DNA of 64,000 nt from Zanthoxylum bungeanum (Eukaryota > Streptophyta > Magnoliopsida > Sapindales > Rutaceae): NCBI GenBank assembly GCA_019454045.1, contig SKCR01032775.1, positions 806,001 through 870,000 of the forward strand. The letters are read 5' to 3'. Shown one piece after another: positions 1 to 64,000 of this stretch. The first letter of the stretch is position 1, and each line of letters opens with the position of its first letter. The notes under the pieces are model-generated. The model was given only the letters and a program-made list of their open reading frames with translations, did no database searches and was not told the DNA's origin. Both the position numbers and the translations under genes were made by a program.

Positions 1-765
1 GGCTCGCGTAGTAAGACAATGGCAGCAAATGGAAATCACCGATCGGCAGAGAGTTCAACAGCTGTTACCCTATCAAAATGGCATGATATCCTCTCAGTTG
101 ATGTCACCACAACAACTGTTGCGTCAGCAGAGATTACATCATCAAGTTCAGCCGTCTTTGGCACATTTTGCCGCTTTGCAATCTCAACTATACAATACAC
201 CATCCCAGAAAGCAATGCATGGAGCTGATATTCGGGATCATAGACCGAAGGCTTCACATAGAAGCAGAGATCCAAATATATGACAGCTGAAGAGATAGAA
301 AGTATTCTTAAAATGCAGCATGTTGCGACACATAGCAATAACCCATACGTAGATGATTATTACCATCAAGCTCGTCTTACAAAAAAATAATAAAAAATCA
401 AATGGGTTATGGATGAAAAGCCATTTTTGTCCATCTCACTTCAAGGAGCTTCTTTCTCGGGCTCGCAACAGCACAAAACGTCTTCAAGATGATACTCTTG
501 GGAGAATTCCCCTCTCTTCCATACGTAGGCCTCGTCTACTTCTTGATGTGGACCCTCATTGTGGTTCTTCTAATGGGAGCACTGATTAGAGAGTCTCCGA
601 GAAGCCTCTGGAACAGGAACCAATGCTCGCAGCTAGGATTGTCGTTGAAGATGGCATTTGTCTTCTTCTTGACATAGATGATATTGATCGACTCCTACAA
701 TCTGGTCAGGCTCAAGATGGTGGCAGTCAGCTTAGGTAGAGGCGGCAGACCCTACTGGAAGGATC
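1..765 (+). pseudogene. Protein PAT1 homolog fragment (captured, broken)
   Basis: Frame-shifted translation matches the middle of plant PAT1, the decapping activator of mRNA decay in P-bodies. Pieces in order are QLMSPQQLLRQQRLHHQVQP and SLAHFAALQSQLYN (about 95-205), MTAEEIESILKMQHVATHSN (from 282) leading to PYVDDYYHQARL, HFCPSHFKELLSRARNS (about 423-470), LGRIPLSSIRRPRLLLDVDP (about 499-558), [20 protein letters not shown] (about 616-674) and [20 protein letters not shown] (to about 737). No intron interrupts these pieces, but several frameshifts and stops do. The homology stops at about 765, where the sequence switches directly to a TSS/CLU fragment. It cannot encode a PAT1 protein. I read it as a cDNA-derived fragment picked up by the surrounding retrotransposon. 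Confidence 0.8.
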
Positions 766-1668
766 ACTGCCGAGGCCCTAAAAGAAAATGTATTGCAAGT
801 ATGGTCAGACTGTTTCTCTTCTCAGATGCACATGTGACTGGATTACGCGCTTCTTTCTCACGATCTCGGCCCATCTATGGCACATCTTTTCAATTGTTTT
901 TTTGGCATTTGTCAAACTGTTGGGGAAAAAGTTACAAACAATGTGCACTATAGAACCCAAAAGAAAGACCAATCAGGTCATCAATCTTCTGCCAAGTCGT
1001 CTAGGGGCCAAGCTAGGTGGAAAGGCAGAGGATCTGCAAGAGAGAATCATTCCTCTTATATGAATGTTAGCTCAGAAACTGTGTGGTCTGACCTCAAATA
1101 ATTTGCAAAATTAAAATACCAGTTTGAGTTGCCAGAGGATACAAGGCTGCGAGTAACGAAAGTTTCAGTTATGCGTAATCTTTGCCAAAAGGTCGGCGTA
1201 AGTGTTGCAGCTCAAAAATATGATTTTAATGCTGCAGCTTCTTTCCAATCATTGGATTTCTTGAATTTTTAACCTGTTGTGAAGCATTCAGTTCCCATAT
1301 GTTCTGAAGCTAAGAACCTTGTTGAAATAGGGAAATTCAATTAGCTGAGGGTCTGCTTAGTGAAGCCTATACTCTGTTTTCTGAGGCATTCTCAGTACTT
1401 CAACAGGTGACTGGCCCGATGCATCGGGAGGTTGCTAACTGCTGTAGGTACCTTGCTATGGTTTTATATCACGCATGAGACATGGCTGGAGCTATTATGC
1501 AACAACACAAGGAATTAATCATTAATGAACGTTGCTTGGATTTGGACCACTCTGATACTGCTCACAGCTACGACAATATGGTTGTTTTCTACCATGGACT
1601 TAACAAAACAGAACTTGCTCCACGACACATGTCACGGGCATTGCTCTTATTGAGTCTTTCATCTGTTG
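766..1668 (+). pseudogene. TSS/REC (clustered-mitochondria, CLU-type) protein fragment (captured, broken)
   Basis: Directly joined to the PAT1 piece in the same orientation. The recognisable string begins EALKENVLQVWSD, then LSHDLGPSMAHLFNCFFGIC, then YMNVSSETVWSDL, FAKLKYQFELPEDTRLRV, KVSVMRNLCQKVGVSVAAQK, AGAIMQQHKELIINERCLDL and RHMSRALLLLSLSS. This is the middle and the first tetratricopeptide repeats of the plant CLU-family proteins TSS/REC, large cytosolic proteins linked to mitochondrial and chloroplast distribution. About 300 codons run without an intron, although the family's genes have many introns, so an mRNA origin is likely. Internal stops and frameshifts (for example after SSQMHM and after SDLK) make it non-functional. 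Homology ends at about 1668, where the tandem arrays begin. Confidence 0.83.
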
Positions 1669-1671
1669 TAA

Positions 1672-3400
1672 ATCGGCTCGGGGCTGGATTTCGTTCCGCC
1701 GAGGCCACTTGATTATTCAGCTCGGGATCGGAATACGTCCCACCGAGTCATGCACATTGGTCTGGGGATGTGACATTCCCCCAGAGCCAAGTACCTCTTT
1801 CAGCTCGGGGTCGGGTTACGTCCCACCGAGTCATGCTCATTGGTCTGGGGACGGGACATTCCCCCAGAACCAAGTGTCTCTCTTAGCTCGGGGTCCTCGG
1901 AATATTCAGGGACATACTCGATGCATTGGATCCGTGAGAAGCATAGCACGGGGATATATGATACCCCCGTGGTGATTGCTTGCTCCAGTGTTACCGAACA
2001 AAAGGAGGAATGTGCCCTTAATGTTTCGAACACTCTCTGATCCTCATATACTCGATGCAATGGGTCCGTGGGAAAGCATAGCACGGGGAGGAACTATGCC
2101 CCCGTGACGATTGCTTGCTCTAGTGTTACCGGACGTAAGAAGGAATACACCCTTAATGTCTCAGACACTCTTTGATACATTCATCATTTGGATCCAAGAG
2201 AGGCGCAGCACGGGGAGGCGTTGTGCCCACGTGGCGTGTGCCTGCTCCAGCGTTGTAAGGAGGAGCCCTCATACAATACGCAGGCTCCACAGTAACCTGA
2301 CGTATAAAAGATGTGCCCTTACCATTTCAAACGCTCTCTGATCCAAATCCTGGTTCGCTGGGACACTGAATTGAAAAATTCAGAATTGTGTTTTGGAGAC
2401 CTCGGACGGGACGCTGTTTCGAGGTATCTGTGCTGTTATTTACACTTTTTAATTTTTTTTTTCAAAAAATCCGTTTTCATTTACATTAGGTCTGGCAAGG
2501 GGACGCCCGTACCAAATCTAATAGGGCTTCAAAGGCGGATACACTTCCCCTCTGAATAAGTCTCAAGGATTAACCGATGTTTGGGGCTGGATTCGTTCCG
2601 TCGAGGCCAATTTGTTAATCGGCTTGGGAATGGATTCGTTCCGTCGAGGCCACTCGGATATTCGGTTCGGGGCTGGATTTCGTTCCGCCGAGGCCATTTA
2701 GTTATTCGGCTCGGGGCTGGATTTCGTTCCGCCGAGGCCACTTTGTTAATCGGCTTGGGACTGGATTCGTTCCGCCGAGGCCACTCGGATATTCGGCTCG
2801 GGGCTGGATTTCGTTCCGCCGAGGCCACTTAGTTATTCAGCTCGGGGATGGATGTCGTTCCGCCGAGGCCACTTGGTAATTCTACTCGGGGTCGGGCTAC
2901 GTCCCACCGAGTCATACTCATTGGTCTGAGGACGTAACATTCCCCCAGATCCAAGTATTTCTCTCAGCTTAGGGTCGGGATGTGTCCCACTGAGTCTGCC
3001 TCTTTGGACTGGGGATGTAACATTCCCCCAGAGCCAAGTCTTTCTTTCAGCTTGGGGTCGGGTTACGTCCCACCGAGTCGGCTTCTTTGGACTGGGGATG
3101 TAACGTTCCCCAGAGCCAAGTCTTTCTTTCAGCTCGAGGTTGGGTTACGTCCCACCGAGTCAGCTTCTTTGGACTGGGGATGTAACATTCCCCCATAGTC
3201 AAGTCTTTCTTTCAGCTCGAGGTCGGGATACGTCCCACCGAGAGACTTATCATCGGCATGGGATCGGAGCATCTCCCCCATGGTCGGCCCTCTATTGGTC
3301 TAGGGAGGGGACGTTCCCCAGAGCCAAATGTTCTTCTCAGCTCCGGGTCGGGTTACGTCCCACCGAGTCGATCGTCATCAGCATAAGTGCAAAGCATTTT
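1672..3400 (+). repeat. GC-rich tandem arrays inside the outer retrotransposon
   Basis: At least three unit types can be read. A unit of roughly 80-86 bp contains GTTACGTCCCACCGAGTC and CTGGGGATGTAACATTCCCC (about 1720-1900 and 2880-3400). A unit of roughly 130 bp contains GATGCATTGGATCC and AGCATAGCACGGGG (three copies, about 1918-2340). A unit of about 43 bp contains GGCTGGATTTCGTTCCGCCG (seven copies, about 2581-2870). Many units hold short inverted repeats such as CTGGGG...CCCCAG. Short open frames here are products of the repetition and resemble no protein I know. Confidence 0.8.
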
Positions 3401-3592
3401 CTCCACGGGTAGATATCGGGATCCTCGTTGACTGAGCACATAAAGGTGGCACGAAGGACCAGATTTACAGCCAATGCATTTTTCTCTGTGGTTCATGGAG
3501 TGACCACCGACGGATTCATCGGCACACCATCTTTTTTTATAGTTCCCGGCATCAACTCGCAAACTCGTTGTTACCGAGAACTAGGGGATAGA

Positions 3593-3911
3593 TGTTGATG
3601 GTGTTTTTTAAGCACTATGATATTTAAGCAGTACGGCAGGGGTAAAAGGGTAACTCCCTTCTTGATCGAGACCACTAATGCCGACCCGACCATTCAATGT
3701 TGCATACGCCAACGGTAAGGGGCCGAGCACTTGGTGATCAGTGACCGACCACTTAAGCTCGGGTGGACATATATTGTCAGATCGATAGCAACATTCTCAG
3801 TTCAGAGGACCATTGTGACCGACCTCATAAAGACCGACCAGATAGCGAGATATGCTCCAGATGATAAGTTATCATATTCTTATAGGGTAAGGAGATAAGT
3901 TATCATATTTC
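3593..3911 (+). repeat. 3' LTR of outer element, left part
   Basis: Starts TGTTGATGG right after a purine-rich stretch. It ends where the nested element begins at 3912. The sequence around the break (GATAAGTTATCATATT, then TTC) resumes at 10461 with ATATTCTTATGGG. Earlier in this piece the same GATAAGTTATCATATTCTTA motif occurs intact, which shows what the uninterrupted target looked like. Confidence 0.55.
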
Positions 3912-4505
3912 TGGATGCTGGATTTCGGCCGAGGTCCACAATCAGAATTTATAGGTTGGGGGCATCAGCGATCCTGCAAGACAAAGTAGAGTGAGCGGGA
4001 GAAGACTTCCCACCGGTGTGGTGGGTGCCGGGGGCACTCCGACGCTCAAGTCAGTAGTATGAAATGAGCAGTAAATGTGTAAAATGTGAAAGCAAGGCTT
4101 ACTATTACCATGACCTTCTTTGGGTGGCCGTGAGGGCGGAATGAAGTGTTTAAGAAATGTGAAGCTCTGAGAGCTTGTGTCAGAAAGCAGAAACTGTAAG
4201 AGAGAAGTCAGGCTTGCTCTCCCCTGTTTCTCGAATTGTGTTGTAATTTATAGATAAAGATGAGTGACTTTAGCAGCTGGCATAAGTCCCACAATGTGCT
4301 AAGATATCACTATTTAATGATCAAAGTGGAGCAATTAGGTGAAGTGGGGAATGTTAGGTAAGGTTTCGGCTTTATGTATGAATCACGTGGAATAAGGTTT
4401 TTATTGGGCTTTATCTTGGGCTTTCATCTCTGTCTATGGGCTTTATCTGACATTGGTTTCGAATGAAAAGACAGTTTTACCCCTGGCCCAAATTTGGCAC
4501 GTACA
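3912..4505 (+). repeat. 5' LTR of nested element
   Basis: TG...CA termini and a near-perfect match to 9867-10460. A 15-bp inverted repeat follows the LTR at once (ACTCTCTAAGTCAAG at 4517-4531 and CTTGACTTGGAGAGT at 4537-4551, one G-U-type mismatch). It could fold in the transcript near the expected primer-binding or packaging region. I cannot identify a tRNA primer-binding site with confidence. Confidence 0.85.
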
Positions 4506-4639
4506 GTTTGTCCCCTACTCTCTAAGTCAAGAAGTCCTTGACTTGGAGAGTATTTCACTATATGTCGAATAGAACAAGATGTAAGAGCACCAGTCAAGAA
4601 TGTACTAGTTCATGTTTCATACGACAAAGTGAATTCAAT

Positions 4640-5990
4640 GCATGGATTATGAGTAGTCCAAGTTTTCAACTTGGCTTGACACAAGCCATGGGATCTAGAC
4701 CAGATGAAGGTCATGTGTTGAACTTGACTCGCTATGAGCCATAGGGGATGTCCCCAGTCTACTGAACCAAATAAAGGCCAGGACAATCTCCGTACTACTG
4801 GTCAAGGACCAGAAAAGTCTTCAGATTTTTCTAGTCCAGATGAAGGTCAGGTCTTCAACTTGACTCTACATGAGTCCATGAGGGATATCCTCAGTCGACT
4901 GATCCGGACGAAGATCAGGATAATCAATTGACTCTATATGAGCCATGAGGGATGTCCCCAGTCGAGTGATACAGTTGAAGATCAGGATAATCAATTAACT
5001 CTATATGAGCCATGGGGGATGTCCCCAGTCGACTGATCCAGTTGATGATCAGGATAATCAATTGACTCTATATGAGCCATGGGGGAAGTCCCCAGTCGAC
5101 TGATCCAGTTGATGATCAGGATAATCAATTGACTCTATATGAGCCATGGGGGAAGTCCCCAGTCGACTGATTCAGTTGATGATCAGGATAATTAATTAAC
5201 TCTATATGAGCCATGGGGGATGTCCCCAGTCGACTGATCCAGTTGATGATCAGGATAATCAATTGACTCTATATGAGCCATGGGGGAAGTCCCCAGTCGA
5301 CTGATCCAGTTGATGATCAGGATAATCAATTGACTCTATATGAGCCATGGGGGAAGTCCCCAGTCGACTGATTCAGTTGATGATCAGGATAATCCCCATA
5401 CTACGGGTCAAAGGACCAGGGGAATTTATAATATCGTCTGACCAGATGAAGGTCAGGTCTTCAACTTGACTCTACATGAGTCCATGAGGGATATCCTCAG
5501 TCGACTGATCCGGACGAAGATCAGGATAATCAATTGACTCTATATGAGCCATGGGGGATGTCCCCAGTCGACTGAACCAGACGAAGGTTCAGGATAATCT
5601 CCATACTACTAGTCATGGACCAGTGGAGTTTACAATGTCGTCTGACCAGATGAAGGTCATATATTGACTCTACTTGAGCCATGGGGAATGTTCCCAGTCG
5701 ACTGAACCAGATGAAGGTCAGGATATCTCCATACTACTGGTCAAGGACCAGAGGAGTCTTCAAATTATTCTAGACCAGTTGAAGGTCATATATTGACTCT
5801 ACTTGAGCCATGGGGGATGTTCCCAGTCGACTGAACCAGATGAAGGTCAGAATATCTCCATACTACTGGTCAAGGACCAGTGGAGTTTACAATGTCTTCT
5901 GGACCAGATGAAGGCCAGGTCTTCAACTTGACTCTACATGAGTCAATGGGGAATGTCCCCAGTCCTCTGAAACAGATGAAGGTCAGGACA
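4640..5990 (+). repeat. Tandem hairpin array A (67-bp unit)
   Basis: In the core (about 4930-5400) the unit repeats every 67 bp, as shown by TGATCCA/TGATTCA at 5034, 5101 and 5168. Each unit contains GGGGATGTCCCC or GGGGAAGTCCCC, the palindrome AGTCGACT, and a stem-loop of the form CTGATC-(loop)-GATCAG. In outer units the stem changes on both sides together, for example CTGAACC with GGTTCAG and GACC with GGTC, while the loop keeps GATGA-like sequence. Confidence 0.85.
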
Positions 5991-6059
5991 ATGGGTATAT
6001 TGTCGAATGAGTTCATCAACAAGTTCCAAGATATAGGCTTGTAGATGTAGACTGCGATG

Positions 6060-6660
6060 AACATCAAGTCTCAAGTCATAACTATATGTGGTATCTACAA
6101 CAATTCCCAAGCTACATATGTAGATGTCGATTGGGAAAAACATCAAACATCAAGCCATGCATGCATAAAATCCACAATAAATCCCAAGCTACACTCATAT
6201 AGATGTCGATTGGGAAAGACATCAATCATCAATCTATACATGCATGAAATCCACAATAAATCCCAAGCTACACTTATGTAGATGTCGATTGGGAATGACA
6301 TCAAATATCAAGCTACACACGCATGAAATCCACAATAAATCCCAAGCTACACTTATGTAGATGTCGATTGGGAAAGATATCAAATATCAATCTATACATG
6401 CATGAAATCCACAATAAATCTCAAGCTACACTTATGTAGATGTCGATTGTGATTCATATCATATATCAAGACATGCAAATGTTGTAACTATAATAATTCC
6501 CAAGCTACGTACTAGATGATGTCGACTGGGATTTATATCACATCTCAAGACATGCAAATGTGGGAACCACAACAAACCCCAAACTACACACATATGGATG
6601 TCGAATGGGATACAGATCAAGCCCGAAGCCATACACACAAAGGATCCACAACAAGTCCCA
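6060..6660 (+). repeat. Tandem hairpin array B (79-bp unit)
   Basis: TCCACAATAAATCCCAAGCT recurs near 6170, 6250, 6329 and 6408, giving a 79-bp period. Later copies are more divergent. Each unit pairs TCCCAA with TTGGGA around a loop that contains ACTTATGTAGATGTCGA, so every unit can fold. No protein-coding signal. Confidence 0.8.
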
Positions 6661-6679
6661 AACTACACATGATTGAGAC

Positions 6680-8500
6680 AGACTGACTCCATGACACTAC
6701 CGTCGAATGGACTATCATATGAACCTGATGAAGGTCCATAAGGTACAGTCGAATGAATCTAATGAGTATCTATGTGAATCTTCATACTACAAGTCCTGAT
6801 GAAGGTCACGAGACTACTGTCGAATGGACATGTCGCATGGATTTGATGAATATCAAGGTTATTACTCATTCAATTGATGAGGATTTATGAGACTACGGTC
6901 GAATGGACTTGTCGAATGGACTTGATGAAAGTCCAAAGAAGTCATTACTCACTCTCTTGATGAAAGTCCATGAGACTACGGTCGAATGGATTTTATGAAA
7001 GTCCAAAGAATTCATCACTCACTCTCCTAGACCTGATGAAGGTCCATGAGACTATGGTAGAATGGACTTTATGAAAGTCCAAAGAATTCATCACTCACTC
7101 TCCTAGACCTGATGAAGGTCCATGAGACTATGGTAGAATGAACTTGGAGAATATCTGTCAAGGTTATCACTCTTCATACTTCTACAATACTACTGTCGAA
7201 TGAAGTTTGTGGAATGGGCCTGATGAAGGTCCAATAGAATATGGAGATAAACTTGATTAAAGCCATCAATGTCACCTCCATTCTACGAGACTACGGACGA
7301 ATGGACTTGATGGAAGTCCAAGGAGGTCATTACTCACTATCATAGACCTGATGAAGGTCCATGAGACACGGTCGAATGAACTTGAAAAATATCTATCAAG
7401 GTCATCACTCTTCATACTTCTACGATACTACCGTCGACTGGACTCATCGAATGAAATTGATGGAATTCCAAGGAAGTCATTACTCAATATACTAGACCTG
7501 AAGAAGGTCTACGATGCTACAATTGAATGAACTTGAAGTCATTACTCTTCTCTCTTATGTGAGACTACTGTCGACTGGACTTGTCGAATGGAGTTGAGGA
7601 AGGTCCACGAAACTACGATCGAATGAACCTGATGATTATCTATGAGAATCTTCATTCTACCTATTCATGATACTACTGTCGAATGGAACTGACAAAGATC
7701 CATGAGACACTGTCGTATGAAACTAATGCATGTTTATGAGAATCACCACTCTACTAAACTTGATGAAGGTCCATGAAGCTATGGTCGAAAGAACTTGATG
7801 GAATGACTAAATGAATCTTCATTCTACCAATCTATGATGCTATTGTCGAATGGACCTGATAAGGGTCCATGAGACACTATCGCATGAACCTAATGAATGT
7901 CTATAAAGATCTTCACTCTACTAGACCTGACAAAGGCCCGAGACTACTGTCGAATGAAACTAATGAATATTAATGAGAATCTTCATATTACATGACCTGA
8001 TGAAGGTCATGAGACTACTGTAGGATGAACCTGAAGAATATATGTCCAGTTCATCACTCTTCTCACCTCTACGATACTACTGTCGAGTGGAGTTTGTCGA
8101 ATGGAGTTGATGGAAGTCCAAGAAGGCAATGGTCGAATGAACTTGGCCTAAGTCCAAATGAATCTTCATTCTACCTGACCACGAAACTATTGTCGAATGG
8201 ACCTGATAAGGTTCATGACACTTTTCCAATGCTCTCCAGAGTTTATGGAAATCTATCCATAAAGTCTATAATGGATGATAATCTTCATACTACGTATGGA
8301 AATGATTACCCTAATATGTAGTATGGAAGAAATTGATGCTTATCGATGTCATTACTAATTATACAATACTTGAATTAGTTCAATGATACTACAATAGAAT
8401 TAACTTTGATGAAAGTCGCATGGAATTTCCATACTACCAAACCTGATGTAGGTTGGTCGAATGGACCAAATGAGGTCCAAGAAAATTTTCATTTGACTAG
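6680..8500 (+). repeat. Degenerate hairpin array C (GATGA-loop hairpins)
   Basis: Irregular repeats built from TCGAATGGAC, a GATGA core, a complementary 3' arm, and GAGACTACGGTCGAATGG. Stem-loops read as GGACTT-GATGA-AAGTCC in some units and GGACCT-GATGA-AGGTCC in others. Unit spacing is variable, roughly 70-110 bp. No open reading frame of interest. Confidence 0.75.
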
Positions 8501-9866
8501 GCATGTTAATAGATTCCCTATGTAGTCTCGAGTTGGTGTAATTAATGTAGCATGAAGAAGATAACTAACCTTTGATTTAGTCTGGAGGAGTTGACAATCA
8601 TTCCAAGTAGTCTAGGAGAGATGGGAGTTTTCCATGTAGCCTGAAGTGGATAGCCATCCATATTGTCGTATGGAGAATAGTTTTGTTGCTTGGCTTTGTG
8701 TTCATGCTCCACATACACCAAGAAAGCATATTATTATTTTGACTTTCGTTGAAGCCTGCCCCTTCTTTTCTTCCACGTACTACTTGTGTCGAGTCAAAAA
8801 TGAGAACTTTCATATAATCATTCCATGCTACAAGTGAAGATGCTCGTATGTAGAGTCAAAAAATCCAAAAATAAAAATGAAAGAAACTACAAGTATGAAA
8901 CACAAGCGAGAGTTGAATGTTTAGTGGTCAACTGGTATGTCCAAAAATGGGCCATGCAAGCCATGAAAGCAAACATGTATTGTGCTTGTATGGATGTGTT
9001 AATGAAGGCGTATGTTTGCTGGGCCATGCATGATTTGTCTCTTTCTGTATGGAGTGTAGCATGGGATTTTTCAAGGTGATGGGTGATAAGCTTACATCTT
9101 TTGTAGGCGTATGATGTTTATGCATATGGGATGGTTCGTGAATGGTGGAATAAAGAGAGATATTATTTCCACTATACTTATCTGATGGTTTTCAAAAATC
9201 AGAATATCTTGTAGTGTCGAATGGGACCTGGTTATTTTAAATCAAGTTGGATCCCATATGTCTTGGCCTGTGCATGGTGTTTTGTCGAATGGACCATTTC
9301 TCCTTTGCATGTGGCTTTGTTGAGTGAACCCCACAATCATCTCTTCTTTGAATATAATTTTACAGATATGATCTAGCATGTGGTTTCATAGTACGCTATT
9401 CTTACAGTCTACGTTTGTTTAAGGACTACATGTGGCAGAGTGCTTTCTTCGAGTGTAGATTGGAGATAATTACTCCAACATTTCCTTTCACACGGAAGAT
9501 GTGACTTGTTATGAAAGGTCGGCTGGTGAAATGTGATGGCTTTTTTAGTGATTAAATGGATGGTGTTTGATGATGAATTTTCACCTGCCATATTCTTGAA
9601 TGTTCATAAGAGATTGAGTTTGATAAGATAGTTGAAATGACTTGTAACCTCACGCACTATTGGAGATTAGTACTCGAGTTTTTCATGGATCAATTTTCAT
9701 CTTCCATTGATTGTAAATGTTATGTAGAGTGGCTGATTATGCCCAAATGTTATGTAGAGTGGCTGATTATGCCACTACAGGATTTGGTGTCTGTTTGTAA
9801 AGATTGTAGACTGAGTGGTCTTTGCTTGCTATGAATCGCTAAGGCCCCACGGTGGGCGCCAAATTG
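8501..9866 (+). other. Low-repeat internal tail of nested element
   Basis: This stretch lacks tidy repeats, although TGTCGAATGG-type words still recur near 9210 and 9285. A 27-bp segment containing TGTTATGTAGAGTGGCTGAT is tandemly doubled near 9716-9770. Short open frames (for example 8825-9079) show no family resemblance. It ends at the 3' LTR. Confidence 0.6.
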
Positions 9867-10460
9867 TGGATGCTGGATTTCGGCCGAGGTCCACAATCAG
9901 AATTTATAGGTTGGGGGCATCAGCGATCCTGCAAGACAAAGTAGAGTGAGCGGGAGAAGACTTCCCACCGGTGTGGTGGGTGCCGGGGGCACTCCGACGC
10001 TCAAGTCAGTAGTATGAAATGAGCAGTAAATGTGTAAAATGTGAAAGCAAGGCTTACTATTACCATGACCTTCTTTGGGTGGCCGTGAGGGCGGAATGAA
10101 GTGTTTAAGAAATGTGAAGCTCTGAGAGCTTGTGTCAGAGAGCAGAAACTGTAAGAGAGAAGTCAGGCTTGCTCTCCCCTGTTTCTCGAATTGTGTTGTA
10201 ATTTATAGATAAAGATGAGTGACTTTAGCAGCTGGCATAAGTCCCACAATGTGCTAAGATATCACTATTTAATGATCAAAGTGGAGCAATTAGGTTAAGT
10301 GGGGAATGTTAGGTAAGGTTTCGGCTTTATGTATGAATCACGTGGAATAAGGTTTTTATTGGGCTTTATCTTGGGCTTTCATCTCTGTCTATGGGCTTTA
10401 TCTGACATTGGTTTCGAATGAAAAGACAGTTTTACCCCTGGCCCAAATTTGGCACGTACA
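9867..10460 (+). repeat. 3' LTR of nested element
   Basis: Near-identical copy of 3912-4505 with TG...CA termini. The substitutions I noticed are CAGAGAGCAG for CAGAAAGCAG and AGGTTAAGTG for AGGTGAAGTG. Confidence 0.85.
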
Positions 10461-10949
10461 ATATTCTTATGGGATAAATGAGATAAATTATCCTATTCTT
10501 ATGGGATAAGGAGATAAGATATCATACTTTCATGGGGAAAGGTTGATGAGTCAGTATCCTAATAGGATATGAGAAGTTAATGTAGTTTTCAACTAGGAAT
10601 CCTTATGGGAAAATGAATATGATTTCTTCACTATTATAAATAGAAGGGAAACAAGTTGAAAAAGAGAATCAGAATCAATATCAAGATCATTACTATCAGA
10701 CTTGTAAACATAAAAGATATCAGAGAAGCATATCCCCGTAATAAAAGTACCATTCGTTTTGTGCCCGTGGATGTAGGTGGGATATGATTCGCCGAACCAC
10801 GTTAAATCTCCTTGTTGATTGGTGTATTTATCTGTCTTTTGCTAAGTTTGTTTTTGGTTCCCCCATAACCGAACAAATTCACTATTGCGGGAGGATTGTC
10901 TCGGGAGTAAATTCACATATTACCCTGAGACCGAAATCAACCGTCAACA
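10461..10949 (+). repeat. 3' LTR of outer element, right part, with promoter-like TATA
   Basis: Continuation of the split LTR. TATAAATA at 10635-10642 sits where an LTR promoter would be expected, about 300 bp before the LTR end. A CGAACCACGTTAAATCTCC segment near 10794, typical of many plant LTR 3' portions, supports the assignment. The LTR ends ACCGTCAACA at 10949. Confidence 0.55.
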
Positions 10950-12236
10950 AATATTATAATTGAAAACTCCACAATAAGTATAAATATAATTAGATTTTAA
11001 AAATGGATGAATTTAGCGGTGTGAATTCATAAGATCATGTGTGTTATATTATGTAAAATTTAATAAATATATATACATATTATTTAATTTTCAAGCTAAA
11101 ATTATTGAACACGAAAGTGACTTATTTATTAAATATATTAATATTGATGAATTAAAGTGGTAATATTTTTGTGTTTGACACAATTACCCCATTAACATGA
11201 CAACATGAGTAACATGACGACACGGTTTATGTGGTATGACATGACTAATTGGTAATGACAGAATTATGAAATGATAATTTGAGAAATGATTCGTAAATTT
11301 GTCATGAAATGATAAATGTGTTATGAAAAGTTAAATGTATTGACACGACACAATTACACAAGTATATATTCATCTCAGATAATCATGAATGTCATTTTCC
11401 ATATATTTATATCAATAGCTAACCTTCCCAATTGATTAGGAAACAAAAAAGTAACAAAATCCGTTGGTAGCATAAAAATGTAAATGAGACCTCCTAATTT
11501 TATTTAAAAAAATAAAGTAACAAATTTATTAACAACAGGGGGAAAATATAAATGAGACCTCCTAATTTGATTGAAAAACTAAAGTAACAAAATCTGTTAA
11601 TAATAGAAAGAATGTAAATGAGAGGCATTAAAACTAGAATAATATGTGAATGTTAGCTAGTTTAGTTTAATTGGTATTTTTTTTTTATAGAAATAATGGA
11701 TTTAGTGTTATCCGATTATATATGAACGGGGAAGAAATTGGGTTGCCATAAATTTTAAGAATAATTTTTAAAATGTATCGAATAATAAGATAAATAATTT
11801 AATACATTACACAAATGATGCCAATTCATGGGGTTTATAATACAAATATTTCCACTGCATAGTAATTGACATTCATCGAATAAGTAATTTTATAAATATT
11901 AAAATTTGATCGTTCGATTTGAATAATCACTTTGTAATCAAAACCATGGGAAAACGAAACGATAAGGGAAACGTTAAAATATTTTTATTATTAATTACAT
12001 ATAATTGAATAAATAAAACGTATTTAAAGAATAATACATGATAATATAGGTGTGATCAGTTGATTCTTAAGTAGTGCTATTTAACTTATTATCATAATTT
12101 GAATTGTAGAAATATTATTAAAAAAAAAAAGGAAAAACAAAACAAAAAGAAAAAGAAAAACAAATGATAATAATTGAAAATAAATAAAAGAGGAATTTAG
12201 TTAATTGAAAAAAAAAAAGGAAAACAAAAAGAAAAA
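10950..12236. other. AT-rich intergenic DNA
   Basis: No gene-like signal. About 11450-11630 holds three diverged copies of a roughly 70-bp unit containing AATGAGACCTCCTAATTT and AAAGTAACAAA. Long A-rich tracts occur at 12121-12240. Confidence 0.7.
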
Positions 12237-12461
12237 GAAAATTTGCAAAAATAACCCATTTGTTTTATCCATTATAAAAAAATAACCATCAATTTCAAAA
12301 ATATATTTAATAATCAAATTCAACTTAAACTATTCATTTTACCCGTTAATACACATATCTCTCATCTCTTACATTTTCACTCATCAAACCCTAATCTCTC
12401 AAACTTGCAAATATTCACAAAAGATCCGAATATTCCGGTAAAAATAGTACTTCAGCGACAA

Positions 12462-13676
12462 TGGAAGACGGTTTGGTGCTTGGGTTTGCCGATTTGGTTG
12501 TTATTTGGAAAAAGTTTCACCTTGTAGTTTTGTGAGTATTCTAATCCAATTAACATTATTTGAATATTTAAGTAGATTAACAATGTGCTTTTTTGTGATT
12601 GTTTTGTGAGTGTTTTAATGTATTTGTCATTTTAAGTGTAAAGATTTTGTGCTGAGATAATGTTTATAAGTTTCGTATACCAAATATCCGTAAAAATATT
12701 CATATTAGACTTAAACTTCAACTTAATGGGCGTCATCACAGACTCCTCATTACTTGTTTGGGCGTCCGCGCGGACGCCTGCTAGATGACGCCCGAGATGC
12801 AAAGGGAGTCCGCGGACGGCGGCATGGACGGCTGCACAGGTAATTAGGCGTCCGGGCGGACGTACCATGTCAGTACGGTGGTTTTTTATGCATGATAATA
12901 ATGTTTTTTAAATGTTGTTTGTAGGTATGGACACAAATAGTTCAAACCCATGAGATTCACAAATATCAGGTTCTAATCGATTTCGAAGGCATGCGACCAA
13001 TGTTACTCGTATCAAAATAGTCGTTGAAGCAATAAAGTCAAAATTGGATGCTCCATAATTAGAAGAGTTCAAAAATTTCATCTTCAGACATTTCTTGGAA
13101 ATTGATACAGATGTCAAAGGAATGATATTGCACAACATTTTACTTAAACTTGTTGTACAAGTGGAGAGTGAGATGGGATATCAATTATGGTTTGGCATCG
13201 ACGGGAAATTAATAAAGCTATCCATTCGGGAATGGTGTCTGATCACATGTCTTCGAAGTGGTTCTTCCGTTCAGATTGATTGTGATACGTTCGACATACG
13301 GGACAACTACTTTATCAATGTAATATATGGAAGACTTATTGACCTAGACACAAAGTTTCTCCAGTTTTATTTCACAAGAATTCCAAACTCGGATGCACTG
13401 AAGATAACTTTGTATTACTTTGCTGATCGAGATTTGTTTGCGCGTACTGCTGAGAGAATAATACAAATAGAATTCATGGAAGCGGTGGAAGATTTAGATT
13501 ACTTCAACAATATTCCATGGGATATATTGACATTGAATATTGTTTGTGACCAAGCAAATAAAGTTGTAGTAGGTAAAACCAATAAATTCAAAGCGGAGCG
13601 CATGAAGGACATGAGACACATTGAGGACAAATATAATTTTCATGGCGAAAATTATATTGTTACTAATATTATTTGA
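12462..13676 (+). pseudogene. DUF1985-like protein remnant of a MULE
   Basis: A possible first exon starts at 12462 (ATGGAAGACGG). An intron would end at TTTGTAG (12924), and the main exon reads from ATG 12927 through two in-frame stops (after NSSNP and after KLDAP) into an open stretch 13095-13676. There the segment QLWFGIDGKLIKLSIREWCL followed by ITCL matches the DUF1985 signature, a small domain of unknown function found next to Ulp1-like peptidases in plant transposons. No Ulp1 catalytic domain follows. The stops and truncation say pseudogene. The DUF1985 call is by pattern and moderate in certainty. Confidence 0.6.
12755..12865. repeat. GC-rich palindromic segment inside the MULE
   Basis: In otherwise AT-rich DNA, GCGTCCGCGCGGACGC (about 12761-12776) is a perfect 16-bp palindrome. 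It is followed by CCGCGGACGGCGGC and GGCGTCCGGGCGGACG. It lies in the presumed intron of the DUF1985-like gene. Confidence 0.6.
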
Positions 13677-13932
13677 TTAATTTTTAACTGATTAAATGAG
13701 TTTTTCAGGATTTTATAAGTGAAGTTATGAAAAAAAATTATCATAAAAGTATGAGATAGTGGAGGTTTTGTGGTTATGATGAGTAAAATCCTTTGGTTCT
13801 TTTTTCAACTCGAAAGAGAGGGTAATTTGGTCTCAAAAATATTTTTTTGAGTTTATTAAATATATTTTTGAGATTGTAGGTAAATTTTTATAATGGATAA
13901 ATTAAAGTGGTTATTTTAATTTGTAAATTTCC

Positions 13933-14289
13933 CAAAAGAAAAATACAGGATAATAATTGAAAATGAATAAAAGAGGAAAAAAATCCAAAAGGAAAAAAAA
14001 ATGGCGAGGAGGCGACAGAGAGAGAGAGAGAGAGAGAGGAGGATTGATTCCATTCAAAACAAAAGCGTGTGAATCGGATGAATTTCATGCGGCATTTCAT
14101 ATTCTTCCCTTTTACTTTTCGTCATTCCCTCCATAATTCTTTTCTCTTCTTTGACCACTCCCCCTTTCTCTCTCTACACATTTCTAGGGTTCCTTTTTTT
14201 TTTTTTTTTTTTAAATTTCTCATCAAAATTCCTCTCAAGAGTATAGAAAAAGACTCATCTTCTTCTTCCTTCAAAGTCACTTCATTTTA
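13933..14289 (+). promoter_or_regulatory. Upstream region and 5' UTR of the RHF1A-like gene
   Basis: Contains a GA dinucleotide run at about 14019-14038, then CT-rich and T-rich DNA, including a run of about 19 T near 14193-14211, leading to the ATG at 14290. The CT-rich leader is common in plant 5' UTRs. I cannot place a TATA box with confidence. Confidence 0.4.
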
Positions 14290-16771
14290 ATGGCCTCCTC
14301 CTCTTCATCCGCCGCCCTCGATGATTCCTTCGAAGACGCTTGCAGTATCTGCCTCGAGCCTTTCTCCACTGACGACCCCGTCACTGTATGACTTATTTTG
14401 ATCATCGCATTTTTGATTTTGTAAAATATGATGTTAAAACGTCGCCGTACTGAACTGTTTCTATTAACATTTCAGTACGATAACCGTGGAATTATATTAT
14501 ATTATTTCGTAAATTTTCGTGATTGATATGAATTGCTATGATCTTCGTCTTTTGGTTCGATCTTTTTTTTCCTCGGTTCATTCAGTTATTAGTTAGAATA
14601 ATTAGTGGGTCAGCTCTCTATAGCTTTTTTTTTTTTTTTTTTTTTTTCCTTTTCTAATTTTCGTATGTCTATTAAAAGGCAATGGCCACTTCAGTATGTG
14701 AATTTAATTATCCAAAGATGCGTTTTTCTTTTAAAAAATTAACTAACATAAGTATTTTACTACTGAATTGTTGTTTTGCTCACACATTGCTAAATTATTA
14801 TTATTATTTTTATTTTTATTTTTATTTTCCAAATTAATGAAACTCTGTAGATCTGTTAGTTTTGAAAGCAATAACGCTTTGTGTGTTGCTACTTTTTCCA
14901 GGTTACCAGCTGCAAGCACGAATATCATCTTCAGTGTATTCTTGAATGGTAAGATCGTGTAAAATGTTTTGGTTGCATTCTGCTGTGTTACTCCATAATG
15001 TGAAAAAATTAAGATCTCTAATTGAATTTGTTTCTCATTTAGGTCTCAAAGAAGCAAAGAGTGTCCTATATGTTGGCAGCAGTTTGTCCTGAAAGACCCA
15101 GCGAGGTTTATGACATTCTTTTCGAAAGCTTTACTTCACTGCATGTCCAGCTTTGTAAATGATAAAAGAAGATAATTGGTTGACCATGTATGTGCTTGAG
15201 TCTCTTTTTGAGTTTTTTATTTTTATTTTATTTTGTTATTATGTAGCCAAGAGCTTCTAGCTGCCATTGAGAATGAAAGGCGCTCCAAGTCAAGGAACAT
15301 AGCTCCTGCTGCGCCTGTTGTTTTCCATGAGGATTTTGAAACAGGACTGGTAATTATTTTGTTTCTTTTTCTTTTTCAAATCATATATTCATCTTTGGTT
15401 TTTCAAATATTTGCTAGGTGAGATCGATTTTATTAGTCTATTTCTAAGTGGTTACATGGAATATTTCAGGATGGTACTTACTTTGATTACAGTGATATGG
15501 AAGCACGTATTATGCAACATCTAGCTACTGCTCGGAATGTTCGCAGGAGAGAGATGCAGAGATATCCTGGACTTGATGCTTCCCAAGGTCTTGATTCTAC
15601 CTCTGCTGCAAATGCTCCTGGATCAATTACAACAAATACGACTTTACCAGATATTTGTCATGGTTTATCTGAGGGTGATTTGCCAACTTCTGATGTAAGA
15701 TCAGCTGTCAATGATCAACCTCCCTCATCTGATCCTGGTATTGCTGTTAACAGAGACGGCCCTCTTAAATCCAGGTATTTATTCAAAACTCAAAGTTCAT
15801 CTGTTATCCATATTTTAGTTGTTTTTCAACTAGTATCTGACTGGCAAAGCCAAGGAGGTATTAAAAAGGATAAAAGAAAACTAGAATTGGCACAGAGAAT
15901 TATTCCTGTGAAAGTTTTTCAAAATTGCAGTGACAATAGTTACAATGGGTGGTTGTATCTGATTTACATTTTTTTAACCATTTGTTGCCATGTAAATGTA
16001 CTTTCCCAAAAGCTTCTTGTTTATTGGATTTCTGGTTACAGAGCAATTTTGCCATAGAAAGCTCTTGCTTCCATTGCACTTTTTTTTTTTTTGCTTCCAT
16101 TGCATATGATTTTTTTGCTTCCATTGCACATGTTTTTGTAACTTTATATCTACATTTGAAATATTTCCATCATGTACTTGTCTGTTTCATATGATTCATT
16201 GGGTCATTTTTTTTCAGATTTTTCTGCAGACAGTCACCACCTGATAGTCCAAGGAGGCCAAACCCATCTGAGATATTCTCCTTCTCAGAGTCTGTCAAAT
16301 CTAAATGGTCTGCTGCTTCAGTCAGGTAGATGGGCTGCAAGGCTGCAACTTAGTTCCAGTTGGAATTGTTAATTATTGGTTTCCACATGGTAATCTGATT
16401 TGTTTTTGTTGCTTAATAGATACAAGGAGTCAATCTCAAAAGGCACCCGCAGTTTAAAGGAGAGGTTGCTTGCACGGAATACCTCAGTTAAGGAACTAAG
16501 CAAAGAAGTTCAGCGTGAGATGAGTGCAGGAATTGCTGGTGTTGCAAAAATGATTGAACGCCTAGATCTTGCCTCAAAGCGAACTGGAACCTCTATCCCT
16601 ACTGCCAACATAGGGGGCCCGTCTAGTGTCTTATTTAAAGGAAAGGGTGTGCAAGAGAGCACCATCAATAAGAGAAGTGTGGAAATTGCTCCTGAATTAA
16701 TTTCAGATGCACCCCCATATGTCCCCGGTACCAATTCACCTCAATCAGAAGTAACACATCAGGTTATATAA
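14290..16771 (+). CDS. RHF1A: E3 ubiquitin ligase RHF1A-like (RING-H2)
   Basis: Seven exons with GT..AG introns: 14290-14385, 14902-14948, 15043-15105, 15247-15349, 15470-15774, 16218-16325 and 16420-16771. All phases fit, giving 357 residues. The RING-H2 finger spans residues 18-58 (C18, C21, C36, H38, H41, C44, C55, C58), ending KECPICWQQF. A conserved C-terminal block (YKESISKGTRSLKERLLARN, then VKELSKEVQREMSAGIAGVA) matches Arabidopsis RHF1A. In that plant RHF1A with RHF2A ubiquitinates the CDK inhibitor ICK4/KRP6 during gametogenesis. The stop at 16769-16771 assumes no splice at 16762|GT. Splicing there to an acceptor near 17001 would give a different, very short tail. Confidence 0.93.
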
Positions 16772-17600
16772 CTTTTCTCAGGATGCATCTCTGATGCTAA
16801 TATTTTGCTTATTTATATTTTCTTACTTTGTCTCGGTTAGTCAGTTTGACTGCCCAATTTGAAATGGTTTTTTAGATCCATCTTTCCAACACTTGGAGAA
16901 ATTATATATAGAAGAGAGAGTTTGCTTGACAAGCTTGATTTTGAATTTACTCATCTTAATTCATGGCTGATTTTGATAGACTTTTTTTCCCCTTTTGGCA
17001 GAGAGGACTTTGATGCTGAAAAACGTTTATATGTTATAGCAATGCAAGTGACGACAGTGAAGAAACCCAACATACTCGTTGGTTGGCGTCCTGCGTTGCC
17101 CAGTGCATCGGTAAAAACAGTTTCGGGACTAGAAACTTTATTTTCGCCTATATCGAGGAGATCATGATTGAATCCTAGACCCTCCTTTCTTCTTCCATTG
17201 GCTTTTGTTGATTGCACCTTCTATGTTATTAAGAAACTCTTTATGTTATGCTTTGTTGCCATGTTAATTGCGAATTTTCTCCTTCAGATTTAATCCATAG
17301 TGAACATTTTATCAGATAAGTTGCATGTAGAAAGCGATAAAGATCAAGAAAATGATATTATAACAAATTACGTTTTTATTGATTGGGTTAAGGAAGAAAA
17401 GACACATGATGTCAGCTTAATATGATTACGAAATTGTGGTCCTGATTTTATCCAGAGCAATTGAAACATTACACGATGCACTACACTTTCAATCGAAAAC
17501 ATAAAACATGTTTAGTTTATGTGCAAGGGTCAACTGACTCAACCAACAAGATCTTCTATCAAGCATTGACTACCATCCCTCGTACAAGGCCAAAAATTGA
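16772..17600. other. 3' flank of RHF1A-like gene
   Basis: A possible extra 3' exon or UTR piece begins after TTTTGGCAG near 17001. The remaining DNA to about 17600 has no recognisable gene. The open frame at 16859-17167 lacks family resemblance. Confidence 0.5.
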
Positions 17601-17614
17601 TGATCTAAGCACTA

Positions 17615-18165
17615 TCAGGAGACGCCAAGAACACATGATGGTGCAATCTCACCAGCCTGGGCTGCCCTCTTCATCTGCGTCTCAGACTCAAGTTTCTTGA
17701 TCATGTCCTCTGGCATGGATACTGCCTGCGACACCTTGGGACGACAGCGTTGACGCAAATCCCCTTGTCCACAAACTGAAGAGCCTGCCCCCCTTGTGAA
17801 TGCCACAATGGCCCCTTTGGTGGCAGTGTAGTCTAATACCATTGGATTGCCTGAAGAGGCGTTCATTGATGTTAGAGTTGATGAATGAGCTTCCTTCTCT
17901 CACATGCTTCAAAGCATGCCTATTTTAATGGATCGATCACTTCAATTTTAAAACATCTACAATGCAACCTGTAATTTAAGAGGATTGGAGCAATGTACTG
18001 TACTTAATTATTCTTCAACAAATCATCCATGTGACTACGTGCACAAGAGAATTTCATTTCCCGTACAATGACTCAACTCTGGCATCAGTGATTTCCTCCA
18101 GAGAATTGCTACTCAGCCGCATTATTCACCACAATATCAATATTTCCCGTCATTAACAACCTGAT
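17615..18165 (-). pseudogene. Short-chain dehydrogenase (glucose/ribitol dehydrogenase-like) relic
   Basis: Minus-strand frames give pieces of a plant NADPH-dependent aldehyde reductase / glucose and ribitol dehydrogenase homolog: GNIDIVVNNAAE (about 18120-18160), then MKHVREGSSFIN (to 17912), NPMVLDYTATKGAIVAFTRG (to about 17845) with the YxxxK catalytic motif, and SMPEDMIKKLESETQMKRAA with QAGEIAPS near 17640-17720. Order and spacing match the family, but frames change between pieces, stops intervene, and the N-terminal nucleotide-binding segment is missing. Non-functional remnant. Confidence 0.75.
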
Positions 18166-19141
18166 CAATTACACATTTGCACCTGTCATCAAATATACGT
18201 AAACGCAGCCTGTTGCGGGCTTGTAATCGGGGTTAATGGCTTGAGGAAGTGGGTCCATGATATACTGTCTGATTTTTCTGCCGTCAAACCACTTTAAACT
18301 CAAGTAAAACCATCTGATGTCCCAAATTTTTACAAAAAACACATCTCTTGAACTCGAATCCAAAATCTGACAATCAAATCACAAGTTCTTTGCCACAAGA
18401 CACTACCCCTTAGGGAATTTAAATAAGAGGTTTTTATGACGTGAATCTAACTACGACCTTCTTGTGATGTTTGGTGGAAGATCCACGTGGTTCTTGGGCT
18501 ACACGTGTGGAATTTTTGGAACTTTTGTACGTGTCAATGCGGGTTGTGATGTGGCATGAATCAGGAGATTATGAAGAACCCATGAAAGGTCTTTGAATTT
18601 TTATGTCATCTTTGTATCTGAATTCTGACCCCTGCGGCTCAGTGTACAATCATCATGCCACTGTAAAATAATAAGCTAAACACTTACACGATACAAGCAT
18701 AAGTAGTGCTCATTTCATGTAGATTTCTAATGCTCCGCTTACTTTCAAATGTGTATCTAAAAAATCTAAAATAAACAAAATTAATAGCAAATCACATGTT
18801 TTTTTTGACCTCATGAAGTTTTATTGCAGATACTAGAATGTTGTCATCGCCATTGTGCATCTGAAAGCTAGTAAATGCTAACAGGGTTAACAATAACACA
18901 ATTCTCTCAACCAGAATCATATAATTGCATATTCACACTCTTTTTACCATAAACTTATTAACAAAGCAGGCAAGACAAACTTATTTTTGAACGAATAGCA
19001 AAGTAAAACAGAGATAATACCAGAACTATCTTGGAGCAACACTTCCAAGTTATTATCCACTGGTATTTTTGTACTGAGAAACATATTTTAAGTTTATCAC
19101 AAGCTTGAGTCAACGGCAAATGATACTGAAACCTCTTTATT
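18166..19141. other. Intergenic DNA
   Basis: No gene seen. Two ACGT-core words (CCACGTGG near 18485 and ACACGTGT near 18503) occur close together, but no adjacent promoter is evident. The 3' end of the PRXIIF/SDH3 locus begins at 19142. Confidence 0.5.
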
Positions 19142-19323
19142 TCTGTCTGAAAATGACATTGGCACCAGAAACCTTCATGTCGGATGGGGCTTCCTCTACA
19201 TTAACAGCCTTCATCTTCCCATCTACAAAGAAACAACATTATCTCAGTAAATGACATTTACGAAGTTAAATGTATAGTGACCGTTCATGTCTAGAATACC
19301 TTTCAGAGTGAAATTTTGAAAAA
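19142..19323 (-). other. Residual PRXIIF 3' end, now 3' UTR of the chimera
   Basis: Just past the SDH3 stop, the minus strand reads CACTCTGAAAG|GTATTC (about 19301), resembling the old PRXIIF exon-4 donor (Arg-Ser-Glu-Arg). The former last PRXIIF exon follows after an acceptor TTTGTAG: MKAVNVEEAPSDMKVSGANV ending IFRQK and a stop at 19142-19144. It would be spliced but untranslated after the SDH3 stop codon. Confidence 0.8.
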
Positions 19324-21808
19324 TCATTTCAATATGTTTCTTCCAATTCTAAGAATGGTAGTTCCCGAAAAATCCGTCAATAAATGACGAACCCCATGAA
19401 ACACATGATAGGCCAGGGCTAAGGCAGTAATCTCGCCGGAGATTAGGATAAGCTTTGATGAGTAAAAGTAAAAGAAGAATTGGTAGAAACTCTCATAGGT
19501 GAAGCAAATCGAACCCATTTTCATACAAAGAAGATAATAAAACAAAACAATCCCAGAGAGTAAAGCCCCAGTGATTCTATGGTAAATTGAAAACGTCGCA
19601 TTGAGCTGTGGCTGATAAATAGGAAGATGAGGAGATAACGGGCGAAGGATATCTGAAGTTTCAGAACGATCTTTTTGCAAGTCCAAGCTCTTGTGGAAGC
19701 GTCTAACAAAACCACCATAAAAGTTGACCTATTCATAGGAAAAACAGAAAAAACATTAGTGCTTCATCAGAGGATTACCTCTTAAAACTAGAGTATTTAT
19801 AACCTATACAATACCACTATTGATGAGATTGTCAAACATCTTGTGCTGGGGAAGTACAAATGATGACCAATTTTACAACCAAAAGCTGGTTGATTGTCCC
19901 ATTCTATTTCAGATGTTCATATAGGTAGTAATCTTACGGTCAACTTATTGCATATATTAAAGGATAATATTATGGCTTCAAACAAGGATGATAAAACGAG
20001 GATCATTAAAAATGGCCTTATCAATCAGTAATCCATAAATCACGGCCCATAGCTAAGCACAATACAGCGGAATGTTAGAAAAGACATCCCAAACCCACCT
20101 CCCATTGAGAAACCAATCAATTGAGGGGAAATTAAACTAAACAACTGACCCATTTAATACTCATGTAAACACCAAAGACCACACGGAAAACAGTTAGTAT
20201 TCAAATCCCTAACATAACAATTTTCTCTTGAAGTTAAGAGAATAAAGTAAAAGCAAATAACTTACAGCATCTTTGGTTCCAAGTTTCTCTGCCCGAGCAT
20301 TCATAACATATGGATTGTTAACAGATGCACAAACATAGTTATTAATCCCTTTAGCCTTGAACTTGTCAATGTTATTCTTGTAGCTAGGGACATTCTGCTG
20401 TGAAGAAACTCCAATGTGTGCACCCTGGAAGATGGTAAATGCAAAACAAAACAGAAATTAAGAATCAAAAGATGTTTGTCGATGTAGATATCAGTATCTT
20501 TTAGGTAACTATCCCCATGCCCCCCACCCCCCACCCTCTAATTTCCAGAGCCTGTCATTTGAAGTCTTTTTCTTTTTGACTAACAATATTAGTAAGTTAT
20601 AAAACAAAAATGGCTAACCACTTAAGCAGTTCCCTGGATTCCAAGGAGTAGACAACAATTTCATGACAAAAAAATCATCTTAAAACCAGTATGTGATAAT
20701 TTTGTACATCACGACAGAATAAACAGCCTAAACATATATGTGATAATTTTGTACATCACGACAGAATAAACAGCCTAAACATATATAAATGGAATTTAAT
20801 CATCATGTGGAAAAAAAATGTATTAGTCCTTGATGAAGCATATGCTTTTTTATCCTAAAAACACAAAATATTATGCAGGTTCCAATAACACACATGCAGA
20901 TCACCTTCCGACAAACAAACAACAAATAAGGCTTTGAGATACAAAAAATTATTTTAATCTAACTCAACAAATTATCAGACAACCTTGTCTTGTTTGTTAT
21001 TTGACAGTAAACAAAAAATAATAAATAAATGAATAAAAAAAAAAGATAAAATGCTCATCACAGAAGCTCTCAAGACTCAAATTTCGATATAGCTTCAAAT
21101 CTAAACCCCAAGAAGGAAACAATTCAAATCCAATTGACAAGTTTCAACATTTCTATTCCCACCAGGTTCTAATTATAATAATTCAGTCGTCATAATAACA
21201 ATACAAGGAACGCTATGTTAAGCTTCAGCTTTTAAGCACAAGTCCCCGATAGCAAATTTTTTTTCCTCATTTCCATAAATTAAAGTGTCAACACACACTT
21301 CACAGAATCATAACACTCATAAATATACAGCCGAAATTGGTCACCAAGTATCTCATTCACCGAACAAAGAAAATATAATTCATAAACGATAACTCAAAAC
21401 TGAAATGGGAGAAAAAGTTGACGATTAACTTACAGGGATTCCGAAATTGACTACTTCCTTGACCTGAAAATTGAAATGATAAAAATCCAACATAGATTTA
21501 TACAAATAAACAATCACAAACAATTGTGAAAAAGAAAATAATGTAATACGAAATCCAATTAAATGAAGTAAAATGAAAAGAACAAAATGAACCTTCAAAA
21601 TGTCTTCAACGGAAGTGGTGGAGAGCTTAGAAGAGACACCTTCATCCCCGATCCGAGCTTTCTGAGGAGAAACATCAGGTGAGGCGGAGACTTTGCCGGA
21701 GCCCGCAGCAAACGACGCGTACGTTCTTGATGACGTGGCAATTCGAAGACTATCCGCCACTGAACTTAAAGCAGATGCGCTGCGACGCTTCAGAATAAGT
21801 GATGCCAT
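19324..21808 (-). CDS. Chimeric gene: peroxiredoxin IIF front with in-frame mitochondrial SDH3 (cytochrome b560 of complex II)
   Basis: Minus-strand exons: 21808-21593 (residues 1-72), 21463-21434 (73-82), 20424-20266 (83-135) and 19728-19324 (136-269). All junctions are phase 0 and the frame is open, 269 residues. Exon 1 is an Arg/Ser-rich mitochondrial presequence closely like PRXIIF (ending [10 protein letters not shown]). Exons 2-3 are PRXIIF, but PGAYTGVC has become PGAHIGVS, so the peroxidatic Cys and its Thr are lost. Exon 4 begins as PRXIIF ([19 protein letters not shown]), then becomes SDH3 from about residue 162 ([17 protein letters not shown]). It keeps the quinone-site SIYHRITG (Ser182, Arg186) and the heme-side His region [18 protein letters not shown]3 anchors succinate dehydrogenase in the inner membrane and binds heme b and ubiquinone. 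Exon 1 can also join exon 4 directly in frame. Confidence 0.88.
20691..20784. repeat. 47-bp tandem duplication in intron of chimera
   Basis: ATGTGATAATTTTGTACATC and the bases that follow are present twice, starting at 20691 and 20738, with no difference seen. Recent local duplication inside the intron between exons 2 and 3. Confidence 0.9.
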
Positions 21809-23138
21809 GCTTTGCAGTTTGTTCTTCTCGGTCGTTGATGCTGTATCCGGCGGCAGTCGTTTGATGAGGGAATCGCTGATGATTCAGATACATAGGATTA
21901 GGTTATAGTTTGACTAGAAACGATTTGGGAGGGTGGTCTATCAAAATGGGCTTCATTTATGGGCCTTATTGTCTACATTGAGTTGCTCAATGGGCCTAAA
22001 GGTTTTTTTTTTTTTTTAAAGTAAGATTTTACTTTATTCTGTTATTTTAAAAAGGATTTTTTTTAAGAAGTTAAAACGTATCAAGGATTTTTATTTATTT
22101 TTGTTTGTTTACTCTTTAGAGTTCCCAATTTAAACGGAAATCGATAACAAATTACTTTTCAAATATTTAAAAGTAAATCCAACTTATTCGGAGGTCAATT
22201 ATCTAGATTGCACCATAACAGCGGTCCTACAAGCAGATTTGCAATGTAATACTAAAAAATAGTACAAGAGCCTACCAAAATTGTAGAAGGGCTGAAAATG
22301 GGAGGAAATTACACGAGGGTTTCTTATTTGAAGAACTGATTTCAATCCCAGCCCAAAATTCTTCTTATTAAGGTAGTTAGTTGAGTAGCTCAATGCAATT
22401 TCAATTACAAAACAATGCATCTCGATGGATGCCGATATCCCATCTGCCTAATTTAAAAACCAGAGGTGGCATTGAATCTTGTTTCTTCAAAACTGATCCG
22501 AAAATTTGGTTTCAGGTCCAAAAATCACATTTTATTAGCAACCCTTCCACCTATTATGAGGTCTAGATTAACAACTGCTGCAATCCAACATGAATTTGTA
22601 ACCATATATATATAACACCAAGAACTTCCAAGTCCCTGCAATAAAAATCATTCAAGACCGTCACATTTCAGCAACAACTCCATTTCCAAAAATGAAAGCA
22701 AAACAGCATCTCATATTTAATAAAAATATATTCGTGGACAAGATAATTAAATAGAAGTCAATCCGGAAAGAATGAAGTTAAAATTCATAAATTAATCAAC
22801 CATACCTTGAATGTGACACTCCGAAAACTACATCAAAAATGCAAACATTGCAAAGTATTCACAGCACTGGAGTAAGACTATTGACTTTCGTCCGCAGACA
22901 AATAAAATTATGAAATTATCAAACCTTGTTATTCACTGGTAATGTAATCTATTGTAATTTTAAATAATCAAGGAAACCAAGGCTGTTTTTAAATGCAACG
23001 TACTAATTATGCTATATTACAAAATAGGAACAAATCATATTTATCAGTCTTTTGCACTTCCTTTTTTTTAATTATTTTAAAGGGCACAATATGAGTTGTA
23101 AAAGAATAGCAAGAGTCAAATTTGTGCATGCCACTTTT
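21809..23138. other. Promoter side of PRXIIF/SDH3 chimera and intergenic DNA
   Basis: Short leader above the ATG at 21808, then AT-rich DNA with poly-T tracts near 22008-22020. Nothing gene-like between here and the TSC10-like pseudogene. The two loci point the same way. Confidence 0.5.
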
Positions 23139-24860
23139 CTATGCTTCCACATACCAATTCCACTGGAAGCAAAGCCCAGTAAAACGCATCAAACCAGCGG
23201 CGACCACTTCAACAAACGCCATCAGGAATGATCTCAGAGGTGATAAACCAGCAGTTGCCATAGACAGTAGGAGTCCCTCCAAGTTGCAAGGGACAATGAA
23301 GCTGCCAGATTTGATGCCGTCTAGAGCTTTCTTGGCAACTTCATCAGCTTTCATTGCACCAGATGAGGCCACTATAATGCAGCTGATTTGTGGTCTTCTC
23401 TTGTTTTCTGCAATCAGGTGGAATCTTCCAAGTTACACACAGCACCCAAAAAAATGGAAATCTCCAAAATCAGAACTAGCTACAAATATTAGAATGTCAC
23501 TATATCTTGCAACTCCTTTAAATTCCTATATTTCAGTCAAGATAAATACAGAAAAGACTATGTAACATAAAAGAAATATACAATTAGAAACAATACCTTC
23601 CTCTAGACCAGGAGTGTCCGTGCCCGGAGGTAATATAAGAGAGACATGGATGCCATCTGCAATAACCTCTTGTTGCAATGCTTCTGCTAAACCTCTTAGG
23701 CCAAATTTACTAGCACAATAAGCTGTGTAACCATAAACACCCACCTGCCCACAAAATGATCCCATATCAACATCAACAGGCACAAGAGACATTACTAACA
23801 AGTAAGAAACACTGCCCCATCAAGCTCACAGCAACTTGTCACACAGTCATGTATGGTGTTTATTTTGTTGTGATAAACTGCCTTACAACAGCAATGTTCT
23901 AAAAAACATTAGGCGGTAGGCATATAGTGGGAAAGCGCCTAACGCCTCGGCCTTCTAGGCGCCGCCTATAAGGGTAGGCTAGGCGGTTTCATTTTTTATT
24001 CAAAAAATGGGGAAAAAAAATTGGAGGAAAAGAAGGTACAGGTTCTAGGCGGCGCGTAAACTCACCTGACCCGCTTATACTCGCCTAATCGCCCGACACC
24101 GCCTAGCAACCATTTTTATGCATAATCGGAACAGCCAGACATCCCCTAGCGCCTAGAAGACCGTTTTTTAGAACAGTGTACAACAATTATATGTTATAAA
24201 CGTTACAAGTATTTTGTTGCTGATCATAAGTTCTTTGTTACTAGTTACATCACACGTCTATAGTTATATGAAAAACTTATGCTTTAGCGTAACAATTATG
24301 ACCAGTAACTAGTATTTGGGACATTATTGTATTAAAAAGAGATCAATTTATCATACCCGACCGGCCTGAGAGGACATAAAGCGATGGAAACGGGCCCACC
24401 ATTTTGCCTCTTCTTCATCAATGGCAGTGCAGCTTTGATCACATAGAAACTCCCCATAACATTGACATCAATAATGAACCCAACCTCATCCAATGCCTGC
24501 ACCTCCAATTCTCCAGGCAGGAACACGCCTTGATTGACCACCAACACATCGACGGGACCCGCCTCATCGAGCGCCGTTTTAACGGCGTCAAAATCACTAA
24601 CGTCGGCGGAATACGTGGCTACCTCGATTCCGGTTGCGAGCCGGATTGATTCTTTCGCTATTTCTAGCTTTTGGCGGGAACGCGCCAGGATGGACACGCG
24701 GGCGGCCTGATGGGCGAGGGCCAGGCCGATGCCGCTGGATCCACCTGTGATGAACACGTGGCGGTTTTTGATTGGGATCCTGACGGGCTTGGGACGAGCT
24801 CACGAACGATGAGGTAGAGTAAGAGGAGGAGGAGGACGAGGAAACCGATAAATGAGAGAG
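23139..24860 (-). pseudogene. 3-ketodihydrosphingosine reductase (TSC10-like), disrupted
   Basis: TSC10 reduces 3-ketosphinganine in sphingolipid synthesis at the ER. Pieces on the minus strand: an N-terminal hydrophobic stretch FIGFLVLLLLLLYLIVREL (about 24790-24850), the Rossmann TGGSSGIG segment (VRIPIKNRHVFITGGSSGIG), GPVDVLVVNQGVF, a second exon 23744-23597 with catalytic YGYTAYCASK, and a last exon 23407-23139 ending FQWNWYVEA. Exons 2-3 are intact and in phase. Exon 1 is not: an apparent 8-bp insertion (GAGCTCGT) puts the membrane segment out of frame, five residues are missing after AHQAA, and a 1-base deletion precedes the donor at 24358 where SSQAG is expected. No in-frame ATG serves the catalytic part. 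A pseudogene is most likely. Assembly error is an alternative. Confidence 0.8.
23895..24175. mobile_element. MITE in intron of TSC10-like pseudogene
   Basis: Perfect 13-bp terminal inverted repeats: TGTTCTAAAAAAC at 23895 and GTTTTTTAGAACA ending 24175, 281 bp in all. The interior is rich in CTAGGCG/GCGCCTA words (for example GGCGCCGCC). TACAACA occurs on both sides within a few bases of the ends and may be a target duplication. No coding capacity. Confidence 0.8.
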
Positions 24861-26668
24861 CCGCCGTTCAATGGTAGTGATGGAGTGAGAATGAAGTGTT
24901 AGTGTAAATGCACGGCAGTGATGCGTTTGATCTGCAAGATGATGGGACTTTTGAGTTTTGATTTTGCCTTGATCTTGCCACGTAAGCATTAATTAAAGAA
25001 TTTAATTTTTATTACTAATTTGACTTGCTTAAAACTATTATTACATATACTGTTGGATGTTTTTACAAGAAACGGATCACCACCAAACCACTATTTTACA
25101 CTCCTTAAATCTTAAAATTACTTCTAATAAAATAATTAAGAATTTTCAATAAAAAATAAATTATTAATTTATAATTGATAAATTAATAAACTAATTTTCT
25201 TAGTGAAAGGCGTAATTTTAACTAACAAAGCGTATTTTTATAATTCTTTACCATTCATTTCGATATCAAGACAACATAAATAAATATGTGGTAATATTTT
25301 TTTATTCTGATTACTATTTTTACAATTAAATAAATAATTTATTATGATTTTGTTCTGATTCATCAGTCTTATTTTAATCCAATTTGATTTCAACAAATTT
25401 CGATTCTAACCTCATTTAAACTCATAGTCTAATCTATTCTAATTTTGAATACATAAACGCACTATATATTTAGATACATTCCAATTAATTGAACCAATCG
25501 AATATACTTGTCGTTATTATAGAACATAAATGAAAGGTCGTTTGATTAATTCAATATAGAAAGCACAAGTTAAAACACTTGTGAATTTTAATAAAGTTGG
25601 GTTGGAGAAAATATGAATTACGTTGCAATTTTTTTTTTTCATTTTTAATGCAAGAAGTATAGTGACATAAGTAATAACAAAATTGGATGAGAGGCTGTAT
25701 AATATACATACCTAATGAATTAGATTTGAAATATCTAATTTATTGGGATCAGATTTTTTTTAACAAGACTTGATGAGTTTGGGTCAAAACATGTTTTGGG
25801 TTTGTTGGGGTTATTCGTTACCGAAGCGAGGTTTGAGCGAAATCGTAAATTTAAAATTTTTATAATTTATCGAATAAATTATTCGATATCATATAGAAAT
25901 ATTCATATTTTATCTAAATATATTATTCGATATCAAATAATGTCATAATTAATAATAAAAATATTACGGAATTTTTACGAAAAATATTTTTCCTCAAAAT
26001 AACATAAAAATATGTTTTCGACTGAACCGACTAAGTGCTCAAGTCATAATTTTATTCTTCATTCAAGACTTTCTCTATAATATCTAAAGTCATAATTTTG
26101 AAGCTCTTCAAAATTGTGAGTATTCGGCCATACTCTCCACAACAAGAAAAAAAACCATTTTCTTTTTAAATGGCAAAAAACGCGGCCTTTTAACAAAGGA
26201 TATAATTGTCCTTTTCATGCTAAGCTTATTAAATAAGTTTTACACAAAAAATACCAAAATAACCAATTGTTCAAGTAAGCTAAGGAGGATAAAATTATCT
26301 TTTAACTTGTAAATTTGATCTAATAAGCCAAAAGTTAAAATACAATAATTGAGTTCAAAGGTAAAATGGTTATTTGCCAAATAAATGTTAATTTTTCATA
26401 AGTCGTGATATTGTGACACTTGTCCTTAATTTAATCAAATTAAATATATTTAATATTAGGACAAATGTTAATTATTTATACAATATATATAAAATTAACA
26501 AATGTTCATCAAATAATTTATATTACATTATATCAAATATAACGCCTAAATATATTATTTAGACATTTGTCATATACATCACATATGTAAAAGGACTAAA
26601 ATGACATTTACTTGTGTATTTTAGTTTGCCGACTAAACGGATCGAATTAGCTAATTTAATTCGAAAAA
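24861..26668. other. AT-rich intergenic DNA
   Basis: No gene recognised. From about 25803 (TGTTGGGGTTATTC) onward it may belong to an old retrotransposon LTR that resumes after 32713. There are no other clear features. Confidence 0.45.
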
Positions 26669-26866
26669 ATATTTTGAATAATCAGTGTTATTCATAACGT
26701 GTTGCCCAAGTGCTCAACGAGTACATTTCATATTGTGAGACTCTTTAAGTTCAGGTTTATTCGTCACTGAATCTAATCATGTATCCATAATTCACCAACT
26801 CTTAAATTATGACGACCATAAATAATCTCGATGAACTATGTAAGTTGAGGTTATCGCATACGTATT
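26669..26866. repeat. 198-bp direct repeat flanking the Athila-lineage element, left copy
   Basis: Begins ATATTTTGAATAATCAGTG and ends CGCATACGTATT. It matches 32516-32713 over 198 bp with no difference that I saw. The left flank continues as unrelated upstream DNA, and the element starts at the next base. Confidence 0.9.
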
Positions 26867-28253
26867 TGGGAGTGTTTGATAAGTGTGGTTTATACCCACT
26901 TATTATGGCATTCTCAGCTTATTATTTTGTTATAATTCGAGATATTTAATATGATTTATAATTTATTTATGTTTTATTTATAAGAGCATTAATATATGGA
27001 TCGGGAATAATTGCACGTGTTTTGGGAAATTTCGGGGGAAAACACAGGACGAGCAGGGAAGAATGGCGCCGAGGCGCCAAAATCCCATACAAGTTCCAGG
27101 GAGAATGGCGCCATTCATCAAAAGCAATGGGCGCCGCGGCGCCCATTCATTAAGCAACAATGAGCGCCGCGGCGCCCATTCATTGATTAAACAAGGCGCC
27201 GCGGCGCCTCCTCACCCATACAATTTCCCGACAATTTGGCGCCGCGGTGCTGCGGAGAAGAAAAGTACGCGCATATCAGGAAATTAATTTTAGGGTTTTT
27301 AATAATCCTAATGCTACCCAAAGACTCCCTGCCTCAACTATAAATATAACATTACATCCAACACTCAAACGGAGGCTAATACATGCGCAAAACACGAAAC
27401 ACATATTTTTAGAGATCCAAGGAGAGGATTGAAGAGCGACAAGAGGAGTTAAGGCTGTTAATGTGCTGTAATATCCGGAGAGGAAGAGATTCAATTCGGG
27501 TTTTATCTTCTTATTTCTTTCTTAAAACTCTAATGATTTCCATTAGATTCGTGGCTTGATTATTTATTGTTTTATCTTTTGTCATGAATTTACTCCTTAA
27601 TTCTGGAGAATGGTGTAATTGATGCTTGAACCTTGTAATTTTGTTTATCAGTTTTGTAATGAAGTTTTATTAATTATTTATATTTTTTGAGTTTGATGCT
27701 TCTTGATTGCTGGCCACAATTTGAGATGATGAATGTTTAGAATCTATCACTCGAGAGAGAGGATTTTGAATAGATCTAGAGAATATAGCCTAGGATTTTA
27801 TAGAGTTCGAGAGAATCTGTAGTCCTTTGAAGTCGTTAACATAGAATCACAAATCGTAATGAGTTGTTAACTATTGGATTTTTATAGAGATATCGAAAGT
27901 CTATAGTTGATAATATTTTCACTCGGCACTCGAGAGAGGGAGTGAATATTTTAGGATCTTGACTTATAAATAATATAACTGAACAAAGATTAATTGGCAT
28001 GACAAATACATAGGAGACAGCTAGGTGAAATCAGGATCTATAATCTCTAATCGTATTAGTTCCTCCTATCTAAATATTTGTATATTTTATTTAATTATTA
28101 AAATCTTTATCATTTATTTTCTAAATAAAGTTAGGATTATCAATTGTAGTACTTAGTGCGAGTTAACGCAATCCCTGTGGGTTCGACACTCTTAACTCAT
28201 ATTTATACTAAAACTTGACACCGTACACTTGCGGTACGATATAAAATATCACA
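26867..28253 (+). repeat. 5' LTR of Athila-lineage element
   Basis: TATAAATA at 27339-27346 is a likely LTR promoter. Upstream, about 27062-27250, a ladder of GGCGCC palindromes occurs, including GGGCGCCGCGGCGCCC. It pairs with 31142-32515. Confidence 0.85.
27062..27250. repeat. GGCGCC palindrome ladder in 5' LTR
   Basis: Six or so copies of GGCGCC-based palindromes (GGCGCCGAGGCGCC, GAATGGCGCCATTC, GGGCGCCGCGGCGCCC and variants) are separated by CATTCATTAA-type spacers. They lie about 90-280 bp upstream of the TATA box. The 3' LTR carries the same ladder at about 31338-31525. Confidence 0.85.
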
Positions 28254-28262
28254 ACAAGTTTT

Positions 28263-28280
28263 TGGCGCCGTTGCCGGGGA
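28263..28280 (+). promoter_or_regulatory. Primer-binding site, tRNA-Asp type
   Basis: TGGCGCCGTTGCCGGGGA is the complement of the 3' end of plant tRNA-Asp. It lies nine bases past the 5' LTR end and is where minus-strand synthesis would be primed. Confidence 0.9.
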
Positions 28281-28536
28281 TTGTTTGTTAATTCACATTA
28301 ATACTACTACCAAGTATAATTTTAGCTTTAATTTAGATTTTTATTTTTATTTTTATTTTTAGTTTATTTTTGTTTTGTATTTAATTTTTTTTTTATCTTG
28401 TTATTGATTTTTATTTTTCTTTTGGTGCTTCAGTGAATGCGAAAAGCCACAAGTCTCAATTCGCTCCTGTTTGATCCTGAAATAAAAAGAACTGCGAGGA
28501 GACTAAGAAAAGAAAGGAAAATCGAAAAAAGAAGCA

Positions 28537-29700
28537 ATGGCAGCTGAAAACATAGAGAACAACCCACGCCATGTGGCAATCAGAGATCACTTCAAACCGG
28601 TCCTTGATAATATATGCTCTGGGATTGCCCATCAACCAATCAACGCCAACAGTTTTGAGTTAAAACCTGCATTGATCAACATGGTACAAAGGAATCAGTT
28701 TGGGGGTTCAGCTGTGTAGAGGATCCCAACTTGCACTTAAGGATGTTCCTGGAGATCGCAGATACCATAAAAGTAAATGGCGTGAGTAAAGAGGCTATCA
28801 GGCTACGCTTATTTTCATTCTTTTACGGGATAAAGCGTGGGATTGGCTGCAATCAATACAGACAGGGAGTATCATGACATGGCAAGATATGGCCACAAAA
28901 TTTCTTGAGATTCTTTCCACCAGCTAAATCAGCTCAACTGAGGGCAGAAATCAGTGTATTTAAGCAGCTGGAAACTGAGACTTTGTATGAAGCATGGGAG
29001 CGCTTTAAGGATTTACTACGAAGATGCCCACAACATGATTATGCAGATTGGGTCCAGATTCAGTTGTTCTATAATGGGTTGAATGGTCCGAATAGGACTG
29101 TGGTTGATGCAGCAGCTGGGGGAGCTCTATTCAGGAAATCAGCTGAGGAAGCGCACAATTTATTGGAAGAAATGGCCATTAACCATTATCAATGGCCAAG
29201 TGAACGCGCTACGGTAACCAAAGTGGTTGGGATTTATGAAGTAGACCCTCTTGTGGCACTTACAGCTCAGATTTCCACCTTGGCCACTCAAGTAGCAGCC
29301 CTGACAAAACCACGAGTATCATCTATTGAATCAGCGACAGCTACAAATATGGAGTTAGTGGAAGGAAACCCGAACATTGAACACGTCAATATGTGAACAA
29401 TCGGAACTTCAACAGCTATAGAGGAAATCTTATGCCTAACCGTTATCATCCAAACCTGTCATATGCTAACACAGAGATACTTTGCAACCTTCTTCTGGTT
29501 TTGACTATAAAAAGGATGAGCAGAAATCTTCCTTAGAAGATTTCGTGAGCACGTTTGCTGCTAGTACTTCAGAGAGATTTGAGAAGACTGAGTCAAGGCT
29601 AAACAATATTGAGATACACATGGAAAATATGGAGGCTACAATGAAGTCTTTAGAAACACAAATTGGGCAGATTGCATCCTCCATAACCAAGCAGCAGTAG
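28537..29700 (+). pseudogene. Frameshifted gag of Athila/Tat lineage
   Basis: Starts ATG 28537 (MAAENIENNPRHVAIRDHFK), reads to FGGSAV, then a 2-base shift near 28720 continues EDPNLHLRMFLEIADTIKVN and LLRDKAWDWLQSIQTGSIMT. A 1-base shift near 28908 leads to FFPPAKSAQLRAEISVFKQL and the retrotransposon gag domain to about 29396. A last open piece 29482-29700 is a coiled-coil-like segment (ERFEKTESRLNNIEIHMENM). The family's capsid-like protein packages element RNA. This copy needs frame corrections and has no zinc knuckle that I could read. Confidence 0.85.
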
Positions 29701-29809
29701 GGGCATTTGAATAAAACTATCACAGCCGCCAAGCTATCTTTTTCATGTCAAAGCAGTCAGTGGATACAAAAGAAGAAGCTACCATGACCACCATTTGGGT
29801 GGTTGCGTC

Positions 29810-31141
29810 TGGCTGAAGACGTTAAACTTAGCGCTAGCGGGGAGGCAACCCTTGCATTTCTTTTATTATTATTTTTACTTTTTATTTTATTTATCTTATT
29901 TTATTTTATTGTGTGCTATTTATTTATTTGCATGTTATTTATGCAGGTAGCATGAGACACACAAAGCCCGCGCAACCAAATTCTAACCAGCAAGAGTCTG
30001 ATCAACTCCATGCACGGTAGTGTTGTTCCTTACTCTTGTTCTTTAAATTTTTATCTTACATTGAGGACAATGCAAATTTTAAGTTTGGGGGTGTGTGCAT
30101 GTTGCTTACTTGTTATTTAGTTGTTTAAATTTTGTTATTTAAATTTTTTAAAAAAAAAAATTTGTTTTAGTCTTTGATAGTAAAGCATAAATCCTGTGAT
30201 GATATTTTTGTTTATGAGTGAAATTTTAGAAACGATAAGTGCCTAATTTACTTTTATCTGATGCCTTGAATAATTGATCTATGTTAGACTCGTAAGCACT
30301 TAAAAATAGGTTTTTATCAGTAAAACTTAAGTAGTTGACAATGTGACTAGTTGAAGAAATTGCATATCGATGAATGACCGTTTGCTTAGATATCTATCTT
30401 GATTTGCTAGTGTTATGAAGTATGGTATAGCTAAAAAGAAAAATGTCTCTAAAGAAAGAAAATAAACCACCTATAACCGATAAGCGTGAAGCTACCCATG
30501 GGCGAGTATTAGGACCACCATGAGGAGAAATGCTACCTTAAAGGGTAAGTGTGTTGATTAAAAAAAAATAAAAGAGCAAAAAGAGAAGCAAAAAGAGACA
30601 AGAAAAGAAAAAAAAAATCATACCATACTGAGCACGAAATAAAGCAATTACAAAGCATAATTGAGATATCTAAGTTGGTTTGACCCATTGATTCTAATTT
30701 TTAAACGAAATCATTGAGTTGGCTTACTTAAGATCAAAGCTGTGATGAACCTTTACACACACACACCTTGAGTCTAGCTTAGATAATTTATTCAATAATT
30801 TGGATTCGAGTTGCAATTGCGTACTTTGAAGATTCTTTAATTTCATTTATAAGCTTTCTTTGAGGAAAATTTTATGCGCAACTGTTGGGACTATCTTTTG
30901 TTATTTTTTATATTTTTTGCATGATTGTGTGTGAATGACGTTTGTGGGTGTCGTCACTGTAAGCCCTCACGAGACTATAACTCGTCCACTAGGGCCGCCT
31001 AGGGGTTTAAAGGCTTGTTGCATATGCTAAATGCAATCGTGATCCCTACGAAAGTGGCTTAGTTAATTTAGTAATTCTAATTATTTATTTGAATTTAGTT
31101 TTTATTTTATCTATTGCTCGGGACTAGCAAAATCTTAAGTT
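29810..31141 (+). other. Non-coding 3' interior of Athila-lineage element
   Basis: Holds the conserved GACGTTAAACTTAGCGCT block, AT-rich DNA, an internal AAGTTTGGGGGTG near 30080, an A-rich stretch near 30560-30620, and the final TTTGGGGGTG purine tract before the 3' LTR. No open frames of note. Confidence 0.7.
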
Positions 31142-32515
31142 TGGGGGTGTTTGATAAGTGTGGTTTATACCCACTTATTATGGCATTCTCAGCTTATTAT
31201 TTTGTTATAATTCGAGATATTTAATATGATTTATAATTTATTTTATGTTTTATTTATAGGAGCATTAATATATGGATCGGGGAATAATTGCACGTGTTTT
31301 GGGAAATTTCGGGAAGACACAGGACGAGCAGGGAAAGATGGCGCCGAGGCGCCAAAATCCCATACAAGTTCCAGGGAGAATGGCGCCATTCATCAAAAGC
31401 AATGGGCGCCGCGGCGCCCATTCATTAAACAACAATGAGCGCCGCGGCGCCCATTCATTGATTAACAAAGCGCCGCGGCGCCTCCTCACCCATACAATTT
31501 CCCGACAATTTGGCGCCGCGGTGCTGCGGAGAAGAAAAGTACGCGCATATCAGAAAATTAATTTTAGGGTTTTTAATAATCCTAATGCTACCCAAAGACT
31601 CCCTGCCTCAACTATAAATATAACATTACATCCAACACTCAAACGGAGGCTAATACACTGCACAAAACACGAACACATATTTTTAGAGATCCAAGGAGAG
31701 GATTGAAGAGCGACAATAGGAGATTAAGGCTGTAATATCCGGAGAGGAAGAGATTCAATTCGGGTTTTATCTTCTTATTTCTTTCTTAAAACTCTAATGA
31801 TTTCCATTAGATTCGTGGCTTGATTATTTATTGTTTTATCTTTTGTCATGAATTTACTCCTTAATTCTGGAGAATGGTGTAATTGATGCTTGAACCTTGT
31901 ATTTTTTTTATCAGTTTTGTAATGAAGTTTTATTAATTATTTATATTCTTTTGAGTTTAATGCTTCTTGATTGCTGGCCACAATTTGAGATGATGAATGT
32001 TTAGAATCTATCACTCGAGAGAGGGGATTTTGAATAGATCTAGAGAATATAGCCTAGGATTTTATAGAGTTCGAGAGAATCTGTAGTCCTTTGAAGTCGT
32101 TAACATAGAATCACAAATCGTAATGAGTTGTTAACTATTGGATTTTTATAGAGATATCGAAGTCTATAGTTGATAATATTTTCACTCGGCACTCGAGAGA
32201 GGGAGTGAATATTTTAGGATCTTGACTTATAAATAATATAACTGAACAAAGATTAATTGGCATGACAAATACATAGGAGATAGCTAGGTGAAATCAGGAT
32301 CTATAATCTCTAATCGTATTAGTTCCTCCTATCTAAATATTTGTATATTTTATTTAATTATTAAAATCTTTATCATTTATTTTCTAAATAAAGTTAGGAT
32401 TATCAATTGTAGTACTTAGTGCGAGTTAACGCAATCCCTGTGGGTTCGACACTCTAACTCATATTTATACTAAAACTTGACACCGTACACTTGCGGTACG
32501 ATATAAAATATCACA
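31142..32515 (+). repeat. 3' LTR of Athila-lineage element
   Basis: Copy of 26867-28253 with small differences. TATAAATA is at 31613-31620. It ends ATATCACA directly against the right 198-bp repeat. Confidence 0.85.
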
Positions 32516-32713
32516 ATATTTTGAATAATCAGTGTTATTCATAACGTGTTGCCCAAGTGCTCAACGAGTACATTTCATATTGTGAGACTCTTTAAGTTCA
32601 GGTTTATTCGTCACTGAATCTAATCATGTATCCATAATTCACCAACTCTTAAATTATGACGACCATAAATAATCTCGATGAACTATGTAAGTTGAGGTTA
32701 TCGCATACGTATT
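32516..32713. repeat. 198-bp direct repeat, right copy
   Basis: Begins immediately after the LTR end and matches 26669-26866. To its right the older host sequence continues (ATTCATCCGTCATAGGC). Confidence 0.9.
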
Positions 32714-33472
32714 ATTCATCCGTCATAGGCTATCCATATTATACCGGTGATATAGATAATAACTTCAAATCCTTAAGATATAATATAGTCCACTTATAAA
32801 TTTATGATCTCTAAATAACACCCGAAATTTACTTTTGCAATGCACCACGATCATGGATTTACTAGAGCCTAAACTTATGAATTCATCCCCTCAGTCCCAG
32901 TCTCCCAGAATAAACCAACAACCCTTATGTAGGATACTCATGCCCTTTACACAAGACTGACGAATCCTATATGATACAAATCGGTTATCATAAGCATCAG
33001 TCCACACCTAAGGTGGAGGTCTGTCCTAAATAGGTCGGTGACGTGACTGCCATTAAAGTGTGAATGATAACTCTTATATCCACTGTGATATCTCAAGTTT
33101 AAGGACCATTATGCTACTCGACTCGAGAAGATTCATATTGACGTTGGTGTACCATCTATTAGGAAATCTTTTGTGAGTCGTTCAATGTTTATGAATAAAC
33201 ACCTACATATCTATACAAGTCCCCAAAGACTTGTGGTCCACTAGGATAGACCACCAGACCAAGTCTCGATATACGATAAGTATCGATCTCAACGAATTTT
33301 ACCAACTGACCAGTGCCATTAAATCTTGACCATAAACTTTATTTGATAATATACAACTTATATTGACATTTCTCAATGTCAATTGTACTACGTTGTAAAT
33401 CATCTGGTCTTTATCTAATATATTCATATCACTAAACCGAATTTAATTTCAAACTAATCGAAATTAGATCGA

Positions 33473-33504
<32 letters not shown>

Positions 33505-33850
33505 ATATGTGCTACCATAAATACATAATATTATGAGAAAATAAATTGTTCGTATTCATGAATTGGTGATAAATCCGATCTAAATTGGCACTCAGAGCAT
33601 CAACCATAATATCTTATATATATATAAATCCTCCACTACGTCAAGATTTATTGTCCATTTTGGGAGCTCATTGGCTCGTCAAGCACAACTTTGTTCATAA
33701 AGGAGACCTCAATATATATGTACGATTCGAACCCTTGCGCCGTCTCACCGTGTAAGATTATATGTAGGTGCTGAGCTTGTATATGTGATAACATTAGGCT
33801 ATGCACAAAGTAAAAATGAATAAAGGAGAATATACCAAAGGAAAAAAAAA
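32714..33850. other. Continuation of older repeat-derived DNA
   Basis: No gene. It contains the (TA)n run near 33474-33497 and the primer-binding-like site near 33586. Confidence 0.45.
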
Positions 33851-34964
33851 CTTTCCTCATAAATAATGACAAGAGAAGTAAAAAAAAGGAATATTCCATG
33901 GGGGGCTGAAAGTTATCCTTTAATAATATGGATAAAAGATGTGATTTGATTTATAGGATTCCTGATTTCAATCGGAGGTTTTGAGTTTGAATTCGGGAAG
34001 CGCGTTTCTTTGTAAGAGTCTGAGACAACATGAGATTTTAGATGCTCCGCTTAAGCTCGGGAAAGATGATTTGACAGCAAATTTCTAACGATTCAAAAAA
34101 AAAAAAAAAAGACAAAACAAAGATTCTATTAGGACAAAAACACAATCAAAATTAAAATAACATTTTCTTTTTCTTTTTCTTTTTCTTTTTCTTTTGTACT
34201 TTACTTTTATCTAGAGAGACGGAAAAAAGGTCCTCCCATACCGCACCCGCCTTAGTTGAAGTGCTTGACTGCTTGTAAGGGTAAGAAGCTTTTTCAGTTT
34301 TCATTATCTCCCTCAATTTATTTATTTTCCGTAATAACTAGCCTTGAGGAAGCAATATCAACTGAAAAAGAAAAGCAATAAAAATAGATCCGGTCACGCT
34401 TTCGGTTTGAAATCAAAGTCGAATCGGATGGAACGTAAGATTACGGTTTTATTCAGTTCCGGTTTTAAAATCAGAACCGAACCGAAATGAGTCTTGATTC
34501 GGTTACGATTCCACATAATTTGAAACCGTAATCTTAAGGTTCGGTCCGAGTTCAGTTCCGATTTGATTTAGTTCGGAACCATAACCAAACCATATTTTTT
34601 TTTCCCCAAAAAATAAAGAACCGAACCAGTTTAATCCGATTTTATAATTCCAAAAAACTAAAACATAGAACCAGACAATTTAATTCGATTATGGAACTGA
34701 ACCGTGATCACTCCTGAATAAAAACTCTCCTGTCATTATGTCAACTACCTAATTAACTGCAAAATAGATAGAAACAAGATAAGTATTCTCCTCCACGCTA
34801 CTTAGCCTTCACCGACAACGACAATTACCGATTTCTCATTTCTGGATCGCATCTTCATTTCGAGCATTTTTTGTTTAGCCATTATACATACATACATACA
34901 TACATACACTACATACATACATACATACCTCTCTTCAATGGCCAACCTCTAACTACTCAAAAGC
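33851..34964. repeat. 1.1-kb tandem duplication, copy 1
   Basis: Starts CTTTCCTCATAAATAATGAC and repeats after 1114 bp. It includes a SINE, a (CTTTTT)n run near 34165-34195, an ACCGAACCGAAA-rich block and a (CATA)n microsatellite near 34886-34930. Confidence 0.92.
33931..34110 (+). mobile_element. tRNA-derived SINE, copy 1
   Basis: A GTGATTTGATTTATAGGATT start, a box-B-like TTTGAATTCGGG, the family landmarks GCGTTTCTTTGTAAGAGTCT and GCTCCGCTTAAGCTCGG, and an end ATTTCTAACGATTC followed by poly-A. Confidence 0.75.
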
Positions 34965-36078
34965 CTTTCCTCATAAATAATGACAAGAGAAGTAAAAGAA
35001 AGGAATATTCCATGGGACTGAAAGTTATCCTTTAATATGGATAAAAGACGTGATTTGATATTGTAGGATTCATGATTTCAATTGGAGGTTTTGAGTTTGA
35101 ATTCGAGAAGTGCGTTTCTTTGTAAGAGTTTGAGACAACATGAGATTTTAGATGTTCCGCTTAAGCTCGGAAAAGATGATTTGACAATAAATTTCTAACG
35201 ATTCAAAAAAAAAAAAAAAAAAAGACAAAACAAAGATTCTATTAGGACAAAAACACAATCAAAATTAAAATAACATTTTCTTTTTCTTTTTCTTTTTCTT
35301 TTGTACTTTACTTTTATCTAGAGAGACGGAAAAAAGGTCCTCCCATACCGCACCCACCTTAGTTGAAGTGCTTGACTGCTTGTAAGGGTAATAAGCTTTT
35401 TCAGTTTTCATTATCTCCCTCAATTTATTTATTTTCCGTAATAACTAGCCTTGAGGAAGCAATATCAACTGAAAAAGAAAAGCAATATAAATAGATCCGG
35501 TCACGTTTTCGGTTTGAAATCAAAATTGAATCGGATGGAACGTAAAATTACGATTTTATTCAGTTCCGGTTTTAAAATCAGAACCGAACCGAAATGAGTC
35601 TTGATTCGGTTACGATTCCACATAATTTGAAACCGTAATCTTAAGGTTCAGACCGAGTTCAGTTTCGATTTGATTTAGTTCGGAACCAGAACCAAACCAT
35701 ATTTTTTTTCTTTTTTCCCCAAAAAATAAAGAACCGAACCAGTTTGATCCGATTTTATAATTCCAAAAAACTAAAACATAGAACCGGACAGTTTAATTCG
35801 ATTATGGAACTGAACCGTGATCACTCCTAAATAAAAACTCTCCTGTCATTATGTCAACTACCTAATTAACTGCAAAATAGATAGAAACAAGATAAGTATT
35901 CTCCTCCACGCTACTTAGCCTTCACCGACAACGACAAGTACCGATTTCTCATTTCTGGATCGCATCTTCATTTCGAGCATTTTTTGTTTAGCCATTATAC
36001 ATACATACATACATACATACACTACATACATACATACATACCTCTCTTCAATGGCCAACCTCTAACTACTCAAAAGCC
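34965..36078. repeat. 1.1-kb tandem duplication, copy 2
   Basis: Same content and order as 33851-34964 with scattered substitutions and small indels. It ends ACTACTCAAAAGCC. Confidence 0.92.
35045..35224 (+). mobile_element. tRNA-derived SINE, copy 2 (within tandem duplication)
   Basis: The same element as at 33931, duplicated with its surroundings rather than independently inserted. It has the same poly-A tail position. Confidence 0.75.
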
Positions 36079-38130
36079 TATCCTAAATGCTAGCTATAGC
36101 TATTGCTGTCTTCCATTTCTTCCAAGTACACAAACACTTGTTCAGTCCAGTGCCGGGGAAAATTTTCTTTCGATCATTTTAGAGACAGATTTTGCTTATT
36201 CTATACTTCAATATCTAGACTGTGCCCTAACAGAATTTTATAAATAGTGTGAAAAAAATCTCTAGTTATATTCATATTTTTCATGCTCAAATTTTTTTTT
36301 TTTGGTATAATAATAAACAGTTAATATTTAAATACATACTAATTTTTATCTAATAATTACCGATTATAATTTTAAAAAATCACAGCACAAATCTCGGCTC
36401 AGCACTAAATTTAGGTCCAGCTTTATATGCATGCATGACTGTTTTTCCAAAGACATTAAATAATTTTACTATTTCTTTCTTGAATTAGTGATGAATTAAA
36501 GCTGGAGAATGAAAAAGTCAAAGTTGTCATGGGGATAGAGTTATCATCTTTTGAATAATCTTCAAATTCTGTATCTCTTTCGTTTACTTGTCAATCTTAG
36601 CTGGTCTCCTCTCTTTTTGAAGCTAGTGGGGTGTTTTTAGATATGGGGAACATTTTCTGTGGGAGCCCACAAGATTTATCCATCATTTTCATTTAATTAT
36701 TCACCGAATGTTGGATGTGTTTATCAATACAACTACTAGATTTCTTCATCAAACTTTAAATTAGATAATCATTTATTCATATAATCAAAGGAAATATTCC
36801 CCTAACAACATCACTTTTTTTTTTAATAATCGTTGGAATCCACCGCTAAATCACCCTTTCTGGACTTAAACGGAGCAGATACTAAAACCCCCGGCTGTCA
36901 CAAACTCTATAAGAAACGCATTCCCTATATTCGAATCAAGGACCTCAGGGTGAGATCTTAAATTATACACCACAAAGTCACGCCCCTTCAAGACCCCTAA
37001 CAACATCACTATTTAAACTTTGGATTCCCTTTTTTTCTTTAATTAATCATCTTCTCTTTGGAGAGACATTAGGGACCCCTTTAAGATTTAAAGCATGATG
37101 ATAATGAGATTTAGAGGAACCGAATTAACCATATTAATCAAAAAATGAAAGAAGTTTGGGCTTTAATTAGTTGTTCAAATTAGGGTCCCTATCAAAAGTG
37201 AAATGCATGTGAGTGCATGAAGAGATGTCGTTTTGGAAAAATGAAGGTGAGTATTGTATGAGAAATGGAAATGAAAATGATGACCTAAAGAATATGGAAA
37301 TCATGATCGATAGAAAAGGACTTTTAATACATGACCCACAATATATGGTTGATTTGAAGGAAACCTAATGCAAAGCCAAATTATAGGTGAAATTTCAAGG
37401 TCTAAATGATATATGGTTGATCTGTTGTTTGAAGAAATATTTTTTCATCAATGATTGTGGCACATTAAGTGCAAAAAAAAAAAAAACCCAATGGGGAATT
37501 AGTCTTAGTTTTATTAATTGTAAGTTTCATTCCCCACAAAAAATTATCTGCCTAAGCACAATGATTAATTAAGAAGATAGAGAGACTAGATGATTAGTAA
37601 TTAATATCATAGTTATAAGAAGAATAACTTCTCGATTACCCTTCAATTTTCATCTGATAAAAATCTTTAAATTTCAAGTATTGCCTTAGTAGAATCCAAA
37701 TATATCTCAATCATAAACATCTTTGAATATCTTGTTAATATCTTCTGATTTTGAGTTGTGCTTGCTAGTAGCCATTCCCTTTGATTAGACACATTTTGGT
37801 ACAAGAAGTTGTGATCACTTCTAATGCAAGTTTGTATGATAGCATGAAGAAGATGAAAAATAAGTGACATGACAAATGCATAATTAGTGATAATGAAAGT
37901 GATAGTAGTATATACACAGAAATTGAAGATAGTGACTTGGATATAAATGTTTTAGGATTAGAAAGTAAAAATGATGAAAATATATTAGAAGAAATAGTAT
38001 CATTTTTTTTTTTAGAAAATAATGTTTCATTTTATAATAAAAAATTTTGAATTATGATATAAAAATAGACTTTTATTTGTAGAAAGAAAGGATGATATAA
38101 TATTTTATTAAGATTAAATTTTATTTTAGA
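36079..38130. other. AT-rich intergenic DNA with one SINE
   Basis: Apart from the SINE at 36815-36993 I see no gene. Short open frames (for example 37387-37572) have no family resemblance. Confidence 0.55.
36815..36993 (-). mobile_element. tRNA-derived SINE, copy 3, with 16-bp target duplication
   Basis: Minus orientation with the poly-A tail as T-run at its left end. On the minus strand it reads GGGGCGTGACTTTGTGGTGT, a box-B-like GATTCGAATATAGGG and the landmark CTCCGTTTAAGTCCAG. The 16-bp direct repeat CCCCTAACAACATCAC flanks it at 36799-36814 and 36994-37009 without mismatch. Confidence 0.88.
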
Positions 38131-38308
38131 TTTTTTGGGAAACGTTAGAAATACCGCTATAAAATTATTTGACTCGGGCTTAAGCGGAGTAAGTAAAATC
38201 TCCGACTGCTCCTATTCTTACAAGAAATGCATCCCTAGATTCGAATTCGGAACTTGGAGGCAAGATCCCGATCCCTACACCACTAAATCACGTCCCCAGA
38301 GGACAATA
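38131..38308 (-). mobile_element. tRNA-derived SINE, copy 4
   Basis: Minus orientation. Reads GGACGTGATTTAGTGGTGTA, box-B-like AATTCGAATCTAGGG, then TACTCCGCTTAAGCCCG and TTTCTAACG before the tail. TTATTTTAGA flanks it at 38121-38130 and 38309-38318. Confidence 0.8.
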
Positions 38309-38814
38309 TTATTTTAGATAATAATGATAATTCAATTATTACTCCAAATGGAGTTAATTTCTTTTAAAAATCTACTGTTATACAACCTAAATATGATATT
38401 AAACTAATATTTTACCATATGAAAAGAAAACAATATATTGTACATGACAAGCTTATCCTATATCATAATCAGTAACAACCACACATCTTAACTTCACCAT
38501 TGGAGAGGTGCAAATTAACATTTTGGTCATACCCCAAGATAAATTATCACCATGTATAAATAAATAATGAAACCATAATACAATCCTTGCCTCGGCAAGT
38601 ATCTTTCTTATATAGTACATTCATATCTCATCCAAATCTCAAATTAAACATATCTCTTAAAGATAAATCTGTGACCTCGCACTTACACAGTAAGAATTAA
38701 GCCAACCTCTCAGGATTCCTTGCCACAGCACCTAATTTGTTGGTGAAGGGATTGATTAGTTGTGTATTATTTATTGAATTATACACCTTAATTAAAATAT
38801 ATAATATATCCTTA

Positions 38815-39275
38815 TTAGCCTTTTTTGGTGGGAAAAGAATTATTATAAGATACTTGATGATGAGAAACTGATCTTGCTGTTTTATCATGTTGCCTGTGAG
38901 ATTTTGAGTTGCATGAACTGAATCTTCCTTGCCTGTGTTTCCTTCTTGGTTGTGTTGACTGAGGGATAAAAACTCCAGTTCCTTTGCTCTCTCTTATGTA
39001 ACTTTGCTCATAGTAAAATGGAGCTGGTGCTGCTGCTGCTACATAGCTTGCTCTTGAAAAAGCCTGAAAAATTTAACCTACTTTAGTTTATAACAGCCCC
39101 TATTGCATACACTTTTAACTGCTGAAGCTACAACAAAATTCAAGAAAATTACATGAACCTGGAAAGAAACAGAGGGACCAGTACTTGCAACTGGGTCCTC
39201 GTCGTCGTCATCCATGATAAGCAGAGAGATTTGCTTGCTCAAGTCAGCAAAGAATAAATCATCTTCAACTTCCAT
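38815..39275 (-). CDS. Small plant-specific protein of unknown function (At3g06070/At5g19190-like)
   Basis: Two exons on the minus strand, 39275-39159 and 39063-38815, joined in phase (CAG|GTTCAT donor, TTTTCAG acceptor), giving 121 residues. The start MEVEDDLFFADLSKQISLLI, the acidic MDDDDEDP patch, and the Arg/Gln/Ser-rich tail (QPRRKHRQGRFSSCNSKSH) resemble a small family of plant proteins with no known role. It sits between a TSC10 relic and ECR1, the same neighbourhood as in Arabidopsis chromosome 5. No signal peptide or membrane segment is evident. The function is unknown. Confidence 0.78.
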
Positions 39276-39417
39276 AGCTACTCAAATAAGCTCTTCACTA
39301 GAAAGATGGTGTGTTTTGGAAAAAAGAAAGGGAGATTTTTGATTTAGCAGTTGTGCAATCTTGAAAACTCAAATACTTTTTTTTATTTTTTCTTCCAAGA
39401 GCTGTGGGATATAAGGG

Positions 39418-39427
39418 TTATAAATAG
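39418..39427 (-). promoter_or_regulatory. Candidate TATA element of the small plant-specific gene
   Basis: TTATAAATAG (plus-strand reading) lies about 145 bp upstream of the ATG at 39275. Position and composition fit a TATA box, but no transcript start is known. Confidence 0.3.
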
Positions 39428-40972
39428 TGGAAAAGGAGGATGATGGGTGTGAGTTAAAGTTCAAATGGAATGTGCATGTGGGATGGTGGGGTCCTTAAGT
39501 GGCAGTTGGCCAATCTGGCTAAAGCCCCACAAGAATCATGAACTTGTATTATGATATTATCCAGTTGTGGGTAAATATATATATATATATATATGTAGAT
39601 GATGATGATGATGATGAAGGGAGCAGCAAGCAACAGCCCACACACAGATATCTAATCCAAGATAGGCTCCATCTCTTGGCTGTAAATGGGTGGCTGCCAC
39701 TCTTATCTTTTTTGCCATCCTTTTGTTCTTAAGGGAACACGGGTATGGTTCAAAATTCATATAATACAATGGGTTGCCCAACCAAAGCTCCCTTATCTAT
39801 CTGATAGACATCTTGATACTTGAGTTGCTTGATCATTTACTGAGCTACATGTTAGTCAAACTTTAGTTGCCAGAGAATCTACCTTGGCTTGTTTTGTGGG
39901 ACCAACTTATCTATGCGACCTCTTTAACTTTAGCCCTCCACAAGTTTGAAGGGTCACGTGTCACACTGTACACTACAAATTGTCATATCTGCTGGTAAAA
40001 TTGTAAATTGGAAAAGAAAAGGATCAATCACATGAAAACAGTAACAGCCACTAGTTCTTTGTTCTATGAACGTCACAATAAGCCCAGCTACATGAACTTT
40101 ACTCTCTCCAGAAAGCAGAAACTTGAATATAGAAGTCATTTGGTCCAGAGTTTTTGTTGGCTGGCAAAGGGACCCGCTCATATGGAAGAACATGATTGTG
40201 TATGGATCGATTTGATGTTCTTTTCAAATATTTTATAAATGATTAGCTAATGGATTAGTTGGAATAAAATTTGATTTCCATAAAAAAAAAAATGTTTTAT
40301 CATAATTTTTGGGCAGGAGACTTCGGTCATACTACGACTCTCATGAGCTTGAAAGTCTCCTCTTCGGTCATACAAGGGAAATCTCTATCAACTAGGGGAA
40401 ATGAAGAGTGAACAATGGTTTGGATTTCATGATGGCTTATGCTAAAGCAGACAGATAAAATGAAATTATCTCATTAATAAACCTAAACTTTTCATTAGTT
40501 TATATGAGACACATTTTAACAAATTTTGAGCATGTGGCTCCGCCACTGCTTATGCCAATCTTGGTAAAGCCGTGTGGTGATTGTTGAGATTTGCTCTATC
40601 AATACAAACATTTTTATTCAATGTATTAAGCTAGAACTTGGGAAGTTAATGCAAAAAAGGCACTGTATCAATGCAATGAAAATGACTAGTAGTCTAGTAC
40701 ACTCCTCCACTCTGGAATGTGGGATCTCCAATCTCCAGAAGATTATTTTGCCCAGGAAATGAAAGTGCCAGAAATGAACTAAAAATATCAATATTTCTTT
40801 GGTAACAGATACTTATCTCGACAAGATCTTCGACAGATTGGAGAATAAAATAATGTCAACAAGTACAAATGTATCCATACTCACCTGCCTCAGTTTCTAG
40901 TTTGACATACAAACATCTATTGGGAGCTTGGAGGAGGGCTAACTTCAATAAAACATTGGGGCAGTAAGTAAA
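39428..40972. other. Intergenic DNA with microsatellites
   Basis: An (AT)n run near 39576-39594 is followed by (GAT)n near 39598-39616. No gene is seen before the ECR1 stop at 40973. The ECR1 3' UTR probably occupies the right end. Confidence 0.5.
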
Positions 40973-43900
40973 TTATGCCCCACCAGCCATATCCATATCT
41001 GTAACCCCATCAATTCCCTTGAATACAACACGCAATTTTCTCAGACACGAGGTTTTATTGTCGCTGTTGCCTGCTGTACCAGTCACATGGATGATGTCCT
41101 TCGCAACTTTATCCATAAGATTATAAAGTGGTAGACATAGGTTTGATCGGGTCATCTCTTCCAGAACTGGAGGTGCTTGCATGTACAGATTCTTCCCTCG
41201 GTATGTGACACTTGCTTTTGATAACTGCAGCTTAGGATGCTCTTCAAGTAGATTAATGAACTGAACCAACACAAAGTAAAGTTAACAAAAGACTTGAACA
41301 AATAGTCATTCCAAAAGCAACTAAAAAAGTATAACTCTGTTGTCAGCTTGATGCACTTAATGAGATTCACATTAGCTTCAATAAACAAGCAAGTGGGGAT
41401 CATAATAAACCAAACAGGTCAAGCTTAGTCTGACTTAGGTTGTTTCCACTTGAAAGAGTTGAGAGATTATAGAAATAAATTTACTTTGGCCATGGACCAT
41501 GGTTACGTAACAGCAGCAAATTATTAGACCCCGCCAAAAACATATATACTGTGATTTCACCTATAAACTGGAATATTCTAGGTACAAGAAAAATTATCCG
41601 AAGTAACCCTGAGGTAGGCCCCATTTTCTCAAGCAAAGACACTGCAGCTGAATAAGGTGACTAACTATGCAAAATGCAGAGAAATACATACATCATCAAA
41701 AACAAAAGAACAGTTATGATGGGAAACAATAGTACTATAAAAACAAATACAACAAGAGATTGATAGCCAAGATATAGAAAATGACCTTTTCTAGAGTAAC
41801 TGAAGTGTCTGACTCAATAAGAACCCCCGGCCCACATACAAGACAGTCCTTGTCCTTCACGAATTCAGTAACTTTTATGTGTAGACCTTCAACACCATTA
41901 TAACTGTACAGAAATAAATAAAATTAACACAGTCAGCATTCACATTTAGGTAAAGTCCAAACTCTTTCTTGTTAGTATCGAGCTTCCAATTTCAGGATTT
42001 GAACTACATAGAGAATTGGATTGCTGAAACAAAATAATTGGAAGAGAACAAATGAAAGCTGAACATACCTTAGATAGTTTGATAGAGTTTTGCTGCATCC
42101 AGATGCAATCTTCAAGGTTTCAAGAGCACATGCTGCTGATATAATTGCATTGGTGGAAGCAATAGCTGGTATGATGTTTTTCACAACACCCTGTAAACAA
42201 TCGATAACTTAATGACTAAAGCAGAACATAATATCAAAGAGGTAAAGACCCTTGAATGTGACATTCATGCAGTGAATTTCGAACAAAATTTACTTTTTAT
42301 CTTCCAAGAATGTTTTTATACCTGAGTAAGAGAATATGTAACTCCAGGAATGCCAAAAAGCTCAGCTCTCTTGACAGCCTATGAGGATAGGATACTGGTA
42401 GGCATTAGTCAGGGCACCAATAACGAAAATCAATATCAAGAGAAACATCACTCAATAGCTCCATATAATTAACCTCAGAATAGACCCACTGCATATGTTC
42501 TGGGTCATCTGGATCAAAAGTCTTTCCACTGTGTACCTGAAAATAAGAAGCATTATAATATAAACAAAAGGCCACAATCATCACTCAAGGAAAGAAAGCG
42601 AACCATGACAGCATATTACCTCATCCCATTTGATTAAATGGGCATATTCAATACAATGAGCAGCTGTTCTGGGGGTTTCTGCAAGAGTGCATAAAGGAAA
42701 CTTCACTTGAGGGGGGAAGAGCCAGATTGTACACTCAAAGCATGGTGTGACACCTGGCACAATAACCCTTGCGTGGCCCTTGAAACCTTCAGTACCCCCA
42801 TCTACCATGGGTTTGATTGTTTCTTCCTGTGGCTTGTCATCGGAATCATACTCTAAATTTAAGAATAAAAAACGTGAGAGACACTACATAAGCTCAGAAT
42901 ATAGGCTCTCACCACATAAGCTCACAATATAGGATGCACTTCGAGTCCGAGAATGAAATTTTTCAGTTTAAGGAAGCAAGAGATAAGATGTTAAGATAAA
43001 TTACTAGATTCATAACTTGAAAGTGGTGTTGCACGAAAGAACATCAAGGCAAGTGCGGAAACTTAATGGTCCACAAAACCTTGACAAGCATAGATGAGGA
43101 ATGGGTTAACTTTGCCTATGCAGTTGCTCCAATGTGTATAATTAATGGAAATCTCATTCAACTTAAAGTCAACTCCTTCACTCATTGGTATTGCACCACA
43201 TAAACTACAATAAAATGAATTAGGTTGTCCACTCATCCGTGGTCATTCTAATACCCCAAGTTCCTTCAGGATCATGGCACACAAGTGTGAGGGCTCTCAT
43301 GCATTCATGCAGATTCCATGCCTCATATGATATGCTCTCATGAAATGAGTTATACCATAAAAATAAAAATAACATTGCCTCCAAATTTTGCATGCTTAAT
43401 ATCCAAAAGAAATTAAACTATTTCTTTAGAAGAATCAATAGTAAATACAACAAGAATGGAGTTTAGTAGTCTCTACTCTCTACACTACAAACTAAGCAAT
43501 ACATCATAAAGAACAGCTAAATACAGACATTTAAAGCTAATGGCTATGAGGTTTAATGAAAATAAATAAAAGATATGGTGATGCAAAGCAATAAACTGAC
43601 CAAAGAAAATCATGTATGGATATATTGAAATACGCACCAAGAAAACTACAGGCTACAGAATTTATGTAGCTCCGAGCCTCAATGGAATCAAGACCAAGGA
43701 CAATGATATTAAAATCGTTGTAAAATGAAATGTCTTTATCCTCAATCCGACAAAAATGTGGCACGATATCCACACCGCTAACTCTTTCCATGACACGCTT
43801 TGCTGCCACCTCAGCTTTTGGCTTGCCAACATCTTCCACCCTACAGCAACCACAGCAAAATTATAGAAGACCATCCAATCGCTTCTATCTTCATTTTAAT

Positions 43901-44529
43901 GAGATTAAACGGGAGACAAGTTGAACAAACCAAGACTCACAATTAACATGTCTTTAGCTTAAGTTTTTGGCACACCATATTCTTTAACAAAGAGCAATAA
44001 GTATCTGAATATCAATATGGGTCTAATTTCAAAAACATAACTAAAGAATAAATTATGGATTAAACCTGATATTATAGCACAAACAACTTTTACAAAAATA
44101 GGGTTTGGATTGGGAAATAAGAATTAAAATTGAAAACCTGAAAAGAAACTGGCGGTTCAGATTGGAAACTTCGATACGGTCCATATCAATCACCTCTAGG
44201 TTTTTAAAACCCGATAAAGCCAGATCCTTTAACAATTCACAGCCCAATCCGCCAGCCCCAACAACCAAAATCCGCGCATACTCTTGTAAGTCATCTCTCA
44301 ACTGCAACAAAAATATAATCGCAAAAACAAAAAATAAAATAAAAAACGAAATTGCAAGCGAATTTAAGGTATTTGTTAAAATGTCACAGAGAAAAAAAAT
44401 TAAAAGAAGTAAAGAAAGAGGCGTTACTTCTGTGCCAGGTTCGAAAGTGGGACCCACGAGATTGCCGGGACGGAGGAGGAGCTTGTCTAAGTCTCGGGAT
44501 CGGCTCGGTGGCGCGGCGGTGTCGGCCAT
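40973..44529 (-). CDS. ECR1: NEDD8-activating enzyme E1 catalytic subunit (ECR1/UBA3)
   Basis: Nine exons on the minus strand: 44529-44428, 44301-44138, 43840-43638, 42852-42620, 42536-42474, 42378-42322, 42190-42069, 41903-41786 and 41260-40973. All are in phase, giving 449 residues (Arabidopsis ECR1 has about 454). With AXR1 it adenylates RUB/NEDD8 and passes it to the E2 RCE1, thereby activating cullin-RING ligases. The nucleotide site is [10 protein letters not shown] (Gly49-Gly54). The catalytic cysteine is in [11 protein letters not shown] (about Cys211). Zinc ligands are CFEC (194, 197) and CLVC later. The C-terminal E2-binding fold ends [19 protein letters not shown]. No breaks seen. 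Confidence 0.96.
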
Positions 44530-46054
44530 TTGCGAAAATTCCCAACTCACTGTCGCTTGCTATTTGCTGTATCAGGTTCTGATTCAGATAGAGAATCCAA
44601 CTGAAAGGCGCAAACCGTTGCAAAAATTTGCTGGTAGCTTGGCTTTCACGCTCTGAGTGTGAAGCTTTTTTAATAAACCTGCGCCTTCTTTGTTCCTTTT
44701 TTTGTAATTTTCGTTTGGCTTTGGACCCGAAATAGGTTATGGGTTTTGAGATTTTATCAAGTATTTGGACCCAACCGAGAATATCCATACATATTATGAT
44801 TTTATGCACAGACAGATGTGATTAATAAATACATTAATCAATCTTATTAATGTACTTACACTAGAGCTGTTTATAATTATAATTTTTGCAAACTACTCAT
44901 ATCTTTTGGACAAAAAAAACCCTCTTAAATAACTATAAATTCTGTAATCTAAAAAGTGGGAATTTAATATTTCATCGAGTACCTTATATTGATAAATACT
45001 TAAATATACATAATTGAGTGATTAATAAAAGTATTAAGGCTTTATTTAATATTACAATTACAATTACAATGAAAAAAGTGTGATGAATGTATATGTGGTT
45101 GATAATCATATCATATGTTAATTTTAATTATTTTTTTAAAGGAGTAAAGAATAAAAAAAAATAACTTGTGTAAAGTTAAATTTTCCAAAGATATCATGAT
45201 AATTTATCACAATTTTTTGTTATTATCAAAACACTTGCAAATTGTACTTTAACTAAGATATAATTTTACTATCTCATCATAGACCAAGTAGAGCTTAAGA
45301 TTTTTTACTAATTTTGATTCTTATTTATCTCTATTAAAAAATTACTTTAACTGTGTCTTTGTTAAAAATTTACAACACACTCCTAACTCCCAAGGGCATT
45401 CACATAACTCAATGGAGATGGAAAGCTAGAAAGCTGGCTAAATTCATGACTTACCCTCAAATTTTTATTATTCCCGTAAATTTCCCTAAATAATATAACT
45501 TGATAACTCAGAATTTTTTTTAGATTGGTGCTGCTTATCCTATGATTCCAAATATTGCTCAGTTTCAGGCAATAAGCAACATTGCCAATGCCTTTGGTAC
45601 TGAAGAAAAATAGCTCAGGTTTTTGCCTGCTTAAGCAACAACTCTAAAGCAATTGATAAAATTGCAATTATAAGTGTTCTTTACAGTGCTTTGACTGTTT
45701 GAGCACCAGCAAAAAATTTACAGTTAGATGATGTTATTTCTAAAGAATAAAAGCAGCTAACATAATAATTATAACAATACAGTTCACCCACCAGTTCCTA
45801 AAACTAAGCCTCCACCCTCTTTCTTATCAACAGCTGGCCATGAAATGGAATATAAAGTATTTCATCCCTGAAAAACTGACCTTCATCAACATCAAAATCT
45901 CAGACCTGCATTCGATCCCTTGCCGCAAAACTATGACAAAATTTACTTTACATGTTTTCTTGTTGATTTGTTGGATAATATGAGTCACTATGTGCAGAAA
46001 ACTCCTATCTGCCGCAATGGCACTGGCATATGACTAAAAGACTTTCCCTGCCAA
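44530..46054. other. Intergenic DNA between ECR1 and TBL genes
   Basis: Contains the ECR1 5' leader and promoter on the left and the TBL 3' UTR on the right. No further gene is recognised. Open frames overlapping 44105-44809 are antisense or leader shadows. Confidence 0.5.
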
Positions 46055-49000
46055 TCAAGCCTGTGCACTATATGTTGATGTGTTCAATGCATGAGTAGAC
46101 TCGCGCTTTAAGAATAGTGCATAGAGTATCTCATTCCAAGAATCAGGGACTCCAGGCAGACACCAGTGGCTGCAGTCCTGCCGATGGATGGGTGCAGGGC
46201 TTAATTTGGATCCCAAATAATACAGAGATGAATGCCCGTCTTTCCTTCGAGCAGTCATATAGGTTACATTCAATACATCGAATTTCCATGTGCTTGTGTT
46301 TGCTGATAACACATCATTCACCATTTTGAATTGGACCCAAGTTTCAGGTGGCACCAAAGATGTTCCAATTTCTGGTAGTGTCTCCATGTGACAACTTCCC
46401 CCAGTTCTCCAATCTCCACCTCTGCGATGTTATGCTAATTTAGCTCCCAAGTATAGGATGCATAATTGCACATAAAATCTGAGCAATGGTCAGAATCCTA
46501 ACCTACTATTTCTACAACAGCATATCAGAATATCAATATAATGGATTAGACTAGGAATAACGTTGTGATAGTAAGAATCTGAAATTGATTTTTCTGACTC
46601 GCAAACTGATGGCAGAAACAATCAACATTTGAGCAAAAGATGAATGTAAAAGCTTAACTTCTAGATGTGGAATATTGCATCAACATGTCAATCATGTGCA
46701 AAGAGCCAAAGACAACATATTTTTACAATCCAGCATAGATGAGTGGTATTCAATATCCTTAGCATAAACCTAAGGATATCAAAATTCCAATGAAGAAAGC
46801 ATTGCTCAAGAACCTGTGAGTTTGATTCTCAATCCAATATTTGAGTAGTTTTCTACGACACATTGCAATCTAATAGATAATTCTGAGAGAGAAAAGAACC
46901 AAAACTTGCACAATTCAAGGAATTTGGTTGAGAAAAATCGATGATATTGAAACAAACCTGAAGTGTACAGGAGCAAATGTACGAAAGAAGACCTGTGTCT
47001 TGCTTGTATTTACTTCATTGTGTATCCAGTTCACTACCGTTTCTATGGACCTCCGATAAGCATGCTCTACCTTCATCTCCATTTTTACCTCTGCCCCTTC
47101 TTGAAAGTAACAACCCCTGATCAATCAATTGAAAAGGAAAAGGTGTTGGAAGTCAGTAAGTTTTTGTTCAAACTCAGAATACAAGCACATAGATATGTTA
47201 CAAGAAGCTACATGCTTGCCACCAACAATTACCCAGCTATTTCCTGGAACTTTTTAGTTATATGCACAACAGCACAAGAGATCAAATGCAATTACTAACA
47301 TGCAACATCCACCGAATGGCACATATATCTGCAAATCTATTCACAATCTGACTTAATAAATGATAATATATGGGGTCCATTGTGGTTGACCTAACGAATA
47401 AAGAACCCTTGAAAGCCACCATCATTGAGTTCAAGGAATCCAAATATCATCTCTCACTGTTATATTACATTTCAAGGCTAGTGGACCATCTTAAAACAAC
47501 CAAAACTCTAATAATAATTGTGATTTCAATCCTTTCCCCAACAGCACATAGCCTTCAAAGACTATATAAAAAAGCATGCTATTTGTCAATGGTAACAATG
47601 AAATAAGAAATAATTATTCATCTTCAATTAAGCCATTGATTATGACATCACTTTCTAACCTGGACATGCTCAAACTCAAGAGATTGGTCAGCAAGCTTAA
47701 ATCTCAAGAAACCGTTTTATGATATCCTTCAATGACAAGAACTGCATTTGCCTTTGGAAGAATTCATCTAGTTTGAAATTATTTTATCCAAACTTTATAA
47801 CTTGCCAAATGGAACCCTCAATCATATAGAAAGGAACAACAAAGGAAAATGAAGAAATTATTAATAATAGAGTTAATTTATTACTTTACCCCCTTATGGT
47901 CTTCTCATAATTCCACCAATGCCCCGTGTTGAAGACCAGCACATCAGCATCTCTCCACTTCCAAGAGTTCCAATCCATTTTGTCCACTTTAAGGGTTGTC
48001 TTAATCTTTGGCGAAGATCCAGCAGGAGGCCTGCTCTGCAGTACAAGAAATGGAGCTCTGTAGTACTCCACAGTGCAATTATAATCTTTAAACTTGAAAA
48101 CTAAGAACCCTTTATGCTTTGTAATAGGGCTGCCATTCACTTCATAGATTGAATCCTTGTTGGGAACCACAGAAGAGAGCATGCAGAGAAGTGATTCCCA
48201 TTGATTCCTACCAATTGAGTCGCCAACAAAAACTAGCCGTTTGTTCTTCAGTTTCTCCAACATCAATTTCGCATCGAATCTATTTTCATTAGTGGCGAGA
48301 ACCCACAAAGAGAGAGATTATTGGGAAATATAATGCCAAAAGTTGAAAAAGAAAAAAGATATGAAGCAAAACATAAATCAATGCTTATAGACCCAATACT
48401 TACAATCCCCATTGGGGAAAAGAAATTCCAAACGAATTTAAGGCATTGATGACACAGTAACAAAACAACACTATGGAAACCTCACACACCCAATCACTCA
48501 TAAATTTACAAGTTGATTACAATCTACAGACTACAATATATATTTTCATTTTCTGCAGAAGGGGATTACCAGGTAAAATAAACATATAAATCCTAGTTAG
48601 TTAGCTACAGAAATTGTTACCAGCAAAAGGATTTCAATATTTAGAAAGAAAAGTCTTTTGTCTTGATTGATTCAATGCTTGGAGTCATTGTACTAAAGTT
48701 CACAAGTAAAGCCTTATAAACAGAAGAAATGAGACAGAACTAGGAAAGGAACAAAGAAACATGTGATTACGAAGAGATAATGGAGAAAACCATAGGAAAA
48801 AAGACGAGAAATCATGGCCAAGTATATACTCAAACTTGGCACAGCAATTCAACTTTTGACTATTTTTGGTTGGGTGTGTATGTAAAATAAAATTGCTTGC
48901 AAAACTGAAAAGGATGTAATTTTCAAATACCATAAATTACAAAGGCTTGACAATTACATCTATCAAGATATTCAAAATAAGCCAAACTAATAGACAACAG

Positions 49001-49720
49001 ACAAACAATTAAACCAATAATAATAATAATATTAAAATCCCAAATATGATGCTTTACCCGTTTGGTTTCTGAGAAACTGCAGAAAAACAGCAGATACAAT
49101 TCTAACAAGATCATGTTTCCTAGTGCTCCTATCTCCAGCTTATGAAAAATTCGACTCCATCACATATTCATCATACTTATTTGAGTATAAATCATTGGTC
49201 TCCGAAAGATAAAAGGCTTTGATCACTAAAAAGCTTATAAAAAGGGCCAAATAAAAGAGGAAAAGTCAACATACCTTGGCAAATTGCAATGTTTTGGTTG
49301 CCATCTCCACTTAGTGTAAAACAAATCAGGCCTCCCATTTTCAGTACACCGAAACCCTTCATCCAAAAATCTACAATCTTTAGAATGATACAAAGGGTAC
49401 GTCTCATCCCACACCCAATCACCATCAAACACATCACACCCATTTCCCTTCTCACGCAAGAACTCGACCCTCATCTTATCCGCCATTAACGCTCCATCAA
49501 CTTTCAGCCACATGAACCTCTCTGATTTGCCCGAAACTCTATACCCTTTTTCCACCGCCCGGTAATCCAAGTAACAAAAACAACAAATCACAGAAACCGT
49601 TACAAAAAAGAATCCAAGAACCCCCACATACGGCTCTAGTAGCCTTAACCGCTTAAATTTCTTGAAAAAATCATAATTTTGCAAGACTTCAGTTTCATCC
49701 TGAGATGGATTCTTAGACAT
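46055..49720 (-). CDS. Trichome birefringence-like O-acetyltransferase (TBL10/TBL11 type)
   Basis: Four exons on the minus strand: 49720-49275, 48279-47890, 47116-46958 and 46421-46055, in phase, giving 453 residues. A Golgi type II layout is visible: a basic N-terminus, then a membrane anchor at about residues 31-52 ([20 protein letters not shown]). The TBL domain follows ([20 protein letters not shown]). The esterase-like catalytic motifs are both present: GDS at 168-170 in [15 protein letters not shown], and DCSH (Asp414, His417) in [19 protein letters not shown] enzymes acetylate wall polysaccharides. TBL10 has been linked to rhamnogalacturonan I. Position next to ECR1 supports the TBL10/11 assignment, though the substrate is inferred. 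Confidence 0.93.
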
Positions 49721-52700
49721 ATGTAATCAAAAATCAAAATTTTCAATCTGGGTATTGCTTCTTTTGTGACAATAAGCCAAAAAAAAAGTATGAATGGTTT
49801 AAAAAAGGGAAAAAGTGTGATGGATAAGCAAAATAACACTCATAAGTGATCCATTCTATTACCCGCTTTGCTTGATAGTCCAGTTTTGTTATGTAATGAA
49901 AAAAAATATGAAAGGTTATAGAAAGAGAGAAACAGATGGGTGTGAAGGAAGCAAAGGAGCTTTCATGGAGGAAGAAATTATATACGTTGGTTCCTTTTTT
50001 TCTGTAATCTTTTCGGTTACTTTATGACAAGAGAAAGAGAGAGAGATTGGTTTTGGTGAGAGATAAATAAAATGATTAAAAAAATAATAATGGGTTTTTG
50101 AAGTGGAAGAATTTGAAAAGTGATTGAATCGTGGGATTGTGTGAGGTTAAAAATGGCGAAAGAAATGGCTAACGGATAGGAACATGGCGTAGTTCTGGTA
50201 TGTGGACAGGTGTTGAGTTGTGATTGGGCGGTGTTTGATACGCGGTATGAGAGACGGTGATTTTTGGGTTTCTGTAATGCCTCCCGACTTTGAACTCTGC
50301 TGGAAGAAGTTGATTAAATTGGTTTTAGTTTTGTCTTAAGGAATTGGAAAACAAAACAAAACAAAATTAATAAAATGATTGTTTTATGTGATTAGTTGTT
50401 AGATTCCATATTAAGCTTTCACACTTTAATCGTTGAGGCTGTGGATAAGTGATTACTGGTAAATTTAACTTATTTTTTTTTAAAAAAAAGATAATAAACT
50501 TTATTACAACCAACATAATTACATAATAGTGCAATAACGCGCAGAGTTAAACATTTTGAATCTATCAATTTTAGTCCATGTTTAAAAAATCAATTTTTTT
50601 TTATATAATTATTATAGGTGAATTACATTTTCGGAGACGGGCGAATGATTTTCAAATAATAGGTTTGAATGTTGAAAAGATAAAGAAATGAAAAATAAGT
50701 TTAGATTTTACCCACCTTTTTAATTTTAGAAAAATTACATTTTGACTTTTAATTTCAATTTTTAGATTACATAAAATATTTAAAATTTAAATAAAAAACT
50801 TAACTTAGAATAATCTCACCCCATAAGCCATGTTGTAAAGAGACAACTGTAGATAGCGAGCTATGTATAGCTCCACTTTGTGGGCTTTCTGGTTTTGATT
50901 AAGTGGGACCCAATATCTCAACCGTTTGATTCAATCTATTTTGATGGGAATATGAGTTGACGACATTATTACCGTTAATAATTGTAGGGACCAATAATAA
51001 TAATCCAATAAATGATCACGTTTCAATAAATTCTTAACGTTTGTTTCAAGCAATTTCAATGTCCAAAAGCCAAAAAAAAAATTGATTGATATAATGATTC
51101 AATATAATCATGAAAAAATGATCAAATAAAAATAATTGGAAATTGAGGATAAATTATATATATGAAGAAAAAAGGCAGCTGAAGACGGAAGAGAAGAATC
51201 TGAATCGATTAAAGAGATATTTGTGTTTAATAAAAGATTAAATTAAGAAGGTAAGCATAATGCATGTGAGAATAATTAAGAAAATGCAAATGAATGTTTA
51301 GGAGATTAATTAAGAACATCACATGCAACTTATAACGAGACAGAATGAGACATCATGCACCATAACGTACCCGCTAAGCCATGCTCATATTTATGGTATC
51401 CTTGTTTTGAGATGCCCAATTTTTTTTTTGCTTTTTTAAAGGGAAAAAAATGGGGGGTTGGATCTCGTAGACAGAGTTTGACATTCAAGAGACTACCTCT
51501 TACGCCGGTGCCTTGGAATGCTGATTGGCTTTACCACAGCAAGCCCCATTGGTTACAATACAAAAAAGGGAAAAAAATCATCTCCGTTGTTCTAACAACA
51601 CTCTTATTAGGGATTGAAACTGGATGATTATGATATGAGAATATCAATATTCATATTTGTCCGTTCAATCAATGGGCCTGAGTAGTTCCTCATTCTCACA
51701 GGAATTCTACCTTTTTAATAAGGAATGCCAATACATATATCCAACTCCTTCAACCAACAGATATCAAAAATTGTCTTTTTACCAAGCACCACCATCCCCG
51801 CCGGGATTTTTGCGTTCCCTTTCATATGTTTACATCGTAAAAAAATGAAGATACAATTGATAAAATATAAAGATAAATCCAAAAGAATGATCTACCTATA
51901 AAGAGTAAATGTATGCTTACACTTTTGGAACTCTATGAACTAATCCAAAAAATGATCAACCATAAAGAGTAAATGTATGCTTACACTTTAGGAACTCTGT
52001 GAGCTAAACATCATCTCTTTGATCCATAAACAAAATGTTGAATGATGGTCATGACTCATGCATATCAATCAAAGAATATATTTTTAAGGAAACATGGTCT
52101 GTTTTTTCAACGATATTGACAAAATGAGAGAGAGATTTATGAAAAGATAACTTCATTCAGAAAACAAGACCACCCGGAAATGATAGAGAAAATGGCAAGA
52201 AACTTGATTCCTGAAGCAACATACTGAAATTATCAAGTTTTATCATTATAAAGCTAGCATATTACAAGGATCCAACTGAAATGACAACAGTTTTACATTG
52301 ATCCAAGTATTGGGAAGAGAATTCCATGTTTCAAGACATGAGGCGCAACAATGGGCAATTCCATAATATTAATTTAAAGATTAGTGGTTCATTTTGGATG
52401 ACAAGGGAGAAACAGAGAAAAGAGAAGGTGAATTTTGATGAAAGAGTAAACTGAGTTTCTCGGTTTGGTTAGTCAACATAAAAGGCAAGGATTAGCATCT
52501 ATTCTTTCTCACTGAAATAGGAATGTATCAACTAATACCGTCTCAACCCATGCCAAAGACCTTATCGAAAACCTTACTTGAGTACAATCATCAATCATCA
52601 TTAATAAAACAGGCAACCCTAAGTATAATCCAGAAAGAAACAATCATAACCCAATCGAAATTTTGAAATTATACAAGTGCTCTGAATTCCTTTGAGTAAA

Positions 52701-53595
52701 CAAGTGCTCAACATTACTTAAAATGACATTTCCCTCGCAAATTGCCTACATAACATTACCGATTACTTCCTCTCACTTGCACGAGCCTTCTGTTTAACAA
52801 AGATGTAATAAACTAATCATCTTGTCTGTGCCAATAAGCATTCCACAAGTAAACAGCATATACTACACAACAAAGAACTTAAATAACATTTGTCTCCATC
52901 TCGTCCCAATTTGCATCCAATTTCCCTCCATCATCATCTTGCCATCTTCCTTGCCGACCCATTTAATTTATTTTCTTACTTAAAATAATACAACAATAAC
53001 ACACAAAACCTTTGTCTAGATAGCAATAACTCATCCACTAAGAAGCTACTAAAGGATCCAAGAGAATGCCACATTACAAACAATGGAAAATGATCTAAGA
53101 GACTAAGAGCATGTTTGAGATTGTGCTGGATTGTCAAATAAGTGATTGTTTGACAAACAAACAATACAATTATTGAAAATAACTACCAATTATTATCCAG
53201 AGGAACTATTTCTACAAGCTTTAAATAAGAGAAAACATAACTTTCACAATTTTCATCGCCACAAACTACCTTTTTATATTTATTTTTATCTTGATAACCA
53301 AACATAGCACTACTATGGAGGCAAAACGAAGCCCAATTCATTACAAAGTGATCACTAGAAATTGAAGTGCCACTCAAACAAGCACTAATCTTTATTTAAA
53401 CAATTATACATTATGAAACTGCAATGACAATATGCTCTAACAGACTAACAGCTGACAATCATATACCAAATTTATAATGATTTAACTTCAGCAGGAAATA
53501 AATTTTGCATCAAAAATTGAAAGCAAAAATTTGTATCTAAACAAAAAGGGGGGCCAAAAAAAAAAAGATAAATACCTAATGTAAAGTTGTATAAT
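49721..53595. other. TBL promoter side and long intergenic stretch
   Basis: A GA-rich stretch lies near 50035-50050 upstream of the TBL ATG. A 64-bp near-tandem repeat, AAGAGTAAATGTATGCTTAC, starts at 51901 and 51965. I see no gene in the remaining DNA, and several short open frames lack resemblance to known families. Confidence 0.5.
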
Positions 53596-53781
53596 TTATG
53601 AAGATGGTTCTTGGGTTGAAGTTGAGGAATTTTGTTGTTGAGCATCTTGTTCTTGTAGTTGCCGCTGAGCTTTAAGTAGAAAGGGCTTAAAGCCAAACTG
53701 TAAACTTAAATACCCAAATGCCAAAAATCCCGCCACCACTATTCCCGATCTTATCGCGTTCATTTTCGCCCTATCTCTCAT
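53596..53781 (-). CDS. Small single-pass membrane protein, unknown function (At5g19151-like by position)
   Basis: Single exon, minus strand, 61 residues from ATG 53781 (MRDRAKMNAIRSG). A second in-frame ATG at 53763 is an alternative start. An 18-20 residue hydrophobic segment (GIVVAGFLAFGYLSLQFGF, about 13-31) follows a basic N-terminus, and a Gln/Ser-rich tail (EQDAQQQNSSTSTQEPSS) ends the protein. Reading can extend upstream in frame without an ATG (RFAKKRRDKGKRR), so the true start is uncertain. It lies between TBL and NAXD, the spot occupied by a small membrane protein gene in Arabidopsis. I do not recognise the family. Confidence 0.6.
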   Translation of the reverse strand: MRDRAKMNAIRSGIVVAGFLAFGYLSLQFGFKPFLLKAQRQLQEQDAQQQNSSTSTQEPSS

Positions 53782-54117
53782 TCTCCTCTTACCCTTATCT
53801 CTTCTCTTCTTCGCAAATCGCAAGTATTCAATTGTTTACTGTTTAGGCTTTTGAGTCGCAGAGCATGTACATTTATTCAGGTAATAACAATTGGATCCCT
53901 GAATTTTAACAAAATTATAATAACTAAGTTATTCTTTTATCTTTTTGCTAAAAGTGTTTAAAACCCTATGATTTAACTGTTATATCCCTAAAACTAACTT
54001 ATCCTACATGAGGTGGAGATTCAAGCGACGCAAAAGATTAATTTCATAAATATTCACAAGTGTAGGATAAGTCTTTCTTTTTCATTTGTTAGAAAAAATT
54101 TGAACTATGTATTAGAT
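53782..54117. other. Short intergenic gap
   Basis: Promoter side of the small membrane protein gene. AT-rich, nothing else recognised. Confidence 0.4.
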
Positions 54118-54126
54118 CTGATTATA

Positions 54127-55882
54127 GGGAAATTGATAAAACTAACATAAAAAAGATACACATTTGTCAAAATGAACTACAACATTTGCTATTTACATTT
54201 GCATCCATAATCTCCGAAGTACACACTGAACTTGATGTAAAATTCGGAGATCCGAAGTTTTTTTTCACTACTTCAGATTTCCGAAACTTGAAAAAATATC
54301 TATAAAACCGAACGTTCCCCATTTGTTCTTACTACAAAAACATAAATGACTTTTATTTGATACGATATTGATTTGGATGCCGAACTAAATAGGTGATGAT
54401 TTTTATTGATACATAGAATTTTTAAATATAAGTTCGAAAACATAAATCAGAAATATCAATTACTAATACATCAAATCTGTTTACATAAGTTGAAACTATT
54501 GTTGACTTGGATTTTGGCTAAGAGGAGTCATGATTGTGTCCATGTTCGCCACATTGACCGCATATGACTTGCACTGTTTGTTCGCCCTATAACGATCTTC
54601 TATTTATTTTCGGCTGTCCCGCAAAAACATGCTCATTTGGTGGCAATCCATTCAAACCTGCATTGAAAATCATTAGTTAAAATTATTTTTGAATGTTTTT
54701 CAAATGAACAAAGAAATAATAATATATATGATAACTCTTCTGGCAATATCCAATCAAATTGGTCACCAACATGATGGATAGTTTCCGCATATGCAGTACG
54801 AAGGGTGGTCGTTGCATACATCTTACTCCAAAGATTATAGCGTTTGATTATAGTAGCCGCACATACAGTCAATGTGTGTGCATACAAAAGTTGCTCTAAA
54901 TCTAATTTTCTGCACGTACACGTCTTCTCCCTCATGCATTCGGTCGAATATTCATGGGAACTTCTCGAACTGTTGTTGAAGAACCATTCATATCACCTCC
55001 AGCAAACCCACCAGTTGCCCATGACCCCTGAATATTTTCTTCACCTCTACCAGTTGTATAATTATCTCGTGGAACTTCATCCAACACATAAATTGTAACT
55101 AAATGACTGACTATATTACAACTCGACGAAAAACGACCTCCAGATCACTGACCATTGCTAGCAGTAATCTTATCTCAACTCAAATATAGCTCTACCACAC
55201 TACCTTGCTGAACGACATTTGAGTGTAAATTTATAAATCATCATTAGTCATTTTTACTACCAATTTCAATAACTAAACGTCGCTGCAAATATGATGAAAT
55301 TAAACTTTTCATACTGACTTTGTACTCCATTTTACTTCTCTACAACCGCACATACAATATTTTCACTAACTGCTCATGATAAGTTGTGCGCGTAGCAACT
55401 AACTGTAAAGATCATCATATGTATTCATCGCTTCCATTATCTAATTTCTCACAAGACTCATCATTATAGAAAGTTAGAGGTATTTGTTCCATTTTAAACT
55501 TAGGAGAATATGAAGCAACTTCAGAAAATGGGTTGGCAAAAAAAAGTTATGTTTTTGTAGTGAGAACAAATGGGGAATGCCCGATTTTATATATATTTTT
55601 TCAAATTTCGGAGATTCAAGAATATTTCAGAGATCCGAATCAAAATTTCGGAGATCCGAAGTATTGAATAAAATAAAAAAAAAAAAACAAATTTAAAAAC
55701 TTCGGAGATCCGAATTTTTGACTTCGGATCTCCGAATTTTACACCAAATTCGGAGTGTATTTCGAAGAATCCAGATTCTCCGAAATATATTTGGAGATTG
55801 TGGCTGAAAATACAAATGGAAAACGTTATGACTCATTTTGACAAATTGATTTATTTTTTTGGTTAGTTTTATAAATTTTCCA
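54127..55882. mobile_element. Mutator-like element with long terminal inverted repeats
   Basis: Left end GGGAAATTGATAAAACTAAC, reverse complement of right end TGGAAAATTTATAAAACTAA. The arms continue to match for about 180 bp (TTTGTCAAAATGA, ATTTGCATCCATAATCTCCG against ATTTTCAGCCACAATCTCC) and share CGGAGATCCGAAG motifs. Flanks are CTGATTATA (54118-54126) and TTGATTATA (55883-55891), an 8-of-9 target duplication of MULE size. The interior is about 1.4 kb with a broken SWIM zinc-finger remnant. Confidence 0.8.
54633..54935 (-). pseudogene. SWIM zinc-finger remnant of a MULE transposase
   Basis: On the minus strand TCTCRKLDLEQLLYAHTLTV is a degraded SWIM finger (CxCx..CxH, with the second Cys of the pair replaced: LYAH for PCAH). 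It is followed by YATTTLRTAYAETIHHVGDQ and FDWILPEE, which match the C-terminal end of plant MULE transposases (typically YRxAYxExIxPVPxxxxW). The catalytic DDE domain is absent. Confidence 0.72.
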
Positions 55883-55891
55883 TTGATTATA

Positions 55892-57097
55892 ATCTGAAAA
55901 TTTCTTTTTTATGAGTTGGATTGGAATGAAAGTTTTAAAATCTGCAATCCATAGATTGGATACAGTTTTGCATTAAAAAATAATAATATTTTAATTTCAA
56001 CAAAAAAAAGATTTAAAATTTATTTTGTTGTTTCTATTTTTTTTCAAAGAAAAGTTTAAGTCTTGTTCTTATAAAAAATGATGTATAATACACATAAAAG
56101 TACATATAAGTATTAGAAACAAAAAATTATTTTTATCTTATAGTGAAATTATTTTTAATAATGTTTATGTACAAGTGTTTGTACAATTTTATGTGTATGT
56201 ATCATTATTTTTTTTTTATTTTTTAAATATTGGACTCTCAATTCATATAAATCCTAAATTAAATATATCTTTAATACTCGAACATGCAATCTCTTGCTTC
56301 TACCATAAGATTTAAACCAACTAAACTATGTTTATTGTAAACATTAGGTTAAAATAAAGTGGCATACATTATATCTTACCCAATAACAACATAAAACAAA
56401 CAAAAATAACTTTGAATATGGTATATGTTTATGCAACTGTTAAGTCATCGCAGATTCGCAGTCGTTTATATTGACTGATTATCCAACGGTGGAGAACTGA
56501 AGTTGCCCCACTCTTCAAGTGCAACATATCATCACTTCCCGAAACCATCAGCTATGAGTTGATACAGTTAGTACGGTGCGGTGGTTAACCGTTAACAGTT
56601 CCAGCTTCTGAAACGATAAAGTGAACAAAAAAAAAAGCTTTGCAAGTAGTTGAATGAAGCGGAGCCGCCTTCTTACAGGTTCGTTTACTTGTTGCTTCCA
56701 CTATTTCTATTGAGTTTTTAGAAGGCTAAAAACATAAGAGGCAAGAGCTCGTAAAAATCACTTTTTTGAATGATCATTAATAAATTAGTACGAAGTTTTA
56801 AGTAAATTTTGTATATTTTTTTTATATATATATTTAGCACTTTGCTTCTTTTTTTTTTTCAACTTTCCAAACCCGCCGCCAAACTACGGAATAGGTAAAA
56901 CCCGACTGCTCAAGCTATTATAAAAAATGCACCGTTTGTGTTACTAGTTATGAGAATTTGACAATTCATTTATGCAAGCTTCATATAAAATCAGGTAATG
57001 ATTTTCAGGCTAATTTGGACAAAGAATAGTGCTTGCCCATGTTAATTAGATATGGCGTGAGTACTGGGTTCACATCACTGGGTAGTGCAAAAAATTG
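55892..57097. other. Intergenic DNA before NAXD pseudogene
   Basis: AT-rich. About 56440-56700 may be the old NAXD promoter and leader. No gene recognised. Confidence 0.4.
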
Positions 57098-57099
57098 TA

Positions 57100-60061
57100 T
57101 GCTGGATTCCTCTGCTGTTTTGAGAAGGCATCAGTTCTTGATGAGGTAATTGGAGGTTACAGTGATAACATTAATCCAAAAGAAAGCAAGAAATAAGATC
57201 AATGAGTGGAGTCTCATTGGAAAAAGATTAGTCCTGAATTAATATTGCACCCAATTTTGGAAGAATCTTATAGCAGTAGGTGAATTTTTATAATGTACCT
57301 TTTATACATTTTTGTGTATTTTTATGCAATAACGAGCATGGTATTATTTTTGTGACGAAGTGGTTTGGATGATGAGGAGAGACGGCACATCTCAAGCAAG
57401 ATTCTTGCCAAGGCTGATAAATGGATGAAAAGATTTGATTGTCTTACTGTTGGTCATCCCCAAGGGACGTGACTTGGTGGTGTAGAGCTCACTAGCTCAG
57501 GATCCGACCTTGAGGTCCTGGATCGAATCTAGGGAGTACTTTTCTTGTAAGAATCTGAGACAGTCGGGGTTTTACCTACCCCGCTTAAGACTGGATCCGA
57601 TATCTTCTGGTTTGTTCTCATCTAACCTTATCTGATTGTAATTTGTCATTCAGAATATTGACTTAGGATATGTGGTTTCCCATGTCTACTTGTGACATAG
57701 AGATCAATTCCTAATATTTATTCTGTTCTGTGTGAGCTTGTCCACATCCAATTGCACTTTTAAATATTATGATCTTTGGTTATGAGAGTCTAGATATAAT
57801 CATGGTTTTAGTGTCAGTCGATGTAAATATTATGCATTCATGGACAAAATGGCGGTCTACCTATCTACCTATAGGTTCATACTTGTACAAGCATTCAAAC
57901 TAATAATTGTCTAGCCATGACTTTCTCGCATTTTTTTTGCTAAGACCAACACCATCCACATGATATTTTCTACTGCACATATATGCAGAAGTTTCAAGCA
58001 TTTGGTTGAAAATAAGTTCAGAGGTGATAAATTTTATGTTAATTACTTGGTTGCCTAAAATTTTTAAGGAAGCCTATATGGCTAAGACTTGCTTATTATA
58101 TATCCAGGAATGCGCGAGTGAAATCATGAAACATGCAAGACAGTCAAATATTCCAATTGTAATTGATGGGTAAATAATCAGTAATCATAAGATTTAAAAT
58201 CGTCTGCTAAAGATGTTTACTTGATGATTTTATTGTTCCTCTGTATATATGACTGTATGGAATTCACCTTAGACCTCTACTACTGACCACATGGATATTT
58301 TTCAGTATGGACTCTTTCTTGTAACAAATTGTCTTGATATTGTTAGTGATTATCACTTGGCTATTTTAACTCCAAATGTAAATGAATACAAGTGTATGGT
58401 TCAGAACGTACTAAATTGTAAAGTGAATGAGCGAGACGCTCCTGAGCTGTTACAATCACTGGCAAAGCAGTAAGTATTTTTTCCCCCTCAAGTTTCTTGA
58501 TAATACATTAAGAAATTTAGTCAATCCCAATATGTCCATGTGGTATGGTATTTTTTGGAAATTTTAATTTTTTTAAGAGAGAGGGGCAGGGAGGTTCACA
58601 ATGTAGAGAGTTTTGTGACCTCGTGGTTGGACATATAAGTTACTGGTTATTCCATTTCATCTCTTAGATATTAGTGCCAATAAGGGTAGTGAGCTACTGA
58701 TGAGAATCGGTGCTAGAGGTAGCTCTTAAGTACTTATTTAAACTGATTTATTATACTGTTGTAACTAAAGTTATGGAAATATTTTATAGTGTTCTAAAAT
58801 TTTCTAATACAATGTAGTAATGTACCCTCATTTGCCAGGATAGGTGGTGTAACTATCTTACAGAAAGGGAAATCTGATCTCATTAGCGATGGTGAGATAG
58901 GTATGTAGTTGTGTAATTACTTGGTTTATTTGGTGTACAAACTTCCCAGATATTTTGATAAGTTGTATGCTGTAACAGTTTCTGGCCTGTCTTCTAAACT
59001 TTTTGATTGAGGAGTAACTTCCACAAACTGTTTTGATATCTATCGATGATGCTTTATACACTCAAATCAGTAAGCATATATGGTTCCCCCAGGCACTGTG
59101 ATGGCCATGGTGATATTCTATCCGGAAGGTAATTGTTTTTTTCCTAATCTTTGGCCCATTACTTGTTTACTGAAAAGTTTGCGGATGTTTAGATCGCTTC
59201 TTTCATATGTGTAGTGAATTTCTTATTTCTTCTGCTTCATCTCACTTGTATGCTGAGCCATTCTTATTTTCATTTTGTTTGACTAATTTTTAACCCGTTC
59301 TGTCAATATTTTCAAATTACTTAGCAATTATTCTTTTTCTATAACTCTTATCCCTTTGGATATTGTGCTTAAATCATATATTTCTATGAATCTCAACATA
59401 GCAACATTCTTCCATCAGGATAAGTTTACATCAGGGATATGACCCCAAAGAAATGTATCTAGTGGGATTTGAATCTAAGATGGAGCAAACCACTCAAACC
59501 CGAAACTTTTACCACAGAGATAACCCGTTGGGGTTAGTCCTGAGAAGTTATAAGTATATTTTAAGTAGAAAAATGACCAAATCTTATAGATATTACCAAT
59601 TCATGTGTGTGAAAGTTAATATTTTCAGTGGCATGATTAGGTGTTTAAAAGCTTGTTTGAAAATGACAAATGAGACTAACTTATATGTATGTCAAGAACT
59701 CAACGTTTGAGAGCACAATTTCTTTCATTCTTTGGACTGACGGAATCCATTTTGTTTTATTTCCTTTTGTGTTTGGTGCCAGTGTTTCCATGTTTTTATC
59801 TTGGGCCTGAGCCAAAGGAAAAACTACCACCAGGTTGTTGTGTAATTTTGTCGTTTAAACTTGGCAGGCATTTCTTTGTTTTCTCAGTCTTGTCTCATGT
59901 TTGAAATTTATTGTTGTCTTAATGCGATTGTTGCAGTCCAATGAATCCAACGGTGTTGGTTCGCATTGCAGGGTTTTCTATTAAGAAAGACAGCATCTCT
60001 TGCTTTTGAAGACAATAAAATATCAACTCTCACCACTGACATCATCGACTGCTTTGGAAGA
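57100..60061 (+). pseudogene. NAD(P)H-hydrate dehydratase (NAXD), disrupted
   Basis: NAXD is the ATP-dependent repair enzyme for hydrated NAD(P)H. Exon-like pieces in order: MLDSSAVLRRHQFLMR (57100), KISPELILHPILEESYSS (to about 57281), EERRHISSKILAKADKWMKR and FDCLTVGHP (57359-57452, cut by a SINE), ECASEIMKHARQSNIPIVID (about 58107), YGLFLVTNCLDIVSDYHLAI and LTPNVNEYKC (58310-58469), IGGVTILQKGKSDLISDGEI (from 58841), a HGDILSG piece (59094-59131) and LLRKTASLAFEDNKISTLTT (to 60061). The GPGLGRD region is lost at the SINE, DGDG is reduced to YG, the exon after DGEI is missing, and a 2-base deletion shifts the last exon. Not functional. Confidence 0.85.
57453..57610 (+). mobile_element. tRNA-derived SINE inserted in NAXD exon
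   Basis: Begins CCAAGGGACGTGACTTGGTG and has a box-A-like GGTGGTGTAGAGCTC, box-B-like GGATCGAATCTAGGG, and the family landmarks TTCTTGTAAGAATCTGAGAC and CCCGCTTAAGACTGG. The 3' tail is short or truncated. It breaks the codons after LTVGHP. Confidence 0.8.
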
Positions 60062-60805
60062 AGGTAAATGGAAACGATAATATGATGAAAATGATTTCTC
60101 AAATGTGTTCAATCTCGAGTCATGTTGCTTTTAAGTAATAGTATTCCCAGGTAAAGAAACGTTGAGGGATATGTAAACATTTTATCTGTTTAGTTGATAA
60201 CACTGTTCACATTATGGTGAGCGACATTAACACATGACATTATTTTGTAAATGATTCGTGGGTCTGTCATTTGGTCATTCAAACTTTTGTTTTTTAATTT
60301 CGTTGTTTATTTTTCTGGCATTTCGCACACTCATATCCTACTTACTCTCACCCCCATGCACACACAAAAATGAAAAATTAAATAACATTTAGTGCTCGTC
60401 TGCTTATTTTTAAAATGACTTGAAAGTAAAGTCTAGAATAACCAACAGGTGATGCATCTGATTTTCAGTCATCATCAGTTTTTAGCAACAATACATTCAT
60501 CATCGAAAAGGCTATGTATTTAAAACACTCGGAAGAACTTTATTAAACAGCAAACATAACTGTACATTGGATGAGACCCGATTCAAGGTTACTTTGAAAA
60601 GCAAGCAGCTAAGAAACAAACTTAAAAAAAGAGCTAACTCTACAAAGAAAGTAGGGTTCGAAATTTCTCACAAGCATCATACTATTCCAATTGATGATTT
60701 TGCTACACTCATTTAGTTATTCACATGGACCTTCATTTATGCCTTGCATTGATTGCATCCACAAACTGTTTCCATCGGCTATTACGAGTGGAGAAGAAAG
60801 ATCTT
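60062..60805. other. Convergent intergenic region
   Basis: Between the end of the NAXD relic (plus) and the AILP1-like stop (minus). Probably holds the AILP1-like 3' UTR. Nothing else seen. Confidence 0.45.
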
Positions 60806-63228
60806 CTACTCTGTGGCTGCAACAATTGCTGGCCCTTCCACCTGAAAATTTACCCCCACCGAATGGACATATCAGATTGAATGTTAATGAGATATATAAT
60901 AATAATAATAATAATATTATGTGGTTGACGTTCAAATGATCAACTGTTTTATTATAAATGACATTACCTTAAATGTAGCACCCCAGATCTCTTCTTCTTC
61001 AGCAGGAACTGCAGTGATCTTGTTCTTCGGATTCTCAAAGCTTCTCAGTCCTCCAGCAGCTGTTGAGAAGAAACAACCTGAAATATCCATAAGAACCCAT
61101 GTCAAAAAATAAAAATAAAAAAAACTTGAAGTAAAACATGTAACTTGAGTAAGGCTAATGAATAATGATATTGTTTAGCTGACTCACCTTGAGGAAAAGA
61201 AGCAAGAGACTTGCCACAGGCACCTTTAAGCAAGTCAGCATCATCAGCAAAAGCAACGTGTCCATCAGCAGTGATTCCCCAATAAAGAGGAACCTTACCA
61301 AATTGATCCTGTCACAATTATATTATTTAACATTATTAAAATCTGAGTTGGTATCAGAAACCAACAAAAGCAAGAAAGCTTCACCAAGGTTGTTTGGTAG
61401 GTAAGAAAATAAAAACATACAGAAGCCACAAACAAGGTGGAGGTGGACTTGTCGAAGACAATGAAAGCAAAGTTCCCACTAAGGTGACCAACAACATGGT
61501 TTGGTGGGTAAGGTGCCCGATCACGCAGAGCCTTGTAAGCCTCAATCACCAAGATCACTTCATTTGCTGATTTTGATAGTCCATATTGTTGCCTCAGGCT
61601 TCCCAAGTTATCAAGTGCTCCCTCAAACAAGCAGAAGATCTCATCTTTCACAGCAAATGATCTGCCATGCCCATCATTCACAACAAAATTATTGAAAAAT
61701 TTTCACTATAAAAAACTACCCCGAAAATCGAAATATGATATATTATTATATTAAATGTCTGATTGGACTCTTGTTGAATAAAATCAAATATTTGCAAACT
61801 AAGTGCAATATTTACTAAGGTTAAAAACCAATTCGTCTTACGGTAAAGTCATAACTAGAGATGACAATTTAGCTCACAAACCCGTAAAAATCCGCTCGCA
61901 ATGGGTAAAATTTTTAAATATTTAAATAACTAGAGATGACAATTTAGCTCACAAACTAGCAGACGACAACTGACCGTCCATGGGTCTGTCATCCACGTGT
62001 ACGCTTAAGATGTTCCGTTTACCGGAAAATCTGCTACACGAATGGCTAGAGATCACGTGTGGTGTGTGACTCGTCACTTCGAGAATCCAAAGCAGGAGAA
62101 TCTAGATTCATTTAACTAGGTGGTATCACGCCGCCCACTTGCTTGTAAATCAAGCGATGGCCCACACGCAAACAAATCTGGACCGTCGAATTTCTATTTT
62201 TTCTTTTTCTGGAAAACATTTTCCGGATCACTATTTTGAATTTAGCTGAAATAATATACAAATCTCACTTTCTAGCCAAAATTAATATTACAAGAAATTA
62301 TCTCAAAAATAGAAGATTCTATCGGGAAGTGAAATGTTTCAGAGGTATTTCATCATTTTAGCCATGCTCACGTGAGGTTAATTGATGAGTGGATATGGCG
62401 TGACATACCTTGTATGATTTTACGTGGCAGTTCAGTTCAGTAACTTGAGTTTCATAAAGGATCAGCCGTAAAACACGCCACCAAAAGAAAAAATAAACAC
62501 ATTTTTTTTAAAAAAAAATCATTTTTTTTGTTCTGCAAACATTTATTTGTTATTAGGTAATATATTTTTCTTTTTCCGGAAATCAAACGGTCGGGAATTA
62601 ATTAATTTTCATAAAAAATTAGTATAATTTTTTTATTTTAATAGGAACATAATAAAATTATTTTATTAAAAATTAAATTTTTCAATAATTTATAAGATAT
62701 ATCTTACCCTCACTGATTTATATATATAATTACATGTGCCTTCGCCAATTTCAGATTATGTTCAGGACACCAACTTGATCAAACGCTCTCCACCGTCTGA
62801 TCCGTAAATACGATAATTTCTGGTACTATCACTGTTTTTTTTTAAATGATTAGATCCGACAGAATTAAACTATTTTTTTTTTTAATTGAATTAAACTATT
62901 CCTTAACCAACCATTTCTTTTAGTCAAAAAGTCTTTAAGAATTTCAAGGTACCAATATTGCAACACAATGATCAAGAACAAACGACATCGCTTAATTATT
63001 TGTAAAGTTCACTGTATATCTTTACCTTGGCCGTAAAGGAGACTCGTTGGTATGGGTGTACGCCAGAGTGACGTGGTCTCCGACCTGCACGGACACAGCT
63101 GAGGCGTTGGTCTGGAGGAAACGGTTGACCAGCGCCGCAGACGTGATCTTCGGCGACGGAGTCCGGCATCCTGCCGCCACCAGCTCCTCCGGAGCTGAAA
63201 CGATAGCGCTGCTAAACACTCCCAACAT
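60806..63228 (-). CDS. AILP1: AILP1/TSJT1-like protein (DUF3700, class II glutamine amidotransferase-like fold)
   Basis: Five exons on the minus strand: 63228-63026, 61661-61421, 61308-61188, 61077-60968 and 60841-60806, all in phase, giving 236 residues (the family is about 230-250). The start MLGVFSSAIVSAPEELVAAG, the core DEIFCLFEGALDNLGSLRQQ, SGNFAFIVFDKSTSTLFVAS, VPLYWGITADGHVAFADDAD and LKGACGKSLASFPQGCFFST match stem-specific protein TSJT1 / aluminium-induced protein. In Arabidopsis AILP1 is auxin- and aluminium-responsive and plasma-membrane associated. The enzymatic role is unproven. Intron 1 is 1.36 kb and contains three CACGTG words. Confidence 0.94.
61853..61957. repeat. Short near-tandem duplication in AILP1 intron 1
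   Basis: AACTAGAGATGACAATTTAG and the following CTCACAAA occur twice, starting near 61853 and 61928, about 75 bp apart. Confidence 0.75.
61994..62374. promoter_or_regulatory. Three CACGTG (G-box/ABRE-core) words in AILP1 intron 1
   Basis: CACGTG at 61994-61999, 62054-62059 and 62369-62374, the first two in ABRE-like context CACGTGT. Such words bind bZIP or bHLH factors. Whether these are used is inference. Confidence 0.35.
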
Positions 63229-64000
63229 TTTCTTTTCCCTAAATTTCTCGCCCTATAAAATTCTCTCTCCTACGATATTTTTTTTTGTTGGAAATCTGGC
63301 TTTATGTAGAAAGTTCAGAGCTCGGACATGGGATCCTAAACCAAAGAGGATGCATTTCCATTTATAGGAAGATAGGCGAGGACAGTGTCGTCATTTCAGT
63401 GTGTGTGTATATATATATTTTTCACTCTTTTTACTGTTTATTTATAAGTAATGATGCGACGTGTGCGGCCCAACATGAAGGCGATAATATTTGAGCGTTG
63501 ATGATGACGTGTAGTGAGCCGTGGGACCATATGATAGTTGAAAACAGATAAGGCCTTTGATATGATATTTATACGGTGTGTTTATTTAAGGCTAATGTGA
63601 ATGAATGAATTGAAATTATTTTTAATAAAGTTGTTTATTTGATAAAATTGAATAAAAATTGGAATGGAAATGAGAGTAGGCTCCACAAATTTAGGAATGG
63701 AGAATGAGAATTTCATTTTCACCACCCCATGGGAATGAGAAGAAATTACAATATTATCTCTAAGATAATTAATTAATATTAATTTATAAATGATAAATAA
63801 AATGTATTAATAATTAATAATTAATCAATAATTAATAATTAATAAAAAATAATATTTACTATTTTAATAAAATAATAATTTAATAAAAGAATATATTAAT
63901 ATTTAGTAATTTAATACATTAATAATTAATTAATAAATTAATACTTAATTTATAAATAATAATTAATAATAAAATAATATTTAAAATTTTAATAAAATAA
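63229..64000. other. AILP1 leader, promoter side and AT-rich intergenic DNA
   Basis: The AILP1 leader is CT-rich near 63230-63280. A (TG/TA)n run lies near 63400-63420. From about 63560 onward the DNA is AT-rich, full of TTAATAATTAAT-type repeats, with no gene. Confidence 0.5.

Follow-up and report, generated by a model that had tools for sequence, protein, structure and literature searches.

Zanthoxylum bungeanum carries a nuclear gene in which a mitochondrial-type sdh3 is joined in frame to the front part of a gene for peroxiredoxin IIF (PRXIIF), and we consider it probable that this is a functional mitochondrion-to-nucleus transfer of sdh3 in which the promoter, the introns and the presequence of PRXIIF were taken over and the peroxiredoxin itself became a dead leader. 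Because the enzyme part of the gene has decayed while the respiratory part is conserved, the sequence suggests that the old PRXIIF gene is now the import tag of the newcomer. The gene lies on the minus strand of a 64-kb stretch of contig SKCR01032775.1 (the window, 64,000 nucleotides), to which all coordinates below refer; the parts of the fusion gene are on the minus strand.

The fusion gene comprises four exons with a coding sequence of 810 nt, encoding 269 residues plus the stop. Exon 1 (21593..21808) holds the PRXIIF mitochondrial presequence and the start of the peroxiredoxin (residues 1-72), exon 2 (21434..21463) is a PRXIIF micro-exon of 30 nt and ten residues, and exon 3 (20266..20424) is the PRXIIF active-site exon, in which Ser stands in place of Cys89 and Ile in place of Thr86. 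Exon 4 (19324..19728) opens with the PRXIIF stretch VNFYGGF...LQKD(RS) and then passes, without an intron, into SDH3, which it follows in frame to the stop. All three introns are GT..AG and of phase 0. Pfam searches on the joined protein return Redoxin at residues 47-158 and Sdh_cyt at 164-257, with the PRXIIF part extending to about residue 158 and a whole SDH3 after it. The initial annotation had described four such minus-strand exons, with these splice sites, this phase and a stop, reading from PRXIIF into a complete SDH3, and the recomputed coding sequence and the two domains agree with it on these points. The unusually short exon 2 belongs to the anatomy of PRXIIF, since exactly its ten residues are absent from the Citrus and Pistacia PRXIIF rows P0066 and P0085. 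By alignment the N-terminus of the fusion, a putative import signal, is homologous to PRXIIF presequences, and it retains R28-x-Y30-A31, which we take to be a processing-type (cleavage) motif and of which R28 and A31 are invariant in an alignment of 15 PRXIIF rows.

Upstream of the ATG, at a distance of about 140-190 nt, stand three TGGGCY motifs (21947..21996, plus strand), which may be site II elements and part of the PRXIIF promoter. This is a weak indication, given 35 occurrences of the motif in the window against an expectation of 32. Two further clusters, each of four motifs, stand at 4405-4490 and 10360-10445; they have identical spacing and lie 5,955 nt apart, which suggests a duplicated element. 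Intron 2 of the fusion gene contains a 47-nt tandem duplication (94%) at 20683-20776.

The SDH3 frame including its stop occupies 19662-19324 within a mitochondrion-derived insert at 19308..19662, the edges of which are uncertain by a few bases. As judged by protein-level comparison with mitochondrial sdh3 proteins, this insert appears slightly larger than the SDH3 frame and would comprise a few mitochondrial leader codons, the frame itself and about 16 nt resembling a 3' flank. The leader reads ETSDILRP in the fusion and ETLDILRP in the mitochondrial-type SDH3 of Toona, and the E-T ahead of DILRP matches the upstream frame ETL[DN]ILRP of the mitochondrial rows P0241, P0043 and P0028. On the other side, TTTTTCAAAATTTCAC after the SDH3 stop is similar to L-F-K-I-S-P, the trailer that P0249, P0283 and other rows show in translation. 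The 16 nt fit P0043 less well: its coding part is nearer to the fusion, but its trailer reads W-L-W-L-F-K-I-A-P. PRXIIF sequence lies on either side of a mitochondrial-type sdh3, and the reading that such an sdh3 with a little flank came to interrupt exon 4 of PRXIIF in frame is well supported, and with it the organelle-to-nucleus transfer into PRXIIF that had been proposed for this locus.

As to the donor, the SDH3 part is 78-79% identical to P0043 and P0028 (tblastn), and its best-scoring match is the SDH3 of Toona sinensis (Meliaceae). Over 95 SDH3 rows, counted with nine distant rows (P0330-P0338) left out and with 5 of the 95 giving no pattern match, the leader ETx[DN]ILRP is found in three, P0241 (Toona sinensis), P0043 and P0028, and the same three carry a two-residue insertion, FYxFYSS; the SDH3 of Stephania (P0300) is likewise two residues longer, with other letters. 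Toona alone among the leader-sharing rows has the Asp of DILRP. A protein tree of 28 SDH3 rows pairs the fusion with Rhododendron at 84/87, the nearest rows by path being P0028, P0043 and Toona, and does not resolve the exact placement of the fusion SDH3 and hence its donor, so that the assignment rests on the leader and the insertion. The transfer probably took place within Sapindales.

The host gene can still be recognised around the insert. At the insertion point intact PRXIIF reads KD-LSAALLGP-RSERW in the alignment, and thus eight codons are missing at the insert. Beyond the SDH3 stop PRXIIF sets in again at TCTGAAAGG (SER) with what is left of its exon 4, a decayed tail reading SERYSRHE at 19284..19307 (a by-eye comparison with the PRXIIF alignment, the low edge being approximate), and the last PRXIIF exon, DGKMKAVNVEEAPSDMKVSGANVIFRQK and a stop, follows at 19137..19222 with 22 of its 28 residues the same as in Melia. 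This last exon had been noticed in the initial annotation together with an old exon-4 donor. The exon stands, but the proposed donor, CTCTGAAAG followed by GT, is probably not the original one, because PRXIIF-like sequence (SER-Y-S-R-H-E, where intact genes have SERWSAYVE) runs past it; the original donor would therefore have lain about 20 nt further on. TCTGAA does occur at both edges of the insert, as had been claimed, at 19660..19665 on entry and at 19302..19307 on exit, where it starts the apparent SER(W) codons of PRXIIF. Instead of marking a target duplication, the two copies may in part have belonged to PRXIIF from the start; end-joining at a microhomology and target-site duplication, the mechanisms named in the initial annotation, are both candidates. 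For the entry junction two histories can be envisaged: a join at KDLS together with a few substitutions, or an RSE that derives from the exit side by copying or duplication. The mitochondrial leader may also have offered a microhomology at CTGAAA.

The two halves of the protein show opposite constraint: changes in SDH3 avoid conserved columns, whereas those in the peroxiredoxin core do not. With P0241, P0043 and P0028 as the donor state and 82 of 94 rows usable (the three donors and 79 others), the SDH3 part has 22 changes from that state over 107 columns, 2 of them in the 36 columns conserved at 95% or more and 20 in the other 71 (one-sided p=0.004). The contrast persists at a threshold of 0.90, with 5/48 conserved against 17/59 other columns changed (one-sided p=0.016), and at 0.98, with 1/22 against 21/85 (one-sided p=0.028). 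At the level of protein sequence, this pattern indicates that the SDH3 part has been under purifying selection. In the peroxiredoxin core (residues 38-155, a change being a residue absent from P0002, P0004 and P0005) changes affect 19 of the 62 conserved columns and 15 of the 56 variable ones (one-sided p=0.75). Moreover, the fusion departs from PRXIIF at 15 of 51 columns conserved at 98%, a degree of departure far from that of the 114 database PRXIIF rows, none of which departs at more than three of 51-54 such columns. The residues lost include Trp54 and Trp126 as well as Cys89 and Thr86, which we take to be the peroxidatic Cys and a nearby catalytic residue. If the peroxiredoxin part has evolved neutrally, the 45 residue changes assumed for it would correspond to about 77 substitutions in 474 nt (about 0.16 per site), a divergence that implies an old event, which relatives ought to share; this counts against a simple functional reading.

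The residues of the SDH3 part also speak for function. In the alignment with chain 1zoy_C, SIYHR of the fusion stands opposite SICHR, and both sequences have YH...RH. We take these to be quinone- and heme-binding residues, the conservation of which the initial annotation had already cited in favour of function. A further hint comes from P0043 and P0028, which over 112 residues differ only by a P-to-S and an S-to-F exchange. They look like the products of a single mitochondrial gene before and after two C-to-U edits, the editing being deduced from this comparison. At the first apparent site the fusion has Ser, where P0043 and Toona have Pro; over the 95 SDH3 rows this site is P in 60 and S in 30, with 5 giving no match. 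At the second the fusion has Tyr, which is neither Ser nor the edited-type Phe. Nuclear genes cannot depend on mitochondrial RNA editing, and the Ser at the first site fits either a transfer via edited RNA or a later mutation. Support for function of the fused SDH3 is indirect: the halves are under opposite constraint, important residues are conserved, and one apparent C-to-U site encodes an edited-type residue.

The setting of the gene is nuclear: the fused SDH3 has spliceosomal introns and is flanked by TSC10-type, ThiF-domain and TBL10/11 genes. All are on the minus strand, in the order fusion (19-22 kb), TSC10-type (23-25 kb), ThiF-domain (44 kb; presumably ECR1) and TBL10 (46-50 kb), the last being nearest to P0121 (91%), then to Dipteronia (82%) and Mangifera (80%). 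PRXIIF and TBL10/11 lie on contigs of equal size, a mere proxy for their sharing one contig, in 16 of the 28 species that are represented among the rows for both genes. Among these 16, the locus tags are 3 to 11 apart in six species and 40 apart in Shorea; in the remaining 12 the contigs do not match, though in Malus the tags are 4 apart, and the count of 28 includes Nelumbo, Hibiscus syriacus and Linum perenne, none of which matches. Because this neighbourhood recurs across species, the insert probably hit PRXIIF at its ancestral address, or in a homeologous copy of that locus. A dispersed fragment with a copied presequence is disfavoured, the PRXIIF-TSC10-ThiF-TBL10 neighbourhood having been kept. 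The TSC10-type copy (3-ketodihydrosphingosine reductase; 23100-24800) apparently has two frame changes and a four-codon deletion, in comparison with the Arabidopsis sequence, and is either a pseudogene or affected by assembly indels; its decay might reflect a duplicated segment undergoing gene loss. A second, functional segment is predicted elsewhere in the genome. Searches of the 64-kb window for a second PRXIIF (tblastn with the Melia and one Citrus protein) gave only matches with E of at least 1 outside the fusion exons. Between the TSC10-type and ThiF-domain genes there is a likely LTR retrotransposon (about 27036-32455) with direct repeats about 4.26 kb apart, pieces of which are 96-100% identical, and a gag domain at 28878-29396; an Rfam snoR71 match above the gathering score lies at 28935-29041 on the minus strand, opposite to the gag frame. 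A further direct repeat spans 33951-35988, with a spacing of about 1.11 kb and 94-95% identity.

Taken together, we propose that a copy of mitochondrial sdh3 was inserted into exon 4 of PRXIIF, replacing about 24 nt and leaving a single open frame. Expression and targeting would then depend on what PRXIIF provides (its promoter, 5' UTR, introns and mitochondrial presequence), yielding an SDH3 precursor that is made in the cytosol and imported into the mitochondrion, where cleavage near R28-T-Y/A-S would precede insertion of SDH3 into complex II. What remains of the peroxiredoxin, roughly 125 residues, would be a dead leader with no reason to stay in frame other than the SDH3 behind it, and another PRXIIF copy would supply the peroxidase. 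We speculate further, as a tentative extension that we hold to be possible and rather unlikely, that this stub of about 125 residues stays on the mature SDH3 after removal of the presequence as a lineage-specific, matrix-side extension of complex II, that the fusion is the sole SDH3 gene, and that the antioxidant role has passed to a second copy of PRXIIF that genome duplication had set free.

The most serious competitor of a functional transfer, which we nevertheless regard as unlikely, is a non-functional NUMT: a fragment of sdh3 would have broken a redundant copy of PRXIIF, and the whole locus would now be decaying with a frame that is open by chance. An open frame alone is indeed weak evidence for function, for in a neutral simulation it remained without a stop in 32% of runs for the SDH3 part and in 19% for the peroxiredoxin part, or about 6% if the two are multiplied. 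The apparently frameshifted TSC10 next door would suit a segment decaying as a whole, sdh3 is listed as retained in the mitogenomes of the four related genera considered (Citrus medica, Aglaia, Garuga and Toona), and no such fusion protein is found among the best 120 of 281 protein matches, where that of a close relative should rank first. An inert insert should, however, be free of constraint, and the SDH3 changes avoid conserved columns (p=0.004, at the protein level) while those of the adjoining peroxiredoxin core do not; the splice sites are intact, and the Ser of SIYHR is encoded in its apparently edited state.

Two other explanations seem to us very improbable. The gene might be bifunctional, alternative splicing or the fusion itself still yielding peroxiredoxin IIF besides SDH3, and the surviving last exon of PRXIIF could be spliced on; presequence sharing by alternative splicing is mentioned for maize and rice (PMC2631504). 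Yet the peroxidatic Cys of GVCS is gone, which speaks strongly against a peroxidase, the other catalytic and Trp residues named above are replaced too, the C-terminal block LSAALLGP-RSERW is missing, decayed or left behind the SDH3 stop, and conserved columns of the core have changed as often as variable ones; with the catalytic residues lost, a bifunctional peroxiredoxin is rejected. An assembly chimera of nuclear and mitochondrial reads, which we rate as equally improbable, could be entertained insofar as the junctions are known from the assembled sequence. The SDH3 part, however, differs from the donor state by 22 changes and so cannot be raw mitochondrial DNA, and PRXIIF is altered as well, both ahead of the insert and behind it. 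The functional transfer into PRXIIF thus remains the reading that we favour.

Such a transfer has ample precedent. One paper counts 14 independent nuclear transfers of sdh3 identified up to then, all with presequences from pre-existing nuclear genes (PMC4045975), which bears out the statement of the initial annotation that sdh3 has repeatedly moved to the nucleus in angiosperms. The nuclear SDH3 of Rhazya stricta (Apocynaceae) resembles the fusion in that sdh3 is joined to the presequence of an existing gene, but there the donor is hsp22, of which the presequence and a further piece are used, and the gene has two exons (PMC4045975). Arabidopsis sdh3 (hsp70), carrot rps10 (hsp22) and rice rps11-1 (atp2) are likewise cited as having obtained presequences from existing genes for mitochondrial proteins (PMC2631504), and the sdh3 of Cupressaceae and Cephalotaxaceae that of a chaperonin heat shock protein (PMC8317393). 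In the Arabidopsis, carrot and rice cases the presequences were copied (PMC2631504), whereas the Zanthoxylum sdh3 is lodged in the donor gene, the last exon of which still follows it. Similar in form are the nuclear SDH3 genes of Apiaceae (Dystaenia, PMC10728875; Cicuta, PMC11792336), which also have four exons, 250-287 residues and a predicted mitochondrial presequence. Their presequence donor would nonetheless seem to differ from PRXIIF: no carrot PRXIIF-SDH3 fusion is among the best 120 of 281 matches, where carrot PRXIIF itself (P0039, 200 residues) is listed. In grasses rps14 is, like the Zanthoxylum sdh3, housed in a nuclear gene for a mitochondrial protein, sdh2, but it lies in an intron of its host (PMC1543663), while here an exon is interrupted and the host enzyme is dead.

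Repeated transfer of sdh3 to the nucleus with presequences from existing genes is therefore established, and the present case would add a new donor; PRXIIF in this role, of which the initial annotation had known no description, was not found in the open-licence literature searched either. As a rule a captured presequence has lost the surroundings from which it came. Here the host gene can be recognised to the left and right of the insert, at what appears to be its ancestral address, so that the event can be read fairly directly, from the landing site and the losses to the parts of the host that were kept and the later divergence in constraint between the halves. To the presequence donors already cited, which are genes for chaperones and ATP synthase, an antioxidant enzyme would thereby be added, and the locus illustrates one route by which a redundant gene may be reused as an import cassette.
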